Below are positions 1 to 64,000 of a stretch of 64,000 nucleotides of DNA, in pieces. The position numbers were made by a program, and so were the translations under genes. The stretch comes from Motilibacter peucedani (lineage in GTDB: Bacteria > Actinomycetota > Actinomycetes > Motilibacterales > Motilibacteraceae): the NCBI RefSeq assembly GCF_003634695.1, contig NZ_RBWV01000009.1, positions 62,001 through 126,000 on the forward strand, read 5' to 3'. Under the pieces are notes generated by a model, which was not told where the DNA came from, searched no databases, and saw nothing but the letters and a program-made list of their open reading frames with translations. Each line of letters starts with the position of its first letter. The first letter of the stretch is position 1.

Positions 1-288
1 GGTAGCGGCTGCGGCGTCGACGAAGGCCGTGTGCGCCGCGACGCGGTCGGGCCGCTCGGACGCCGAGACCATGAAGAGGGTCCGGACGCCCGCCAACGCC
101 GCGAGCGCGGCCTCCCGGTCCTCGAACGACGCGCGCACGACGGTGGCGCCGGCCAGCTCGGGTGCGCGGGACGGGTCCCGCACGAGCAGGCGGGTGGCGG
201 CGCCCGCGGCGGACAGGCGCCGGGCGACCCGGCTGCCCAGCCGGCCAGTGGCGCCCGTGACGGCGATCTGCCCGGGACCACCCGTCAC
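1..288 (-). CDS. NmrA-like NAD(P)-binding protein (N-terminal part, cut by window edge)
   Basis: The first 96 codons of an atypical short-chain dehydrogenase. After the GTG start comes the nucleotide-binding fingerprint ITVTGATGRLGS-like (here IAVTGATGRLGS), then a basic residue pattern (LLVRDPSR) and a segment with FMVSASE, typical of NmrA/NAD(P)H-binding proteins that act as redox sensors or reductases. The substrate cannot be told from this part. The start overlaps the stop codon of the upstream LtrA gene (GTGA), so the two are probably translationally coupled. The rest of the gene lies outside the window. Confidence 0.8.
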   Translation of the reverse strand, partial: MTGGPGQIAVTGATGRLGSRVARRLSAAGAATRLLVRDPSRAPELAGATVVRASFEDREAALAALAGVRTLFMVSASERPDRVAAHTAFVDAAAAT

Positions 289-1601
289 GAGACCTGCTCC
301 TCGAGCGCGCGCACGGTATGACCGTAGGCCACCACCTCGTGGCCCACGACCTCGACCACCGCGGACGACGCGATCAGCGCGACCACGAGGACCAGCAGCG
401 TGACCGAGGCGCCGTCGCCGGTCTTGACGCGGCGGTCGAAGCCGGTCGCCCACGCCAGCACGACGGCAGCGGCGCTCGGTGCGAGCGCCACGGCGAACAG
501 CGGCAGGTGGGTCAGGTCGTAGGAGCTCATGAGCACGCTCCAGGTGGCGAAGACCATGACCAGCACGCAGACGACGGGGACCGCCATCGCGAGCGTGAGG
601 TGGCCGAGCGACAGCTCCCCCGACTCGACCCCCTCGGCGGCCACCCGCAGCCCCGCGCCGACCGCTGCGATCGAGCCGAACATCGGCAGGTGCGCGTAGC
701 GCCAGGCGAACGTGCGCTCCGGCAGCTGCTCGAGGACGACGCGCGAGGGGATGAGGAAGTACGCCCACCACAGGGAGGCGGTGAGCACGAGGCCGGAGGC
801 GACGACGACCACGGCGCCGACCGACCAGCCCTGCTCACCCACGAGGGCGCTGACGGCCGAGACGGTGGCGGCCACGACCTCGCCGAGGGTGATCAGGGTG
901 AGCAGGCTGAAGCGCTCGGCGAGGTGGCCGGCGTTCCAGGGCAGCCGTCCGCGGCGCTCCTCGAGCAGCACCGGGACCGTCATCTCGGCGACGGCGAGCA
1001 GCACCAGGGCCGCCACCGTCAGGGCCAGGGGCAGCGGCAGGAGCACCGTGGCCGCCCAGGCCGCCTGGGCGACGACGATGGTCGCCGCGTACCCCGTGCA
1101 GGTGCGCGCGTGCGCAGGGTCGGCCCGGGCGGCGCGCAGCCACAGCGCGACCAGCGGCAGCCGCATCACGACGTAGCCCGTGAGCATCAGCGGGTTGTTG
1201 GGACTGTCGCCCTGGGCCGCGTCATCGGCGCTGACGGGCAGCCCGAACGTCAGCACCACCACCCCGACCATCTGCACGAGCGTCGCGAGCCGGAGGACGA
1301 CGTCGTCGTTGCTGTAGGCCGAGGCGAACCACGTGAAGCTCATCCACGCCCAGCTGATGGAGAACACGGCGAACGCGTAGGCCCCCAGGGCCGCCGCGAC
1401 GTGGCCGTCGCTCAGGTGGGTGGCGAGCTGGTCGGCCGCCGCGCCGAAGGCGACGACGTAGGTCAGGTCGTAGAGCAGCTCCAGCGGCGTCGACGACCGC
1501 CCCCGCTCACGAGGGTCGCGCCCGCGCATCGGGCGGAGCCGGTGCCGCAGCTCGTCGAACAGCTGGCGCCGGACGTCCTCCTGCACCTCCGCCACCTCCA
1601 C
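285..1601 (-). CDS. Low temperature requirement protein A (LtrA) family membrane protein
   Basis: A 438-residue polytopic membrane protein. The N-terminal block RSSTPLELLYDLTYVVAF is the LtrA family hallmark, and about ten hydrophobic segments follow (for example LTASLWWAYFLIP near residue 270). LtrA was named from a cold-sensitive Listeria mutant; its biochemical role is unknown. The length is normal for the family. The gene ends in a GTGA overlap with the NmrA-like gene, suggesting a two-gene operon. Nothing in the upstream 247 bases clearly identifies its control. Confidence 0.88.
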   Translation of the reverse strand: MEVAEVQEDVRRQLFDELRHRLRPMRGRDPRERGRSSTPLELLYDLTYVVAFGAAADQLATHLSDGHVAAALGAYAFAVFSISWAWMSFTWFASAYSNDDVVLRLATLVQMVGVVVLTFGLPVSADDAAQGDSPNNPLMLTGYVVMRLPLVALWLRAARADPAHARTCTGYAATIVVAQAAWAATVLLPLPLALTVAALVLLAVAEMTVPVLLEERRGRLPWNAGHLAERFSLLTLITLGEVVAATVSAVSALVGEQGWSVGAVVVVASGLVLTASLWWAYFLIPSRVVLEQLPERTFAWRYAHLPMFGSIAAVGAGLRVAAEGVESGELSLGHLTLAMAVPVVCVLVMVFATWSVLMSSYDLTHLPLFAVALAPSAAAVVLAWATGFDRRVKTGDGASVTLLVLVVALIASSAVVEVVGHEVVAYGHTVRALEEQVS

Positions 1602-1848
1602 CGTCCTCGTGCGCCCGGAGCGCCACCGCGGAAAGGGCAGCGCTGCTGAGGCTAGGTGAACGGCGAAGATCCGTCGAGCATGAACACCTCCGACCAGCGC
1701 GTCATACCAGACCAGTCCACTGAGCTGCGGCGTGAGCCGGCCCCCTGATCATTGCCAGAGGACGCCTCGTCGGGGTTGACTACGGTCTGTCCCCACCTCC
1801 CCCGGGCCCGACTCTCGCCGTGCCCTCACCCCGGACAGGCCTGCACCG

Positions 1849-4800
1849 ATGACGATGCGCGTACCGCGGCTCCCCTTCCCCCTGCCCCGACGCGGAGGAG
1901 GGCGGGCTGCGGCAGTCGTCGCGGCCGCCTTGCTCCTCGCGCCCGCCGTGGCGGCGACGCCCGCGCAGGCGGCCGGCGCACCGAGCGCCGGCACGGGGTC
2001 CGACGCGTGGACCTTGAGCACGACGACGAGCTCCGGCGACTACTCGCCCACCTTCGTCGGCAACGGCTACCTCGCCGCGCGGGTGCCGGCGGAGGGCGCC
2101 GGCTGGTCGAGCGCCCCGGTGCAGACCCAGGCCCAGGTCGCTGGCTTCTACGCGCACCCCGCGGGCGACGTGGAGATCCGGGCCGCCCTGCCGATGTGGA
2201 CGACCCTCGGCTTCTCCGACGGCAGCGGCACCTACGGCAACCTGCCGGGCGACGCCGACTGCTCCTTCGGGACGGTCTGCGAGGCGGAGGCCGGCGTGCT
2301 GTCGGGCGGCGCCGTACGCGCCAGCGACCACAGCGGCGCCTCCGGCGGCGCGTTCGTCGCGGGCTTCGGCGACCAGGGCCACCCGGTCGTCGGTGCGACG
2401 ACGACGCTGCGGGTCACAGACGTACCCGCCAGCGGCGACGCGACGCTGACCGTCCGCTACGCGAACAACGACGGCGGCGCCGGGGTCACCACCCGCAGCG
2501 TGAGCGTCGCCGTCAACGGCACGGCGGCGGGGACCGTCTCGCTGCCGCCGACGCCGAGCTGGGACTCGTGGGCCAGCGCCTCCGTACGCGTGCCGCTGAC
2601 CGCGGGCACCGACGAGGTGGCGATCTCCTGCGGCGCGGGCGACGGCTGCATGTCGAACATCGACTGGGTCGCGCTCACCGACGACGGCGCTCCGGCACCG
2701 GCGCCGGGCGGCGGCACCACCACCGGCTACCGCCAGACCCTCGACCTGCACCGTGGCCTGCTCTCGACGTGGGCGACGTGGACCTCGCCCGGCGGGCGCA
2801 CCACCGACCTGCGCTACGACGTCGTCGCCGACCGCTCGCGCGCCCACGTCGGCGCGGTCCGCCTGACGCTGACGCCGCACTGGAGCGGGACGGTCACGGC
2901 GACCGACGCCTTCGACGCCCGCGCCGCCCACGCGGCGACGGCCTCGGGGGTCGCGGTGGACGGCGCAGCCGGACAGCTGCGCGAGGCCGTGACGGCTGAC
3001 GGCACCGGCGCGGTGGCCGGGCTCGTCTCCACGCTGCGCACCGGCGCCGGGCCGACCTCGACCTCGGCGGTCGGGAGCGGCGCTGCCCAGCGGGCGAGTT
3101 TCGCCGTGCAGGACGGCCAGACCTACACCGTCACGAAGTACGTCGGCATCGCCGCGAGCGTCGACACCGACCGCGTCGACGGGCTCGCCCCCGTCGCAGC
3201 TGCGGCGCAGGCGTCGGCCGCGGCGGCGTCGACAGGCTGGGACGCCCTGCTCGCCGAGCACGAGGCGGCCTGGGCGAAGCTCTGGACCTCCGACATCCGC
3301 GTCCCCGGCGACGACGCGCTCACCCTGCAGGCGCGGGCGAGCATGTTCTACCTGCTCGAGAGCGTGCGCCCAGGGGTCGACTGGAGCACCTCGCCGGGCG
3401 GGCTCTCCTCCGACGGCTACTCCGGCCACGTCTTCTGGGACATGGAGACGTGGATGTACCCCTCCCTGCTCGCCCAGCACCCGGACATCGCGGCCGGCGC
3501 CACCGCCTACCGCCAGCGGCTGCTCGCTGGGGCCGAGGCCTACGCGGCGCAGGGCGGCTGGCAGGGCGCGCGGTTCCCGTGGGAGAGCGCGTCGACCGGC
3601 GACGAGCAGACCCCGACGTGGGCCGACACGGGCAAGTACGAGATCCACGTGACCGCTGACGTCGCACTCGCGCAGTGGCAGTACTTCCAGGCCACCGGTG
3701 ACACCAGCTGGCTCGGCGCGAAGGCCTGGCCGGTGCTGGAGGCGGCCGCCGACTTCTGGGCGAGCCGCGCCACCCGCAGCTCCGACGGCAGCTACCACGT
3801 CGACGACGTGATCGCGGCCGACGAGTACGCCGTGCGCGTCGACGACAACGTCTACACCAACGTCGGTGCGGCGACCGCCCTGCGGATCGCCACCGCTGCC
3901 GCGAAGACGCTGGGGCGCACGCCGGACCCGCGCTGGGCGACGGTGGCCGACGGGCTCGTGGTGCCGTTCGACGCCGGGCTCGGCATCCACCCCGAGTACG
4001 CCGGCTACAGCGGCCAGACCATCAAGCAGGCCGACGCCGTCATGCTGCAGTACCCGCTGGGCTACGACATGCCCGACTCCGTCGCCCAGGCCGACCTCGA
4101 CTACTACGTCGGGCGCAGCGACCTCAACGGCCCGTCGATGACCGACGCCATCCACGCGATCGACACCGCCGAGCTCGGCACGCCCGGCTGCGCGAGCTGG
4201 ACGTTCCTGCAGCGCAGCGTGAACCCCTTCATGCGCGCGCCGTTCGACCAGTTCAGCGAGACCCGCGGCGGTGGCGCCTTCACCTTCACCACCGGCGCCG
4301 GCGGCTTCCTGCAGGAGTTCCTCTACGGCTTCACCGGCATGCGGTGGGACACCGACGCGGTGCGGCTCGACCCCGTGCTCCCGCCGCAGCTGCCGGGTCT
4401 CGAGCTGACCGGCCTGGCGTGGCACGGGCGGCGCTTCGACATCAGCGTCGGGCCGTCGACCACCACGGTCCGGCTCGTCTCGGGCGACGCGATGCCGGTG
4501 GCGGTCGGTGGCGCAGCGGCGCGCGCTCTCGCGGCCGGCGGCACGCTGACCGTCCCGACCCGACGACCCGACCTCACACCCACGTCCGACCTCGCGCGCT
4601 GCGCGGCCGTCACAGCGAGCTCGGCCGACGCGAGCTTCCCGGCAGTGGGAGCGGTGGACGGCAGTGGTTCGACCCAGTGGCGGCCGACTGCGGCTGGCGC
4701 CTCGCTCACCGTCGACCTGGGACGCGCGACGACCGTGCGGCGCGTGAAGGTCACCTCGGGAAGCGGACGCACCACCGCGTACGACCTCGCGACCTCGCTG

Positions 4801-6126
4801 GACGGCACCTCGTGGTCCGCTCTGGGCAGCGTGCCCGCGAGCGACGCGCCCGTCAGCTCGGTGGCGGTGGCCCCAAGGCAGGTCCGCTACCTGCGCTACA
4901 CCGCGGCTGAGGGCACCACCCCGTCGGTCGCGAGCCTCGAGGCCACCGACGTGTCGGCGCCTGACGCGCCGACGGGGGTCAGCGGCACAGCCGGCGACGG
5001 GTCGGTGGCGCTCTCGTGGAGCGCGCCCGCCTGGGACGGTGCCGCACCGATCGACCACTACGTGGTCACGCCCTACGTCGCCGGCGTCGCCCAACCACAG
5101 GTGACCACTCCTGACGCATCGACGTCCTTCGTCGTCACGGGACTGACCAACGGCACGGCCTACACCTTCACCGTAGCCGCCCACAACCGGCTCGGCACCG
5201 GACCGGCTTCGGCCCGGTCGGCCGCCGTGCAGCCGCGCATCTCGCTGGCCCGCATCGCGACCACGGTCGACCGGCTCGCGGGGTCGGGCGACGTCGCGAA
5301 GAGCACGGCACGCGACGTGAAGTCGCTACTGGCAGCCGCTTCGTCCGCCGAGGCTGCTGGTCAGACCACGACGGTCCTCCAGCGGCTCGCCGACGTGCGG
5401 GCTCTGCTCGACGCGTCGTCGACGAGCCAGTTCTCGACGCGGGCCGCGTCCGAGCTCGAGGGCCTGCTCGCGCAGTGGCTGCACGCGCCCACCGGTGTCG
5501 CTGCGGTGATCCACGAGCTCGGTGCGCGGACCCGTAGCGGCGACGTCGCGGGGGCCACGGGACGCGACCTGCAGGCGCAGCTCGCGTCGGCGCGCTCTGC
5601 CGAGCTGGCGGGCGACGGGTCGCGGATGCGTACGCTGCTTTACGCCGTGCGCAGCGACGTGGCCTCGGCGAAGGCCAGCAAGGTCAGCAGCACCGCCCGA
5701 GCTGCGCTGCTGCCGCTGCTCGACCCGCTGCTGGCGCAGACGTTGCAGGCCGAGGACGCCGCGCTCGCCGGCGGTGCTTGCACCGCCACCGACCACAGCG
5801 GCTACACGGGCTCCGGCTTCGCCGCCTGCTTCGGCGCCGCTGGGCCCTCGGCCATCTTCTCGGTCGACGCGCCGCACGACGGGAGCTACGACCTGCTGCT
5901 CCGCTACGCCAACGGCACCGGGTCGGACAAGACGCTGACCCTGACCGTCGGCAGCACAGCACCGCAGCAGGTGACGCTGCCGCCGAGCGACGGCTGGGAC
6001 AGCTGGCTGGTCGTGACCGTCCGGGTGCCGCTTGGCGCCGGCGCCACCGCGGTCGCCTGGTCCTACGGCGCCGCCGACAGCGGCAACGTCAACCTCGACG
6101 ACCTGGTGGTGCAGCCGCACTTCTGA
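1849..6126 (+). CDS. Secreted multidomain glycoside hydrolase family 65 enzyme (acid trehalase/PGGHG-like)
   Basis: A 1425-residue exported protein with an arginine-rich n-region and cleavage expected near AQA-AGA (about residue 42). GH65 segments surround an inserted CBM35-like beta-sandwich at about residues 145-281. The (alpha/alpha)6 barrel shows GHVFWDMETWM (about 526) and ADEYAVRVDDNVYTN, whose Glu659 aligns with the general acid of family 65. After the barrel come an F5/8-type discoidin module (about 918-1037), an Fn3 domain (about 1036-1126), two FIMAH-like helical repeats (about 1126-1300) and a C-terminal CBM35-like module resembling the inserted one. Family members hydrolyse trehalose or glucosyl-galactosyl linkages; the substrate here is not decided. 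There is no strong Shine-Dalgarno sequence, and an in-frame ATG lies at 1855. It is transcribed toward the GH3 gene, with 33 bases between their ends. Confidence 0.85.
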   Translation: MTMRVPRLPFPLPRRGGGRAAAVVAAALLLAPAVAATPAQAAGAPSAGTGSDAWTLSTTTSSGDYSPTFVGNGYLAARVPAEGAGWSSAPVQTQAQVAGFYAHPAGDVEIRAALPMWTTLGFSDGSGTYGNLPGDADCSFGTVCEAEAGVLSGGAVRASDHSGASGGAFVAGFGDQGHPVVGATTTLRVTDVPASGDATLTVRYANNDGGAGVTTRSVSVAVNGTAAGTVSLPPTPSWDSWASASVRVPLTAGTDEVAISCGAGDGCMSNIDWVALTDDGAPAPAPGGGTTTGYRQTLDLHRGLLSTWATWTSPGGRTTDLRYDVVADRSRAHVGAVRLTLTPHWSGTVTATDAFDARAAHAATASGVAVDGAAGQLREAVTADGTGAVAGLVSTLRTGAGPTSTSAVGSGAAQRASFAVQDGQTYTVTKYVGIAASVDTDRVDGLAPVAAAAQASAAAASTGWDALLAEHEAAWAKLWTSDIRVPGDDALTLQARASMFYLLESVRPGVDWSTSPGGLSSDGYSGHVFWDMETWMYPSLLAQHPDIAAGATAYRQRLLAGAEAYAAQGGWQGARFPWESASTGDEQTPTWADTGKYEIHVTADVALAQWQYFQATGDTSWLGAKAWPVLEAAADFWASRATRSSDGSYHVDDVIAADEYAVRVDDNVYTNVGAATALRIATAAAKTLGRTPDPRWATVADGLVVPFDAGLGIHPEYAGYSGQTIKQADAVMLQYPLGYDMPDSVAQADLDYYVGRSDLNGPSMTDAIHAIDTAELGTPGCASWTFLQRSVNPFMRAPFDQFSETRGGGAFTFTTGAGGFLQEFLYGFTGMRWDTDAVRLDPVLPPQLPGLELTGLAWHGRRFDISVGPSTTTVRLVSGDAMPVAVGGAAARALAAGGTLTVPTRRPDLTPTSDLARCAAVTASSADASFPAVGAVDGSGSTQWRPTAAGASLTVDLGRATTVRRVKVTSGSGRTTAYDLATSLDGTSWSALGSVPASDAPVSSVAVAPRQVRYLRYTAAEGTTPSVASLEATDVSAPDAPTGVSGTAGDGSVALSWSAPAWDGAAPIDHYVVTPYVAGVAQPQVTTPDASTSFVVTGLTNGTAYTFTVAAHNRLGTGPASARSAAVQPRISLARIATTVDRLAGSGDVAKSTARDVKSLLAAASSAEAAGQTTTVLQRLADVRALLDASSTSQFSTRAASELEGLLAQWLHAPTGVAAVIHELGARTRSGDVAGATGRDLQAQLASARSAELAGDGSRMRTLLYAVRSDVASAKASKVSSTARAALLPLLDPLLAQTLQAEDAALAGGACTATDHSGYTGSGFAACFGAAGPSAIFSVDAPHDGSYDLLLRYANGTGSDKTLTLTVGSTAPQQVTLPPSDGWDSWLVVTVRVPLGAGATAVAWSYGAADSGNVNLDDLVVQPHF

Positions 6127-6159
6127 GCGGGCAGGTGCGGCTGCACCGCGGGCCTCGGC

Positions 6160-8340
6160 CTAGGGCAGCCGCACCTCGACCGCACGGGCGTCGGGGTCAC
6201 CCGCGTAGGACGCGGCCTCGACCCGCACCGCTCCCGCGGGCGTGACGAGGTCGCGCACCCCGGCGTCCCAGCGCGACAGCGGGCGCAGCGAGGCGCGTAC
6301 GCGTACGGCCACCGTCTCGCCGGCGCCGACCTCGGCGACCGCGAAGCCGAGCAGCGCACGCTCGCCGGCACGGTCGCCGTCGAGGCGAGTGCCGTAGACC
6401 TGCACCACGTGGTGCGCGCGCACGTGCCCCGTGTTGGTCAGCGGCACCTCCACGTGCAGCGCCCCGTCGCCCGGCTCGACCGAGGGTTCGCCGAGCGAGA
6501 AGGTCGTGTAGGACAGGCCGAAGCCGAGCGGATAGGCAGCCGGCACCCCGAGCCGGTCGAGCAGCCGCTGCCCGTGCCACCGGTCGTAGGTCACCGCGGT
6601 GGCGTCGCGGTCGAACGCCGGCAGGTGCTCCTCGCTGGTGGGCACCGAGAAGGGCAACCGGCCCGAGGGGACCGCGTCGCCGAGCAGCACGTCGGCGAGC
6701 GAGTGACCGCCCTCCATGCCGGAGTACCACGCGAGCAGCAGGCCGGGCACCTGCTCCCGCCAGCCCTCCATGACGACCGCGCCGGCGGCCACCACCGCGA
6801 CGACGGTGCGCGGGTTCGCCGCGGCGACGGCGCGCACGATCTCCTCGTCTACCGGGCGGAGCCGCAGGCTGCCGCGGTCGCCGCCCATCGCGGCGCTGCC
6901 GACCAGCAAGGCCTCGCCGGGCGCGGAGCCCATCTTGTCCATGACGGCGTCGGCGCCGTCCTGCGCCGGCGGGTAGAGCGCGAGCAGCTCGGGGCGGCTC
7001 GCGGCCTCGCCGGAGACGTACTCGCCCTCGTCCTCGGCGGTGTAGCCGACGACCACGACGGCGACGTCGGCGTCCGCAGCCGCACGGGCCGCCGCCTCCG
7101 GGTCGTCCGAGCCCTCGAAGCGCACGTCGGCGTCCGGCAGCGCGGCGCGCAGCCCGTCGAGGGCGGTGACCACCGAGGGGGCGCGGACGTCGGAGGAGCC
7201 GTGGTCGCCGGTGTTCGCGACGTCGCCGAGCCGGCCGACGACCGCGACCGACGACAGGGTGCTCGCGTCCAGCGGCAGCAGCGGACGGCCGTCGACGTCC
7301 TCGTTGCGCAGCAGCACCATCGCGCGGGCGCCGGCCCCCCGTGCCAGCGCCCGGTGGGCGTCGGAGACCACCACGTCGGCCGATGGCGCCTCGTCGGCGA
7401 GCGCGGCGGCGAAGCGCAGCTGGGTCGACAGGCTGCGCAGGCCGGAGCTCTCGACGTCGTCCCACGACGCGCGGCCCTGCTCGAGGTCGGCGGGGAGGTG
7501 CTGGGCGCGCTGCTGGCGCAGCGGCTCCTCGATGTCGAGCCCGTGGCGCAGCGAGGTGGCGGCGTCGCGCAGGCCCCAGATGAAGTCCGAGACGGTGACG
7601 CCCTCGAAGTGCCACTGGTCGCGCAGCACGTCGGTCAGCAGCTGCTCGTTCTGCCCGCACCACTGGCCGTTGACCGAGTTGTAGGCGCTCATCACCGCCG
7701 CGACGCCCTCCTCGACGACCCGGCGGAAGTGCGGCAGGTAGACCTCGTGCAGCGTCGCGTCGTCGACCGTGACGTCGACGGTGAAGCGGGCGTTCTCCAT
7801 GGAGTTGAGCGCGTAGTGCTTCACGCACGCCATGACGTGGCGCTGCGTGCCGCGGGTCAGCGCCGCGCCCATCTCGCCGAGCAGCACGGGGTCCTCGGAG
7901 TAGGTCTCCTGGATGCGGCCCCAGGCGGGGTGGCGGGGGAGGTTGATGCAGACTCCGCCGAAGAAGTTGGCGCCCTGGGCGCGTGCTTCCGCGCCGATCG
8001 CGTCGCCGATGCGCTCCTCGAGCTCCACGTCCCACGTCGCACCGCGGGCCATCGACACCGGGAAGGCGGTGGAGCGGCCCATGACGACGCCGCGGGGGCC
8101 GTCGGAGAAGCGCAGGCCGGGGATGCCGAGCCGGGCGACGGCGCCGTGCACGTAGGGCCGCAGGTTGTAGCCCTGCTCGATCATCTCCTGCATGCCCGGC
8201 CAGAAGTCCTCGTCGCCGTCGAGCAGGCCGAGGCGCTCGTCCGGCGTCAGCTGCGCGTAGAGCGCCCGCGCCTGCTCGACGGGCGAGGCTCCGGCCCGCA
8301 CCGCTGCCACTGCCGCGTCGTACGCCGTCGTCTCCGCCAC
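6160..8340 (-). CDS. Cytoplasmic glycoside hydrolase family 3 beta-glycosidase
   Basis: A 726-residue enzyme without a signal peptide, so it probably hydrolyses imported oligosaccharides. The N-terminal barrel contains KHYALNSMEN and the nucleophile motif VTVSDFIWG (Asp252). The alpha/beta sandwich domain and a C-terminal fibronectin III-like domain (from about residue 620, LGFGLSYTTF) complete the usual GH3 three-domain layout. The GTG start at 8340 is preceded by a good ribosome site (GGGAG). The divergent TetR gene and the palindrome between them suggest local repression relieved by a sugar ligand. Beta-glucosidase is the most common activity of this architecture, but specificity is not resolved. 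Confidence 0.9.
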   Translation of the reverse strand: MAETTAYDAAVAAVRAGASPVEQARALYAQLTPDERLGLLDGDEDFWPGMQEMIEQGYNLRPYVHGAVARLGIPGLRFSDGPRGVVMGRSTAFPVSMARGATWDVELEERIGDAIGAEARAQGANFFGGVCINLPRHPAWGRIQETYSEDPVLLGEMGAALTRGTQRHVMACVKHYALNSMENARFTVDVTVDDATLHEVYLPHFRRVVEEGVAAVMSAYNSVNGQWCGQNEQLLTDVLRDQWHFEGVTVSDFIWGLRDAATSLRHGLDIEEPLRQQRAQHLPADLEQGRASWDDVESSGLRSLSTQLRFAAALADEAPSADVVVSDAHRALARGAGARAMVLLRNEDVDGRPLLPLDASTLSSVAVVGRLGDVANTGDHGSSDVRAPSVVTALDGLRAALPDADVRFEGSDDPEAAARAAADADVAVVVVGYTAEDEGEYVSGEAASRPELLALYPPAQDGADAVMDKMGSAPGEALLVGSAAMGGDRGSLRLRPVDEEIVRAVAAANPRTVVAVVAAGAVVMEGWREQVPGLLLAWYSGMEGGHSLADVLLGDAVPSGRLPFSVPTSEEHLPAFDRDATAVTYDRWHGQRLLDRLGVPAAYPLGFGLSYTTFSLGEPSVEPGDGALHVEVPLTNTGHVRAHHVVQVYGTRLDGDRAGERALLGFAVAEVGAGETVAVRVRASLRPLSRWDAGVRDLVTPAGAVRVEAASYAGDPDARAVEVRLP

Positions 8341-8362
8341 GTCTCTCCCTCGAGGGTGCGCC

Positions 8363-8382
8363 TACCTAGCAGTCGCTAGGTA
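8363..8382. promoter_or_regulatory. Palindromic operator between GH3 gene and TetR gene
   Basis: TACCTAGC and GCTAGGTA form a perfect 8-base inverted repeat around the spacer AGTC. It lies 22 bases upstream of the GH3 start and 73 bases upstream of the TetR start, in the only intergenic space between the two divergent genes. This is the expected size and position for a TetR-family homodimer site that controls both genes. Binding is inferred. Confidence 0.7.
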
Positions 8383-8455
8383 AGCAGCACCGTACGATGC
8401 GCCGGGCGGCGCGCACAAGGGCGTGGCCGCCGGGCGGTGTGCGACGCTTCCGCCC

Positions 8456-9058
8456 ATGTCCGAGGCCGCTCCCCGTCGCCGCCGCCTCGAGCCGGAGGAC
8501 CGGCGCGCGGAGATCGTCGAGGCCGCCACGCGCCTGATCGCCGACCGCGGGTTCCGCGGCGTGACGCTCCAGGCCGTCGCCGACGCCTGCGGCATGACGG
8601 CCGCGGGCGTGCTCCACCACATGGGCACCAAGGACGGCATCCTCGTCGCCGTCCTCGAGCACCGCGACGCCGTCGACGCCCTGGCCGCGCGCGAGCGGGC
8701 CGCTGGGGAGACCGACCCGCGCGGGTTCCTCGACGCGGTCATGCTGCGCAACAGCTCCCAGCCGGAGATCGTGCGGCTCTACAGCGTGCTGGCCGCGGAA
8801 GCCCTGACGGAGTCGCACCCGGCCCACGCGTACTTCCAGAAGAGGTACGCGGTCAGCCGCGCCGACATCGAGCGCTATCTCACCGGGCGGGTCGAGGACC
8901 CGGCCGCGGCGGCGGTGCACGTGCTCGCCGTCATGGACGGGCTGCAGCTGCAGTGGCTGCGCGACCCCGACGGCTTCGACCTGCTGCACCACTGGGCGGT
9001 TCTCGCCGATGCGGTGCTCGGGCCGCGCCGGGCCGCTTCCCGGTCACCCCGGGGCTAG
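8456..9058 (+). CDS. TetR-family transcriptional regulator
   Basis: A 200-residue regulator if started at ATG 8456. The N-terminal helix-turn-helix spans about residues 14-58: RAEIVEAATRLIADRGFRG, then a recognition helix around GMTAAGVLHHMGTKDGIL. The rest is the helical ligand-binding/dimer domain, ending with a tetracyclin-repressor-like helix (LQLQWLRDPDGFDLL). An in-frame GTG at 8423 would add eleven residues that look like non-coding sequence. It is divergent from the GH3 gene and probably represses it and itself through the palindrome at 8363-8382. Its stop codon TAG lies within CTAG shared with the convergent DUF3817 stop. Confidence 0.88.
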   Translation: MSEAAPRRRRLEPEDRRAEIVEAATRLIADRGFRGVTLQAVADACGMTAAGVLHHMGTKDGILVAVLEHRDAVDALAARERAAGETDPRGFLDAVMLRNSSQPEIVRLYSVLAAEALTESHPAHAYFQKRYAVSRADIERYLTGRVEDPAAAAVHVLAVMDGLQLQWLRDPDGFDLLHHWAVLADAVLGPRRAASRSPRG

Positions 9059-9372
9059 CGCCGGGCGGCGACCGGCACCCGCGCGGCCTCGTCGTGCGCC
9101 ACCTTGCGCTCGGCCACGAACGACATGCCGGGGACCGTGCCGGCCAGCATCACGAGCACGGTCTTCAGCAGCCCCCAGCGCGAGGACAGCGCGAGGTTGA
9201 CGGCGGTGACGCAGTAGACGAGGTAGAGGTAGCCGTGCGCGGTCCACAGGACCTGCACGACGAGGTCGGCCTTGCCGGCGACCTGCAGCGGGATGCCCAC
9301 GAGCACGCCGGTGGCCAGCACCACGCCCGTCACGTAGGCCATCACGCGGTAGCGGAGCAGTGCGGACTTCAC
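9055..9372 (-). CDS. DUF3817 domain membrane protein
   Basis: A 105-residue integral membrane protein with three hydrophobic segments: YVTGVVLATGVLVGIPLQV, the DUF3817-typical core WTAHGYLYLVYC, and LLKTVLVMLAGTVPGMSFV. The family is found widely in actinobacteria and has no known function. The GTG start at 9372 overlaps the SURF1 stop (GTGA), so the two are likely co-translated; a role near the respiratory chain would be guilt by association only. Its stop codon shares the palindrome CTAG (9055-9058) with the stop of the convergent TetR gene. Confidence 0.8.
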   Translation of the reverse strand: MKSALLRYRVMAYVTGVVLATGVLVGIPLQVAGKADLVVQVLWTAHGYLYLVYCVTAVNLALSSRWGLLKTVLVMLAGTVPGMSFVAERKVAHDEAARVPVAARR

Positions 9373-10208
9373 GTCGAGGACCTCTCGTGGACGGGGCTGG
9401 CTGCGTCGGTGGGCGTCGGGGAGTCGGGGTCGTCGTCGAGCTCGTCGGGCTCGGGACCGTCCCCGGCGTCCACGAGGGGCAGGAAGCGCCACCACATGAA
9501 GACCGCGAACGCCGCGAACAGCCACCACTGGAGGGCGTAGGCGAAGTTGCGGAAGCCCGCACCCCCGGACGAGCGATGGTTCCACAGCTGCACCGGGCGC
9601 GGCTCGTGCGCGGTCGGCGGCGCCTCCGAGCGGGCGACGACGATGGCTGCGTACATCGGCCCCGGCACGCGGTCGAGCAGCTCGACCGGGCTGGCGGTGC
9701 TCGCCTGGCCGGGCGGGAGGGAGGTGTCGACCTCGTCGTGGGCGGGCTCGGCCGACTGGACGAGCCCGGTGACGGTGACCTCCCCGGTGGGGAGGGCGAC
9801 GGTGGCGTCGGTCACGGAGGGCGCCCAGCCGCGTACGACTGCAGCCACCGCCCCGCCGTCCACCTGGACCGGAGCGAGCAGCCAGAAGCCGCGCCGGCCG
9901 TCGAGCGCCCGGTCGGGGAGCAGCAGCTGCCCGCCCGGCAGGTAGCGCCCGTGCAGGACCACCGGCTGGCCGGTCGCGCGCGCGGGCGGGTTCCTCGCCG
10001 GCTGGAGCACCGTGCGCAGGTCGAGCGCGGGGCCGCTGCGGACGACGACCTCGCCGCGGCGGCCCTCGGTGAAGCGGGAGTACTGCCACTGGCCCAGCCA
10101 GCCGCAGGCCAGCAGCGCGGCCACCAGGCCCAGGTGGAGCGGCAGCAGCCGGGTTGTCCACAGGTTGCGCCCCACGGGAGGCAACGGTACCGGCGGATGG
10201 CCGACCAT
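9369..10208 (-). CDS. SURF1 family cytochrome oxidase biogenesis protein
   Basis: A 279-residue protein with the SURF1 plan: an N-terminal membrane helix (LPLHLGLVAALLACGWLGQWQ), a large external domain containing GRYLPGGQLLLPDRALDGRRGFWLLAP and VVRGWAP, and a C-terminal helix after FRNFAYALQWWLFAAFAVFMWWRF. SURF1 proteins help assemble haem-copper cytochrome c oxidase. The C-terminal tail is acidic and proline-rich. The ATG at 10208 is only eight bases from the divergent ATPase start at 10217, so the real start could be an internal GTG at 10175, leaving more room for promoters. Confidence 0.85.
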   Translation of the reverse strand: MVGHPPVPLPPVGRNLWTTRLLPLHLGLVAALLACGWLGQWQYSRFTEGRRGEVVVRSGPALDLRTVLQPARNPPARATGQPVVLHGRYLPGGQLLLPDRALDGRRGFWLLAPVQVDGGAVAAVVRGWAPSVTDATVALPTGEVTVTGLVQSAEPAHDEVDTSLPPGQASTASPVELLDRVPGPMYAAIVVARSEAPPTAHEPRPVQLWNHRSSGGAGFRNFAYALQWWLFAAFAVFMWWRFLPLVDAGDGPEPDELDDDPDSPTPTDAASPVHERSST

Positions 10209-10216
10209 CGGCTGCG

Positions 10217-13200
10217 ATGCGCATCACCCTGACCGTCTCCGAGCCGGCGACCCGGCAGCGCCGCGACGTGCTCGTCGAGGTCGCCGCCGGCGCCCGCGCC
10301 GGCGAGGTGCTCGACGCCGTGGCGGGACTGCTCGGCTCCCCCGCGCCGAGGGCCGCCTGGGTCGACGGCCGCCGCGTCGACCCGGGCGCTGACGCCGGCG
10401 CGGCGGGCCTGCGCGACGGCTGCGTCCTGAGCCTCGACGCGCCCGACCGGTGGCAGGAGCCCTCCCTGGCGACGGTCGACCCGGCGGTCACCGTGCGCAG
10501 CGCGACCGGCGAGGTTCAGGTGACCCGCCCGCCGCGCCTGCCCGGGCCCGGGCGGGACGACGTCTTCCGCCTGCCGCCGCCACCGTCCGCCGCGGCCCAC
10601 CGCCCGTTCCCGCTGCTCGTCGCGCTGACCCCGCTCGCCGGGTCCGTGGCCCTCGCGCTCGTCGCGGGCAGCGCTCGGTTCCTGCTGCTCGGCCTGCTCT
10701 CGCCGCTCAGCCTGCTGGCCGGTGCGTGGTCGGAGCGGCGGGGCGAGCGCGGCCGGGCCCGCGCGGCGGCTGCCGAGCACCGGGAGCTGGAGGCACGCGT
10801 GCGCGCCGCCGCCGCCGCGGCCGCGACGGAGGAGCTGGCTCGGCGGCGCCTCGGCTCCCCCGGCCCCGACGAGCTGCTGGCGACGGCGACGGCGCCGGGC
10901 GTACGCCTGTGGGAGCGGCGCAGCGGCGACCCCGACCTCCTCGAGCTCCGGGTGGGCACCGGGGAGCTCCCGGCCGAGGTCCGCATCGAGACCGGCGACC
11001 CGCTGGGCAGGCGGCGGGTCGAGCGGCCCGCGCTCCGCGACGCACCGGTGGTCGTGCCGCTCGGCCGGCTCGGCGTCGTCGGCCTCGCCGCGGCCGGGCA
11101 GGGGCTGGCCGACTGGGTCGTCGCCCAGGCCGCGGTGCTGCACGCCCCCGCTGCGCTGCAGGTGGTCGTGCTGACCAGCGGCGACGGCGCCGACCGGTGG
11201 GCGTGGACGCGCTGGCTCCCGCACCTGCGGCCGCGTCTCGGCCAGGACGCGCAGGCGCTGGTGGCGGTCGGCACGAAGGCCGCTGCGCGACGGGTGGGTG
11301 AGCTGAGCGCGCTGATGGCCCGGCGGGCGCAGAGCACCGGCTCGGCGGTCGCTGCCGGCGTCGCGCGCGAGCCCGACGTGATGCTCGTCGTCGACGGCGC
11401 CCGCCGGCTGCGCTCGCTGCCCGGACTCGCGGCGCTGCTCCGCGAGGGGCCGGCGCACCGCATCTCGGCGCTCTGCCTCGAGTCCGACGAGCGCGCACTG
11501 CCCGAGGAGTGCCGGGCCGTGGTGGCGCGCTGCACCGACGGGAGCCTGCGGGTGAGCGTCGCGGGCGCCGAGCCCGTCGTCGGTGTCCGGGCCGACGAGG
11601 TCAGCGCCGGGTGGGCCGAGCAGGTGGCACGTGCGCTCGCCCCGCTGGTCGACGCGACCCCCGACGACGACGCCGACCTGCCCGGGAGCCTGCGCCTGCT
11701 CGACGTCCTGGACGCGGAGGCGCCGGGACTCGGGGCAGCGCGCGCTGACGCGGTCCGCGGGCTGTGGCGGCGCACGGGCGGGCGGTCGACGCGCGCGCTG
11801 CTCGGCGTCTCCCTCGACGGGGCCTTCGCCGTCGACCTCCGTCGCGACGGTCCGCACGCCCTGGTCGCCGGCACGACCGGCTCGGGCAAGAGCGAGCTGC
11901 TCCAGACGCTGGTCGCCTCCCTCGCCGTGGCCAACCGTCCGGACGCCCTCGCGCTCGTGCTGGTCGACTACAAGGGCGGTGCGGCCTTCCGCGAGTGCGC
12001 CGACCTGCCGCACACCGCCGGTCTGGTGACCGACCTCGACGGCGCCCTGGTGGAGCGGGCGCTGCTCTCGCTGCGCGCAGAGCTCGCCCGGCGCGAGCGC
12101 GTGCTGGCCGCAGCCGGGGCCCGCGACCTCGACGACCACGTGCGCCGCGTCGCCGAGGGCCGGGCGACGGGCCCGGCCCTGCCCCGTCTGGTGATCGTCG
12201 TCGACGAGTTCGCCGCCCTGGCCCGCGAGCTGCCCGAGTTCGTGGCGGGCCTCGTCGACCTCGCGCAGCGGGGGCGCTCGTTGGGCATCTCCCTGGTCCT
12301 GGCGACCCAGCGCCCCTCGGGGTGCGTGTCGCCCGAGATCCGCGCCAACGCCAGCCTGCGCATCGCGCTGCGCGTGAGCGACGCCGCCGAGAGCAGCGAC
12401 GTCATCGACGCGCCCGACGCGGCGTCCGTGCCGCGGACGACGCCGGGCCGCGGGCTGGCCCGGCTGGGTCCGGGCAGCCTCGTCCCCTTCCAGGCCGCAC
12501 GGGTGGGCGGGCGCCGCGACGTCCCCGCGCGCACGAGTCCTTCGGCCGCCGACTCGCCGCTCGCCTCGCTCGCCCGGCCCGTCGAGCCGCCGGCCGACAG
12601 GGACGACCCCTGTGCCGGAGCCCCGAGCGACCTCGCCCTGCTGGTCGCGGCGGTGCGCGACGCCGCGGCTGCCGAGGGCGTGGGCGCACCGCCGAGCCCG
12701 TGGCTGCCGCCGCTGCCCGACGTCCTGCCGGCCGGTGCGCTGCGGCACAGCCCGGGCGCCTACGCGCTCGCCGACGTGCCTGCCCGCCAGGCGCAGCACC
12801 CGGTGGTCGCCGACCTGGCCGTGCTGCACCACCTGCTGGTGGTCGGCACCGCCCGCAGCGGCCGGACGACGGCGCTGAGGGCCTACGCGGCGGCGCTCGC
12901 CACCGCCCACCCGCCCTCCGCCGTGCACCTCTACGCGCTCGACTGCGCCGGCGGCGGGCTGCAGCCGCTCGCCGCCCTCCCGCACACGGGGGCGGTCGTC
13001 GACCGCTCCGACCCCGAGCGCGCCGCCCGCCTGCTCGACCGGCTGGTCGAGGAGCTCCGCCACCGCCAACGGCTGCTCGCCGACGGCGCAGGAGCTGCCG
13101 GCGAGCTGCCGAGGCTCGTGCTCCTGGTCGACGGCTGGGAGGGCTTCACCACCTCGCTGGGCGAGCACGACTCCGGCCGGCCGGGCGACGCGCTGCTCGT

Positions 13201-14248
13201 GCTGCTGCGGGAGGGCACCGCAGCCGGCATCACCGCGGTGGTGGCCGGCGACCGGTCGACGGTGGGCGGACGCCTCGGCGGGTTGGTCGCCGCGCGGCTG
13301 GTCCTGCGGCTGGCCGAGCCCTCCGACTACCCCCTCGCCGGAGTGCCTGCGCGGGCCGTGCCGGCGGGCGGCCCGCTGCCGGGGCGCGCCGTGCCGGTGG
13401 GGGTGCCGGGCCTCGACGCGCCCGGCACGACCGTGCAGCTGACCGCGTGCGGCGACGGCACCTCGTCCGACCAGCAGCGGGCGCTGGAGGCGCTCGCCGG
13501 CTCGTGGCCCGCGACGCACGACAGGCGCCCGTTCCGCGTGGACGCGCTGCCCGGACGCACGACGTACGCAGCGGCGCGCGCCCTGCGCCCCCACCGACCC
13601 CGGCACGCCCGCGACACGGGCTGGGCGCTCGTCGGGGTCGGCGGCGACGAGCTCTCGGCCCTGGGGCCCGAGCTGCGTGCCGGGCCTGGCACGTTCGTGG
13701 TCGCCGGGCCGCCCAGGTCGGGGCGGTCGACCGCGCTGGTGACCCTGGCACGCTCGCTGGTCGACGACGGCACGCCCGTCGGCGTCGTCGCTCCTCGCGG
13801 CGGGCCGCTCGCGCGCCTGGCGCTGGAGCGCGGACTGGGCTCGCTGGTCGGCGACGGGGCGCGCGCGCCGGGGTCGGGCGGTGCGCTGGCAGCGCTGGTG
13901 GCGCAGCTGGGCCCGCACGGAGCGGTGGTGGTCGACGACGGCGAGCTGCTGCGCGACGCCCACTGCAGCGAGATCCTCGGCGAGCTGGTCCGCGGCGCGG
14001 CGGACGGCGGGCCGGCGCTCGCGGTCGGCGGACTGGCCGAGGAGCTCTGCTCAGGGTTCTCCGGCTGGCAGGTCGAGCTGCGCCGCGGGGGGCGCGGACT
14101 GCTGCTCAGCCCGCAGGGCCTCGTCGACGGCGACCTGGTCGGCGTCCGCGTGCCGCGCTCGCTCGTCGGCGGGCGGGTCGAGCCGGGCAGCGGACTGCTC
14201 CACCTGGGTGACGGCACGCTGCAGCGCGTACGCGTCCCGGCACCCTGA
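10217..14248 (+). CDS. FtsK/SpoIIIE-type type VII secretion ATPase (EccC/EssC-like, without FHA region)
   Basis: A 1343-residue membrane ATPase. It starts with a ubiquitin-like region (MRITLTV..., about residues 1-85), then the family linker VTRPPRL, two adjacent membrane helices (about 130-170) and three FtsK/SpoIIIE ATPase domains. Domain 1 has an intact Walker A (GTTGSGKSE, about 552) and Walker B (LVIVVDEFAAL). Domains 2 (GTARSGRTT, about 876) and 3 (GPPRSGRST, about 1163) have Arg where the Walker lysine belongs, so they are probably weak or regulatory sites. I could not find the FHA domain that such actinobacterial proteins usually carry before the linker. A WXG100 gene follows 118 bases downstream; no EccB, EccD, EccE or mycosin is nearby. 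The start chosen is ATG 10217; an upstream GTG (10154) would overlap SURF1. Confidence 0.85.
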   Translation: MRITLTVSEPATRQRRDVLVEVAAGARAGEVLDAVAGLLGSPAPRAAWVDGRRVDPGADAGAAGLRDGCVLSLDAPDRWQEPSLATVDPAVTVRSATGEVQVTRPPRLPGPGRDDVFRLPPPPSAAAHRPFPLLVALTPLAGSVALALVAGSARFLLLGLLSPLSLLAGAWSERRGERGRARAAAAEHRELEARVRAAAAAAATEELARRRLGSPGPDELLATATAPGVRLWERRSGDPDLLELRVGTGELPAEVRIETGDPLGRRRVERPALRDAPVVVPLGRLGVVGLAAAGQGLADWVVAQAAVLHAPAALQVVVLTSGDGADRWAWTRWLPHLRPRLGQDAQALVAVGTKAAARRVGELSALMARRAQSTGSAVAAGVAREPDVMLVVDGARRLRSLPGLAALLREGPAHRISALCLESDERALPEECRAVVARCTDGSLRVSVAGAEPVVGVRADEVSAGWAEQVARALAPLVDATPDDDADLPGSLRLLDVLDAEAPGLGAARADAVRGLWRRTGGRSTRALLGVSLDGAFAVDLRRDGPHALVAGTTGSGKSELLQTLVASLAVANRPDALALVLVDYKGGAAFRECADLPHTAGLVTDLDGALVERALLSLRAELARRERVLAAAGARDLDDHVRRVAEGRATGPALPRLVIVVDEFAALARELPEFVAGLVDLAQRGRSLGISLVLATQRPSGCVSPEIRANASLRIALRVSDAAESSDVIDAPDAASVPRTTPGRGLARLGPGSLVPFQAARVGGRRDVPARTSPSAADSPLASLARPVEPPADRDDPCAGAPSDLALLVAAVRDAAAAEGVGAPPSPWLPPLPDVLPAGALRHSPGAYALADVPARQAQHPVVADLAVLHHLLVVGTARSGRTTALRAYAAALATAHPPSAVHLYALDCAGGGLQPLAALPHTGAVVDRSDPERAARLLDRLVEELRHRQRLLADGAGAAGELPRLVLLVDGWEGFTTSLGEHDSGRPGDALLVLLREGTAAGITAVVAGDRSTVGGRLGGLVAARLVLRLAEPSDYPLAGVPARAVPAGGPLPGRAVPVGVPGLDAPGTTVQLTACGDGTSSDQQRALEALAGSWPATHDRRPFRVDALPGRTTYAAARALRPHRPRHARDTGWALVGVGGDELSALGPELRAGPGTFVVAGPPRSGRSTALVTLARSLVDDGTPVGVVAPRGGPLARLALERGLGSLVGDGARAPGSGGALAALVAQLGPHGAVVVDDGELLRDAHCSEILGELVRGAADGGPALAVGGLAEELCSGFSGWQVELRRGGRGLLLSPQGLVDGDLVGVRVPRSLVGGRVEPGSGLLHLGDGTLQRVRVPAP

Positions 14249-14366
14249 GGCGCCACTCGCAGCCTGTGGACAACCGCCGACGCCCCGGCCGCCGGACAGC
14301 CACCATCAGTGCTGCCAGCACGTCCCGGCCACGGGCACGTCACCACGAGAACCAGGAGCGACACCG

Positions 14367-14660
14367 ATGGCGAACCTCTCCGTCACCTACCACGACATGT
14401 CGGCGGCCGGAGCGCAGCTCAAGGCCGGCAAGGCCGAGATCGAGCAGACGCTGCGCCGGCTCAGCTCGCTGGTCACGGGCCTCGTCGCCCAGGGCTACGT
14501 CACCGACAGCTCGAGCAGGGCGTTCTCCGCGTCCTACGACGAGTTCGACGCCGGCGTCGTCCAGGTCGTGGGCGGGCTCGAGGGCATGGGCGCCTACCTC
14601 GAGACCGCGGCCCGCACCTTCCAGGAGGCCGACGCCACGCTGGCCCAGGCCTTCCGCTGA
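14367..14660 (+). CDS. WXG100-family type VII secretion target
   Basis: A 97-residue helical-hairpin protein with no signal peptide. Helix 1 runs from about residue 10 to 40 (SAAGAQLKAGKAEIEQTLRR), then a turn, then helix 2 (FDAGVVQVVGGLEGMGAYLE). The turn reads GYVTDSSSRAF, so the family's W-x-G is replaced by Y-V-T, as in an actinobacterial subgroup of the family. A clear AGGAG lies eight bases before the ATG. Its place directly after the EccC-like ATPase suggests it is the substrate or partner of that machine. A hairpin terminator follows. Confidence 0.85.
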   Translation: MANLSVTYHDMSAAGAQLKAGKAEIEQTLRRLSSLVTGLVAQGYVTDSSSRAFSASYDEFDAGVVQVVGGLEGMGAYLETAARTFQEADATLAQAFR

Positions 14661-14663
14661 GCC

Positions 14664-14703
14664 CGGGCGCACCGGTGCCCGCCTGTGGCCGGCACCGGGG
14701 CGC
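14664..14703 (+). terminator. Hairpin terminator after the WXG100 gene
   Basis: Directly after the stop, CCGGTGCC pairs with GGCACCGG around a nine-base loop, with further partly paired GC-rich flanks; a smaller competing hairpin (CGGGC/GCCCG) lies in its left arm. There is no T-tract, which is normal in actinobacteria. It separates the ATPase/WXG100 pair from the sugar ATPase gene. Confidence 0.55.
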
Positions 14704-14862
14704 CGCCTCTGGTCACGGAACGATCACGAAGTGCTCCGGGCGGCGGCGAGGGGTTCCGAGCGGGGCGCCCCCCACGTACGCTGCGCTCATCCGGACGGCG
14801 GTCGCCGCCCGGCCCTGTCACTCGGATCGTCCGGCACGTTCCTGCCGGTGAAGGGAAAGCTC

Positions 14863-15969
<1,107 letters not shown>

Positions 15970-15984
15970 CCCCAGCACGTCGGT

Positions 15985-16018
15985 TCCGCCCCCGTCCGCA
16001 CCTGCGGCCGGGGGCGGA
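15985..16018 (+). terminator. Hairpin terminator after the sugar ATPase gene
   Basis: TCCGCCCCCG pairs perfectly with CGGGGGCGGA (10 base pairs). The 14-base loop can itself fold (CCGCA/TGCGG). It begins 15 bases after the stop codon. Confidence 0.7.
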
Positions 16019-16064
16019 GCTGTCTCCGCCACGGTGAGGAGGCCGGCGCGGCGAGTGGTCCACA

Positions 16065-17378
16065 ATGGCTCGCGTGGCGCTCCAGATCACCGCCGTACGC
16101 GACGGCCAGCTCCTGCTCGACCTGCCGTGGTCGCTGCCGCTCGAGGAGTGGCCGGAGTCGCTGATCGTCGCGCTCCCCCGCGGCATCTCCCGGCACACCG
16201 TGCGCTTCGTGCGCATCGCCGGGGTGGTCTACGCGGTCAAGGAGGTCACCCAGCACTACGCCGAGCGCGAGTACCGCCTGCTGCGCGACCTCCAGCGCCT
16301 CGACGTGCCCTCGGTCGAGCCGGTCGCCGTGGTCAACGGGCGCACCGACCCCGACGGCGAGGAGCTGCTCTCCTGCCTCGTCACCCGGCACCTGCAGTTC
16401 TCGCTGCCCTACCGGGCGGTGTTCTCCCAGACGCTGCGCCCCGACACCGCCAACCGCCTGCTCGACGCCCTGACCGCGCTGTTCGTGCGGCTGCACCTCG
16501 TCGGGCTCTACTGGGGCGACTGCTCCCTGTCCAACACGCTGTTCCGCCGCGACGCCGGCGCGTTCGCCGCCTACCTCGTCGATGCCGAGACCGGCGACCT
16601 CCACGACTCGCTCTCCGACGGCCAGCGCGCCATGGACATCGAGGGCGCCCGCATCAACATCATCGGCGAGCTCATGGACCTGCAGGCCGGCGGGCTGCTC
16701 GACGAGGACGTCGACCCGATCCACACCGGCAACGCGATACAGCGCCGCTACGAGCGGCTCTGGGGCGAGCTGACCGGCGAGCAGGAGATCGACTTCGACG
16801 AGCGCTACCTCATCAACAAGCGGGTCGAGCGGCTCAACGACCTCGGCTTCGACGTCGGCGAGCTGCAGATCGTCACCGACTACGACGGCGCCACCGTGCA
16901 CATCCAGCCGAAGGTCGTCGACGCCGGCCACCACAGCAGGCGACTGCTCCGGCTGACCGGCCTCGACGTCGAGGAGAACCAGGCGCGACGCCTGCTCAAC
17001 GACCTCGACCAGTACCGCGTGGAGACCGACCGGCAGAACGAGGACGAGGAGATCGTCGCCCACGAGTGGCTGCTCGAGGTGTTCGAGCCGGTCGTCCACG
17101 GCATCCCGCGCCAGCTGCGCGGCAAGCTCGAGCCGGCCGAGGTCTTCCACGAGGTGCTCGAGCACCGGTGGTTCCTCTCCGAGCGCGCCCGCCAGGACGT
17201 CGGGCTCGACGCCGCGCTCGAGAGCTACGTCCGCGACATCCTGCCCAAGAAGCGCGACGAGCTCGCCGTGCTGCCCGAGGAGGACATGTCCGCGCTGCTC
17301 GTCGCGAACGACGACGACTCCTACGACGACGACGCGTACGACGACGAGAGCGACGACGCGGAGGACGCCACGCCCTGA
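16065..17378 (+). CDS. DUF4032 domain protein (kinase-like fold)
   Basis: A 437-residue soluble protein. The N-terminal half looks like a lipopolysaccharide-kinase/protein-kinase-like fold: AVKEVTQHYAEREYRLL resembles the Lys/Glu region of small-lobe kinases, and LVGLYWGDCSLSNTLF resembles the catalytic-loop H/W-G-D-x-x-x-x-N pattern, followed by YLVDAETGD in the DFG position. The C-terminal half (from about residue 230) is the DUF4032 region. The tail is extremely acidic (repeated Asp, residues 415-437). Function and substrate are unknown. No ribosome site is seen right before ATG 16065, so the transcript may be leaderless; GTG 16074 is an alternative. Confidence 0.78.
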   Translation: MARVALQITAVRDGQLLLDLPWSLPLEEWPESLIVALPRGISRHTVRFVRIAGVVYAVKEVTQHYAEREYRLLRDLQRLDVPSVEPVAVVNGRTDPDGEELLSCLVTRHLQFSLPYRAVFSQTLRPDTANRLLDALTALFVRLHLVGLYWGDCSLSNTLFRRDAGAFAAYLVDAETGDLHDSLSDGQRAMDIEGARINIIGELMDLQAGGLLDEDVDPIHTGNAIQRRYERLWGELTGEQEIDFDERYLINKRVERLNDLGFDVGELQIVTDYDGATVHIQPKVVDAGHHSRRLLRLTGLDVEENQARRLLNDLDQYRVETDRQNEDEEIVAHEWLLEVFEPVVHGIPRQLRGKLEPAEVFHEVLEHRWFLSERARQDVGLDAALESYVRDILPKKRDELAVLPEEDMSALLVANDDDSYDDDAYDDESDDAEDATP

Positions 17379-17459
17379 GCGGCGCCATCTGCTCAGCCCC
17401 GGTCCGGTCCTGCCGAACCTGACCAGGAGCAGCTGCGCCGCGGAGGGGAGGTGGGAGGG

Positions 17460-18755
17460 ATGGACGTCGACCTGGACCAGGTCTGCTTCTCCAACCTGCT
17501 GCTGTCCTCCCCCGAGGCGGTGTTCTTCAAGGACCTGGAGAACCGCTTCCTGCTGGTGAGCCGGGCGCAGGCCGCCCGGCTCGGCCTCGACGACCCCCGC
17601 GACGCCGTGGGCCGCACCGACGCCGACTTCTTCTCCTCCGAGCACGCCGAGCTGGCCGCCGCCGACGAGCGCGCGATCCTCGCCGGCGGCCCGCCCATCG
17701 CCGGCAAGGAGGAGCACGTCGTCACCGCGACGGGCGAGCACCTGTGGCTCTCGGTGTGGAAGTACCCCCTGCTCGCCGACGACGGCACGCGAATCGGCAC
17801 CTACGGCATGGCGCACGACATCACCCGGCGGGTCGAGGCCGAGCGCCAGCTCGCCGACCGCGCCGGTGAGCTCGCCGTCGCCAACGCCGAGCTGGCGCGG
17901 GTGCAGGAGGAGATGCGTACGCTGCTCGACGGCTCGCCCGACGCGATGTGCCGCCTCGACACCTCGATGCGCTGGACCTACCTCAACCCCACCGCGCTCG
18001 CCATGCTGGGTCTCGTCGACACGCGCGGGCTGCTGGGTTCGGACGGGAGGGCGCTGGGCCTGCCCGACGACGCCCTCGCCGCGATCGAGCAGGGAGCGTC
18101 GCGCAGCATCGAGACGGGGCTGACGCAGGAGACCGAGTTCCTGTGGGCGCGCAGCAGTGGTGAGCGGTGGTACCACGGCCGCTTCGTGCCCGAGCGCGCA
18201 GTCGACGGCACCGTCACCGGGGTCATCCTCGCGATCCGCGACGACACCGACCGGCACGCGGTGAGCGTCTCGCTCACCCACCGCGCGACGCACGACGCGC
18301 TCACGGGGCTGATGAACCGTACGACGCTCACCGACGACATCGACCTGGCGCTGCACGGCCCGACGGCCGGCAGCAGCGTCGCGCTGCTCTTCGTCGACCT
18401 CGACCGCTTCAAGGACGTCAACGACACCTACGGCCACGCCTACGGCGACGAGATCCTGCGCGAGGCGGCCCGGCGGCTGCGGGCGTGCTCGCGGGAGGGC
18501 GACTCGGTGGCACGCCTGGGCGGCGACGAGTTCGTGATGCTGTGCCCAGGGCTGCGCACCGCCGAGGCCGCGCAGGAGCTCGCCTCCCGCGTGCAGGCGA
18601 CGCTGTCGCAGCCCTACTGGTGCGACGGCGAGCTGCTGCACATCGGCGCGAGCGTGGGCTGCGCGGTGACGGAGCCCGGCGCGAGCACGCCGGCGCAGCT
18701 GCTGGCCTACGCCGACCAGCAGATGTACGCGGCGAAGCGCCGCGCCCGACGCTAG
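17460..18755 (+). CDS. PAS-PAS-GGDEF diguanylate cyclase
   Basis: A 431-residue soluble signalling enzyme. Two PAS-type sensor domains come first (about 5-125, with a PAC end at GTYGMAHDITRRVEAERQL; about 145-265), joined by a short coiled coil. The GGDEF domain (about 275-430) has the intact signature RLGGDEFV (354-358) and an RxxD inhibitory site (REGD, 345-348) five residues before it, so it should make c-di-GMP from two GTP and be product-inhibited. There is no EAL domain. GGAGGGGAGG at 17442-17451 sets the ATG 17460 start. The stop shares CTAG with the convergent rlmB stop. RsiG, a c-di-GMP effector, is encoded 17 kb away. Confidence 0.92.
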   Translation: MDVDLDQVCFSNLLLSSPEAVFFKDLENRFLLVSRAQAARLGLDDPRDAVGRTDADFFSSEHAELAAADERAILAGGPPIAGKEEHVVTATGEHLWLSVWKYPLLADDGTRIGTYGMAHDITRRVEAERQLADRAGELAVANAELARVQEEMRTLLDGSPDAMCRLDTSMRWTYLNPTALAMLGLVDTRGLLGSDGRALGLPDDALAAIEQGASRSIETGLTQETEFLWARSSGERWYHGRFVPERAVDGTVTGVILAIRDDTDRHAVSVSLTHRATHDALTGLMNRTTLTDDIDLALHGPTAGSSVALLFVDLDRFKDVNDTYGHAYGDEILREAARRLRACSREGDSVARLGGDEFVMLCPGLRTAEAAQELASRVQATLSQPYWCDGELLHIGASVGCAVTEPGASTPAQLLAYADQQMYAAKRRARR

Positions 18756-19726
18756 GCCGAGCGGCGGCGAGCCACCTCGTAGAGCGCGATCGAGGCCGCG
18801 ATGCCGGCGTTGAGCGACTCGGTGCTGGCCGCGATGGGGATGCGCACGACCAGGTCGCAGGTCTCGCGCACCAGGCGCGAGAGCCCCTTGCCCTCTGAGC
18901 CCACCACGAGCACCAGCGGCTCGCTCGCGACCTCGAGGTCGCCGACCTCGACGGTGCCCTCGCCGTCGAGCCCCGCGACGAAGAAGCCCTGCTCCTTGAG
19001 GTCCTGCAGCGTTCGCGTCAGGTTCGTCACCCGCGCCACGCGCACGCGGACGGCGGCACCCGCGGACGCCTTCCAGGCGCCGGCCGTCATGCCGGCCGCG
19101 CGCCGCTCGGGCACGACGACGCCGTGGGCGCCGAAGGCCGCGCCGGAGCGGACGATCGCGCCGAGGTTGCGCGGGTCGGTGACGCCGTCGAGGGCCAGCA
19201 GCAGGGGCGTCTCGCCCAGGTCCTCGGCCCGGCGCACGAGGTCCGAGGGCTCGGCGTAGTCGTAGGGCGGCACCTGGAGGACGAGGCCCTGGTGCACGGC
19301 CCCCTCGGTCATGCGGTCGAGCTCGGTACGCGGTCCCTCCAGCACCGGCAGCCCGCGGTTGGTCGCGATGCGCAGCACCTCGCGCACGCGGTCGTCGGTG
19401 TCGATGCGCTCGGCGACGAACAGCGTGTTGGCGGGGACGCCTGCGCGCAGCGCCTCGACCACGCTGTTGCGGCCCGCCACCAGCTCGCTGCCCTCGCGCC
19501 CGGCGGCCCGGCGCACGCCGCGGGTGGACGAGCCGCCGGAGGAGCCGGCGCGCTTGGCCGCGGAGGCGGCGCGGCGGGCAGCGGGGTGGCCGGTGCGGAT
19601 CTCAGCCGGCGGGGTCGGGCCCTTGCCCTTGAGGGCGCGGCGGGCCTGGCCGCCGGAGCCGACCGTCGGACCCTTGCGGGTGCCCTCGCGCCGCTTGGCG
19701 CCGTGGCGCTTGTCGTTGCCTGCCAT
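18752..19726 (-). CDS. rlmB: 23S rRNA (guanosine-2'-O-)-methyltransferase RlmB (SpoU family)
   Basis: A 324-residue SpoU/TrmH-family methyltransferase. An N-terminal extension of about 75 residues is Lys/Arg/Gly-rich and probably RNA-binding. The substrate-binding domain begins at ELVAGRNSVVEALRAG. The SPOUT catalytic domain shows LLLALDGVTDPRNLGAIVRSGAAFGAHGVV (shown here as LALDGVTDPRNLGAI), LVLVVGSEGKGLSRL and PIAASTESLNAGIAASI, the three family motifs forming the SAM-binding knot. It follows cysS by ten bases, a conserved actinobacterial order. It ends in CTAG shared with the diguanylate cyclase stop. Confidence 0.92.
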   Translation of the reverse strand: MAGNDKRHGAKRREGTRKGPTVGSGGQARRALKGKGPTPPAEIRTGHPAARRAASAAKRAGSSGGSSTRGVRRAAGREGSELVAGRNSVVEALRAGVPANTLFVAERIDTDDRVREVLRIATNRGLPVLEGPRTELDRMTEGAVHQGLVLQVPPYDYAEPSDLVRRAEDLGETPLLLALDGVTDPRNLGAIVRSGAAFGAHGVVVPERRAAGMTAGAWKASAGAAVRVRVARVTNLTRTLQDLKEQGFFVAGLDGEGTVEVGDLEVASEPLVLVVGSEGKGLSRLVRETCDLVVRIPIAASTESLNAGIAASIALYEVARRRSA

Positions 19727-19736
19727 GGGGACGGGT

Positions 19737-21155
19737 TCAGCTCCTGTCGGTTGCGGGGGCGAGCGACCAGCGCGGCCCCTGCGGGGTGTCCTCGACCGCG
19801 ACGCCGGCGGCGAGCAGCCGGTCGCGCACCGCGTCGGCGGCGGCGAAGTCCTTGCGGGCGCGGGCGTCCTGGCGCTGCGCCAGGGCCGACTCGACGAGCG
19901 CGGCGACTGCCCGGCGCAGGCCGTCGTCACCCTCGCTCCCCTGCCGCCGCCAGACCGGGTCGAGCGGGTCGACGCCCAGCACGGAGAGCATGGCTCGCAG
20001 GGACCCCAGCGCGAGGGTGAGCTCCTCGTCGCTGCCTGACTCGAGCAGCTTGTTGGCCTCGCGCAGCGAGTCGTGCAGCACCGCCAGCGCCGCCGGCACG
20101 CCGAGGTCGTCGTCCATGGCGGCGACGAAGGCGTCGGGCAGCCGGCCCTCGCCGGCGGGATCCCCGAGCCGTTCGACCGCGCGCTCGACGAAGCCCTCGA
20201 TGCGGGCGAAGGACACGGCGGCCTCGGCCAGCGCCTCCTCGCTGTACTCGATGTGGGAGCGGTAGTGCGCGGAGACCAGGTAGTAGCGCAGGGCGATGGG
20301 GCGTACGCGCTTGACGACCTCGCTGACCAGCAGGAAGTTGCCGAGCGACTTGCTCATCTTCTCGCCGGCGGTGGTGACCCAGCCGTTGTGCAGCCAGTAG
20401 CGCGCGAAGCCGTCGCCGGCGGCCCGCGACTGGGCGATCTCGTTCTCGTGGTGCGGGAAGACCAGGTCGAAGCCGCCGCCGTGGATGTCGAACTCGGGGC
20501 CGAGGTAGGCCTCGGCCATCGCCGAGCACTCGAGGTGCCAGCCGGGCCGGCCGCGGCCCCACGGCGTGGGCCACGACGGCTCGCCCGGCTTGGCCGCCTT
20601 CCACAGCGTGAAGTCGCGCGGGTCGCGCTTGAAGGTCTCGACCTCGGCGTCGGCGGCCGGCTGCACGTCGTCGAGCCGCTGGCCCGACAGCGAGCCGTAG
20701 GCGGGGTAGGCGCCGACCGAGAAGTAGACGTCGCCCGACGCGGCGTAGGCGGCGCCCCGCTCGACCAGCCGGTCCATCAGCTCGACCATCTGGGTCACGT
20801 GGCCGGTCGCGCGCGGCGTGACCGACGGGGGCAGGCAGCCGAGGACGTCGTAGGCCCACTCGAACGCGCGCTCGTTGGCCGCGGCGACCTGCCACCACGG
20901 CACGCCCTGCTCGGCGCCCTTGCGCAGGATCTTGTCGTCGATGTCGGTCACGTTGCGCACGAACGTGACGTCGTAGCCGCGGTGGACGAGCCAGCGCCGC
21001 AGCACGTCGAACACGAGCTGGGAGCGCACGTGCCCGACGTGCGGCGGCGACTGGACCGTCGCACCGCAGAGGTAGATGCCGACCTTGCCCGGCTCGAGCG
21101 GCTCGAAGGGGCGCAGCGACCGCGTCGCGGTGTCGTACAAGCGCAGGCCGGTCAC
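19737..21155 (-). CDS. cysS: Cysteinyl-tRNA synthetase
   Basis: A 472-residue class I aminoacyl-tRNA synthetase. The HIGH box is HVGH (residues 39-42), preceded by the zinc ligand Cys30 in YLCGATVQ; further ligands are in WHLECSAMA and FPHHENE. The KMSKS loop is intact ([10 protein letters not shown]). The C-terminal DALR-like helical domain and anticodon-binding end are present. The GTG start at 21155 gives [12 protein letters not shown], matching the usual family N-terminus. It follows the MBL gene by about 20 bases and precedes rlmB by ten. Confidence 0.94.
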
Positions 21156-21175
21156 ACCGACAAGCCTATCGGCGC

Positions 21176-21814
21176 TCAGACGGTGAGCGGCTCGCCGTCG
21201 ATCCGCGAGTAGGTGCGGCCCTGGGCGCCGAGGCCCTGCACCGTGCCGTCGAACACGCCCTGCGCGGCCTCGACGATGATCGCGTCGTGGATCGGGAAGG
21301 TGACCCGGGCCGCGACCGCGCGGGTGAAGTCGACGGTCTCGGAGATCTTCGACCAGGGCGCCACGACGGGCAGGGCCAGCACCTCGACGTCGAAGCCGGG
21401 CACCGCGAGCGAGTCGCCGGGGTGGAACAGCCGCCCGCCGATGAGGTAGCCGGTGTTGGGGATGAGGTCGGCCTCGGGGTGGAACAGCGCGTGGTCCTTG
21501 CCGAACCCGCGGACCTCGAGCCCGCCCAGCGTGGTCGTGTCGCCGTCGGTGAAGACCTGGGCGCCCGGGACGCCGGCCTCCTCCAGGACGCCGGCGGTGC
21601 CGGGGTCGACCACGAGCGTCGCTGACGGGTTGGCCGCGAGCACGGCCTTGAGCCGGTCGGTCGCGAGGTGGTCGAAGTGCTGGTGGGTGACGAGCACGCC
21701 GTCGAGGCCGGTCAGGTCGTCGTAGCCCTGCGAGAACGCACCGGGGTCCACGAGCAGGCGGGTGCCCTCGTCCTCGACGAGCAGGCAGGAGTGTCCGAGC
21801 TTGGTGATCTGCAT
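21176..21814 (-). CDS. MBL-fold metal-dependent hydrolase
   Basis: A 212-residue metallo-beta-lactamase-fold protein. The metal site motif is THQHFDHL (HxHxDH), with later ligands in [17 protein letters not shown] and [10 protein letters not shown]. Of the compact UPF0173-like type, predicted hydrolase with unknown substrate. GGGAGG lies in a good position before the ATG. It sits between ispF and cysS, with nine bases to ispF, as part of the ispD-ispF-MBL-cysS-rlmB run. Confidence 0.85.
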
Positions 21815-21823
21815 GCCACCTCC

Positions 21824-22330
21824 CTACCCCAGCGCGGGCAGGTCTCCACCACCGGGGTCGCGCGGCACGACGAGCGCCGTTGCCAGCGCCGCGAGGCCCT
21901 CGCCGCGGCCGGTCAGGCCCAGCCCGTCGGTGGTCGTGGCCGACAGCGAGACCGGCGCCCCGGCGGCCTCGGAGAGCACCGCCTCGGCCTCGGCACGCCG
22001 GGTGCCGATCCTGGGCCGGTTGCCCACCACCTGCACCGAGACGTTGCCCAGCTCGAAGCCGGCGGCGCGTACGCGGCGGGCCGCCTCCGCCAGGAGCGTG
22101 GCACCCAGCGCGCCGGCCCACTGCGGCTCGCTCGTGCCGAAGTGCGCCCCCAGGTCACCCAGCCCGGCGGCGGCGAACAGCGCGTCGCACGCCGCGTGCG
22201 CGGCGACGTCGCCGTCGGAGTGCCCGGCCAGGCCGGTCTCGCCCGGCCACAGCAGGCCGGCGACCCGCAGCTCGCGCCCGGCCTCGAAGGGGTGGACGTC
22301 GAGCCCGGTGCCGACGCGCGGGAGCGTCAC
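21824..22330 (-). CDS. ispF: 2-C-methyl-D-erythritol 2,4-cyclodiphosphate synthase
   Basis: A 168-residue enzyme of the non-mevalonate isoprenoid pathway; it cyclises CDP-methylerythritol 2-phosphate and releases CMP. Signature motifs are [10 protein letters not shown] (metal ligands Asp/His), [11 protein letters not shown], and the C-terminal [13 protein letters not shown]. The GTG start overlaps the ispD stop (GTGA), so the consecutive pathway enzymes are coupled. Confidence 0.94.
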
Positions 22331-23076
22331 GGTGCCTCCTGGGGGTGGACGGCGGCGGCCTGGTGGAGCGCGGCGGCCTCGTGCGCTGCGCCGCGCCGTC
22401 CGGCCAGGACGGCCTCGGCGAGCACCAGGTCGAGCGGGTGGGTGACCTTCAGGGCGTCCGGCGAGCCCGGGACGACCCGCACCGGGTGGCCGAGCCGCTC
22501 GACCAGCCCGGCGTCGTCGGTGGCGACCGGTCCGCCGCCGGCGGCGGCGTGCGCCGCGCGCAGCACGTCCGCGGCGAAGCCCTGCGGGGTCTGCACCGCG
22601 CGCAGGTGCGCGCGCTCGGGGGTCTCCACGACGACGCCGTCGGCGTCGACGCGCTTGACGGTGTCGCTGAGCGGCACGCCGGGGACGACGGCGGGGGCAC
22701 CGCTGCGTACGGCTGCCACCACCGCCTCGACGAGGGCGACCGGCACGAGCGGGCGGGCGGCGTCGTGCACCAGCACCACGTCGACCTCAGCCGGGACGGC
22801 CGCCAGCGCGGCGGTCACCGAGCCCTGCCGGTCGCCCGCGCCGGCGACGACCTCGAGGGCGGTGGTGCCGACGACACCGGCCAGCAGCGCCCGCACCTGC
22901 TCGACGGCGTCGGCGGGTGCGGCGACGACGACGAGGCCGACGCTCGGAGCGGCGGCGAGGGCCCGGACGGCGTGGACGAGCAGCGGCTCGCCGGCCAGCG
23001 CGCGCAGGGCCTTCGGCGCGCCGGGCCCCAGCCGCTCGCCCCGCCCGGCGGCGGGCACGAGGACGGCGGCGGGCAC
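22327..23076 (-). CDS. ispD: 2-C-methyl-D-erythritol 4-phosphate cytidylyltransferase
   Basis: A 249-residue nucleotidyltransferase of the isoprenoid pathway. It opens with [21 protein letters not shown] (CTP-binding glycine-rich loop and Lys), followed by [15 protein letters not shown] and RAVQTPQGF, and ends with the [14 protein letters not shown] segment. It makes CDP-ME from CTP and MEP, the step before IspF's pathway branch. The start is GTG 23076. A strong hairpin separates it from carD, so it may have its own promoter. Confidence 0.94.
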
Positions 23077-23103
23077 GACGCGACCCTAGTGGCTGCGACG
23101 CAC

Positions 23104-23135
23104 GAGGCCCGGCCCCCTCGCGGGGACCGGGCCTC
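23104..23135 (-). terminator. Strong hairpin between carD and ispD
   Basis: GAGGCCCGG pairs with CCGGGCCTC, and inside it CCCC pairs with GGGG around TCGC; only one C-A mismatch interrupts 13 pairs. It starts 31 bases after the carD stop in the direction of carD transcription and ends 28 bases before the ispD start. Likely a carD terminator or attenuator. Confidence 0.75.
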
Positions 23136-23165
23136 GGACGTGCGGCTCCGCGTGCGGAGCAGGGG

Positions 23166-23648
23166 TCAGGACGCGAGCACCTCGTCGAGGACGGCCTCGG
23201 CCTTGTCCTCGTTGGTGCGCTCGGCGAGCGCCAGCTCGCTGACCAGGATCTGGCGGGCCTTGGCGAGCATGCGCTTCTCGCCGGCCGAGAGGCCGCGGTC
23301 CTTCTCGCGGCGCCAGAGGTCGCGGACGACCTCGGCGACCTTGATCACGTCACCGCTCGCGAGCTTCTCGAGGTTGGCCTTGTAGCGCCGCGACCAGTTG
23401 GTGGGCTCCTCGGTGTGCGGCGCGCGCAGCACCTCGAACACCCGGTCGAGCCCGTCCTGGCCGACCACGTCGCGCACACCGACCAGGTCGACGTTGTCCG
23501 CGGGGACGCGGACCGTCAAGTCGCCCTGGGCGACCTTGAGCACCAGGTAGGTCTTGTCGACCCCCTTGATGGTGCGGTTCTCGATGGCCTCGATGAGGGC
23601 AGCCCCGTGGTGGGGGTAGACGACAGTCTCGCCGACCTTGAACGTCAT
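23166..23648 (-). CDS. carD: CarD-family transcriptional regulator
   Basis: A 160-residue RNA polymerase-binding protein that stabilises open promoter complexes, essential in mycobacteria. The N-terminal Tudor-like RNAP-interaction domain is [17 protein letters not shown]... to about residue 60; the C-terminal helical DNA-binding domain includes [14 protein letters not shown] and [19 protein letters not shown], with the minor-groove Trp. AAAGGGGAAA lies upstream of the ATG. It stands at the head of the ispD-ispF-cysS-rlmB cluster, a conserved actinobacterial arrangement, but behind its own hairpin. Confidence 0.95.
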
Positions 23649-23853
23649 TCATTTCCCCTTTCCGCTATCGAGGTTAACACGGCTCCGGGCGGTTGTGACC
23701 GTCCGATCGGAGGCATTTCCGCAGGTCAGGGGCTTGACAACACCCGCGCTGGCATGCTTGCGCCCGGCTTGCGGACCCGGCGCGGTCGTGCATGCACGCG
23801 CTGCGAGGTCCTCACAGGTGCGGGCCCGCTGCCCGGGTGGCACGATGGGCGGC

Positions 23854-24591
23854 ATGGCCGAGGGCGGTGCTCCCACTCCCTGGCCGGCCGTCGTGGTCCC
23901 CGACGACGCCCGCGACCTCGAGCCGGACCGCAGGGCCTGGCTGCGCGAGCAGCGCCGCGCCCGCTGGCGGGCGGCCCTCACCTCCACGCGCTCGGGCCGC
24001 AGCCGACCCCTGGCCCTGCTGGTGACCCTCGCGGTCGCCGTCACCGCGACGCTGGGGGGCCTCGCCGCCGCGGTCCTCCCGCACCCGCTGCCCGCACGCG
24101 TACCCCTCGCCGTCGTCTCGGTCGCCGACGGCCGCACCGGCGGGCTGCTGCCCGCCACCGCGCTCGCCACCCGCGCCGGTCCCGTGCCCTCGCGCGCGGT
24201 GCGCCCGGCCGCCGTGCTCGTCACCGGCGCCTCCTGCGGGTGCGCGCCCACCGTCGACGCCCTGGCCCGCGCCGCCGCGGGCGTCGGCGTCGAGGTCTGG
24301 GTCGTCGCGCCCGAGGGCGCCCGCGACAGCGCGGTGCAGCTCACGCGCGGGCTCCACCCGGGCGTCGTCGTGACCGCCACCGACACCGGCGGCGCGCTGC
24401 GCTCGGGGCTCGACGAGGCGGGGGCGGCGCCCGCCGACGGCGGCCCGGTGCTGCTGCTCGTGCGCTCCGACGGCGTCGTCGAGGAGGAGCTCTCCGGGCC
24501 GGCTCTCGCCGGCGCCGTGAGCTCCACCGGCATCGACGTCACGCTCGCCTCGCTGACACGACCGCGCCCGGTGACCACCGCGTCGCGCTGA
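23854..24591 (+). CDS. Single-pass membrane protein of unknown function with CxC motif
   Basis: A 245-residue protein (alternative ATG at 23845). Residues 1-50 are cytoplasmic and rich in Arg; one membrane helix (about 52-76, LALLVTLAVAVTATLGGL) is followed by an exported domain of about 165 residues. This domain has alternating beta/alpha character and a Cys-x-Cys (GASCGCAP, Cys128/Cys130) after a strand (AAVLVTG), the position of a thioredoxin-type redox site; PVLLLVRSDGVVEEEL resembles a later thioredoxin-fold strand. Such a fold is only inferred. It is divergent from carD and precedes a lipoprotein gene in the same direction. Confidence 0.65.
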   Translation: MAEGGAPTPWPAVVVPDDARDLEPDRRAWLREQRRARWRAALTSTRSGRSRPLALLVTLAVAVTATLGGLAAAVLPHPLPARVPLAVVSVADGRTGGLLPATALATRAGPVPSRAVRPAAVLVTGASCGCAPTVDALARAAAGVGVEVWVVAPEGARDSAVQLTRGLHPGVVVTATDTGGALRSGLDEAGAAPADGGPVLLLVRSDGVVEEELSGPALAGAVSSTGIDVTLASLTRPRPVTTASR

Positions 24592-24649
24592 GGTCGTCCG
24601 CCCTGGCTACGCTGGCCCACGACCAACCCCCGTCGGAGGAGCACCCGCC

Positions 24650-25219
24650 GTGACCCGTCCGCTGCTGCGCGCCACCCGTCGAGTCCCCGCAGCTCCCGGC
24701 CGCGCGCTCCTGCGCAGCCGGGCCGCCGTGCTGGCCGGGCTCACGTCCTGCGCGGCGCTGCTCGCCGGCTGCGGGTCGGGCTTCGACGCGCAGACCAACC
24801 AGGTGCAGTACCCCGGCGACGGCACCAACGTGACCTCGGGCTCGCTCAAGGTGCTCAACGCGGTCATCGTCGCCGGCTCCTCCGGGAGCACGGTCACCAT
24901 GACCATCGCCAACACCGCCAACGCCAACGCGCTCACCCCTGACATCGCGGCCCGTGCCGTCACGCTCGCGGGGGTCGCCAGCGGCGACGCGCAGGCGAGC
25001 ATCAGCGGCCCCACCAAGGTCGCTGCCCAGAGCACCCTCCAGGTCGGCGGCTCGTCGGGCACCACCGCGCAGTTCAGCGGCGCGTCCTTCGAGCCGGGCT
25101 CCTACGTCCCGCTGACCGTGCAGCTCGACCCGTCGCAGTCGCTGAGCCTGACGGTGCCCGTGGTCGCCGAGGCCGGCTACTACGCCACCGCCACGCCCAC
25201 CGCCGCACCCTCCAGCTGA
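24650..25219 (+). CDS. Putative lipoprotein, copper-chaperone-like/unknown
   Basis: A 189-residue lipoprotein. The start is GTG 24650 after GGAGGA. A long Arg-rich n-region leads to the lipobox LLAGC (Cys41). The mature part is a beta-rich domain with many Ser, Thr and Ala, containing GSLKVLNAVIVAG and YVPLTVQLDPSQSLSLTVPVV. The LKVLNAVIV...FEPGSYVPLTVQL layout resembles small surface lipoproteins of actinobacteria distantly related to the PCuAC fold, but the copper-binding Met/His motif is absent, so no function is assigned. It follows the membrane protein by 58 bases. Confidence 0.7.
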   Translation: MTRPLLRATRRVPAAPGRALLRSRAAVLAGLTSCAALLAGCGSGFDAQTNQVQYPGDGTNVTSGSLKVLNAVIVAGSSGSTVTMTIANTANANALTPDIAARAVTLAGVASGDAQASISGPTKVAAQSTLQVGGSSGTTAQFSGASFEPGSYVPLTVQLDPSQSLSLTVPVVAEAGYYATATPTAAPSS

Positions 25220-25323
25220 CCGCCCCCGGCTGACCTCCCGCTCGGCCCGATAGGGCACCTCCCGCGCCGTATCTGCGTGCGCAGCGCCTCCCTCTGCTGA
25301 GGAGGAAGGCACCTACGCCTCCT

Positions 25324-25356
25324 GGCACCCGCCCCGGTACGCACCGGGGCGGTGCC
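25324..25356 (+). terminator. Hairpin between the lipoprotein and the S53 peptidase
   Basis: GGCACCCGCCCCGGT pairs with ACCGGGGCGGTGCC around ACGC with a single bulged C. It lies 105 bases after the lipoprotein stop and 30 before the peptidase start, so it could end the first transcript or act as a leader attenuator of the second. A weaker GGAGG/CCTCC hairpin is just upstream. No known riboswitch consensus was recognised here. Confidence 0.5.
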
Positions 25357-25386
25357 GGCGTCGCCGACAGCCCCGGGAGGGCCACC

Positions 25387-28300
25387 ATGTCGTCGTCTCG
25401 ACCACCTCGCCGCAGGCACGTGACAGGCAGCCTCGCTGCGCTCGCCGCGTTCGCCCTCGGCGTCACCCCGGCAGTCGCCTCGGCTGCCACCTCACCGTCC
25501 GCCGACGGGCCGGGCGGCTCCGCCGCCCCCACCGTCCCGACCTCCGCCGCGTTCCCCACCCACCAGCGCGGCAGCGCGCCGCAGGCCGTGACCAGCGGCT
25601 CGGCCCACCTGGTGCGCGCCACCGACGAGTCGCAGCGGCTGCGGCTGACCGTCGGGCTGCAGACCCCGCACGCCGACGACGAGGAGGCGTTCCTCGCCTC
25701 GCTGCAGGACAAGAGCTCGCCGAACTTCCACCGCTACCTCACGGCCGAGCAGTGGAACGCGCGCTTCGCGCCCAGCGCCGCCGACGAGCAGAAGGTCGTC
25801 GACTGGGCGCAGGCCAACGGCATCACGGTCACCCGCCGGTTCGCGAACCACCTCGTCGTCGACCTCGAGGGCGACGTCGGCACGGTGGAGAAGGCCCTCG
25901 GCGTCAGCATCAACGACTACACCCTGGGACAGCGGCAGTTCTACGCCAACACCGCCGCGCCGGCGCTGCCCGCGTCCATCTCCGACGTGGTCGAGGCGGT
26001 CGGCGGGCTGAACTCGCTCGAGGTCCTGCAACCGCAGGGCGCCACGGCCGAGCAGGAGGCGAGCACCGCGTACTCCGCAGGTGCCGCCGTCTCCGAGGGC
26101 CCGTCGCAGCACGCCGACGGCAGCACCGCGCTGCTCGCCGCGGCCATGAGCGCCGCCAAGGCGAAGTCCGCCACCACCGGCGGGTTCTACGACCCCAGCG
26201 ACATCTACGCGTCGACGGCCTACGACACCGACGCGCTCAACCGGCAGGGCCACTGCTGCAACCCGACCCACGTCTCCACCGGGGCACCGCCGGCGACCTC
26301 GATCGCCATCGCCAGCGTCGGTCTCCAGCAGCTCAGCGACATGCAGGGTTTCCACGACCTCTACCCCTACCTCGCCTACAGCTACGACACCCGCTACATC
26401 GACGGGACGCCGAGCGGCAACGACCTCGAGGGCACGATGGACCTCGAGTGGTCGACGGCGATGGCCAACAGCTTCGGCAGCTACCTCGACACGGCCCACG
26501 TGCGGATGTACGACGGCGCCAACGCCCTCCTGACGACCTTCACCGACATCTACAACTCGATGCTGTCGGACGGCGTGGCGCGCACGATGAGCACCAGCTG
26601 GGGCTGCGCCGAGTCCTACTGCGCCTCCAGCGGCCTCATGAACACCCAGCACAACATCTTCAACGCGATGCTGGGCCAGGGCTGGTCGCTGACGGCCGCC
26701 TCTGACGACGCCGGTCCCTACGCCGACTGCTCGCACGTCAGCGTGTCCTACCCGAGCTCCGACCCGGACGTGGTGGCAGCAGGTGGTACGACCCTGCAAG
26801 CCGCCGGTGGCTTCTTCAGCGAGGTCGCCTGGACCGGTGGCTCGTCGGCCGGCAGCTGCGGTGTCAACAACGGCGGCGGCGGTGGCGGCTGCAGCGTGCA
26901 GTTCGCGCAGCCGGGCTACCAGAGCGGGCGCGTCAACGGCCTGTGCCCCGGCCACCGCGCGGTTCCGGACGTCTCGCTCAACGCGAGCATCGGCCAGAAC
27001 ATCTTCTTCGGCGGCGTACGGCGCGGCAGCGGCGGCACGAGCATCGTGGCACCGGAGCTGGCCGGCTTCTTCGCCCAGGCGAACGCCTACCGGATCTCGA
27101 TGGGGAACATCTGCGGCTCGACGGGCAACCAGGCCTGCGGCCTGATCGGCAACCCGAACAACGCGATCTACCTGGGCGCCTCGACGGGCACCACGCACAA
27201 CCCGGTCTACGACATCACCTCCGGCTGCACGAGCAACGACGTCGGGGGCGGGTGGTGCGCCGGCACCGGCTACGACCTGGCGACGGGTCTCGGCTCGCTC
27301 AACATGCTCCAGCTGGCGTGGGACATCAACTACTGGACGGTCCCCGAGGCGACGCCGCCGAGCATCGGCATCAGCGGCCCGTCGACCGGCGTCTGGTACA
27401 CCAGCAACCCCTCGCTGAGCTGGTCCGTCGCTGACAGCGGCGGCAGCTACGGTGCCGCAGGCAACGCCGGCTACACCTACCGCTGGGACGCCGACCCCGG
27501 CAACCCGACCAGCCACGCCCACCCGGGCACGGGCGACCCGTTCTACTACGGCCCGACCTACCCGAAGGCCTCGACGGGCTCGGTCTCGCTGGCTTCCGCA
27601 GGCCAGGGCTGCCACACGCTCTACGTGCGGGCATGGGACAACCTGGGCCTCTCCACGCTGCGCAGCTACGGCCCGGTCTGCTACGACACGAGCACCCCGT
27701 CGGCCAGCATCAGCCTGAACAGCGGGGCGACCTACGCCAACAGCTCCACCGTGTCGGTGGCCCTCTCGGCCAGCAACCCGACCTCGGGCGACCCGGTCAC
27801 GCAGATGCGGTTCTCCAACAACGGCGGCAGCTCCTACGGTCCGTGGCACCCCTACGCCTCGTCGACGACCTACGGTCTGCCGTCGGGCAACGGCACCCGC
27901 AGCCTCTCGGTGCAGGTCATGAACGCCGCCGGCACGGTGTCGGCCGGTGCGACCGACACGATCGTCGTCGACACCGCGGTCCCGACGATCAGCTCCGCAC
28001 CGCACCCCAAGCTCATCACCGGCCAGACCTTCACCTCCTCCGGGGCGCCGGTCCAGATCCTGTGGTCGGGCAGCGACACCGGGGGCAGCGGGATCTCGGG
28101 CTACACGCTGCAGCAGAGCGTCGACGGCGGTGCCTACACCGGCGTGAGCCTGTCGTCGCCGGGCGCCACCTCGGCCATCGTCCACATCCACTCCGGCCAC
28201 ACCTACCGCTACCAGGTGCGGGTGACCGACCGCGCGGGCAACGTGAGCGGCTGGAAGGCCGGCAGCACCTTCACGCTGTCGAGCTACGAGAACACCAGCA

Positions 28301-28644
28301 GCCGCATCGCCTACTCCTCCGGCTGGACCCAGGTCAACGAGTCCGGGGCGTCGGGCGGCAACGTGAAGTACACGACCAGCGGAGGCAAGACCGCCAAGGT
28401 GTCCTTCACCGGCACGCAGGTCGCGTGGGTCACCCAGATCGCCTCCACCAACGGCTCCGCCACGGTGAAGGTCGACTCGGGCAGCTCGTCGAGCGTCAGC
28501 ACCAACGGGTCGACGACCAAGCAGACGTACGTGGCTGCAGCGTCGACCGGGCTGACCGCAGGGGCCCACACCTACACGGTGACCTCGAGCGGCACCAGCG
28601 GGCACCCGCGGGTGGAGGTGGACACGTTCCTGGTCATCAGCTGA
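25387..28644 (+). CDS. Secreted sedolisin-type serine-carboxyl peptidase (family S53)
   Basis: A 1085-residue secreted pro-peptidase. After the signal peptide (about 1-34, cleavage near ASA-ATS) comes a pro-kumamolisin activation domain (about 75-210; SPNFHRYLTAEQWNARF, HLVVDLEGDVGTVEKALG). The catalytic domain (about 260-645) has Glu348 and Asp352 (EGTMD), the oxyanion Asp441 (SDDAG), Ser552 in GGTSIVAPE, and the calcium-site segment YDITSG...GYDLATGLGSLN. The remaining 430 residues are Ig-like beta-sandwich repeats and a C-terminal jelly-roll-like domain, probably for attachment. Such enzymes digest protein in acid conditions outside the cell. GGGAGG precedes the ATG. Confidence 0.9.
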   Translation: MSSSRPPRRRHVTGSLAALAAFALGVTPAVASAATSPSADGPGGSAAPTVPTSAAFPTHQRGSAPQAVTSGSAHLVRATDESQRLRLTVGLQTPHADDEEAFLASLQDKSSPNFHRYLTAEQWNARFAPSAADEQKVVDWAQANGITVTRRFANHLVVDLEGDVGTVEKALGVSINDYTLGQRQFYANTAAPALPASISDVVEAVGGLNSLEVLQPQGATAEQEASTAYSAGAAVSEGPSQHADGSTALLAAAMSAAKAKSATTGGFYDPSDIYASTAYDTDALNRQGHCCNPTHVSTGAPPATSIAIASVGLQQLSDMQGFHDLYPYLAYSYDTRYIDGTPSGNDLEGTMDLEWSTAMANSFGSYLDTAHVRMYDGANALLTTFTDIYNSMLSDGVARTMSTSWGCAESYCASSGLMNTQHNIFNAMLGQGWSLTAASDDAGPYADCSHVSVSYPSSDPDVVAAGGTTLQAAGGFFSEVAWTGGSSAGSCGVNNGGGGGGCSVQFAQPGYQSGRVNGLCPGHRAVPDVSLNASIGQNIFFGGVRRGSGGTSIVAPELAGFFAQANAYRISMGNICGSTGNQACGLIGNPNNAIYLGASTGTTHNPVYDITSGCTSNDVGGGWCAGTGYDLATGLGSLNMLQLAWDINYWTVPEATPPSIGISGPSTGVWYTSNPSLSWSVADSGGSYGAAGNAGYTYRWDADPGNPTSHAHPGTGDPFYYGPTYPKASTGSVSLASAGQGCHTLYVRAWDNLGLSTLRSYGPVCYDTSTPSASISLNSGATYANSSTVSVALSASNPTSGDPVTQMRFSNNGGSSYGPWHPYASSTTYGLPSGNGTRSLSVQVMNAAGTVSAGATDTIVVDTAVPTISSAPHPKLITGQTFTSSGAPVQILWSGSDTGGSGISGYTLQQSVDGGAYTGVSLSSPGATSAIVHIHSGHTYRYQVRVTDRAGNVSGWKAGSTFTLSSYENTSSRIAYSSGWTQVNESGASGGNVKYTTSGGKTAKVSFTGTQVAWVTQIASTNGSATVKVDSGSSSSVSTNGSTTKQTYVAAASTGLTAGAHTYTVTSSGTSGHPRVEVDTFLVIS

Positions 28645-28650
28645 CCAGGA

Positions 28651-28700
28651 CCACCACCTGGCACCACCTGGCACCATCTAGCACCATCTAGCACCACGCG
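28651..28700 (+). repeat. Five-unit 10-base tandem repeat
   Basis: Right after the peptidase stop, units of ten bases follow head to tail: CCACCACCTG, GCACCACCTG, GCACCATCTA twice, GCACCACGCG. The period equals about one helical turn. It has no coding role and lies just before the peptidase terminator, so its origin may be simple slippage. Confidence 0.8.
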
Positions 28701-28707
28701 ACACCTC

Positions 28708-28738
28708 AGCGCCCCCGCCGGTCGTCCGGCGGGGCGCT
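28708..28738. terminator. Hairpin terminator between the S53 peptidase and regX3
   Basis: AGCGCCCCCGCCGG pairs with CCGGCGGGGCGCT around TCGT with one bulged C. It lies between the convergent peptidase and regX3 genes and may act on both. Confidence 0.75.
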
Positions 28739-28752
28739 GGGCACGTCGGCGC

Positions 28753-29433
28753 CTAGGGCTCGAACTTGTAGCCGAGGCCGCGCACGGTGACCAGGTGCTT
28801 GGGCACCCCGGGGTCGGGCTCGATCTTGGCGCGCAGCCGCTTCACGTGCACGTCGAGGGTCTTGGTGTCGCCGACGTAGTCGGACCCCCAGACCCGGTCG
28901 ATCAGCTGCATGCGGGTGAGGACGCGGCCGGCGTTGCGGAGCAGCATCTCGAGCAGCTCGAACTCCTTGAGCGGCAGCTGCACCGAGGCGCCGCCCACCG
29001 TGACGACGTGCCGGTCGACGTCCATCCGCACGGGCCCGGCCTCGAGGGCCACGGGAGCCGCCTCTTCCGGCTCGCCCCCGCGGCGGAGCACCGCACGGAC
29101 GCGGGCCACGAGCTCACGGGCCGAGAACGGCTTGGTGACGTAGTCGTCGGCACCGAGCTCGAGGCCCACGACCTTGTCGATCTCGCTGTCCTTGGCGGTG
29201 AGCATGATGACGGGCACGGAGCTGCGCTGGCGCAGGGCCCGGCAGACCTCGGTGCCCGGGATGCCGGGGAGCATGAGGTCGAGCAGCACCAGGTCGGCCC
29301 CGCTGCGGTCGAACTCCTCGAGCGCCAGCGGCCCGGTGGGCGCGACGACGACCTCGTAGCCCTCCTTGCGCAGCATGTAGGACAGGGCGTCGCTGAAGGA
29401 CTCCTCGTCTTCGACGACAAGGACGCGGGTCAC
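28753..29433 (-). CDS. regX3: Phosphate-sensing response regulator RegX3/PhoP type
   Basis: A 226-residue OmpR/PhoB-family regulator. The receiver domain (1-118) has the acidic pocket VEDE, phospho-acceptor Asp52 (LLDLMLPG), TAKD and KPF. The C-terminal winged helix (about 128-226) includes LPLKEFELLEMLLRNAGRVLTR (here: LPLKEFELLEML) and VHVKRLRAKIEPDP. In actinobacteria this pair senses phosphate starvation and activates phosphate uptake genes. The GTG start overlaps the senX3 stop (GTGA). Confidence 0.92.
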   Translation of the reverse strand: MTRVLVVEDEESFSDALSYMLRKEGYEVVVAPTGPLALEEFDRSGADLVLLDLMLPGIPGTEVCRALRQRSSVPVIMLTAKDSEIDKVVGLELGADDYVTKPFSARELVARVRAVLRRGGEPEEAAPVALEAGPVRMDVDRHVVTVGGASVQLPLKEFELLEMLLRNAGRVLTRMQLIDRVWGSDYVGDTKTLDVHVKRLRAKIEPDPGVPKHLVTVRGLGYKFEP

Positions 29434-30608
29434 TGGGCCTCCTGCGAGACGGGGCGGGGGGTGGGAGCGAGCGGCGCGTCGGGCGCCCCGTGCTCGTTGA
29501 GGGCGGCTGCCTCGGCCGCGACCAGCGGGTCGTCGTCGCCCCGGGTCGTCGCGTCCTGGGGCAGCCGGATGGTGAAGGTGGAGCCCGAACCCTCGGCGCT
29601 CCACACCGACACCTCGCCGCCGTGGTTGGTGGCGATGTGCTTGACGATGCTGAGCCCGAGCCCGGTGCCACCGGTCTCCCGCGAGCGGGCGGGGTCGACG
29701 CGGTAGAAGCGCTCGAAGATGCGGTCGAGGTCGGCCTCGGGGATGCCAATGCCCTGGTCGGTGACGCTGAGCTCGACCAGGTCGCCGCGGTGGCGCACGG
29801 CGACCGCGACGCGCGTCTTCTCGGGGCTGTAGGAGATCGCGTTGTCGATGAGGTTGCGCAGCGCCATGACGAGCTGCTGCTCGTCGCCGATGACGCACAG
29901 CCCTTCCTCACCGCCGGTGACCAGCGTGATCGACTTGGCACCGGCCGCCAGGCTGCAGCGGTCGACGGCCTCGACCACCACGCCGTCGACCTCGACGCGG
30001 CGCGCCGCCTTCAGCGGGTCGTGGCCCTGCAGCCGGCTCAGGTCGATGAGCTCCTGCACCAGGTCGGAGAGCCGGGCGGCCTCCCGGTGCATGCGCTGGG
30101 CGAAGCGGCGCACGGCCTCGGGGTCGTCGCTCGCGCCGATCACGGCCTCGGCGAGCAGGCTCAGCGCGCCGACCGGCGTCTTGAGCTCGTGGCTGACGTT
30201 GGCGACGAAGTCGCGGCGCACGGCGTCGACCCGCCGCGACTCGGTGCGGTCCTCGACGAGCACCAGCACCAGGTCGCCGTCGGCCAGCGGAGCGACGCGC
30301 GCGGTCACCGCGAGCGTCTCGCCGCCCAGCGGGCCCCGGGGCAGCTCGAGGTCCTGCTGGCGGATCTCGCCGTCGCGGCGCACCCGGCGCACGAGCGCGA
30401 GGATCTCCGGCGAGGCGAGCCGGTCGGAGCGGACCAGGCCGAACGCGTACGCCGTGGGGCTGGCGCGCAGCACGTCGTCCGAGGCGTCGAGCAGCACCGT
30501 CGACGAGCGCAGCACCGAGAGCACGTCGGCGATGCCCTCGGGCACCAGCTCGACCGGGCGCTCGGGCTGCGGGCGCGGGCGGCGGCGGCCGGCGGCGTAC
30601 CAGGCCAC
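29430..30608 (-). CDS. senX3: SenX3-type sensor histidine kinase lacking membrane segments
   Basis: A 392-residue histidine kinase. A PAS-like region (about 20-125) precedes the dimerisation domain with FVANVSHELKTPVGA (His140), then an HATPase domain with N box (NLIDNAISYSP), G1 (DQGIGIP), F box (FERFYR) and G2 (GGTGLGLSIV). The start GTG 30608 has AGGAG six bases upstream; longer in-frame versions also have no hydrophobic stretch, so the two N-terminal membrane helices known from mycobacterial SenX3 are missing. It is divergent from phoU, with PHO-box-like repeats between, and overlaps regX3. It is likely controlled by the phosphate uptake system through PhoU. Confidence 0.88.
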   Translation of the reverse strand: MAWYAAGRRRPRPQPERPVELVPEGIADVLSVLRSSTVLLDASDDVLRASPTAYAFGLVRSDRLASPEILALVRRVRRDGEIRQQDLELPRGPLGGETLAVTARVAPLADGDLVLVLVEDRTESRRVDAVRRDFVANVSHELKTPVGALSLLAEAVIGASDDPEAVRRFAQRMHREAARLSDLVQELIDLSRLQGHDPLKAARRVEVDGVVVEAVDRCSLAAGAKSITLVTGGEEGLCVIGDEQQLVMALRNLIDNAISYSPEKTRVAVAVRHRGDLVELSVTDQGIGIPEADLDRIFERFYRVDPARSRETGGTGLGLSIVKHIATNHGGEVSVWSAEGSGSTFTIRLPQDATTRGDDDPLVAAEAAALNEHGAPDAPLAPTPRPVSQEAQ

Positions 30609-30734
30609 GCTCACGCTCCTGCGCCCGGACGGCGGGCGGTGCCGCCGCGGAGTCGGTTCACGGCACGAATCGTATGCAGCACGCAGGCCCGCGGACGCCG
30701 CGCCGACGCGCTGTGCGCGACGCAGTGGGCCGAT

Positions 30735-30767
30735 GTTCACGGATGCGTCGGGCACCGTTCACCTGCG
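30735..30767 (+). promoter_or_regulatory. PHO-box-like direct repeats between senX3 and phoU
   Basis: Three consecutive 11-base units: GTTCACGGATG, CGTCGGGCACC, GTTCACCTGCG. The outer two match the actinobacterial PHO repeat GTTCACC; the middle one is degenerate. A further GTTCACGG occurs at 30656-30663. The site lies 45 bases before phoU and 127 before senX3, where RegX3 would control both directions. Confidence 0.7.
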
Positions 30768-30811
30768 TGCGGGAGACTGGTCGCTCCGCTCGTGCGAAAG
30801 AGGACCTCCCT

Positions 30812-31477
30812 GTGCGTGACGCTTTCCACGACGAGCTGGACGCCCTGAGCGACCAGCTCGTCGAGATGACCCGGCTGGTGCACTCCGCGGTGTCGCGGGC
30901 CACGACCGCCCTGCTCGACGCCGACCTCGACCTGGCCGAGAGCGTCATCGCTGCCGACGAGCAGCTCGACGCGATCCACCACGACCTCGAGGAGCGGTCC
31001 TACGACCTGCTGGCGCGCCAGCAGCCGGTCGCCACCGACCTGCGCATCATCGTGGCCGGGCTACGCATGAGCGCCGACCTCGAGCGCATGGGCGACCTCG
31101 CCCGGCACCTCGCGCAGGTCGCCCGCATGCGCTACCCGAGCTCGGCGATCCCGGCCGACATCCGCGCGATCACCGCGCAGATGGGCGCGGTCGCCGGGCG
31201 CATCGTCCTGAAGGCCGGCTCGGTCGTGGCCGACAAGGACGTGAAGGCGGCGCTCGAGCTCGAGCGCGACGACGACGAGATGGACGCGCTGCACCGCCAG
31301 CTGTTCACGGTGCTGCTCGACGACGACTGGGGCCAGGGCGTCGAGGCCGCGATCGACCTGACGCTCATCGGGCGCTACTACGAGCGCTTCGCCGACCACG
31401 CCGTGGCCGTCGCCCGCCGCGTGGTCTACCTGGTCACCGGCGAGCACCCGACCCCGGAGCAGGTCGCCGCCGTCTGA
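30812..31477 (+). CDS. phoU: Phosphate signalling protein PhoU
   Basis: A 221-residue all-helical protein with two PhoU repeats. The first holds FHDELDALSDQLVEM and IIVAGLRMSADLERMGDLARHLA; the second holds LIGRYYERFADHAVAVARRVVYLVTGE, the family's ExxxD metal-binding helices. PhoU links the PstSCAB phosphate importer to the sensor kinase and keeps the Pho response off when phosphate is plentiful. The GTG start at 30812 is preceded by AAAGAGGA. It is divergent from senX3-regX3, the conserved actinobacterial order. Confidence 0.93.
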   Translation: MRDAFHDELDALSDQLVEMTRLVHSAVSRATTALLDADLDLAESVIAADEQLDAIHHDLEERSYDLLARQQPVATDLRIIVAGLRMSADLERMGDLARHLAQVARMRYPSSAIPADIRAITAQMGAVAGRIVLKAGSVVADKDVKAALELERDDDEMDALHRQLFTVLLDDDWGQGVEAAIDLTLIGRYYERFADHAVAVARRVVYLVTGEHPTPEQVAAV

Positions 31478-31481
31478 CGCT

Positions 31482-31546
31482 GCCACCATGTCGTGGTGCC
31501 CCATCGCCCCGGAGCGGCGACCAGGGACCACGATGTCGTGGTGGAC
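31482..31546. repeat. Intergenic palindromic repeat element, copy 1
   Basis: Directly after the phoU stop. It starts with CCACCATGTCGTGGTG and ends with CCACGATGTCGTGGTGG, with the stem TCGCC/GGCGA in between; the whole can fold as an imperfect hairpin. ACCAGGGACCACGA (31520-31533) is the exact reverse complement of TCGTGGTCCCTGGT in the element at 36946-37002. Probably a dispersed element acting as a terminator. Confidence 0.55.
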
Positions 31547-31942
31547 CCGGAGCTCGAGGCTGCCCTGACGGTGCTGCTGCGCGACCTGTCCGCCCCCGGC
31601 GGCGTCGTGCCCGACGTCCGCGACGTGCCCTGGCAGCCGTACCCGGGGACGGCGAGCTGCATGCTGCACGCCGCCGACGGGTCCGGGATGGGCGTCTTCA
31701 TCGAGCTCGGCCGGCCGACGGCGGAGCAGGTGGCCCATCTCGCTGACCAGGTGCAGGAGTGGGCGGTGGAGGCCCTGTGGACGCTCAGCGCCTCCACCAG
31801 CTGGCCGCCCTGCCCGCACCACCCCGGCAGTCACCCGCTCCAGGCGGAGGAGCACGACGGCCGCGCGGTGTGGTGCTGCCCGGTCGACCGGCACGTCGTC
31901 ACCGAGGTCGGGCGACTGGGTGTGCAGGACGCGTCGTCCTGA
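31538..31942 (+). CDS. Conserved hypothetical protein with Cys/His-rich C-terminus
   Basis: A 134-residue soluble protein if started at GTG 31538; an upstream GTG (31493) would translate the palindromic element and is less likely. The N-terminal part is an alpha/beta domain (LEAALTVLLRDL, GMGVFIELG). The C-terminal part holds WPPCPHHPGSHPL and AVWCCPVDRH, a spacing of Cys and His that could bind zinc. It ends inside a long hairpin. No function is known to me; it lies between phoU and gpmA. Confidence 0.62.
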   Translation: MVDPELEAALTVLLRDLSAPGGVVPDVRDVPWQPYPGTASCMLHAADGSGMGVFIELGRPTAEQVAHLADQVQEWAVEALWTLSASTSWPPCPHHPGSHPLQAEEHDGRAVWCCPVDRHVVTEVGRLGVQDASS

Positions 31943-31963
31943 CGGCGCATCCTGCACACCCAG
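31916..31963. terminator. 18-base-pair hairpin at the convergent hypothetical/gpmA junction
   Basis: CTGGGTGTGCAGGACGCG pairs with CGCATCCTGCACACCCAG with one C-A mismatch around a 12-base loop. The left arm codes for the last residues of the upstream protein and the loop contains its stop codon. Likely a bidirectional terminator with gpmA. Confidence 0.7.
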
Positions 31964-31983
31964 TTGTGCTCAGCCGGAAGCGG

Positions 31984-32754
31984 CTACTTCTTGCCCTGGT
32001 TCTTGACGGCCTCGATCGCGGCCGCGGCGGTGTCGGGGTCGAGGTACTCCCCGCCCGGCGTCGTCGGCTTGAGGTCGGCGTCGAGCCGGTAGACCAGCGG
32101 GATGCCCGTCGGGATGTTGAGCCCGGCGATCGCCTCGTCGCTGATGCCGTCGAGGTGCTTGACCAGCGCGCGCAGCGAGTTGCCGTGCGCGGCCACCAGC
32201 ACCGTGCCCGTGGCGCGCAGGTCGGGCACGATCGCGTCGTACCAGTAGGGGAGCATCCGCTCGACGACGTCCTTCAGGCACTCCGTGCGAGGCAGCAGCT
32301 CCGAGGGCAGTGCGGCGTAGCGCGCGTCGCCCGACTGCGAGAACTCGTCGTCGTCGGCGATCGGCGGCGGTGGCACGTCGAAGGACCGGCGCCACAGCAT
32401 GAACTGCTCCTCGCCGAACTCAGCGAGGGTCTGTGCCTTGTCCTTGCCCTGCAGCGCGCCGTAGTGGCGCTCGTTGAGCCGCCACGAGCGGCGGACGGGC
32501 AGCCAGTGCAGGCCGGCCTCGTGCAGCGCGATCTCGCTGGTGCGGATCGCGCGGCGCAGCACACTGGTGTGGACGGCGGCCGGGGCGATGCCCGACTCGG
32601 CCAGCAGCTGCCCGCCGCGGCGGGCCTCCTCGCGGCCCTTGTCCGACAGGTCGACGTCGACCCAGCCGGTGAACAGGTTCTTCGCGTTCCATTCGCTCTC
32701 GCCGTGGCGGAGCAGGACCAGCGTGGAGCCGGCCCGGGTGTCGACGTCTGCCAT
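31984..32754 (-). CDS. gpmA: 2,3-bisphosphoglycerate-dependent phosphoglycerate mutase
   Basis: A 256-residue glycolytic enzyme interconverting 3- and 2-phosphoglycerate. The catalytic phosphohistidine motif is [10 protein letters not shown] (His17), followed by [32 protein letters not shown] and the second active-site motif [17 protein letters not shown], all typical. It lies 24 bases downstream of mshA in the same direction, a conserved neighbourhood near phoU and senX3 in actinobacteria. Confidence 0.95.
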
Positions 32755-32778
32755 GGCCTGCAGCCTAGTGGCGGGCGC

Positions 32779-34092
32779 TCAGCCGCCCGCGGCAGCGCTC
32801 GGCACCCGGGCGTCCTCGAGCGCGTGCTCGTAGACGTCGGCGACCATCTCGGCGGTGCGCGCCCAGCCGAAGCCGGCGGCGTACCGAGCTGCTCCCGCTC
32901 CGAGCGCGGCCCGCCGCGCCGGCGAGGCCAGCAGGTCGCCGATCGCGCCCGCCCACGCGACCGGGTCGTGGCCCGGCACCAGCACGCCGGACTCGCCGTC
33001 GGCGACGGCGGTGCGCAGCCCGCCGACCGAGGCCGCCACGACCGGCGTGCCGCAGGCCTGCGACTCGATCGCCACCAGCCCGAAGGACTCGCTGCGCGAG
33101 GGGATGACGGTGAGGTCGGCGGCGGAGTACCACAGCGGCAGCTCCTCGCGCGGCACCGGCGGCTGGAAGCGCACGACGTCGTCGACGCCGAGCTCGCGCG
33201 CCAGCGAGACCAGCGACTCGGGCCGTTCGAGCCCGGCTCCGCTCGGCCCTCCGCAGACCACGACCTGGAGGTGCTCGCGCAGCCCGGGCTCGCGGGCGAG
33301 CAGCTCGGCGGTCGCGCGCACGAGCACGTCGGGGGCCTTCAGCGGCTGCACCCGTCCGACGAAGAGCAGCACGAGCGCGTCGGGACGCAGCCCCACCTGC
33401 CGCCGCGCCGCCGCCCGCGGGTGCGGTCGGAAGGTGTCGAGGTCGACGCCCGGCGCCACCACGTCGACCCGCGCGGGGTCGGCGTCGTAGAGCTGCACCA
33501 GCTCGTCGGCCTCCTCGTCGGTGTTGGCGATCAGCCGGTCGGCGGCCTCGACGACCTGCACCTCGCCGATCTCGCGGGTCAGCGGCTCGGGGCGGTCGTC
33601 GGGACCGACGGTGAGGTTCTTGACGCGCGCCATCGTGTGCATGGTGTGCACCAGCGGCACCCGCCAGCGCTCGGCCGCCAGCCAGCCGACCTGGCCGGAG
33701 AGCCAGTAGTGCGAGTGCACGACGTCGTAGCGCCCCGGCTCGTGCGCCGCCTCCACGCGCAGCACCCCCGCGGCCAGGGCGCACAGCTGCGCCGGCAGGT
33801 CCTCCTTGGCCAGCCCCTCGAGCGGGCCGGCGACCACGTGGCGCACCAGCACACCCGGGGCCAGCTCGACGACGTGCGGGAGGTCGACGCGCGTCGCGCG
33901 GGTGAAGATGTCGACCTCGACGCCGAGCTGGGCCAGCCGGCGCGACAGCTCGACGACGTAGACGTTGAGCCCGCCCGCGTCACCGGTGCCCGGCTGGTCG
34001 AGCGGCGAGGTGTGGATGCTGAGCATCGCGACCCGGCGGGCGGGACGGAGCCGGCGGCGGGGCCGCAGCGGGCTCGCGAGGTCGCGGGTCAC
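32779..34092 (-). CDS. mshA: D-inositol-3-phosphate glycosyltransferase MshA
   Basis: A 437-residue GT4-family, GT-B fold enzyme for the first step of mycothiol synthesis: UDP-GlcNAc plus inositol 3-phosphate. Motifs are [22 protein letters not shown] (within it [13 protein letters not shown]), [36 protein letters not shown], the acceptor/nucleotide part [24 protein letters not shown]. The start is GTG 34092 behind GGGGAGG. The other mycothiol gene in the window, mshD, is at its right end. Gene order mshA-gpmA is conserved in actinobacteria. Confidence 0.94.
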
Positions 34093-34144
34093 ACCCCCAT
34101 CCTCCCCGATGCCCGGCCCATGCACTCGTGGGACCCTTCGCCTC

Positions 34145-34954
34145 GTGGTGCAGCCGGCCGGACGCGTACGCCGCCCCCTCGGCGCGCTCACCCGCGGCAC
34201 CACCGCGCCCAACCGACTGCGCCGCGTCGACCGCTGGACGGCCGCGTCGTACGCGTCGCTGCTGCGCGCCGCTGCCGACCCGCTCGTCGTCGACCTCGGC
34301 TACGGCGCCTCGCCCGTCACCACGCTGGAGCTGGCGCACCGGCTGCGCGCGGTACGGCCCGACGTCGAGGTGGTCGGCGTCGAGATCGACCCCTCCCGCG
34401 TCGCGGCCGCCGCACCGTACGCGTCGCCCGGCGTCTCGTTCCGCCTCGGCGGGTTCGAGCTGCCGCTCGACGGCCGCTCACCGGTGCTGGTGCGTGCGCT
34501 CAACGTGCTGCGGCAGTACCCCGAGGCCGAGGCGCTGGCGCACTGGCGCACGCTGTGCGCCCGGCTCGCGCCCGGCGGGCGGCTGGTCGAGGGCACGTGC
34601 GACGAGCTCGGCCGGCGGGCGAGCTGGGTGGCGCTCGGGCCGGAGGGGCCGCGCACGCTCACCCTGGCCGCGCGGCTCGCCGGACTCGACCGGCCCGGCA
34701 GCCTCGCCGAGCGGCTGCCGAAGGCGCTGATCCACCGCAACGTGGGCGGTGAGCCGGTCCACGACCTGCTCACCGCCTTCGACGCGGCGTGGGACGCCGC
34801 GGCACCGTACGCGGCCTACGGCGCCCGGCAGCGGTGGGCGCGGGCGGCGGCGACGCTGCACGAGCGCGGCTGGCCGGTGCTCGACCGTCCCGCGCGCTGG
34901 CGGCTGGGCGAGCTGACCGTGGCGTGGTCGGCGGTGGCGCCGCGCGAGGGCTAG
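34145..34954 (+). CDS. Class I SAM-dependent methyltransferase
   Basis: A 269-residue Rossmann-fold methyltransferase. The SAM-binding motif I is [16 protein letters not shown], motif [13 protein letters not shown], and [15 protein letters not shown] is the later strand. The target is unknown. A GTG start is assumed at 34145 (34148 also possible). It is divergent from mshA, which is where this protein is commonly found in actinobacteria. Its stop TAG shares CTAG (34951-34954) with the convergent macro-domain gene. Confidence 0.8.
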
Positions 34955-35478
34955 TCGCGGCGGGTGGCGGCGTCGAGCGCGACGCGGAACGCTTCGTACG
35001 CGTCGTGGCCGAACAGCACGAAGCGCACCTCGCGCATGACGACGGGGCTGCCGAGCACCGCGCGCACGGCGACCTCCGCCGCGGCGGCGAGCGGCCAGCC
35101 GTAGACCCCGGCGCTGATCGCCGGGAACGCGACCGTCTGGGCGCCGAGCTCGGCCGACACCCGCAGCGAGCTGGTGTAGGCGCTGCGCAGCACCGGGCTG
35201 CGGTCGATGCTGCTCGACCACACCGGTCCGACGGTGTGCACGACCCAGCGCGCCTGCAGCTGGCCGGCCGTCGTCGCGACCGCCTGGCCGGCCGGCAGCC
35301 CGTCGGGCAGCGTGGTCGCCCGCAGGTGCTGGCACTCGCGCAGGATGTCCGGCCCGCCGCGCCGGTGGATCGCGCCGTCGACCCCGCCGCCGCCGAGCAG
35401 CCCGGAGTTGGCGGCGTTGACGATGACGTCGACGCGCTGCTCGGTGATGTCGCCCCGGATCAGGCGGACCGGGCTCAC
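34951..35478 (-). CDS. Macro domain (ADP-ribose-binding) protein
   Basis: A 175-residue single macro domain. It begins VRLIRGDITEQRVDVIVNAANSGLLGGGGVDGAIHR-like (VDVIVNAANSGLLGGGGVD), the ADP-ribose-binding signature, and has the second loop FPAISAGVYGWP. Proteins of this type hydrolyse O-acetyl-ADP-ribose or remove ADP-ribose from proteins. The GTG start overlaps the DUF2516 stop (GTGA). Confidence 0.9.
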   Translation of the reverse strand: MSPVRLIRGDITEQRVDVIVNAANSGLLGGGGVDGAIHRRGGPDILRECQHLRATTLPDGLPAGQAVATTAGQLQARWVVHTVGPVWSSSIDRSPVLRSAYTSSLRVSAELGAQTVAFPAISAGVYGWPLAAAAEVAVRAVLGSPVVMREVRFVLFGHDAYEAFRVALDAATRRD

Positions 35479-35816
35479 CACGGGCCGTAGGGCCCCTGAC
35501 GGCCGCCGCCGCGCCCGCGCATCTGCTCGAGGGCCGGCTTGGCGTCGACGAGGTAGACCGCCGAGGCGACCAGCGCCGCGAGCGGCAGGAGGTTGACGGG
35601 GCTGAGCACGGGGTTGCTGAGCACCGCCTTGATCGGACAGGCGAGCAGCACGAGCAGCAGGCCGAGCCCGAGGATCAGCAGCCAGATGCGCTTGGTCAGC
35701 TTGCCCGCGGCGACGTAGGCCGCGGCGCGGTGGCGCACGGCGTCGACGACCGCGGCCACGACCAGGCCGATCTCGACCAGCCACACCAGCGCCAGCAGCC
35801 AGGAGGTGCTCAGCAC
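35475..35816 (-). CDS. DUF2516 family membrane protein
   Basis: A 113-residue membrane protein with three hydrophobic segments: LALVWLVEIGLVVAAVVDAV, IWLLILGLGLLLVLLA and LLPLAALVASAVYLVDAKP, then an Arg/Gly-rich tail ending PYGPW. It matches the actinobacterial DUF2516 family, of unknown function. It starts at GTG 35816, four bases after the rsiG stop, and overlaps the macro-domain gene, so the three are probably one operon. Confidence 0.8.
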   Translation of the reverse strand: MLSTSWLLALVWLVEIGLVVAAVVDAVRHRAAAYVAAGKLTKRIWLLILGLGLLLVLLACPIKAVLSNPVLSPVNLLPLAALVASAVYLVDAKPALEQMRGRGGGRQGPYGPW

Positions 35817-35820
35817 GCGC

Positions 35821-36435
35821 TCAGCCCCGCCCGAGCAGGTCCTCGACGTGCGCGACGCCCTCCTTGTAGCGGCGCCCGATCTCCGCCGTGCAGGCGTCGA
35901 CCACCGTCTGGACGTCGCGGCGCGAGTGCGAGACCTCGTCCTCGAAGGCGCGCAGGCGCGAGACGGCCGAGGCGATCTCGTCGTCGGAGAGCGCGCCGAG
36001 GTCGGAGAAGCCGACCTCGGCGGCCAGCTGCTCGACGCGGCGGCGGGTCTCGCCGATGCGCGAGGGGTCGACGTGCGGGAGCCGGGCGTGGCTCTGGTCG
36101 GCGCGGGGGCCGGAGTCGGCCAGGGTGCGCGCGAGGCGGGCGACGAAGTCCTCCTCGCTGCCCTCGTCGATGGGCTCGCCACCGGTCGCGCGGCGGGTCT
36201 GCTCGGCGCGCAGGATGTCGAGGCGGCCCTGCAGCAGGCGCCGCACGTAGGAGAGGTCGGACTCCTCCTGCTCGGCCTCGCGGCGCAGGGTGCGCACCTC
36301 GTCGAGGTCGCGCTCCGCGAGGTTCTCGAGGTAGCCCGAGGACAGCACGCGGTCGATGCGGCGGCGGCCCCCGTCGAGCGGGCCGGCGACCGGCGCTGAC
36401 GGGTCCGGCGACGAGGGGTCGGTGGGCTCGGTCAT
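35821..36435 (-). CDS. rsiG: c-di-GMP-binding anti-sigma factor RsiG
   Basis: A 204-residue helical protein. It contains two exact copies of the RsiG c-di-GMP signature E-x3-S-x2-R-x3-Q-x3-D: Glu58/Ser62/Arg65/Gln69/Asp73 and Glu165/Ser169/Arg172/Gln176/Asp180. In Streptomyces, RsiG loaded with c-di-GMP holds the sigma factor WhiG inactive; this is established for that genus and inferred here. The first 30 residues are disordered and Pro-rich. It begins at ATG 36435 after GAGGAG. WhiG is not encoded in the window; a diguanylate cyclase is, at 17.5 kb. It leads the operon rsiG-DUF2516-macro domain. Confidence 0.9.
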
Positions 36436-36504
36436 CGTGCTCGGGGGCTCCTCGCTCGGGCTCTGCAGGGTCTCCCCCGCATCCTGCCACCCGCGAGCCT
36501 CATC

Positions 36505-36945
36505 ATGGGACCCGTGCGGGCGGTGGTGCAGCGGGCGAGCAGCGCCCACGTGGTGGTCGACGGGGCCGTGGTCGGCGCGCTGCCGCGCCCCGGGCTGGTG
36601 GTGCTGGTCGGCGTCACGCACGGCGACAACGCCGGTGTCGCGGCCGCACTGGCCCGGCGGGTGCACGGCCTGCGCATCCTCGAGGGCGAGCGCAGCTGCG
36701 CCGACCTCGACGCCCCGCTGCTGGTCGTCAGCCAGTTCACCCTCTACGCCGACACCCGCAAGGGTCGGCGCCCGAGCTGGTCCGCCGCCGCGCCCGGCGC
36801 CGTCGCCGAGCCGCTGGTCGAGGCGTTCGTCGCCGAGCTGCGCGAGCGCGGAGCGCACGTCGAGACCGGGGTGTTCGGCGCCGACATGGCCCTCACCCTC
36901 ACCAACGACGGCCCCGTGACGATCCTGCTCGACAGCGCCGGCTGA
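36505..36945 (+). CDS. dtd: D-aminoacyl-tRNA deacylase
   Basis: A 146-residue proofreading enzyme that removes D-amino acids (and glycine) from mischarged tRNA. Diagnostic motifs are [13 protein letters not shown] at the N-terminus, [17 protein letters not shown], and [11 protein letters not shown] near the C-terminus with the cross-subunit Gly-Pro. Family proteins usually begin exactly at (M/V)RAVVQR, so GTG 36514 is a good alternative to ATG 36505. Divergent from rsiG. Confidence 0.92.
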
Positions 36946-37002
36946 CGACGTCGTGGTCCCTGGTGGTCGCCCCAGGGCGACCACGCCCCACGGTGTCGTG
37001 GG
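36946..37002. repeat. Intergenic palindromic repeat element, copy 2
   Basis: It fills the whole space between the convergent dtd and glycosyltransferase genes. The core hairpin is GTGGTCGCCC/GGGCGACCAC with a CA loop; the end carries CCCACGGTGTCGTGGG. The 14 bases TCGTGGTCCCTGGT (36951-36964) recur inverted at 31520-31533. It probably works as a bidirectional terminator. Confidence 0.65.
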
Positions 37003-38508
37003 CTAGTAGGCGCCGGAGCCGCGCACGACCGCCGCGAGGGTCTTCCAGAGGATGAGCATGTCGGCGGTCATCGACCAGTTCTCGACGTAGTACAGGTCGA
37101 GGCGGACGGTGTCCTCCCACGAGAGGTCCGAGCGCCCGCTGACCTGCCACAGCCCGGTCATCCCCGGCTTCACCAGCAGCCGGCGCCGGGCGTCGAACGC
37201 GTAGTTGGCCACCTCGCTGGGCAGCGGCGGCCGCGGCCCGACCAGGCTCATCTCGCCGCGCAGCACGTTGAGCAGCTGCGGCAGCTCGTCGAGGGAGTAG
37301 CGCCTGATGACGCGCCCGACCGGCGTCACCCGCGGGTCGGCGCGGATCTTGAACAGCACGCCGTCGTGCTCGTTGAGCTGAGCCAGCCGGCTCACCATGT
37401 GCTCGGCGTCGGCGACCATCGAGCGGAACTTGTAGAGGGTGAAGCTGCGGCCGTCGCGCCCCACGCGCACCTGCCGGAAGAGCACCGGGCCCGCGCTGGT
37501 CAGCCGCACCGCCAGCGCGATGCCGACGATGAGCGGCGAGAGCACGAGCACCAGCGCCAGCGCGACCACCCGGTCGAAGACGCCCTTGGCGACGCGCATC
37601 GGGCCTTCGTACTGCGGCGGCTCGACGTGCAGCAGCGGCAGGCCGGCCACCGGGCGCACGTGCACGCGCGGGCCCGCCACGTCGGTGAGCGCGGGGGCGA
37701 CGACCAGGTCGACACCCGTACCCTCCAGCGCCCAGCCGAGCCGACGCAGCGCGGCGGGCGTCAGGCCCACCGAGGGCGTGACGGCGACCGTGTCGACGCC
37801 GGTCGCGACGACGGCTTCCGGGATGGTCGTCAGCGAGCCGACCACGTGCAGCCCGTCGTCGACCTCGTCGTAGGCACCGCCCGGGACGCAGACCCCGACG
37901 ACCTCGAAGCCGGCGTAGGCTTCGCGCGCCAGCTCGGCGGTGAGGTGCGCGACGTTGTCGCGGCTGCCCACGACCAGCACCCGGTGCGCCCAGCCGCCGC
38001 GTCGCCGGTGCCAGTGGAGCCACTTGCGCGCGACCCAGCGCTCGAGCACCAGGCCGACCGCCCCGACCGGGAAGGCGACGGCGACGAAGGGGCGCGCGAA
38101 GTCGGCCCGGCCGAGGAAGGCGAGGATCGCGAAGACGCCGAACAGTCGTACGGTCGCGGTGACGACCCGCTTGTACTCCTCCGGCCCGCTGCCGGCGATG
38201 CGCCGGTCGCGCGACATGTGCAGCGAGAGCGTGGTCATCCACGTCATGGCCAGGACGACGGCGAGGGCGAGGTAGGCGGTGTCGCGCTCCGGGCTCGCCG
38301 AGCGGCTCAGCGCCTCGCCGGAGACGTTCCAGCGGACGGCGACCGACGCGGTGACGGCGAGCAGGATGACGACCAGGTCGCACGCCCACAGCGTGGACTC
38401 GAGCCGGCGCATCCAGGGCGCGCGCCCCGCCGCGGCGACTGCGGCCGGCCGCCTGGGAGGCCGGCGCGACGGCGCCGCGAGTGAGACCTCGCGCTCGACC
38501 TCGAGCAT
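37003..38508 (-). CDS. Polyprenyl glycosylphosphotransferase initiating exopolysaccharide synthesis
   Basis: A 501-residue WbaP/CpsE-type sugar transferase. Four N-terminal membrane helices (about 35-165), a soluble CoA-binding-like domain (about 170-300; HRVLVVGSRDNVAHL), a fifth helix (VVALALVLVLSPLIVGIALAV) and the catalytic bacterial sugar transferase domain: GPVLFRQVRVGRDGRSFTLYKFRSM (contains VLFRQVRVG), RRYSLDELPQLLNVLRGEMSLVGPRPP (contains SLDELPQLLNVLRG), KPGMTGLWQVSGRS. It moves a sugar-1-phosphate to undecaprenyl phosphate. No other polysaccharide gene is nearby. AGAGGTGG precedes the ATG. Confidence 0.92.
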   Translation of the reverse strand: MLEVEREVSLAAPSRRPPRRPAAVAAAGRAPWMRRLESTLWACDLVVILLAVTASVAVRWNVSGEALSRSASPERDTAYLALAVVLAMTWMTTLSLHMSRDRRIAGSGPEEYKRVVTATVRLFGVFAILAFLGRADFARPFVAVAFPVGAVGLVLERWVARKWLHWHRRRGGWAHRVLVVGSRDNVAHLTAELAREAYAGFEVVGVCVPGGAYDEVDDGLHVVGSLTTIPEAVVATGVDTVAVTPSVGLTPAALRRLGWALEGTGVDLVVAPALTDVAGPRVHVRPVAGLPLLHVEPPQYEGPMRVAKGVFDRVVALALVLVLSPLIVGIALAVRLTSAGPVLFRQVRVGRDGRSFTLYKFRSMVADAEHMVSRLAQLNEHDGVLFKIRADPRVTPVGRVIRRYSLDELPQLLNVLRGEMSLVGPRPPLPSEVANYAFDARRRLLVKPGMTGLWQVSGRSDLSWEDTVRLDLYYVENWSMTADMLILWKTLAAVVRGSGAY

Positions 38509-38612
38509 CGCGCCACCTCTCGCCGCACCGCACCGACCGGAGCCGCAGCGCCCTCCCCGGCACCGCGCTGACCTGCAAGGCGGCTCAGGCTACTGCGGTC
38601 GGGCGCGGGTGC

Positions 38613-38631
38613 CCACCCCCCGCGGGGGTGG
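38613..38631 (-). terminator. Hairpin after the YgfZ gene
   Basis: CCACCCCC pairs with GGGGGTGG around CGC, seven bases after the YgfZ stop in its direction of transcription. It falls in the 129-base gap before the exopolysaccharide transferase gene; nothing else was seen there. Confidence 0.6.
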
Positions 38632-38637
38632 CGTGCT

Positions 38638-39672
38638 TCACCGCGCGACGCGCAGCCCCTGCTGGGCGGCGCGCCCCGCACCGCCCAGCGGGCCGGCCAC
38701 GAGCAGCGGCGGCACCTCCTGCGCGGCGGACGCGTCGCCCACCGCGAGGACGGCGTCGTCGGGCACCCCGCGGCGCAGCAGCGCGAGCCCCACCGGGCCG
38801 AGGTCGGCGTGCTGCACGACGCTGCCGAGCCGGCCGACCTCGCGGCCCTCGAACGACACCTCGTCGCCCGGGCGCGGGTCGTCGCCGGCCGAGCCGTCCA
38901 GGTGCAGGATGCTGAGCCGCCGCGGGGGGCGCCCGAGGTTGTGGACCCGCGCGACGGTCTCCTGGCCGCGGTAGCAGCCCTTGTCGAGCGCGACCGCCGT
39001 CGCCAGCCAGCCCACCTCGTGGGGGATCGTGCGGTCGTCGGTGTCGAGGCCGAGGCGCGGCACGCCGGCGGCCACCCGCCGGGCTTCCGCCGCCCACATC
39101 CCCGCGGGCGGGCCCGCCGACGCCGCGAACGCGGCCAGCTCGTCGCGCGGCACCAGGACCTCGCGGCCGGGCAGCGGCGAGCCGGGGCCCGACACCCACG
39201 ACAGGTGCGCCGGGTGCGGCTCGGCCTGCGGCTGCAGCACGAGCGCCCACTGCGCGGTGACGTCCTCGACCTCGACCTCGGTCCAGAAGCGCATGCGGAG
39301 CAGGTACGCGGTGAGAGCCGCCGCCGTGCCGACCCCGCCGACGCCGGTGCCGGGGAGCAGCCAGGTGGACGTGCCGTCGTCGACGACGTGGAGGGCGTGC
39401 TCGACGCGGCCGTTCGGGTCGAGCACGAGCGTCTCGGTCGAGGCGCCGGTCGGCAGGTGGCGCAGCTCCTGGCTGGTCAGGTCGTTGAGCCAGCCGAGCC
39501 GCGCGGGGCCGGTGACGCGTACGACGCCGCTGTGCGACAGGTCGACGAACCCCTCGCCAGCCTCGAGCCGGCGCTGCTCGCCGAGGGGGTCGCCGTAGTG
39601 CCAGGCGACGCCGGCGTCCGGGCCCTCGGCGGGCACCGCGCCGGGCAGGTCGAGAAGGGGCGAGCCGGTCAC
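38638..39672 (-). CDS. Folate-binding protein YgfZ/GcvT family (Fe-S cluster maintenance)
   Basis: A 344-residue protein of the glycine-cleavage T family without methyltransferase function. The hallmark KGCYRGQETVARVHNLG is present, after VDLSHSGVVRVTGPARLGWLNDL (contains LSHSGVVRVTG). YgfZ proteins use folate to help repair or insert certain iron-sulfur clusters. The start GTG 39672 overlaps the Fur-family stop (GTGA), so the two are likely translated together. Confidence 0.9.
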   Translation of the reverse strand: MTGSPLLDLPGAVPAEGPDAGVAWHYGDPLGEQRRLEAGEGFVDLSHSGVVRVTGPARLGWLNDLTSQELRHLPTGASTETLVLDPNGRVEHALHVVDDGTSTWLLPGTGVGGVGTAAALTAYLLRMRFWTEVEVEDVTAQWALVLQPQAEPHPAHLSWVSGPGSPLPGREVLVPRDELAAFAASAGPPAGMWAAEARRVAAGVPRLGLDTDDRTIPHEVGWLATAVALDKGCYRGQETVARVHNLGRPPRRLSILHLDGSAGDDPRPGDEVSFEGREVGRLGSVVQHADLGPVGLALLRRGVPDDAVLAVGDASAAQEVPPLLVAGPLGGAGRAAQQGLRVAR

Positions 39673-40106
39673 GGGGTGCCTCCAGGGGCAGCGGCGGCCT
39701 CGGCGCAGCGGGCGCAGCGGCCGTAGATCGCGAAGTGGCGGACGTCGGTCTGGAAGCCGCTCGAGCTCGACACCTTCGCGACGAGGTCGTCGGCGACCGA
39801 GACGTCGGCCTCGCTGACGCTGCCGCAGTCGCGGCAGACCAGGTGCAGGTGGTCGTCCTCGTGCGCGGGGTGGTAGGTCGGCGAGCCGTGCCCGAGGTGG
39901 GTGTGGGAGACCAGGCCGAGCTCCTCGAGCAGCTCGAGCGTGCGGTAGACGGTCGAGAGGTTGACCCCGCTGGCGGTGCGCTGCACCTCCGCGTGCACCT
40001 CGTCGGGGGTGGCGTGGCCGAGCGCGGTGACGGCCTCGAGCACCAGCTGGCGCTGCGGGGTCAGGCGGTAGCCCCGGGCCCGGAGCATCGTCTGCCAGTC
40101 GGTCAC
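39669..40106 (-). CDS. Fur-family metalloregulator (Zur/FurB-like)
   Basis: A 145-residue regulator. The winged helix covers about residues 1-80 (RGYRLTPQRQLVLEAV, NLSTVYRTLELLEELGLV) and the dimerisation domain has the metal-site segment HEDDHLHLVCRDCG plus a second Cys pair CARC near the C-terminus, forming the structural zinc site. Whether it responds to zinc or iron cannot be read from this. It is followed immediately by the YgfZ gene. Confidence 0.9.
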   Translation of the reverse strand: MTDWQTMLRARGYRLTPQRQLVLEAVTALGHATPDEVHAEVQRTASGVNLSTVYRTLELLEELGLVSHTHLGHGSPTYHPAHEDDHLHLVCRDCGSVSEADVSVADDLVAKVSSSSGFQTDVRHFAIYGRCARCAEAAAAPGGTP

Positions 40107-40128
40107 GGCGCCACCTCCCGAGGCACGG

Positions 40129-40704
40129 CTAGGCCCGCGGCGCGACGTCGGGCAGGTCGAACCGGCTCGGGCGCTCGCCCGCCGGCTGGGGGTCGTCGAG
40201 CTGCTGCTCGGCCGAGACCCGGCGCAGCCGCGCGGAGGCGTAGGGCGACATCGGCTGCTCGAGCGCGGCCTTGTCGTAGGCGTAGAGCAGGTCCCCCTGC
40301 ACCAGGCCGTAGAGCCGGTGGCCGGCCTTGTGCTCGTCGGCGGTGAGGGTGTGGGTGACGACGTCGGTGCGCAGCTCGATGCGCGCGGTGGTGATCTCGC
40401 CGACGTAGACCTCGACCACGCCGCCGGGCTGCACGATCAGGGCCTCGACCTCGTTGCCCATCACCGGGCGCCAGTAGCCGGTCTCAGCGGTGATCACCGC
40501 GCCCGGGACGCCCTCGGCGTCGAGCGCCCACAGGGTGCTGGAGTAGGTGAGGTAGTCGGCGCCGTGGTGGCCGAAGACCACCTGCTGGCCGAACTGCTGC
40601 TCCTGCATGGTCGGGTAGCCGATCACGCCGGCGCCCTGCCACGTGCCGACCAGCCACGCCAGCGGCACCAGCGCGGGCGGGAGGTCGGCGGGCAGCTCGA
40701 ACAC
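40129..40704 (-). CDS. Nitrobindin/FABP-family heme-binding beta-barrel protein
   Basis: A 191-residue protein with the nitrobindin motif GTWQGAG near residue 20 and a ten-stranded barrel pattern; HKAGHRLYGLVQGDLLYAYD contains the likely heme-ligand histidine region. Family members bind ferric heme and act on nitric oxide or peroxynitrite. The GTG start at 40704 is four bases after the stop of a small membrane protein gene. The C-terminal 25 residues are an added tail rich in Pro and Arg. Confidence 0.87.
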   Translation of the reverse strand: MFELPADLPPALVPLAWLVGTWQGAGVIGYPTMQEQQFGQQVVFGHHGADYLTYSSTLWALDAEGVPGAVITAETGYWRPVMGNEVEALIVQPGGVVEVYVGEITTARIELRTDVVTHTLTADEHKAGHRLYGLVQGDLLYAYDKAALEQPMSPYASARLRRVSAEQQLDDPQPAGERPSRFDLPDVAPRA

Positions 40705-40708
40705 GGGA

Positions 40709-40810
40709 CTAGGCCTGCGCCTTGAACAGGCGGTAGACCACGTAGACGGCGAACCAGGTGATCAGCAGGGCGGCGACGGTCAGCAGGCCCGTGTAGAAGT
40801 ACTCCAGCAC
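40709..40810 (-). CDS. 33-residue single-helix membrane microprotein
   Basis: Starting from GTG 40810 the reading frame gives a 33-residue protein made of one membrane helix (YTGLLTVAALLITWFAVYVV) with a short basic end (YRLFKAQA). It is spaced four bases before the nitrobindin gene and lies close to the divergent DsrE start, so it is the first gene of the nitrobindin transcript. The clean hydrophobic profile supports translation. Function unknown; longer in-frame starts upstream would run into the DsrE gene on the other strand. Confidence 0.6.
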   Translation of the reverse strand: MLEYFYTGLLTVAALLITWFAVYVVYRLFKAQA

Positions 40811-40834
40811 GCCCGCGAGTCTACTGTGCTGGGC

Positions 40835-41206
40835 ATGGTCGAGCCCTCCCGGACGCTGGTCGTCAAGCTCACGGCCGGGGCCGACGCGCCCGAGCGCTGC
40901 TCCCAGGCCTTCACGGTCGCGGCGACGGCGGTGGCCGCCGGGGTGCCGGTCTCGCTCTGGCTCACCGGCGAGTCGGCGTGGTACGCACTGCCCGGCCGGG
41001 CCGCGGAGTTCGAGCTCCCGCACGCGGCGCCGCTCGAGGACCTGCTCGCGGCGGTGCTCGGGGGCGGCACCGTGACGCTCTGCACCCAGTGCGCCGCGCG
41101 GCGCGGCATCGGCGCGCAGGACGTGCTCGACGGCGTACGCATCGCCGGCGCAGCCGCGTTCGTCGAGGAGGCGCTCGCCCCCGGAGCCCAGGCGCTCGTC
41201 TACTGA
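40835..41206 (+). CDS. DsrE-family small sulfur-relay-like protein
   Basis: A 123-residue DsrE/DsrF-like alpha/beta protein: LVVKLTAGADAPERCSQAFTVA (contains LTAGADAPERC), VSLWLTGES, and a strand leading to CTQCAARRGI, with two cysteines at the place where sulfur carriers have the active cysteine. It probably takes part in sulfur transfer, in keeping with the sulfurtransferase, SseC and MoaD genes close by. The ATG at 40835 is divergent from the microprotein/nitrobindin pair. Confidence 0.83.
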   Translation: MVEPSRTLVVKLTAGADAPERCSQAFTVAATAVAAGVPVSLWLTGESAWYALPGRAAEFELPHAAPLEDLLAAVLGGGTVTLCTQCAARRGIGAQDVLDGVRIAGAAAFVEEALAPGAQALVY

Positions 41207-41229
41207 CGCGGCGCGTCACCCCCCCGGAC

Positions 41230-41288
41230 CGTTGGCACGATGTGCCTCCTTGCCGATCAGATTGGCAAGAAGGCACATCGTGCCAACG
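41230..41288. terminator. Very long hairpin between the DsrE and sseC genes
   Basis: Two 25-base arms (41230-41254 and 41264-41288; left arm begins CGTTGGCACGATGTGCC) are complementary except for one C-A mismatch. Three further pairs, one G-U, close a three-base loop. The convergent genes on either side suggest a bidirectional terminator, but the stem is far longer than needed. Confidence 0.8.
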
Positions 41289-41311
41289 CGGGCAGGGGGT
41301 GGGGCGGCGCC

Positions 41312-41608
41312 TCAGACCGAGACGTCGACCCGCGCGACCTCGCCGACGGCCGCGACGACGCTGCGGTCGACGGGCTGGGCCTTCGGCGCGAGCGTGCGCA
41401 CGGTCCAGGTGCCGGGCGCGGCGTAGAAGCGGAACTGCCCGGTCGCCGAGGTGGGCACCTCGGCGGTGAACTCACCGGTCGAGTCGAGCAGCCGCACGTA
41501 GGCACCCGCCACCGGGTCCTCGCCCCTGGTGACGAAGCCGGCGATGACCGCCTCCTTGGAGAGGTCCACGCCGGTCAGGTCGAGGTCCTGGTTCGGTGCA
41601 CCGCACAT
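41312..41608 (-). CDS. sseC: DUF1416 protein (SseC family)
   Basis: A 98-residue protein of the SseC/DUF1416 family: MCGAPNQDLDLTGVDLSKEA at the N-terminus and a small Ig/transthyretin-like beta-sandwich (FVTRGEDPVAGAYVRLLD, GQFRFYAAPGTWTVR). In mycobacteria, sseC follows the cysA2/cysA3 thiosulfate sulfurtransferase genes, exactly the arrangement here (five bases apart). The role in sulfur metabolism is not defined biochemically. Cys2 is a possible functional residue. Confidence 0.87.
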   Translation of the reverse strand: MCGAPNQDLDLTGVDLSKEAVIAGFVTRGEDPVAGAYVRLLDSTGEFTAEVPTSATGQFRFYAAPGTWTVRTLAPKAQPVDRSVVAAVGEVARVDVSV

Positions 41609-41613
41609 CGGGC

Positions 41614-42450
41614 TCAGGCCCCCGTCTCGACGGGGACGCCGACCAGCGAGCCGTACTCGGTCCACGAGCCGTCGTAGTTCTTCACGTTCGGCTGGCCGAG
41701 CAGCTCGTGCAGCACGAACCACGTGTGGGCCGAGCGCTCGCCGATGCGGCAGTAGGCGATGGTGTCCTTGGTGTCGAACTCGACGCCGGCGTCGCCGTAG
41801 ATCGAGCGCAGCTCGTCGTCGGAGCGGAACGTGCCGTCGTCGTTGGCCGACTTCGACCACGGGATGTTCTTGGCGCTCGGGATGTGGCCGCGCACCTGGG
41901 CCTGCTCCTGCGGCAGGTGGGCCGGAGCGGCGATCTTGCCCGAGAACTCGTCGGGGCTGCGCACGTCGACGAGGTTCTTGGTGCCGATGGCGGCGACGAC
42001 CTCGTCGCGGAACGCGCGGATCGAGGTGTCGGGCTCGGTCGCGGTGTAGGTCGTGGCCGGGCGCTCGGCGACCTCGCTGACGAGCTCGCGCGCGTCGAGC
42101 TCCCACTTCTTGCGGCCGCCGTCGAGCAGGCGGACGTCGCGGTGGCCGTAGAGCTTGAAGTACCAGTAGGCGTAGGCGGCGAACCAGTTGTTGTTGCCGC
42201 CGTAGAGCACGACCGTGTCGTCGTTGGAGATGCCCTTGGCCGACAGCAGCGCCTCGAAGCCCGCCTTGTCGACGAAGTCGCGGCGCACCGGGTCCTGGAG
42301 GTCCTTCTTCCAGTCGATGCGCACGGCGCCCGTGATGTGGTTCAGGTCGTAGGCGCTGGTGTCCTCGTCGACCTCGACCAGGACGACGTTGCTGTCGCCG
42401 AGGTGGGCCTCGACCCAGTCGGCGTCGACGAGCGCTGTCTCGCGGCTCAT
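41614..42450 (-). CDS. Thiosulfate sulfurtransferase (CysA2/rhodanese type)
   Basis: A 278-residue double-rhodanese protein. Domain 1 (about 1-135) is inactive; domain 2 has the catalytic loop YCRIGERSAHTW with Cys234. It transfers sulfane sulfur from thiosulfate to cyanide or thiol acceptors. The N-terminus MSRETALVDADWVEAHL fits mycobacterial CysA2. The 145-base leader between it and the Cys-containing leader peptide suggests attenuation by cysteine supply. It forms an operon with sseC. Confidence 0.92.
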   Translation of the reverse strand: MSRETALVDADWVEAHLGDSNVVLVEVDEDTSAYDLNHITGAVRIDWKKDLQDPVRRDFVDKAGFEALLSAKGISNDDTVVLYGGNNNWFAAYAYWYFKLYGHRDVRLLDGGRKKWELDARELVSEVAERPATTYTATEPDTSIRAFRDEVVAAIGTKNLVDVRSPDEFSGKIAAPAHLPQEQAQVRGHIPSAKNIPWSKSANDDGTFRSDDELRSIYGDAGVEFDTKDTIAYCRIGERSAHTWFVLHELLGQPNVKNYDGSWTEYGSLVGVPVETGA

Positions 42451-42595
42451 GGCTGCTCTCTTCTCACGTGGATGGGTGCTGGGCTTGGCAGGTGGCGGGG
42501 CGTACGGGTGCGGGCCGGCTGCTGCTGCAGGGGCGGGCCCACGAGGGTGCGGTGCGGCTCGCACGGACGCCGCGAGGTCGGGCGCGACGGGGCGG

Positions 42596-42667
42596 TCAGC
42601 GGCGACAGAGGGAGGCGGCGACGCGGCACAGGTCGACCGTGCGTCGTGACACGAGAGTCCCCACCAT
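42596..42667 (-). CDS. Cysteine-responsive leader peptide upstream of the sulfurtransferase
   Basis: A 23-codon reading frame, ATG 42667 to TGA 42596: MVGTL, then VSRRTVDLCRV, then AASLCRR. It fits the actinobacterial 'putative leader peptide' pattern (L-V-S-R-R-x-V-D-L-x-R-V-A-x-x-L-C-x-R) often found before sulfur-assimilation genes. Its two Cys codons could stall ribosomes when cysteinyl-tRNA is scarce, changing expression of the sulfurtransferase gene that begins 145 bases further on. The attenuator structure itself was not worked out. Seen directly: the frame and pattern; regulation is inferred. Confidence 0.7.
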   Translation of the reverse strand: MVGTLVSRRTVDLCRVAASLCRR

Positions 42668-42730
42668 GGCCCGCATCGTAGTGCGGCGCTCCGCGGCGCG
42701 AGAGCGCGGGTCCACGATCCGAGACGCCGC

Positions 42731-43432
42731 TCAGCGCTCCAGCCGGGCGTCGCGCCCGGTGAAGTCGACGAGCAGCCCGCCGGCCACCGGGCTCACCGCG
42801 CTCACCCGCAGGCCCGCCGGCAGACCTTCGATGGCGTACGTCGTGGCCAGCTGCCTGCGCACCGACGAGAGCAGCGCCGCGCCGGCCGCGGCGCCGTCGA
42901 CCGTCACCGCGGTCGGCGTGACGACCAGGCGCGAGCCCGAGACGCGTACGGTGCCCTCCCCCGAGACGGTCACCCGGCGGCCCAACGCGGTGAGCGTGCG
43001 GGTGAGCCGCACGCGGCTGCCGTCGGTCGAGAGCGAGCCGGCGGGCTGGCCGGTGCGCTGCTCGACCTCGCTGTAGGGGACGGTCAGGTGGCCCTGCACG
43101 CGGTCGACGTCGGCCGCGCGCGACCCGTCGGGACGCACCCCCCACATCTCGACCACCACGTCGTTGCCGACGAGGCCGTCGCGCCGGATCGCCCGCGCGG
43201 TGACCTCGACGTGGGAGAAGTCGCGGTGCACCAGCTGGGTGAGGAACGGGAACCCGCGCAGGTGCACGTGCGGCGCCCGCGCGCCCTCGTCCTTCAGGCT
43301 GGACTCGACGGCGCGGCCGACCACCCACGTGGCGCTGCGGTCGACCGCGAGCGTGAGCAGGGCGAGCGCGACGAGGGCGGCGACCACGGGCACGAGCAGG
43401 GCGCCCAGGCAGCTGCGACGCACGAGGCCCAT
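42731..43432 (-). CDS. LmeA-like DUF2993 phospholipid-binding protein
   Basis: A 233-residue exported or membrane-anchored protein: an N-terminal hydrophobic segment (LGALLVPVVAALVALALLTLAV) and a DUF2993 domain with LKDEGARAPHVHLRGFPFLTQLVHRDF (contains VHLRGFPFLTQLV), the family's conserved part. Mycobacterial LmeA binds phosphatidylinositols and supports lipomannan elongation; this function is only suggested here. It lies between the MoaD gene and the leader peptide, in the same direction. Confidence 0.84.
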   Translation of the reverse strand: MGLVRRSCLGALLVPVVAALVALALLTLAVDRSATWVVGRAVESSLKDEGARAPHVHLRGFPFLTQLVHRDFSHVEVTARAIRRDGLVGNDVVVEMWGVRPDGSRAADVDRVQGHLTVPYSEVEQRTGQPAGSLSTDGSRVRLTRTLTALGRRVTVSGEGTVRVSGSRLVVTPTAVTVDGAAAGAALLSSVRRQLATTYAIEGLPAGLRVSAVSPVAGGLLVDFTGRDARLER

Positions 43433-43465
43433 CAGCGACGGGCCGTTCGGGGAGCGGGCACGGGG

Positions 43466-43729
43466 TCAGCCTCCCGCGAACGGGGGCAGCACCTCGACGA
43501 CGGCCCCCTCCTGGAGGGGTCGCGGGTCGTCCTTGTCGGTGCGCACGCCGTCGACCAGCACGCTCGCGGCGCCCAGGACGCGCGCCAGCTCGGCGCCGTG
43601 CGTACGCCGCGCCGCCTCGAGCGCCTCGGCCACCGAGCGCGCCTCGACGGAGTCCTCGGCGCGGCCCGCGGCCGCCTTGGCCGCCGCCCAGTAGCGCACG
43701 GTGACCGTCGGCCTGCTCAGCCCTGGCAC
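43466..43729 (-). CDS. MoaD/ThiS-family sulfur carrier protein
   Basis: An 87-residue beta-grasp ubiquitin-like carrier. The strand VTVRYWAAAKAAAG is typical of MoaD, and the protein ends exactly in PPFAGG, the Gly-Gly tail that is adenylated and thiocarboxylated. It may serve molybdopterin synthesis or another thiolation. The GTG start at 43729 overlaps the end of the alpha/beta hydrolase gene by 13 bases, showing coupling. Other sulfur-transfer genes are downstream. Confidence 0.87.
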   Translation of the reverse strand: MPGLSRPTVTVRYWAAAKAAAGRAEDSVEARSVAEALEAARRTHGAELARVLGAASVLVDGVRTDKDDPRPLQEGAVVEVLPPFAGG

Positions 43730-44523
43730 GGGACCCCCACCGCGGTCGAGATCCAGCCCGAGATGCGCTCGAGCAGCTGCGGAGGAGCGGCGTTCTCGGC
43801 GTGGGCGTAGCCCTGCTCGACCCACAGCTCGACCGGCTCGCCGGCGGCGTCGGCGAGGTCGTGGGCGTGGTCGAGCGGGAAGTAGGGGTCGGAGTCGCCG
43901 TGCACGACGAGCAGGGGGACCGGCGCGATGGCCCCCACGACGGCGCGCGGCTCCGGGCACCAGGTCTCGGGGTGGCGCACGTCCCAGTGACGACGGGCCA
44001 CGCGGGTGCCGTAGAACCGCTCGAGCACGGCCGGCCCGAGCGGCCAGCCGAGGGCGCGGTGCAGCCGCTTGGTCGGCTTGGTGCCGCGGTAGTACCACCG
44101 GCTGGGCGCGCTGACCGCGGCGACCGCGTCGACGTCGCGGAACGTACCGGCGTGGCGCACGACGACCGCGCCGCCGAGCGAGAAGCCCAGCGTCGCGACC
44201 CGCGCGTAGCCCGCCTGGCGCGCCCACTGCACCGCCGCCTCGACGTCGTGGACCTCGAGGTCGCCGATGGTGGAGGCGCCCCCGGACTCACCGTGGCCGC
44301 GCAGGTCGAGCGTCACGACGCCGGCCCGCCGGCGCAGCACGTCGACGACGCGGCGGACGGCGTCAGAGGTGCCCCGGTGGGTGAAGCCGTGGGCGACGAC
44401 GACGGCCAGCTCGGTCGACCACGAGGACGCCGGCTCGTGCGTGGCCGCGATGTCGACGCCGTCGCTGGTCCGTAGCCGCATCGCGTGCCCGTCCGGGCGT
44501 GGGTGCTGCCTCGCGGTCTCCAT
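43717..44523 (-). CDS. Alpha/beta hydrolase
   Basis: A 268-residue alpha/beta-hydrolase fold enzyme. The oxyanion/first strand region is [11 protein letters not shown], the nucleophile elbow GFSLGG, the acid region [11 protein letters not shown] and the histidine region [10 protein letters not shown], a full triad. Relatives act as esterases or lipases of unknown substrate. The ATG chosen (44523) is the outermost plausible one; MRLRTSDG at 44481 is an alternative. It is divergent from glnR. Confidence 0.86.
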
Positions 44524-44608
44524 CCCACTATCCTGCCCGCACGACCCGCCGACATCGACGCAACGGTGCACGATCCACGCGCGGCCCTGCTGCGAGAGGA
44601 AGGGCCCC

Positions 44609-45322
44609 ATGGCCAGTGTCCTGCTGCTGACCAACGCGCTGCAGCCCTCTGCCGAGGTGCTGCCCGCACTCGGTCTGCTGCTGCACTCGGTCAGAGTCGC
44701 GCCCGCGGAGGCCTCCGCCCTGCTCGACGTGCCGCCGGTCGACATCGTGCTGCTCGACGCCCGGCGCGACCTCCCGCACGCCCGGGCGACCTGCCGGCTG
44801 CTGCGCACCACCGGGCTGTCCTCGCCGCTGCTGCTGGTGGTCACCGAGGGCGGGCTCGCCGCCGTGACGGCCGACTGGGGCATGGACGACGTGGTGCTCG
44901 AGTCGGCCGGCCCGGCCGAGGTCGAGGCGCGGCTCCGGCTGGCGGCGGGCCGGGCGGGCGCGCCCGCCGAGAGCGAGCTGCCGAGCGAGATCCGCAGCGG
45001 CGAGCTCTCGATCGACGAGGCGACCTACGTCGCCAAGGTCCGCAACCGGGTGCTCGACCTGACCTTCAAGGAGTTCGAGCTGCTCAAGTTCCTCGCCCAG
45101 CACCCCGGTCGGGTCTTCACCCGGGCCCAGCTGCTGCAGGAGGTGTGGGGCTACGACTACTTCGGCGGCACCCGCACCGTCGACGTCCACGTGCGCCGGC
45201 TGCGGGCGAAGCTGGGCGCCGACCACGAAGCGCTGATCGGCACCGTGCGCAACGTCGGCTACCGCTTCGTGACGCCCGACAAGCACGACAAGGCCGCTGC
45301 CGAGGCTCCTGCCCCGGTCTGA
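44609..45322 (+). CDS. glnR: Nitrogen regulator GlnR (atypical OmpR-type response regulator)
   Basis: A 237-residue regulator very close to Streptomyces GlnR throughout: [22 protein letters not shown] (contains [10 protein letters not shown]), [38 protein letters not shown], and winged helix [19 protein letters not shown] with [13 protein letters not shown]. GlnR controls nitrogen assimilation genes such as glnA and amtB. It has the unphosphorylated-type receiver pocket with Asp50 retained. No paired kinase gene is present. AGAGGAAGGG precedes the ATG. Confidence 0.93.
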
Positions 45323-45423
45323 GCCGGGCCGCCGCCGGGCGGCGGTGATAACGATTGCGCCAACCTCGCGGCGCGCCCTTCCACGCACCGCCGCGCGGGC
45401 GTAGGTTCTCCGCTGCAGTGCGA

Positions 45424-45437
45424 TGTAAGCGCTTGCA
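45424..45437. promoter_or_regulatory. LacI-family operator before the beta-helix protein gene
   Basis: TGTAAGCGCTTGCA fits the LacI/GalR consensus TGNAANCGNTTNCA at every fixed position. It is 17 bases after a possible -10 element (TAGGTT, 45402-45407) and 49 before the start codon, a position for repression. The LacI protein at 50.0 kb or one elsewhere may bind it. A separate GATAACGATT sits at 45347-45356. Confidence 0.7.
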
Positions 45438-45486
45438 CCCATGCCGCGGCCCGGCCGCGCCAGACGTCTCAGAGAGGCGAAGCTCT

Positions 45487-47358
45487 ATGGCAGTGCACGC
45501 ACGACCAGCAGCACCTCGCGCGGGGGGCCGCAGCCGACGGCCCTACCTCCGCGCCCTCGTCGGGGCGGCGGCCCTCGTCGCCGCCGCCGGTGCGGCGACC
45601 GCCCCCGGGGTGGCCTCCGCGGCACCGGCCGCTCCCGACCTCGGCCCGAACGTGCTGGTCTTCGACCCCTCGATGTCGACCGCCCAGATCCAGGCGAAGG
45701 TCGACGCGGTGGCGGCCCAGCAGGTCGACAACGAGATGGGCAGCGAGCGCTACGCGCTGCTGTTCAGGCCGGGCACCTACGGCAGCGTCCAGCACCCGCT
45801 GGCGTTCCAGGTGGGCTACTACACCGAGGTCGCCGGCCTCGGGGCGTCCCCGAAGGACGTCACCATCAACGGCAGCGTGAACGTCTACAACCGCTGCCTG
45901 CCGACCACCGACGGCTCGAGCAACTGCATCGCGCTCGACAACTTCTGGCGCTCGCTGTCCAACATGACGATCAACGTCGCCGGCGGCACGGACTGCCGCA
46001 CGGCGACCGAGTTCTGGGCCGTCTCGCAGGCGGCCCCCATGCGCAAGGTCAACGTCGTGGGCAACACGACCCTGATGGACTACTGCACCGCCGGCCCGCA
46101 GTACGCCAGCGGCGGGTTCATCGCCGACTCCGCCTTCAGCGGCGGCATCGTCAACGGCAGCCAGCAGCAGTTCCTCACCCGCAACAGCACCCTGGGCGGC
46201 GCGTGGTCCAACGGCGTGTGGAACCAGGTCTTCGCCGGGACCGTCGGCGCACCGGCGACCGACTTCGGCTCGGCCGGGCACACCTACACCACGCTCGACA
46301 AGACCCCCGTCTCGCGCGAGAAGCCCTACCTCTACGTCGACCCGGCCGGCGCCTGGAAGGTCTTCGTGCCCTCGGTCAAGACCGGCAGCCGCGGCACGTC
46401 GTGGCAGTCGGGTGCCCAGGCCGGCCGCTCGTTCGCGCTCAGCTCGTTCTACGTCGCGAAGCCCGGTGACCGCATCGCCACCATCAACGCGGCGCTCGAC
46501 AAGGGCAAGAACCTGCTCTTCACCCCGGGCGTCTACGACGTCGACCGCAGCATCAAGGTGACGCGCAAGAACACGGTCGTGCTGGGGCTCGGCATCGCCA
46601 CGCTGACCGCGACGCACGGCTCGGTGCCGCTGCGCGTGTCCGACGTGGCCGGGGTCGACGTGGCCGGCCTGACCATCGACGCGGGCGCGCAGAACTCGGC
46701 CGCCCTCATGGAGGTCGGCAGCGGCCACCGCGACGGCAGCCGGCCGACCAAGGCCAACCCGATCGGCGTGCAGGACGTGTTCTTCCGCGTCGGCGGGCCG
46801 CACGTCGGCAAGGCGACGACCAGCCTGGTGGTCAAGAGCGACCACACGGTCCTCGACGACCTCTGGGTGTGGCGCGCCGACCACGGCCAGGGCGTGGGCT
46901 GGACGGTCAACACGGCCGACACCGGCGTCATCGTCTCGGGCGACGACGTGACCGCGACCGGCCTGTTCGTCGAGCACTTCCAGAAGTACAACGTGCAGTG
47001 GAACGGCAACGGCGGCAAGACGGTGTTCTTCCAGAACGAGATGCCCTACGACAGCCCGGACCAGGCCTCCTGGTCGCACGGCGACGTCAACGGCTACGCC
47101 GCCTACCGGGTCGCGCCCTACGTCAAGACCCACGAGGCGTGGGGGCTGGGCAGCTACATCTACACCAACGTGAACCCCGGCCTGCACGCCACCAACGCCT
47201 TCGAGGTCCCCGACCGCAAGGGCATCACGATGCACGACCTGCTCACGGTCTCGCTCAACAAGGCCGGCACGATCGACTCCGTCATCAACGGCGTGGGCGG
47301 CACGGTGACCCCGGACGTCCAGGGCCCCGCGTTCGTCACGCAGTACCCCATGCCCTGA
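45487..47358 (+). CDS. Secreted right-handed beta-helix protein (GH55/pectate-lyase-like)
   Basis: A 623-residue exported protein. The signal peptide ends near ASA-APA (about residue 46). The mature protein starts LGPNVLVFDPSMSTAQIQAKVDAV (contains VLVFDPSMSTAQIQ), and has two stretches typical of paired beta-helices, for example GYYTEVAGLGASPKDVTINGS (contains VAGLGASPKDVTING) and KNLLFTPGVYDVDRSIKV. The first is like GH55 exo-beta-1,3-glucanases; proteins like this are often labelled 'adenylyl cyclase' in databases, without any cyclase domain seen here. The substrate, probably a polysaccharide, is not established. GAGAGG precedes the ATG, a LacI-type operator is upstream, and a strong terminator follows. 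Confidence 0.75.
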   Translation: MAVHARPAAPRAGGRSRRPYLRALVGAAALVAAAGAATAPGVASAAPAAPDLGPNVLVFDPSMSTAQIQAKVDAVAAQQVDNEMGSERYALLFRPGTYGSVQHPLAFQVGYYTEVAGLGASPKDVTINGSVNVYNRCLPTTDGSSNCIALDNFWRSLSNMTINVAGGTDCRTATEFWAVSQAAPMRKVNVVGNTTLMDYCTAGPQYASGGFIADSAFSGGIVNGSQQQFLTRNSTLGGAWSNGVWNQVFAGTVGAPATDFGSAGHTYTTLDKTPVSREKPYLYVDPAGAWKVFVPSVKTGSRGTSWQSGAQAGRSFALSSFYVAKPGDRIATINAALDKGKNLLFTPGVYDVDRSIKVTRKNTVVLGLGIATLTATHGSVPLRVSDVAGVDVAGLTIDAGAQNSAALMEVGSGHRDGSRPTKANPIGVQDVFFRVGGPHVGKATTSLVVKSDHTVLDDLWVWRADHGQGVGWTVNTADTGVIVSGDDVTATGLFVEHFQKYNVQWNGNGGKTVFFQNEMPYDSPDQASWSHGDVNGYAAYRVAPYVKTHEAWGLGSYIYTNVNPGLHATNAFEVPDRKGITMHDLLTVSLNKAGTIDSVINGVGGTVTPDVQGPAFVTQYPMP

Positions 47359-47376
47359 CCCCTCCCGGGAGCATGG

Positions 47377-47413
47377 CCGAGGGGCCGGAGCGCGCTGCGC
47401 TCCGGCCCCTCGG
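47377..47413 (+). terminator. Perfect 16-base-pair terminator after the beta-helix gene
   Basis: CCGAGGGGCCGGAGCG pairs without mismatch with CGCTCCGGCCCCTCGG around the loop CGCTG, 19 bases after the stop codon. Confidence 0.85.
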
Positions 47414-47455
47414 GCTGTGACGGGGCGCGCTCCGGCGCTGTGACAGGGTTTGCGC

Positions 47456-48277
47456 GTGCGTCCCCTGCCGTCCGACAACCACGTCCACTCCCAGTTCTCC
47501 TACGACCGCAAGCCCGAGAGCTCGATGCTCGCCGCGTGCGCGCGGGCGGTCGAGCTCGGCGTCCCGTCGGTCGCGTTCACCGAGCACCTGGACTTCTCCG
47601 TCTGGCAGGCCGGTGACGCCGTCGCGGCTCGCGTGTCGGCCGTGGAGCCGGACCCGCGGATCCAGCCCCTCGACCTGGAGCACTACCTCGCCTCGGTCGC
47701 CGAGTGCCGCGACCGCTTCCCGGACCTGCGGGTCCTGACGGGTGTCGAGTCCGGCGAGGCGCACCTGTTCGGCGCGAGCCTCGACCAGGTGCTGCGTACG
47801 GGTCGGTTCGACCGCGTGCTCGGCTCCTGCCACGCCGTCGTCCACGAGGGCGTCCTCGTGGAGGTCGACACGCTGGTCGACGTGCTGCCGACCCCCGAGC
47901 TGATGCACCGCTACCTCGCCGAGGTGCTCCGGCTGGTGGAGGGCAGCTACGCCTTCGAGGTGCTCGCCCACGTCGACTTCGCCCGCCGCTACGTGCGCCC
48001 CGGCACCTTCGACGAGGCCGCCCACGAGGAGGACTACCGGGCGGTCTTCCGCGCCCTGGCCCGGTCGGACCGCGCGCTGGAGGTCAACACCAAGAGCCCG
48101 CTCGCGTCGGTCGACCAGGTCCGCTGGTTCCGCGAGGAGGGCGGCCGGGCGGTGTCGTTCGGCAGCGACGCCCACGTCCCGTGGATGGTCGGCAGCGACT
48201 TCGAGCTGGCCGTGGACGTGGTGGAGGCCGCCGGCTTCCGCCCGGGCCGCGACCCCTACGACTTCTGGCGCGCCTGA
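47456..48277 (+). CDS. PHP-domain phosphoesterase (histidinol-phosphatase-like)
   Basis: A 273-residue polymerase-and-histidinol-phosphatase domain protein. Metal-site motifs are DNHVHSQFSYD, FTEHLDF, GVESGEAH, LGSCHAV, HVDFARR and the C-terminal GSDAHVPWMVG. The full set of His/Asp/Glu ligands suggests a working trinuclear metal centre. HisK-type histidinol phosphatases look like this, but no his genes are near and the substrate is uncertain. A GTG start is taken at 47456; TTG 47450 is in frame. It converges with the phosphatase gene, 18 bases apart. Confidence 0.85.
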   Translation: MRPLPSDNHVHSQFSYDRKPESSMLAACARAVELGVPSVAFTEHLDFSVWQAGDAVAARVSAVEPDPRIQPLDLEHYLASVAECRDRFPDLRVLTGVESGEAHLFGASLDQVLRTGRFDRVLGSCHAVVHEGVLVEVDTLVDVLPTPELMHRYLAEVLRLVEGSYAFEVLAHVDFARRYVRPGTFDEAAHEEDYRAVFRALARSDRALEVNTKSPLASVDQVRWFREEGGRAVSFGSDAHVPWMVGSDFELAVDVVEAAGFRPGRDPYDFWRA

Positions 48278-48295
48278 CCCCGCCCCTGGCGATGA

Positions 48296-49909
48296 TCATG
48301 GGTGGGGGTGGCGGGCGTCGGAGCGCGGGCGGCGCAGCGTGAAGCGCTCGAAGACCTCGAGCTGGCCGTAAGGCCCGGTCACGTCGTAGTACGTCACCTC
48401 GATGCTCGTCACGCCGCCGTCGCGGGTGCCGGGATCGACCGCGAAGGCCGCGAAGCCGTACGAGTGCGCCGCGTCTCGCACGGCCGACCAGGGCGCGTCC
48501 TCGACCACGTAGACCGGCGGCCGCTTCCCCGTCGCCGGGTTGACCGGACCGACCGAGGTGATGACCCGGCACTGCGGCGGGTCGAAGAACAGCTGGTTCG
48601 ACGGGGCAGACGTGCCACCGCCGCCGAGCACCATGTGGACGGTGCCCTGAGTCGTGTCGATGACATCGGTACGCGTCGAGCGCGGCACCGGCGTGAGCGT
48701 CGGGTTCGAGACCTGGCCGCGGACCGGGTGCGAGCGCTCGTAGTGGTGCTCGTGGCCGCAGACCACGAGGTCCACTCCATACCTGTCGAACAACGGCACC
48801 CACTCCTGGCGAACCCCGAGGTCGGCGCCGTTGAACATGTCAGCGGTGCTGATCGCCACCTGGTGCATGCACACGACGATCCAGTCGACGTCACGGTCGC
48901 TCCGAGCAGCCTGGAGCTCCTTCTCGAGCCAGGCCTTCTGCGCGCCCGCGGAGTAGCCGCGCACGTAGTTGTCGCCGCCGTCCTGGTAGCAGACGTCGTC
49001 GTTGTTGAGGCTGATGACGCGTACGCCGCCGACCGTGAACGAGTACCAGAGGCCTCGTGTGGTCTCGTCCTGCCCGCTGGCAGACGGGACGGAGAAGTAG
49101 GTCTGGTAGGCGGAGTAGCCGATCGGACCGTTGCCCTTCTCGTCCTCGTGGTTGCCCGCCGAGGGCATCCACGGGCGGTTGCGCGCGCTGCGCGTGTTGT
49201 TCTCCCAGAAGTCCGACCAGGTGCGCACCCGGTCGGTCGCGAGGTTCGCGTAGCAGAGGTCGCCGTTGAACAGGTGGAACAGCGGCTCCACCCGCTCGAC
49301 CCCGGCTGTCGTGTCGCCGGCAGCCGGTGACCCGAGGTTGTCGTTGACGAAGGGCGGGTTGGCGATCTCCACACCGGCCGGCGGGACGTAGCGCTTGCCG
49401 AGGGTGGGCGTGCCCTGGTCGCCGAAGCTGGTGAACGTGAAGGCGGCGCGGCCGCGGGGGGCGGTACGGAAGGTGCCGAGCTCGGGCTCCGCGCCGTCGT
49501 GCACCGCGGCGTAGGTGTAGTCGGTGTCGGCGTGCAGGCGTGGGATGCGCGCGTGGTGGGCGTAGACGACCTGGCCGGACTTCCCGTCGGTGTAGCTCGT
49601 CGTGCGCGCGGGCCAGGGGTCCACGAGCGCGCGACCGGTGCGGGCGACGAGCACGCGCGGGTGGCGCACGGGCTGCAGCGAGTGCCACGACACGACGACC
49701 TCGTGGGCCGCGTCCGCGCCGAACTGCAGGTGCAGCCCGGCCACGCGGGGGGTGGTGAGCGGGTCGCCGCCGCCGAAGGGTCCGGGGTCGGGGGTGGCAG
49801 CCTGCGCGCTGGGCGCGAGCACGGGCCCGGCGGCGACCGCGGCGGTGCCCACGCCGGCGGCCGCGAGCAGGGCGCGGCGGGTCAGTCCGGTGTCAGGGGG
49901 GTTCGTCAT
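48296..49909 (-). CDS. Tat-exported purple acid phosphatase family metallophosphoesterase
   Basis: A 537-residue secreted metallophosphatase. The twin-arginine signal is LTRRALLAAAG, with cleavage near AQA-ATP. An N-terminal Fn3-like domain (HLQFGADAAHEVVVSWHS, about 58-150) precedes the catalytic domain with FTSFGDQG, FNGDLCYAN, PSAGNHEDE, VVCMHQ and VVCGHEHHYERSHPV, the ligands of a dinuclear centre. Such enzymes release phosphate from organic esters; the PhoU/SenX3/RegX3 system at 29-31 kb could govern this, although no PHO box was found. The start is ATG 49909, divergent from the LacI gene. Confidence 0.9.
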   Translation of the reverse strand: MTNPPDTGLTRRALLAAAGVGTAAVAAGPVLAPSAQAATPDPGPFGGGDPLTTPRVAGLHLQFGADAAHEVVVSWHSLQPVRHPRVLVARTGRALVDPWPARTTSYTDGKSGQVVYAHHARIPRLHADTDYTYAAVHDGAEPELGTFRTAPRGRAAFTFTSFGDQGTPTLGKRYVPPAGVEIANPPFVNDNLGSPAAGDTTAGVERVEPLFHLFNGDLCYANLATDRVRTWSDFWENNTRSARNRPWMPSAGNHEDEKGNGPIGYSAYQTYFSVPSASGQDETTRGLWYSFTVGGVRVISLNNDDVCYQDGGDNYVRGYSAGAQKAWLEKELQAARSDRDVDWIVVCMHQVAISTADMFNGADLGVRQEWVPLFDRYGVDLVVCGHEHHYERSHPVRGQVSNPTLTPVPRSTRTDVIDTTQGTVHMVLGGGGTSAPSNQLFFDPPQCRVITSVGPVNPATGKRPPVYVVEDAPWSAVRDAAHSYGFAAFAVDPGTRDGGVTSIEVTYYDVTGPYGQLEVFERFTLRRPRSDARHPHP

Positions 49910-50045
49910 GCCCGCCAGCCTGTCGACCGCGAGGTGTCGCACCCCAGGGCATCTCGGTGAACTTCGGGCAGCTCGCGTGAACATCCGGCGAACTCGGGCG
50001 CAGGGTCAGCGCCCGCAGCGCAACGAAATACCATACGCTGCAGGC

Positions 50046-51131
50046 ATGCGACGCGGCCGGACCACCATCCAGGACGTCGCTCAGCAGGCCGGCGTGTCCG
50101 TGGCCACCGTGTCCAAGGTGATCAACGCCCGCTACGGCGTCGCGGCCGCCACCGCTGCGAAGGTGCAGGCGGTCATCGAGGAGCTCGGGTACGAGTCGAG
50201 CCTGGTCGCCCGCAGCCTGCGCAGCCACCGCACCGGGGTGATCGGCATCCTCGTCGCCGAGCTCGAGCCCTTCACGGCGGAGCTCCTCAAGGGCGCCGGG
50301 CGCGCCGTGGAGGGCTCCGGCTACGAGCTGATGGTCTACGCCGCAGGCGGTCCAGGCATCGAGCGCGTCGGCTGGGAGCGTCGCAACCTCTCGCGCCTCG
50401 GCGGGACCCTCATCGACGGCGCCATCCTCGTGGCGCCCACCGTCGTCACGCCCGACGACACCATCCCGCTGGTGGCGGTCGACCCGCACCGCGGCCGCTC
50501 GGGCCTGCCGATGGTCAACTCCGACAACCGGGCCGGCGGCCGTGCGGCGACCGAGCACCTGCTCGCGCTCGGGCACCGGCGCATCGGCTTCCTCGCGGGC
50601 CGGCCCGACCTCGAGTCGGCCGAGCAGCGCGAGGCCGGCTACCGCGACGCGCTGGCCGCCCACGGCATCCCGGTCGACCCGGCGCTCATCGAGGTCGGCG
50701 GCTACGAGCAGGAGCGCGCGGAGCGGGCGGCGCGGGCGCTGCTGACGCTGCCCGACCGGCCGACCGCCGTGTTCGCGGCCAACGACCGCTCAGCCATCGA
50801 GACGCTCGAGATCGCACGCACGCTGGGGATCTCCGTCCCGGGCGAGCTCTCCGTCGTCGGGTTCGACAACATCCCCGAGTCGGTCATGTGCCACCCGCCG
50901 CTCACGACGGTGGACCAGTTCATCCAGCACATGGGCTTCGACGCCGTCGAGCTGCTCCTGCGCATGCTGGCCGGCAAGACGCCCGAGCAGACGCACCTGA
51001 CCCGGCCGACCACGCTCGTCGTGCGCCAGTCGTCCGGCACCGCGCCCGGCCGGCGCGCCCCGCGGCCCGCCAAGGTCGCCGCCGCGCGCTCTCGGACGAC
51101 CGCCACGGTCGCCCGCGCCGCTCGCGCCTGA
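50046..51131 (+). CDS. LacI-family repressor of the xylan locus
   Basis: A 361-residue LacI/GalR regulator. The helix-turn-helix is TIQDVAQQAGVSVATVSKVIN with hinge helix LVARSLRSHRTGVIG. The periplasmic-binding-like ligand domain has VDPHRGRSGLPMVNSDN, LALGHRRIGFLAGR, FAANDRSAIE and SVVGFDNIPES. The last 30 residues are a basic Ala/Arg/Thr tail. A -10-like TACCAT sits only 11 bases before the ATG, so the message may be almost leaderless. It lies just before the secreted xylanase, and is the likely controller of palindromes at 51132, 51233 or 55035; which ones it binds is unproved. Confidence 0.9.
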   Translation: MRRGRTTIQDVAQQAGVSVATVSKVINARYGVAAATAAKVQAVIEELGYESSLVARSLRSHRTGVIGILVAELEPFTAELLKGAGRAVEGSGYELMVYAAGGPGIERVGWERRNLSRLGGTLIDGAILVAPTVVTPDDTIPLVAVDPHRGRSGLPMVNSDNRAGGRAATEHLLALGHRRIGFLAGRPDLESAEQREAGYRDALAAHGIPVDPALIEVGGYEQERAERAARALLTLPDRPTAVFAANDRSAIETLEIARTLGISVPGELSVVGFDNIPESVMCHPPLTTVDQFIQHMGFDAVELLLRMLAGKTPEQTHLTRPTTLVVRQSSGTAPGRRAPRPAKVAAARSRTTATVARAARA

Positions 51132-51143
51132 TCTTCCGGAAGA
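51132..51143. promoter_or_regulatory. Palindrome TCTTCCGGAAGA, upstream operator candidate
   Basis: A perfect 12-base palindrome with a central CG directly after the stop codon of the LacI gene. Its 10-base core (CTTCCGGAAG) recurs at 51233-51242, 100 bases further on, next to the xylanase promoter. Two sites spaced like this could be bridged by a LacI-type tetramer or by two dimers. Confidence 0.6.
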
Positions 51144-51193
51144 CCTGACCTCCCAGGCACCCGTGCGTGCCGATTCTTCCTGCTGCGCAAGGC

Positions 51194-51269
51194 TTGACCT
51201 GCGGACGGCGGTCTGCCTACCTTTGCGCGCAGCTTCCGGAAGACTGGCTGCAAGATCACGGAAACTTCC
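51194..51269 (+). promoter_or_regulatory. Xylanase promoter with overlapping operator
   Basis: TTGACC (51194-51199) and TACCTT (51218-51223) are 18 bases apart and match a sigma-70-type promoter. The expected transcript start lies next to the palindrome CTTCCGGAAG (51233-51242). A related site GGAAACTTCC follows at 51260-51269. Binding of a repressor here would block transcription of the GH10 gene. The elements are seen; their use is inferred. Confidence 0.7.
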
Positions 51270-51287
51270 ACCGTCTCGAGGAGTCCC

Positions 51288-52460
51288 ATGCCCGCACTAC
51301 GTCGTTCAGTGGCGATCGGCGTCATCTCAGCTGCTGCTGTCGCCGCCGCGCCGCTGGCATCCGCGATCGCCGCCTCCCCGGCGACCGCCGCCACCGCGAA
51401 GACCAGCTCGGCGAGCGCCAACGCTCCGAAGTACCCCAAGGACTCGCTGCGCGAGCTGGGCCAGAAGGTCGGCCTGCGGATCGGCGCGGCGCTCAACCCC
51501 GACCTGCTCGGGACCGACGCGGCCTACACCAAGATCGCCAAGCAGCAGTTCTCCACCGTGACCCCGGAGAACGTCATGAAGTGGGAGGTCGTCGAGCCCG
51601 CCAAGGGCACCTACGACTGGTCGGGCGGCGACAAGCTCGTCGACTTCGCCCACGCCAACCACCAGCGCGTCCGCGGCCACAACCTGGTCTGGCACAGCCA
51701 GCTGCCGAAGTGGCTGACGCCCGACGGCTTCACGACGACCTACAGCTCGGCGCAGCTCAAGGCGATCCTGAAGAAGCACGTCCAGGACGAGGCCCGGCAC
51801 TTCAAGGGCAAGATCTGGCAGTGGGACGTCGTCAACGAGGCGTTCAACGACGACGGCACCCCGCGCGAGGACATCTGGTACAAGGCCTACGGCAACCTCG
51901 ACTACATCGCCGACGCCTTCACCTGGGCCCACCAGGCCGACCCGAAGGCGCTGCTCTTCTACAACGACTACAACATCGAGTTCACCGGGCCCAAGAGCAA
52001 CGCGGTCTACAGCCTGGTCAAGAAGCTCAAGGCGCGCGGCGTGCCGATCCAGGGCGTCGGGTTCCAGACGCACCTCGACACCCAGTACCCCTACCCCGAC
52101 CTGCGCGCCAACCTCACGCGCTTCGCCGCGCTGGGCGTCTACGTCGCGGAGACCGAGGTCGACGTGCGTACCTTCACCAAGCCCGACGCCATGAACACCC
52201 CCGTCGACGGGGTGCACGAGTCGGCGCAGGTGGCCTACTGGTCGCGCACCATCCAGGACTGCCTGTCGGTCAAGGCGTGCATCTCCTACACGCCCTGGGG
52301 CTTCGGCGACGCCTACTCGTGGGTGCCCGGTGTCTTCGCCGGTGAGGGCGCGGCGCTGCTCTACGACGAGCAGCTGCAGCCCAAGCAGGCGTACACCGTC
52401 ATCCAGCAGGACCTCGAGCTGGCCGACGGCGCGACCCACCGCTCGCACAGCCAGGACTAG
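51288..52460 (+). CDS. Secreted endo-beta-1,4-xylanase, glycoside hydrolase family 10
   Basis: A 390-residue secreted xylanase. The signal peptide ends around TAATA (about residue 36). The TIM barrel has the GH10 motifs TPENVMKWEVVEPAKG (contains TPENVMKWE), GHNLVWHSQLPKW, acid/base Glu184 in WDVVNEAF and nucleophile Glu290 in ETEVDVR, then YTPWGFGDAYSW. There is no carbohydrate-binding module. It cuts the xylan backbone outside the cell and would feed the importer encoded at 55.2 kb. GAGGAG precedes the ATG. Confidence 0.94.
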   Translation: MPALRRSVAIGVISAAAVAAAPLASAIAASPATAATAKTSSASANAPKYPKDSLRELGQKVGLRIGAALNPDLLGTDAAYTKIAKQQFSTVTPENVMKWEVVEPAKGTYDWSGGDKLVDFAHANHQRVRGHNLVWHSQLPKWLTPDGFTTTYSSAQLKAILKKHVQDEARHFKGKIWQWDVVNEAFNDDGTPREDIWYKAYGNLDYIADAFTWAHQADPKALLFYNDYNIEFTGPKSNAVYSLVKKLKARGVPIQGVGFQTHLDTQYPYPDLRANLTRFAALGVYVAETEVDVRTFTKPDAMNTPVDGVHESAQVAYWSRTIQDCLSVKACISYTPWGFGDAYSWVPGVFAGEGAALLYDEQLQPKQAYTVIQQDLELADGATHRSHSQD

Positions 52461-52495
52461 CGGGACCCGGAGCCGGTCCGGCGGCTCCTGAACGC

Positions 52496-52535
52496 ACTGC
52501 GGGGTGCTCCTCCTCCGGGAGGAGCACCCCGCAGT
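52496..52535. terminator. Perfect 18-base-pair bidirectional terminator
   Basis: ACTGCGGGGTGCTCCTCC pairs perfectly with GGAGGAGCACCCCGCAGT around TCCG. It lies between the convergent xylanase and GH3 genes. Confidence 0.85.
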
Positions 52536-52576
52536 CGTGTCCGGAGGGGTTGCGGCGGGGACCGCCCCCGACGGGC

Positions 52577-54898
52577 TCAGTCGACCCAGGAGGTGGCGGC
52601 CAGCACGCGGCCGTGGCCGACCTCGCGCCGCTCGCCCGTCATCTCGAGCGGCAGCGCCGCCCGGACGTCGACCGAGGACGCGCCGACCTGGAGCTCGACG
52701 TGGCCGGTGTCGACGATCCGCCGGCCCGCGCGGCCGGTGTAGGACGTCTGGTCGGCGTGGACCTGCAGGTGCGCGACCGTCGACTCTCCCGGCGCGAGGC
52801 GTACGCGCAGGGCGCCCACCAGCTGCTGCACCGGGCGCACGACCTCGGCGGCCGGGTCGTTGAGGTAGACCTGCACGACCTCGGAGGCCTCGCGGTCGCT
52901 CGCGTTGGAGAGCTCCACCGAGACGGTGACGGTGCCGTCGGTCGCCCAGACCTCCGTGTCGACCGAGACGCGGCCCCAGTCGAGCGAGGCGTAGGACGTG
53001 CCGTGCCCGAAGGCGAACAGCGCGCCGGGGTCGATGTTGCTGACCTCGCTCTTCCTGCCGAGCGGCGGAGCGAGGTACGTGCTCGGCTGGGTCGCGCCCT
53101 CGCGCGGGAAGTGCACGGGCAGCTTGCCGCTGGGGTTCACCGCTCCGGTCAGCACGCCGGCCAGCGCCGGGCCGCCCTCCTCGCCGGGGAAGAAGCCGAC
53201 GACGCTCGCGGCGAGCCGCTCGACCTGCCGGCCGATCTCGTAGGGCCGCCCGACGAGCAGCACGAGGACCACCGGGGTCCCCGTCGCGAGCAGGGCCTCG
53301 AGCAGCTCCTCCTGACGGCCGGGCAGGCGCAGGTCGGAGGCGTCGCAGCCCTCGCCCGAGGTGCCCCGGCCGAACAGCCCGGCCCGGTCGCCGAGCACGG
53401 CGACGCACACGTCGGCCCCGCGCGCCGCGGCGACAGCCTCGGCGATCTCCTCGTCGGTGCCGTCGACGACCCCGCAGCCACGGGCGTGCGTGACCTGGCC
53501 CTCGACCACCGCGCGCAGCGACTCGAGGACGGTCGGCACGTCGACGCCCATGGCGACGTCGGGGTGCTGGGCGCCCACGTGCATCGGGAACGAGTAGCAG
53601 CCGAGCATGGCGGAGGAGTCGTCGGCGCGCGGGCCGACGACGGCGATCCGCCTGCCGGGCGCCAGCGGCAGGGTGCCGTCGTTGGCGAGCAGCACCACCG
53701 AGCTCTCGGCGATCGTCCTGGCCAGCGCGCGCGACTCCGCGTCGTCGAGGTCGACGCCGGCGAGCGCGAGCGCCTCGGGCTCCGGCGACCAGTCGGGGTC
53801 GAGCAGGCCGAGCTCGGCCTTCTGCGTCAGCACGCGGGCGCAGGCCCGGTCGACGAGGGTCTCGGGCACGGCGCCGGAGCGCACCGCCTCGACGAGGGTG
53901 TCGCCGAAGCAGTTGACCGTGGGGAGCTCGACGTCGATGCCCGCCAGCAGGGCGAGGTGCGCCGCCTCGGCCGGGGTGCCGGCGACGTTGTGCAGCGTGT
54001 GGAGGAACGCCACGGCGAAGTAGTCGGCGACGACGGTGCCCTCGAAGCCGAAGGTGCCGCGGAGCAGGTCGGTGAGCAGCCGCTCGTCGGCGGCGGCCGG
54101 GACGCCGTCCATGTCGGTGTAGGCGTTCATGACCGAGCGCGCGCCCGCGGCCAGCGCCATCTCGAACGGCGGGAGGATCACGTCGGCGAGCTCGCGGGGG
54201 CCGATCGAGACGGGCGCGAGGTTGCGCGCCGCGCGCGAGGCGCTGTAGCCGGCGAAGTGCTTGAGGGTGGCGACGACGCCGGCGGACTGCAGGCCGCGGA
54301 CGTAGGCGGTGGCGATCTCCCCGACGAGGTACGGGTCCTCGCCGATCGTCTCCTCGACGCGGCCCCAGCGCAGGTCGCGCACCACGTCGAGCACGGGCGC
54401 GAGGCCCTGGTGCACGCCGAGCAGCTGCATCGAGCGGCCGATGCGTGCAGCCATCTCCTCCACGAGCGAGGGGTCGAAGGTGGCACCCCAGCACAGCGGG
54501 TTCGGGTAGATCGTCGCCTGCCACGCGGTGAGGCCCGTCAGGCACTCCTCGTGCACGAGGGCGGGGATGCCGAAGCGGTTGGCGCCGGTGATCTCCTCCT
54601 GGCTGCGGGCGAGGCCCTGGGCGCCCGTGCGCGGCTCGACCGGCCGGGTGCCGAACGGCCGGGTGAGCTGGCCGAGCCCGCGGGCGATCAGCGAGGTCCA
54701 GTCGAGCTCGGGGCCGGCGAAGTCGTGCTGGTGCGGCGCGACGCCGTCACCGGTGTCGTCGAGCCCCACCCAGACGCCGTAGAGCTGGGCCACCTTCTCC
54801 TCGAGGGTCATCTGCTCCAGGAGGTCCGCCGCGCGCGACGCAGGCGCCGCGGAGGGGTCCTGCCACACGGAGGCAGGTGCTGCCTGCGAAGTCGTCAC
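52577..54898 (-). CDS. Cytoplasmic GH3 beta-xylosidase/beta-glucosidase
   Basis: A 773-residue GH3 enzyme without signal peptide. Substrate-pocket motifs are ALVHEECLTGLTAW, WGATFDPSLVEEMA, LRWGRVEETIGEDPYL, LKHFAGYSAS and the nucleophile segment GTVVADYFAV (Asp292). The second domain and the C-terminal Fn3-like part (EVVQVYLNDPAAEVVRPVQQL region, contains VVQVYLNDP) are complete. In this locus it probably removes xylose from the non-reducing ends of imported xylo-oligosaccharides. The GTG start at 54898 is divergent from the ABC transporter and shares its control region. Confidence 0.9.
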   Translation of the reverse strand: MTTSQAAPASVWQDPSAAPASRAADLLEQMTLEEKVAQLYGVWVGLDDTGDGVAPHQHDFAGPELDWTSLIARGLGQLTRPFGTRPVEPRTGAQGLARSQEEITGANRFGIPALVHEECLTGLTAWQATIYPNPLCWGATFDPSLVEEMAARIGRSMQLLGVHQGLAPVLDVVRDLRWGRVEETIGEDPYLVGEIATAYVRGLQSAGVVATLKHFAGYSASRAARNLAPVSIGPRELADVILPPFEMALAAGARSVMNAYTDMDGVPAAADERLLTDLLRGTFGFEGTVVADYFAVAFLHTLHNVAGTPAEAAHLALLAGIDVELPTVNCFGDTLVEAVRSGAVPETLVDRACARVLTQKAELGLLDPDWSPEPEALALAGVDLDDAESRALARTIAESSVVLLANDGTLPLAPGRRIAVVGPRADDSSAMLGCYSFPMHVGAQHPDVAMGVDVPTVLESLRAVVEGQVTHARGCGVVDGTDEEIAEAVAAARGADVCVAVLGDRAGLFGRGTSGEGCDASDLRLPGRQEELLEALLATGTPVVLVLLVGRPYEIGRQVERLAASVVGFFPGEEGGPALAGVLTGAVNPSGKLPVHFPREGATQPSTYLAPPLGRKSEVSNIDPGALFAFGHGTSYASLDWGRVSVDTEVWATDGTVTVSVELSNASDREASEVVQVYLNDPAAEVVRPVQQLVGALRVRLAPGESTVAHLQVHADQTSYTGRAGRRIVDTGHVELQVGASSVDVRAALPLEMTGERREVGHGRVLAATSWVD

Positions 54899-55200
54899 AA
54901 CGTCTCACTCCCAGAGGTTTCGTCCGTGCGGGCGGCGGCGGCGCAAGGTGTCCGCGTCCGTGCTCCCGCGCCCGCTGCGGCGTGCGCGGGGGGCTGCCAG
55001 GCCGCTCAACCTACCGGAAAAGTATCGCAACGTAATCGTTATCGACAACGTTTGACACTCCCCCGCGACGCTCCTACCTTCGGACTCAGGTCCCGTCGGG
55101 CGAGTACCCCCGACGACCACCCACATGCCGCCCGCTCGGGCCGTCATGACCACTTCCGCACGAGGCCCTGCCTCGCCTAGTCCCGGAGCATGAGACGACG
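54899..55200. promoter_or_regulatory. Divergent promoter/operator region of the GH3 gene and the sugar importer operon
   Basis: This 302-base gap has no gene. On the + strand TTGACA (55052-55057) and TACCTT (55075-55080), 17 bases apart, form a near-ideal promoter. An imperfect 18-base palindrome, ATCGTTATCGACAACGTT (55035-55052), with central CG touches its -35 box and resembles a LacI-family operator. On the - strand TTACGT (55030-55035) and TAGGTT (55008-55013), 16 apart, may serve the GH3 gene. One operator could therefore hold both directions. The part near 54899-55000 shows nothing definite. Confidence 0.7.
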
Positions 55201-56520
55201 ATGAGGATGAAGAAGTTCTCGGTGGCCTCGGCCGCCGCCCTGCTCTCCGTGGGGGCCCTCACGGCCTGTGGCGGCAGCAGCGGCTCGGGCTCGAGCGCGA
55301 GCTCCGGCTCGGGCGAGAAGTCCGGTGGCAACGTCACGATGACGCTGTGGCACAACTCGACCACCGGCCCCGGCAAGGCGTTCTGGGACCAGACGGCGAA
55401 GGACTTCACCGCCGCGCACCCGAACGTCAAGATCAACGTCCAGGCCATCCAGAACGAGGACCTCGACGGCAAGCTCCAGACCGGGCTCAACTCCGGCTCG
55501 GGCCCCGACATCTTCCTGCAGCGCGGCGGCGGCAAGATGGCCGCGATGATCCAGGCCGGGCAGCTGCTCGACCTGAGCCCGCTGGTCACGGACGCGACGA
55601 AGAAGGCCATCCCGGCCGGCTCGTTCAACGCCGAGCAGCAGGACGGCAAGACCTACGCGATGCCGATGGCCGTGCTCCCGGGCGGCTTCTGGTACAGCAA
55701 GGACCTCTTCCAGAAGGCGGGCATCACGGCCACGCCGAAGACCATGGACGAGTTCAACGCCGCGGTGACGAAGCTCAAGACGGCCGGCATCCAGCCGATC
55801 GCCCTGGGCGCCAAGGACGCGTGGCCGGCAGCGCACTGGTACTACTTCTTCGCCCTCCGCGAGTGCAGCTCCGACGTGCTCAGCGCGGCGACGCAGTCGC
55901 TCAAGTTCGACGACCCGTGCTGGACCAAGGCGGGCCAGGACCTGCAGAACCTCAACGGCACCAAGCCCTTCAACCAGGGCTTCCTCACCACCTCGGCCCA
56001 GCAGGGCGCCGGCTCGTCGGCCGGCCTGCTCGCCAACCACAAGGCGGCCATGGAGCTCATGGGTGCGTGGGACCCGGGTGTGATCGCCTCCCTCACGCCC
56101 GACAAGAAGCCCCTCGGCGACCTCGACTGGTTCCCCTTCCCCGAGGTCTCCGGCGGCCAGGGCAAGCCGGGCTCCATCCTCGGCGGCGTCGACGGCTACA
56201 GCTGCTCGGCCAAGGCCCCCAAGCAGGCCTGCGCCGACTTCCTGAACTACATCGCGACGACCCCGGTGCAGGAGGCCTACTACAAGGCCTACAACTCGCC
56301 GCCGGTCAACACCGAGGCGCAGAGCGTCGTGACGGAGCCCTACCTCAAGACGGTGCTCTCGTCCTACAACTCGGCGCCGTTCGTCTCGCAGTGGCTCGAC
56401 ACGCTCTACGGCCAGAACGTCGGCAACGCCCTCAACGTCGGCGTGGTCAACATGCTGGCCGGCAAGTCCGACCCGGCCGGCATCATCAGCGCCGTCAACA
56501 CTGCCGCCAAGAAGTCCTGA
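55201..56520 (+). CDS. ABC transporter sugar-binding lipoprotein
   Basis: A 439-residue family 1 extracellular solute-binding protein. Lipobox GALTACGG gives a lipid-modified Cys (about residue 24), then a Ser/Gly linker. The mature protein has VTMTLWHNSTTGPGK and PDIFLQRGGGKMAAM, typical of oligosaccharide-binding proteins, and the hinge region AMPMAVLPGGFWYSKDLFQKAGI (contains LPGGFWYSKDLF). With GH10, GH51 and GH3 genes beside it, the ligand is probably a xylo- or arabinoxylo-oligosaccharide. First gene of a five-gene run; a second ATG is at 55207. Confidence 0.92.
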   Translation: MRMKKFSVASAAALLSVGALTACGGSSGSGSSASSGSGEKSGGNVTMTLWHNSTTGPGKAFWDQTAKDFTAAHPNVKINVQAIQNEDLDGKLQTGLNSGSGPDIFLQRGGGKMAAMIQAGQLLDLSPLVTDATKKAIPAGSFNAEQQDGKTYAMPMAVLPGGFWYSKDLFQKAGITATPKTMDEFNAAVTKLKTAGIQPIALGAKDAWPAAHWYYFFALRECSSDVLSAATQSLKFDDPCWTKAGQDLQNLNGTKPFNQGFLTTSAQQGAGSSAGLLANHKAAMELMGAWDPGVIASLTPDKKPLGDLDWFPFPEVSGGQGKPGSILGGVDGYSCSAKAPKQACADFLNYIATTPVQEAYYKAYNSPPVNTEAQSVVTEPYLKTVLSSYNSAPFVSQWLDTLYGQNVGNALNVGVVNMLAGKSDPAGIISAVNTAAKKS

Positions 56521-56526
56521 CGGCGC

Positions 56527-57543
56527 ATGGCATCCATCGGTGACAGCCGGCGCGGCACCGCGCCGGCGTCCCGGTCGGACCTGGTGGCGAAGGGGGGCAG
56601 CGCGGCGCTCGCGCTGCCCCCTCGGCGGCGCGCACCGCGCAACAGCTGGCGCACGCGCCTCGAGATCGCCTTCCTGTCCGTACCGGCCCTGGTCATCTTC
56701 CTGGGCTTCGTGATCTTCCCCGTGGTGATGGCCAGCTACTACGGCTTCTACTCGTGGAAGGGCTACGGCCGCCCCACGGACTTCGTCGGGCTCCAGAACT
56801 ACCGCACCATCCTGGGCGACCCCGACTTCCGCTCGGCGCTGTGGCACAACGGGATCCTGGTCGTCTTCTCGATCGTCATCCAGGGCCCGATCGCGGTCCT
56901 GCTCGCGCTGCTGCTCAACCGCAAGATGCGCGGGCAGTCGCTGATCCGCGTGCTGCTGTTCGTCCCCTACGTCATCGCCGAAGTCGTCGTCGGCACCGGC
57001 TGGTCGTTGATGCTCCAGTCGAAGGGCGCGGTCAACGACCTGCTCCACAACGTCGGTCTGGGCGGGCTCCAGCAGGACTGGCTGTCCAACCCGCACGTGG
57101 CCATCTGGACGCTGATCGGCATCATCACCTGGAAGTACGTCGGCTTCGCGGTCATCATCGTGCTGGCCGGGCTCCAGGGCATCCCGCACGAGCTCTACGA
57201 AGCGTCGGCGATCGACGGAGCGTCCTACTGGCAGACCCAGCGCTCCATCACGCTGCCCCTGCTCGGCCCCACGCTGCGCATCTGGGCGTTCCTCTCGATC
57301 ATCGGCGCCCTTCAGCTGTTCGACCTGGCCTACATCATCTGGGGCCAGTACATCGCCTCGACCGCAGGCACCTCGACGATGGCGACCTACATGGTCGGCA
57401 ACGGGCGCAACGCCGGGAGCTACGGCTACGGCAACGCGGTGGCCGTCGTGCTCTTCGTCATCTCCCTCGTCGTGGCCCTCGTCTACCAGCGGTTCGTGCT
57501 GCGTCGCGACACCGAGGGCGCTATCACAGGAGGTGGCCGCTGA
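56527..57543 (+). CDS. Sugar ABC transporter permease (MalF/UgpA type)
   Basis: A 338-residue inner membrane permease with about six helices, starting with ALVIFLGFVIFPVVMASYYGF. The cytoplasmic coupling loop is ELYEASAIDGASYWQTQRSITLPLL (contains EASAIDGASYWQ), the EAA motif that contacts the ATPase. An added N-terminal region of about 40 basic residues precedes helix 1. Its ATG follows the binding-protein stop by six bases, and its stop overlaps the next ATG (TGATG). Confidence 0.93.
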   Translation: MASIGDSRRGTAPASRSDLVAKGGSAALALPPRRRAPRNSWRTRLEIAFLSVPALVIFLGFVIFPVVMASYYGFYSWKGYGRPTDFVGLQNYRTILGDPDFRSALWHNGILVVFSIVIQGPIAVLLALLLNRKMRGQSLIRVLLFVPYVIAEVVVGTGWSLMLQSKGAVNDLLHNVGLGGLQQDWLSNPHVAIWTLIGIITWKYVGFAVIIVLAGLQGIPHELYEASAIDGASYWQTQRSITLPLLGPTLRIWAFLSIIGALQLFDLAYIIWGQYIASTAGTSTMATYMVGNGRNAGSYGYGNAVAVVLFVISLVVALVYQRFVLRRDTEGAITGGGR

Positions 57544-58424
57544 TGGCCGCGGTGGACGTCGCAGCCCGCACCGACCGGCCGGCCGGCCGCGCTCGGGAGT
57601 CCAAGAAGCTCGAGTGGGGCAGCCCGGCGGTCTACGCCGTCGCCTTGCTCATGGTCGCCGCGATGCTGGCCCCGGTGGTCTACATCGTCCTGGGCGGGTT
57701 CCGCACCAACGCCCAGATCACCACTCACCCTGCCGCCTTCCCCGGCCCCTGGCAGCTCGGCAACTACACCGACGTGCTCGGCAGCTCGGTGTTCTGGCGG
57801 GAGGTGCTCAACTCCACGATCTCCGCCGGCGTCACCACCATCGGCGTCGTGGTGCTCGGGCTGATGGTGAGCTACGCACTGGCCCGCTACAGCTTCCGGG
57901 GCCGCGGGTTCATGTACGCGCTGTTCGCCTCGGGGCTGATGTTCCCGGTGACCGTCGCGATCACGCCGCTCTACATCCTCATCAAGGACCTGGGGCTGCT
58001 GGACAGCCTCGTCGGCGTGATCCTGCCGCAGATCGCCTTCGCGCTCCCGACCACGGTGATCATCCTGGTGCCCTTCCTGCGGGCGATCCCGCGCGAGCTC
58101 CAGGAGGCGGCGGCGGTCGACGGCTGCAGCTCGCTCGGCTTCTTCTGGCGGATGGTGCTCCCGCTGTCGAAGGCCGGCGTCATCACCGTCGGCATCCTCG
58201 CGTTCATCGGGGCGTGGAACAGCTACCTGCTCCCGCTGTTCATCCTGAACGACCAGGGGTCGTTCACCCTCCCGCTGGGGGTGCAGGCGTTCTCGTCGCA
58301 GTACTCCGTCGACACCGCGAAGGTGATGGCCTTCACCTCGCTGTCGATGCTCCCGGCGCTGGCGTTCTTCAGCCTGTTCGAGCGCCGCATCGTCGGGGGG
58401 CTCACCGGTGCCGTCAAGGGCTGA
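57543..58424 (+). CDS. Sugar ABC transporter permease (MalG/UgpE type)
   Basis: A 293-residue permease with six helices; VYAVALLMVAAMLAPVVYIV is the first. The EAA loop is ELQEAAAVDGCSSLGFFWRMVLPLS (contains EAAAVDGCSSLGFF). The start ATG shares one base with the stop of the first permease. No ATP-binding protein gene follows; the next gene encodes a hydrolase, so the importer must borrow an ATPase such as the MsiK-like one at 14.9 kb. Confidence 0.93.
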   Translation: MAAVDVAARTDRPAGRARESKKLEWGSPAVYAVALLMVAAMLAPVVYIVLGGFRTNAQITTHPAAFPGPWQLGNYTDVLGSSVFWREVLNSTISAGVTTIGVVVLGLMVSYALARYSFRGRGFMYALFASGLMFPVTVAITPLYILIKDLGLLDSLVGVILPQIAFALPTTVIILVPFLRAIPRELQEAAAVDGCSSLGFFWRMVLPLSKAGVITVGILAFIGAWNSYLLPLFILNDQGSFTLPLGVQAFSSQYSVDTAKVMAFTSLSMLPALAFFSLFERRIVGGLTGAVKG

Positions 58425-59721
58425 CGCCCCCGTGCAGGCGCCGGGTCGCGCGAGCGGCCCGGCGCACCGCACGGGCGAGGCTGTCGTGACCGTCCTCGGC
58501 GCCGACGGCCAGCCGCTGCGCGACACCGAGCTCGTGGTCCGCCAGACGGGCCACGAGTTCCTCTTCGGGTGCATCGGCTTCGACCTGATCCCCTACGCCA
58601 ACGGCGAGGTGGGCCAGGAGGGCGAGGGCTCCGTCTTCGGCGGCGACGTGCCCGTGGTGCAGGCCGAGGACTTCGCCGAGAAGTGGCTGCAGCTGTTCAA
58701 CTTCGCCACGCTGCCGTTCTACTGGGGCGACTTCGAGCCCGTGCGCGGGCGGCCCGACACCCAGCGCCTGCTCGCGGCGGCCCGCTGGTTCGCCGACCGC
58801 GGCGTCGTGGTCAAGGGCCACCCGCTCGCCTGGCACACCGTCACCGCGCCCTGGCTGCTCGAGCTCTCCGACGAGGAGGCCCTCGAGGCGCAGCGGGCGC
58901 GCATCCGGCGCGACGTCGGCGACTTCGCCGGGCTCATCGACTCCTGGGACGTGATCAACGAGGTCGTGATCATGCCCGTGTTCGACAAGTACGACAACGG
59001 GCTGACCCGCGTGGCACGACGCTTCGGGCGCATCCCGCTGATCCGTACGGTGTTCGACGAGGCGCGCGCCGCCAACCCGAGCGCGACGCTGCTGCTCAAC
59101 GACTTCGACATGTCGACCGCCTACGAGTGCCTCATCGAGGGCGTCCTCGAGGCCGGCATCCAGGTCGACGCTCTCGGCCTCCAGAGCCACATGCACCAGG
59201 GCTACTGGGGCGAGGAGAAGACGCTCGAGGTGCTCGACCGGTTCGCGCGCTACGGGCTCCCGCTGCACCTGACCGAGAGCACGCTGCTGTCGGGCGCGAT
59301 CATGCCGCCCGAGATCGAGGACCTCAACGACTACCAGGTGAGCGAGTGGCCCTCCACGCCCGAGGGCGAGGCGCGGCAGGCCGACGAGGTGGTGCGCCAC
59401 TACCGCACCATGCTCAGCCACCCCGCGGTCGAGGCGGTCACCTACTGGGGGCTCTCCGACGCGGGCGCCTGGCTGGGTGCGCCGGTCGGCTTCCTGCGGG
59501 CCGACGGCACGCCCAAGCCGGCCTACGACGCGCTGCACGCGCTGGTCAAGCAGAAGTGGTGGCTCGAGCCGACTCCGCTGCGCACCGACGGCGAGGGCCG
59601 GGTGCGCGTGAGCGGCTGGCGCGGGTCCTACGAGGTCGAGGCGGCCGGCGCCACTGCCGGCTTCCAGATCGCGGCGGGGGCCGGCACGCTCGACGTACGC
59701 CTGGGCCGCTCGGAGTCCTAG
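58408..59721 (+). CDS. Cytoplasmic glycoside hydrolase family 10 enzyme
   Basis: A 437-residue GH10 protein without signal peptide, about 40 longer than the catalytic domain alone. The N-terminal 60 residues form a beta-rich lead-in (AVVTVLGADGQPL). Barrel motifs include FATLPFYWGDFEPVRG, KGHPLAWHT, acid/base Glu185 in SWDVINEVV, ALGLQSHMHQG and nucleophile Glu290 in LHLTESTL. Such enzymes hydrolyse short xylo-oligosaccharides inside the cell. GTG 58408 overlaps the permease end by 17 bases; GTG 58432, seven bases after that stop, is a fair alternative. Confidence 0.9.
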   Translation: MPSRADAPVQAPGRASGPAHRTGEAVVTVLGADGQPLRDTELVVRQTGHEFLFGCIGFDLIPYANGEVGQEGEGSVFGGDVPVVQAEDFAEKWLQLFNFATLPFYWGDFEPVRGRPDTQRLLAAARWFADRGVVVKGHPLAWHTVTAPWLLELSDEEALEAQRARIRRDVGDFAGLIDSWDVINEVVIMPVFDKYDNGLTRVARRFGRIPLIRTVFDEARAANPSATLLLNDFDMSTAYECLIEGVLEAGIQVDALGLQSHMHQGYWGEEKTLEVLDRFARYGLPLHLTESTLLSGAIMPPEIEDLNDYQVSEWPSTPEGEARQADEVVRHYRTMLSHPAVEAVTYWGLSDAGAWLGAPVGFLRADGTPKPAYDALHALVKQKWWLEPTPLRTDGEGRVRVSGWRGSYEVEAAGATAGFQIAAGAGTLDVRLGRSES

Positions 59722-59730
59722 TCTGGCTGG

Positions 59731-61320
59731 ATGGCCAGCCAGCCGACCCCCAGCCAGCAGCACTCCACCACCGGCGAGGCCGGGGGCGCCGTCGTCTCGG
59801 GCGCCCTCGACCTCGACCTCCTCGGTCCCCGCATCAGCCGCCACGTCTACGGCCACTTCGCCGAGCACCTGGGCCGCTGCATCTACGGCGGCTTCTTCGT
59901 CGGCGAGGACTCCGGCATCCCGAACGAGGGCGGCATCCGCCTCGACGTCGTCGAGGCCCTGCGCGCGCTCGACATCCCGAACCTGCGCTGGCCCGGCGGC
60001 TGCTTCGCCGACGACTACCACTGGCGCGACGGCATCGGCCCGCGAGAGAAGCGCCCCCGGATGGTCAACAGCCACTGGGGTGACGTGGTGGAGGACAACT
60101 CCTTCGGCACCCACGAGTTCATGCACCTGTGCGAGCTGCTCGGCGCCGAGCCCTACGTCTCCGGCAACGTCGGCTCGGGCACGCCCCGCGAGATGAGCGA
60201 GTGGGTCGAGTACCTCACCCGCGGCGACGACAGCCCGATGGCCTCGCTGCGGCGGGCCAACGGCCGCGACGAGCCCTGGGCGGTGCGGTTCTGGGGCCTC
60301 GGCAACGAGCCGTGGGGCTGCGGCGGGAACATGCGTGCCGAGCACTACGCCGACCTCGCGCGCCAGTTCGGCACCTACGCCCGCGACCACGGCACCAACG
60401 AGCTCTACCGGATCGCGGCGGGCGCCGCCGACGACGACTACCGCTGGACCCAGGTGCTGATGGAGGGTCTCGGGCGCCGGCTCGGCACGCGCGGCCCGCA
60501 CCGGGGGCACGGCCTCAGCGTCTACCAGGCCGTCTCCTTCCACTACTACACCGTGCCGGGTCCGTGGGAGCACAAGGGCAGCGCCACCGAGTTCGAGACC
60601 GACGACTACTACCGGACCATGGTCGAGGCCCAGCGCATCGAGGAGCTCCTCGCCGGCCACGCCGCCGTGATGGACGCCTACGACCCCGAGAAGCGCGTCG
60701 GGCTGGTCCTCGACGAGTGGGGTACGTGGTTCGACGTCGAGCCCGGGACGAACCCCGGCTTCCTGTTCCAGCAGAACACCCTGCGCGACGCGCTCGTGGC
60801 GAGCGTCCACTTCGACGCCTTCCACCGGCACGCCGACCGCCTGGTGATGGCCAACATCGCCCAGACGGTCAACGTCCTCCAGGCGATGCTGCTGACCGAC
60901 GGCGGGACGCTCGTGCGCACCCCGAGCTACCACGCCTTCGAGATGAGCAAGGGCCACCAGGACGCGCAGGTGCTCCCCCTCGTCCTGCGCTCCCCCGCCC
61001 CCGCGCTCGACGTCGACGGCACGCCGCTGCGTACGTTCTCGGCCTCCGCAAGCGCGAAGGACGGCAGGGCGCTGGTGTCGCTCACCAACCTCGACGCCGA
61101 CCGCCCGGTCGACGTCGAGCTCGACCTGCGCGGCGCCGGCGTCGGCACGCCGAGCGCGCGCATCCTCACCGCCGACTCGCTCGCGCGGCACAACACCGCC
61201 GACGAGCCCGACGCGGTCGTGCCGCAGGCCTTCTCCGGCGCGCGGGTCGAGGGCGGGGCGCTGCGCCTGGAGCTGCCAGCGCACTCGTTCGTCACGGTGG
61301 AGCTGCCGCTCCAGGCCTGA
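59731..61320 (+). CDS. Alpha-L-arabinofuranosidase, glycoside hydrolase family 51
   Basis: A 529-residue intracellular GH51 enzyme. Motifs are [34 protein letters not shown], the acid/base Glu193 in [18 protein letters not shown] and nucleophile Glu329 in LDEWGTWFD; a beta-sandwich closes the protein. It removes arabinose side chains from arabinoxylo-oligosaccharides, completing the pathway begun by the xylanase. It follows the GH10 gene by nine bases and is the last gene of the importer operon. Confidence 0.94.
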
Positions 61321-61338
61321 GCGGCTCCCGCGACGCAG

Positions 61339-61384
61339 CGAGGCCTCCCACCCCGCGTCAGGCACGCGGTGGCGGGAGGCCTCG
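61339..61384. terminator. Terminator between the arabinofuranosidase and 5'-nucleotidase genes
   Basis: CGAGGCCTCCC pairs with GGGAGGCCTCG (11 base pairs), with an inner hairpin CCGCGT/ACGCGG. The two flanking genes converge, so it may serve both. Confidence 0.75.
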
Positions 61385-61401
61385 GACGGGGCCGCCGGCT
61401 G

Positions 61402-63171
61402 CTAGGGCAGCAGGGTGATGCGGTCGAGCGCGGGCACCGCGAACGGCGACGACGGTGACGAGTGCGCCGTCAGGTAGGCCGCGAAGGCGTCGATGTCGAT
61501 GCCGCCGTAGAGCGGGTCGGCGCCGTCGGCGAAGGTGGTGAAGCCGTCACCGCCCTCGAGCAGGAAGTTGTTGCCCGCCACCCGGTAGGAGCCCCCCAGG
61601 TCCAGCGGGGTCCCGTTGACCCGGATGTCGCTGACCTTGGAGCCGAGTGGCGCCGAGGTGCTCCAGGAGTAGGTCAGGCCCGAGACGCCGAGGACGCGCA
61701 CCTGCCCGGGCTGGGGGTTGTCGAACTGCTGCTCGAGCACCGCCTTGACCTGGACGCCGGTCAGCGTCTTCGAGACGACGTAGTTCGAGAACGGCTGCAC
61801 CGAGAACGCCTCGCCGTAGGTCACCTTGCCGTCGTCGTCGATGAGGTCGGAGCGGATGCCGCCGGGGTTGGTGAACCCGATGTCGACCGGGCCGCGGCCC
61901 GCGACGCTCGGGTCGGCCTTCGCCGCGTCGGCGATGACGTCGCCGAGCTGGGACTCGCCGCTCGCGCTGGTGGAGCGGGTGAGGTCCTGGTCGACGTAGC
62001 CGAGCACCCGGCTGGCGATGGGGCCGAGGTAGCCGCGGTAGCGGTCGAGGATCGTGGTGATCGCGGGGTCGGGTGCGACGTCGCGGCTGTTGAGCAGGTT
62101 GACCGCCGAGGTGGCGCTGCGGTCGACGTCACCGGTGCGCCGGTCGAGCACCAGGTCGACGTCGGTGATGAACCGGCCGTAGTTGCCGGCCTGGACCACG
62201 AGCCGCTTGTTGCCCGCCGGGTCGTCGAGCTTGCAGTTGTAGGCCTGGTGGGTGTGGCCGGTCACCAGCACGTCGACCGCGGGCGTGACGTTGGCGTTGA
62301 TCGTCGTGATGGGGGCCGACAGGCCCTCGCACGCGTTGTAGGAGCCGGTCGTCTCGCCGCCCTCGTGGAGGACCGCCACGATCGACTGGACGCCCTGGGC
62401 CTGCAGCCGGGCGGCGTACTTGTTGATCACGGTCGCCTCGTCGCGGAAGGTGAGGCCCTTGACGCCCGAGGCGGTCACGATCGAGGGGGTCGTCTTGGTG
62501 ACCACGCCGATGAAGCCGACCTTGGCGCCGCCGTGGAACTTCTCGACGTGCGTGGCCGCGAGGATGGGCTCGCCGGTCGCGGTGAGCTCGACGTTGGCGG
62601 CGAGGTAGTCGAAGTCGGCGCCGCGGAACCGCTTGCCGCCGTTGTCCTTGTCGGCGCAGCTGTTCTGGTTGTTGGCACCCTCGACGCCGTCGCGGATGCA
62701 GCCGCCCTTCTGGATGCGGAAGAGCTCCTTGTAGCCCTCGTCGAACTCGTGGTTGCCCACCGCCGAGAGCTGCACGCCCATCGCGTTCAGCGCCTGGATC
62801 GTCGGCTCGTCGTGGAACGCGGCCGAGAGCAGCGGCGAGGCACCGATGTTGTCGCCGGCGGTGAGGGTGAAGCTGTCGCGCTGGCCGGCGCGCAGCTGCT
62901 TCAGGTGCGTCGAGAGGTACTCGGCACCGCCCACGACCGTCACGGCGGGCGTGCCGTCCGGGTTGGTGCCCGTGGTCACGCGGCTGCTCGACCCGGTCAG
63001 CGGGTCGAGGTTGCCGTGGAGGTCGTTGAAGGAGAGCAGCTGGATGTGCTGCAGGGGCGCTGACCTGATCGACTGCGCCGACGCGGTGGTCGGCAGGCTC
63101 GCGGTCGCGAGCGCGGCGCCGGCGGTCGCGGCCAGTGCGACGATCCGCGCGGTTCGGGAGGTTCGGCTCAT
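61402..63171 (-). CDS. Secreted bifunctional 5'-nucleotidase/2',3'-cyclic phosphodiesterase family protein
   Basis: A 589-residue exported protein. The signal peptide ends near ASA-QSI (about residue 32). The N-terminal metallophosphatase domain has LLSFNDLHGNL, TAGDNIGASPL, VGNHEFDEG and VLVTGHTHQAYNC, the dinuclear metal ligands; the C-terminal 5'-nucleotidase domain has GFTNPGGIRSDL, QPFSNYVV and EGGDGFTTF. It probably releases phosphate and nucleosides from extracellular nucleotides. The ATG at 63171 was chosen as it gives a normal signal peptide. It is divergent from mshD. Confidence 0.92.
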   Translation of the reverse strand: MSRTSRTARIVALAATAGAALATASLPTTASAQSIRSAPLQHIQLLSFNDLHGNLDPLTGSSSRVTTGTNPDGTPAVTVVGGAEYLSTHLKQLRAGQRDSFTLTAGDNIGASPLLSAAFHDEPTIQALNAMGVQLSAVGNHEFDEGYKELFRIQKGGCIRDGVEGANNQNSCADKDNGGKRFRGADFDYLAANVELTATGEPILAATHVEKFHGGAKVGFIGVVTKTTPSIVTASGVKGLTFRDEATVINKYAARLQAQGVQSIVAVLHEGGETTGSYNACEGLSAPITTINANVTPAVDVLVTGHTHQAYNCKLDDPAGNKRLVVQAGNYGRFITDVDLVLDRRTGDVDRSATSAVNLLNSRDVAPDPAITTILDRYRGYLGPIASRVLGYVDQDLTRSTSASGESQLGDVIADAAKADPSVAGRGPVDIGFTNPGGIRSDLIDDDGKVTYGEAFSVQPFSNYVVSKTLTGVQVKAVLEQQFDNPQPGQVRVLGVSGLTYSWSTSAPLGSKVSDIRVNGTPLDLGGSYRVAGNNFLLEGGDGFTTFADGADPLYGGIDIDAFAAYLTAHSSPSSPFAVPALDRITLLP

Positions 63172-63280
63172 GTCCGTGCACGTTAGGCATCCGGCGCGCG
63201 GCGCGCCAGACCCCGCGGCCCAACTCGCGGGGAAGTCCGGGCGTCCGGAGCCTCGCGACGCTGTCGGTAGGGTGTCCGCG

Positions 63281-64000
63281 GTGGACAGGCCGTACTCCCC
63301 CGCGCACCTCGAGACCGTCGAGCGCCTGAGCGAGCCCGAGGTCGACGCGGTCACCTGGACCCTCGAGGCCGCCACCGAGGCCGACGGCGTGCGCCCGCTG
63401 TCCGAGCACGTCGAGCTGCACCTGCGCGACGGCGGCGAGCGCCCGGCGCGCCACGTCCTCGCCTGGCACGGCGACACCCTCGCCGGCTACGCCCACCTGG
63501 ACACCACCGACGCGGTCGCCGGTCCGAGCGCCGAGCTCGTCGTCCACCCCGCCGCCCGGCGCGCGGGCGTCGGGACGGCACTGCTGCGTACGCTGCTCGG
63601 CGAGGCCGCGCCGGCCTCCCTGCGCGTGTGGGCGCACGGCTCGCTGCCCGGCGCCGACGCTCTCGCCACCTCGGTCGGCATGGCCCGCGTGCGCGAGCTG
63701 CTGCAGATGCGCCGCGCGCTCCCCTACGGCGGCGCCGTGCCGCCGCTGCCGGTCGACGTCGACGTGCGCGCCTTCGACCCGGACCGCGACGCCGAGGAGT
63801 GGGTGCGCGTCAACGCCGAGGCGTTCGCCGACCACCCCGAGCAGGGACGCCTCACCCTGCTCGACCTGGGGATCCGGATGCGGGAGCCGTGGTTCGACCC
63901 GGCCGGGTTCCTGGTCGCCGAGCGCGACGGCGCCATGGTCGGCTTCGCGTGGACCAAGGTGCACGGCGGGGCCGAGCAGCCCCGCCTGACCCTCGTCGGG
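63281..64000 (+). CDS. mshD: Mycothiol synthase MshD (cut by window edge)
   Basis: The first 240 codons of a tandem GNAT-fold acetyltransferase. The first GNAT domain has the acetyl-CoA loop VVHPAARRAGVGTALL; the second begins around VDVRAFDPDRDAEEWVRVNAEAFADHPEQG, with the NAEAFADHPEQG motif seen in mycothiol synthases, and continues to FLVAERDGAMVGFAWTKVH at the edge. MshD acetylates Cys-GlcN-Ins in the last step of mycothiol synthesis. A GTG start is taken at 63281; GTG 63272 is in frame. The earlier pathway gene mshA is also in this window, 29 kb away. Confidence 0.9.
   Translation, partial: MDRPYSPAHLETVERLSEPEVDAVTWTLEAATEADGVRPLSEHVELHLRDGGERPARHVLAWHGDTLAGYAHLDTTDAVAGPSAELVVHPAARRAGVGTALLRTLLGEAAPASLRVWAHGSLPGADALATSVGMARVRELLQMRRALPYGGAVPPLPVDVDVRAFDPDRDAEEWVRVNAEAFADHPEQGRLTLLDLGIRMREPWFDPAGFLVAERDGAMVGFAWTKVHGGAEQPRLTLVG

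Follow-up and report, generated by a model that had tools for sequence, protein, structure and literature searches.

A twin-motif RsiG in Motilibacter peucedani, its predicted role as a c-di-GMP brake on type IV pili and motility, and a second, diverged RsiG lineage

What does a c-di-GMP-responsive anti-sigma factor control in an actinobacterium whose genome encodes both flagella and type IV pili? According to the available text of PMC8325347, no sigma/anti-sigma pair other than RsiG-WhiG is known to be a target of c-di-GMP, and the question is raised by one gene in the stretch of Motilibacter peucedani DNA analysed here (64,000 nucleotides, hereafter the window). The open reading frame, translated from the minus strand (window 36435-35821), encodes 204 residues and carries the signature E-x3-S-x2-R-x3-Q-x3-D twice, at residues 58-73 and 165-180, with all fixed positions exact, which confirms what the initial annotation had reported. 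Among 200,000 shuffles of the protein's own sequence, 154 contained at least one signature and none contained two. The features concerned are as follows.

35821..36435, minus strand: rsiG, twin-motif anti-sigma factor of 204 aa, identified from motifs, Pfam and PDB matches (G000:C9:97824-98435 without the stop codon).
36217..36264, minus strand: first signature, RsiG residues 58-73 (coordinates calculated from the ORF start).
35896..35943, minus strand: second signature, RsiG residues 165-180 (coordinates calculated from the ORF start).

The earlier naming of the protein as RsiG is supported by independent comparisons. It scores 108.9 bits against Pfam PF22802 (RsiG-like; cut-off 27), and residues 38-201 match the Streptomyces venezuelae RsiG chain 6pfj_T (labelled AmfC protein in the PDB entry) with an E-value of 2e-30, a match that covers both helices; the matches to PDB 6pfj/6pfv thus back the identification. 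The neighbouring genes, together with a cyclase gene further away in the window, are listed below.

36505..36945, plus strand: dtd, D-Tyr-tRNA deacylase (Pfam PF02580, 156.9 bits).
38638..39672, minus strand: a gene whose product we take to be YgfZ-like, found near rsiG elsewhere too.
34951..35784, minus strand: macro-domain protein on the other flank of rsiG, start uncertain (Pfam PF01661, 128.2 bits).
17451/17460-18755, plus strand: PAS-PAS-GGDEF diguanylate cyclase with an I-site-like RxxD (GGDEF 145.3 bits).

Across 21 other RsiG loci, each just 2.4-4.5 kb long, dtd lay near rsiG in nine and ygfZ in seven, with neither present in ten; both were present in all four loci of family f19 (L218-L221). 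A macro-domain gene was found beside rsiG at none of these 21 short loci. Taking together the exact motif pair, the PF22802 and 6pfj_T matches and the neighbouring genes, sequence comparison therefore confirms an ordinary twin-motif RsiG, orthologous to that of Streptomyces. Twin-motif RsiG has already been described (PMC8325347, available text), and the window gene itself is known; what is new is the predicted pilus regulon of the twin-motif RsiG-WhiG pair and the second RsiG lineage, RsiG2, described below.

The PAS-PAS-GGDEF cyclase with RxxD noted in the initial annotation is indeed present, and its REGD at residues 348-351, five residues ahead of the GGDEF at 357, is consistent with an I-site. 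The further suggestion that this enzyme supplies the signal for RsiG fared less well: only nearness speaks for it, and nearness carries little information because the genome encodes 45 GGDEF domains, that of the window cyclase among them. A special link between the two genes was rejected on this ground, and we regard the cyclase as a possible, not a special, source of c-di-GMP.

The lack of a WhiG-type sigma factor in the genome had been named at the outset as an argument against the reading; one gene (contig C10) scores above the cut-off of the WhiG equivalog NF004935 (424.8 bits versus 343), and its product matches 6pfj_A with an E-value of 4.7e-116. Residues K57, G61 and R62 of WhiG contact c-di-GMP (PMC8325347, available text), and this K-x3-G-R pattern is kept in the M. 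peucedani WhiG as KYVAGR, the form also found at 30 of the 30 best-scoring WhiG loci (L115-L144). The FliA-type sigma factor of the same genome (C9), encoded beside an ORF that we took by eye to be FlgN, reads GYLVNE instead, and K-x3-G-R was kept in none of 16 FliA-type proteins, comprising this one and 15 chosen by us from the sigma search listing. FliA was accordingly rejected as the less likely partner, and WhiG is the likely partner of RsiG. The contact residues follow the presence of RsiG imperfectly. The WhiG-like sigma factors of G176 and G255 read RYVVSR in genomes with no RsiG-family match, and these pilus sigma factors may have escaped c-di-GMP control. Against a strict link, G165 keeps KYVAGR and gave no RsiG match in two RsiG searches. 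The better WhiG in genomes that have RsiG2 alone reads RHVAGR in G016, KHVAGR in G038 and KFVAGR in G055. The RYVVSR sigma genes of G176 and G255 (L168, L169) lie near pilD.

The initial annotation had left the regulon open and had proposed a search for the WhiG promoter motif. The WhiG consensus is of the flagellar type, TAAA / GCCGATAA (PMC8325347, available text), and the search fixed the spacer at 15 bases and allowed up to two mismatches, with the reversed pattern as control. The 4.19 Mb genome contained 15 sites versus five with the reversed pattern, and the sole 1-mismatch site precedes pilA (C10), which encodes the major prepilin. Further boxes were found 34 bp before a second prepilin gene, 69 bp before fliD (inside the preceding ORF), 54 bp before cheB, 4 bp from the called start of an MCP gene and 11 bp before a secreted-protein gene; of the other nine, seven fall within ORFs and have no target of this kind, and two lie where no gene was called. 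From this promoter evidence, the predicted output is type IV pili, together with chemotaxis and flagella.

Site numbers in the relatives G001-G004 (8, 15, 14 and 6, a total of 43) are weak evidence on their own when set against the reversed-pattern controls (5, 6, 15 and 3; in G003, 14 sites versus 15). Thirty of the 43 sites were inspected, of which seven precede cheB, cheA, a flagellin gene, two MCP-type genes, a GGDEF gene and a prepilin gene (cheA, flagellin, GGDEF and one MCP-type gene scanned by Pfam, the others named by eye), 13 are inside ORFs, five precede other genes and five precede none called. The pilA box itself is weak in relatives, with at least four mismatches in G001 and three in G004, where a second prepilin-like gene has a box with two mismatches. 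No pilins in the type IV pilus stretches of G002 and G003 were matched by the prepilin pattern, and the pilin box of G002 came from the whole-genome promoter search. One 1-mismatch flagellar-type promoter in G001 (L188, G001:C1:917271-917297) has no called gene downstream.

A wider test covered pilin-like genes near pilT in chosen genomes, part of them taken nonrandomly from the top of the PilT listing; a box was scored at up to two mismatches within 250 bp, the mean of 200 permuted consensus patterns served as control, and six Nocardioides-like stretches with no pilin-like gene were left out. Where WhiG was present and FliA was scored as absent (no second sigma match above about 110 bits; some eight candidates at most were scored in each genome, and several assemblies are fragmented), boxes preceded 7 of 22 pilin-like genes versus a permuted mean of 0.165, with 0 of 200 permutations as high; this group holds 13 loci, nine with pilins, and 15 of its 22 pilin-like genes had no box. 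Genomes with both sigma factors had boxes at 2 of 14 pilin-like genes versus 0.045 (11 loci, seven with pilins, including the M. peucedani pilA that prompted the test). The corresponding values were 3 of 13 versus 0.115 in FliA-only genomes and 1 of 17 versus 0.135 in genomes with neither sigma factor, the single box of the latter group belonging to G053, whose congener G069 has WhiG; genomes with the RYVVSR sigma factor had boxes at none of two pilin-like genes. Separately, three genomes of family f17 with FliA and without WhiG (G214, G057 and G150; L286, L288 and L289) have 1-mismatch boxes before large prepilin-like genes of 564-600 codons.

Because both sigma factors recognise this one type of promoter, the boxes in the M. 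peucedani genome are not assignable to one or the other, and this shared promoter, with the boxed pilin-like genes of FliA-only genomes, favours a Streptomyces-like alternative in which RsiG-WhiG would mainly serve septation or sporulation and the pilin boxes would belong to FliA. An SsgA-like gene (G000:C10:449438-449731, L298; 109.3 bits) also occurs in this genome, alongside its flagellar and type IV pilus genes. The SsgA family is usually tied to sporulating actinomycetes, and the presence of the gene leaves room for a role in septation or sporulation. However, boxes precede 7 of 22 pilin-like genes in WhiG-bearing genomes without a listed FliA, and no sporulation gene was recognised downstream of the 15 sites (by eye, with Pfam for five). 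We therefore consider the sporulation alternative unlikely.

The same genome encodes a second, diverged RsiG. RsiG2 (C11:173658-174179, 174 aa) lies between nth and crp and scores 66 bits against PF22802 (cut-off 27); its first motif is exact and its second reads D-x3-S-x2-R-x3-H-x3-D. We separated RsiG2 from RsiG by a match of over 100 bits in the class-wide search, a criterion of our own, with lists sorted by hand. So defined, RsiG2 occurs in all five genomes of the family, with a strong match in 68 of 296 genomes of the class, across 26 family codes. Both proteins are encoded in 56 of the 296 (in two of these the match contains a stop codon), and RsiG2 alone in 12, six of which are under 90% complete (both hand counts). 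Beyond the class, one genome in the phylum sample, G334, reached a score near 99 bits. Among the open-access papers listed, none reported a second RsiG lineage beyond a remark on Acidothermus.

RsiG2 is a member of the RsiG family and fold. A tree of 22 RsiG and 79 RsiG2 sequences parts the two by one branch (SH-aLRT 99; a quick tree with a long-branch warning), and when nine sequences from beyond the class are added and RsiG2 is reduced to 42, the RsiG2 sequences still share one side (support 90) and RsiG needs two changes. An AlphaFold model built with five sequences (pLDDT 71.6) has long helices at 37-72 and 122-163, and its top four Foldseek matches are RsiG chains (best E-value 7.3e-4, probability 1.00, TM 0.47-0.50); with an rmsd near 7, the helix arrangement is matched just roughly. 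Genome G033 has five PF22802 matches, and at L172 (G033:C1) it holds an open frame of 162 residues whose first motif is degraded.

Motif conservation bears on whether RsiG2 is still a c-di-GMP receptor. Among 79 distinct sequences, the first motif keeps E in 79, S in 77, R in 78, Q/H in 77 and D in 79, and the second keeps E/D in 77, S/T in 78, R in 79, H in 73 and D in 47; both motifs hold in the relaxed form E/D-S/T-R-Q/H-D in 41. In G145, where rsiG2 adjoins a divergently oriented WhiG-like gene and PilT was not found, the first motif is degraded to E-C-R-E-D, and c-di-GMP binding by this RsiG2 is therefore doubtful. This sequence, and the absence of the final Asp of the second motif from 32 of 79, would fit a duplicate that no longer binds c-di-GMP and acts, if at all, free of the messenger. 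The nearly invariant first motif, the Arg of the second kept in 79 of 79 and the distribution of RsiG2 as a separate clade over 26 family codes argue against such a loss, which we judge very unlikely. Dependence on c-di-GMP in most lineages is the more probable expectation.

Gene context connects RsiG2 with pili. PilT was found in 66 of 68 genomes with RsiG2 versus 24 of 228 others (Fisher p 9e-43, with genomes counted as independent of relatedness). At 62 named RsiG2 loci, nth and crp are both near in 46 and one of them in three, pil genes adjoin in ten, and a WhiG-like sigma gene adjoins in three. All ten pil-linked loci are labelled as Nocardioides, with rsiG2 between pilT and pilB in eight and at a contig end in two. 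In family f13 (Nocardioides-like, inferred), a WhiG-like sigma gene lies 5.6-7.3 kb from rsiG2 in four of five genomes, at the opposite side of the pil cluster that holds rsiG2; in G070 it is on a separate contig. In Nocardioides iriomotensis (L086, 9-4205), three genes follow one another, the first encoding by eye a GGDEF-EAL protein, the second being rsiG2 and the third a WhiG-like sigma gene; together they may make up a c-di-GMP sigma module that is complete in itself. An RsiG2-sigma fusion in L074 and L086 was rejected, the two genes being in different frames. No sigma gene is linked to rsiG2 in the M. peucedani genome.

The same positions admit another function, in which RsiG2 would not be an anti-sigma factor but would bind c-di-GMP as an adaptor of the pilus machinery (of PilB or PilT, for instance), or would act on Crp. 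Its place between pilT and pilB in Nocardioides, the nearness of nth and crp at 46 of the 62 named loci and a C-terminal tail consensus unlike that of RsiG are compatible with this function. Nonetheless, RsiG2 adjoins a WhiG-like sigma gene at three named loci and in G145, the adjacent sigma factors keep K-x3-G-R, and Foldseek ranks RsiG chains first, so that we regard an adaptor or Crp role as improbable. Because some of its relatives sit in pilus clusters or beside WhiG-like sigma genes, RsiG2 most likely acts as an additional brake on a sigma factor of the WhiG type.

By analogy with the S. venezuelae complex, the two motif helices of RsiG would pack into an antiparallel coiled coil and take up a c-di-GMP dimer, and RsiG in this loaded state would clamp the single WhiG of the genome. 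A fall in c-di-GMP would release WhiG, and free WhiG together with FliA, reading the same promoter type, would then transcribe type IV prepilin genes and some chemotaxis and flagellar genes, as the boxes suggest. Through this switch c-di-GMP would hold back surface pili and motility, and not mainly spores, in line with the proposal for Rubrobacter. The analysis itself documents sequences with their motifs and homologies, gene neighbourhoods, co-occurrence and promoter counts; from these we infer c-di-GMP binding, WhiG sequestration, the pilus output and the second-brake role of RsiG2, and the explanation as a whole, with RsiG and RsiG2 as two brakes, is one that we consider probable.

More tentatively, and at somewhat below an even chance, many piliated actinobacteria may use RsiG and its asymmetric paralogue RsiG2 on WhiG-type sigma factors with type IV pili as the common output, the spore switch of Streptomyces being a pilus switch reassigned after pilus loss. 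If the twin-motif pair controls pili in motile actinobacteria, its sporulation role in Streptomyces looks derived, and the pilus role would span single-motif to twin-motif forms. If RsiG2 is a widespread second RsiG, one genome can run two c-di-GMP sigma brakes, and a single sigma factor could respond at two c-di-GMP thresholds because its two anti-sigma factors differ in their second site. RsiG2 would then also be a case in which to study the divergence of a second-messenger receptor after duplication.

Like the S. venezuelae pair, the M. peucedani proteins combine two exact signatures, a match over residues 38-201 and a WhiG partner with K-x3-G-R. Unlike S. venezuelae, M. peucedani adds flagellar and chemotaxis genes, type IV pili and RsiG2, and the predicted targets are pilins and chemotaxis genes. 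In family f19 (Streptomyces, inferred), all 27 genomes encode RsiG and WhiG, and PilT or RsiG2 occurs in 0 of 27 (hand count). In Streptomyces, the phosphodiesterase RmdB competes with RsiG for WhiG (PMC13232838, available text); no link to an RmdB-type gene was seen at the window rsiG locus, and a parallel is offered by the GGDEF-EAL gene (by eye) next to rsiG2 and the WhiG-like sigma gene of N. iriomotensis.

A second RsiG copy was recorded in one of 134 genomes, that of Acidothermus cellulolyticus 11B, in the available text of PMC8325347, unlike the 56 of 296 class genomes with both types by our hand count. That copy possibly belongs to the RsiG2 lineage, a comparison made through related loci and not that sequence: two Acidothermaceae loci (L029 and L034) carry RsiG2 with nth and crp near. 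In Rubrobacter radiotolerans (PDB 7lq2-7lq4; PMC8325347, available text), RsiG has one motif and acts as a homodimer in an (RsiG)2-(c-di-GMP)2-WhiG complex, unlike RsiG and RsiG2 of M. peucedani with two motif helices each. The likeness lies in the circuit, an RsiG-WhiG switch and flagellar-type promoters, which in Rubrobacter precede pilus genes and genes for c-di-GMP enzymes.
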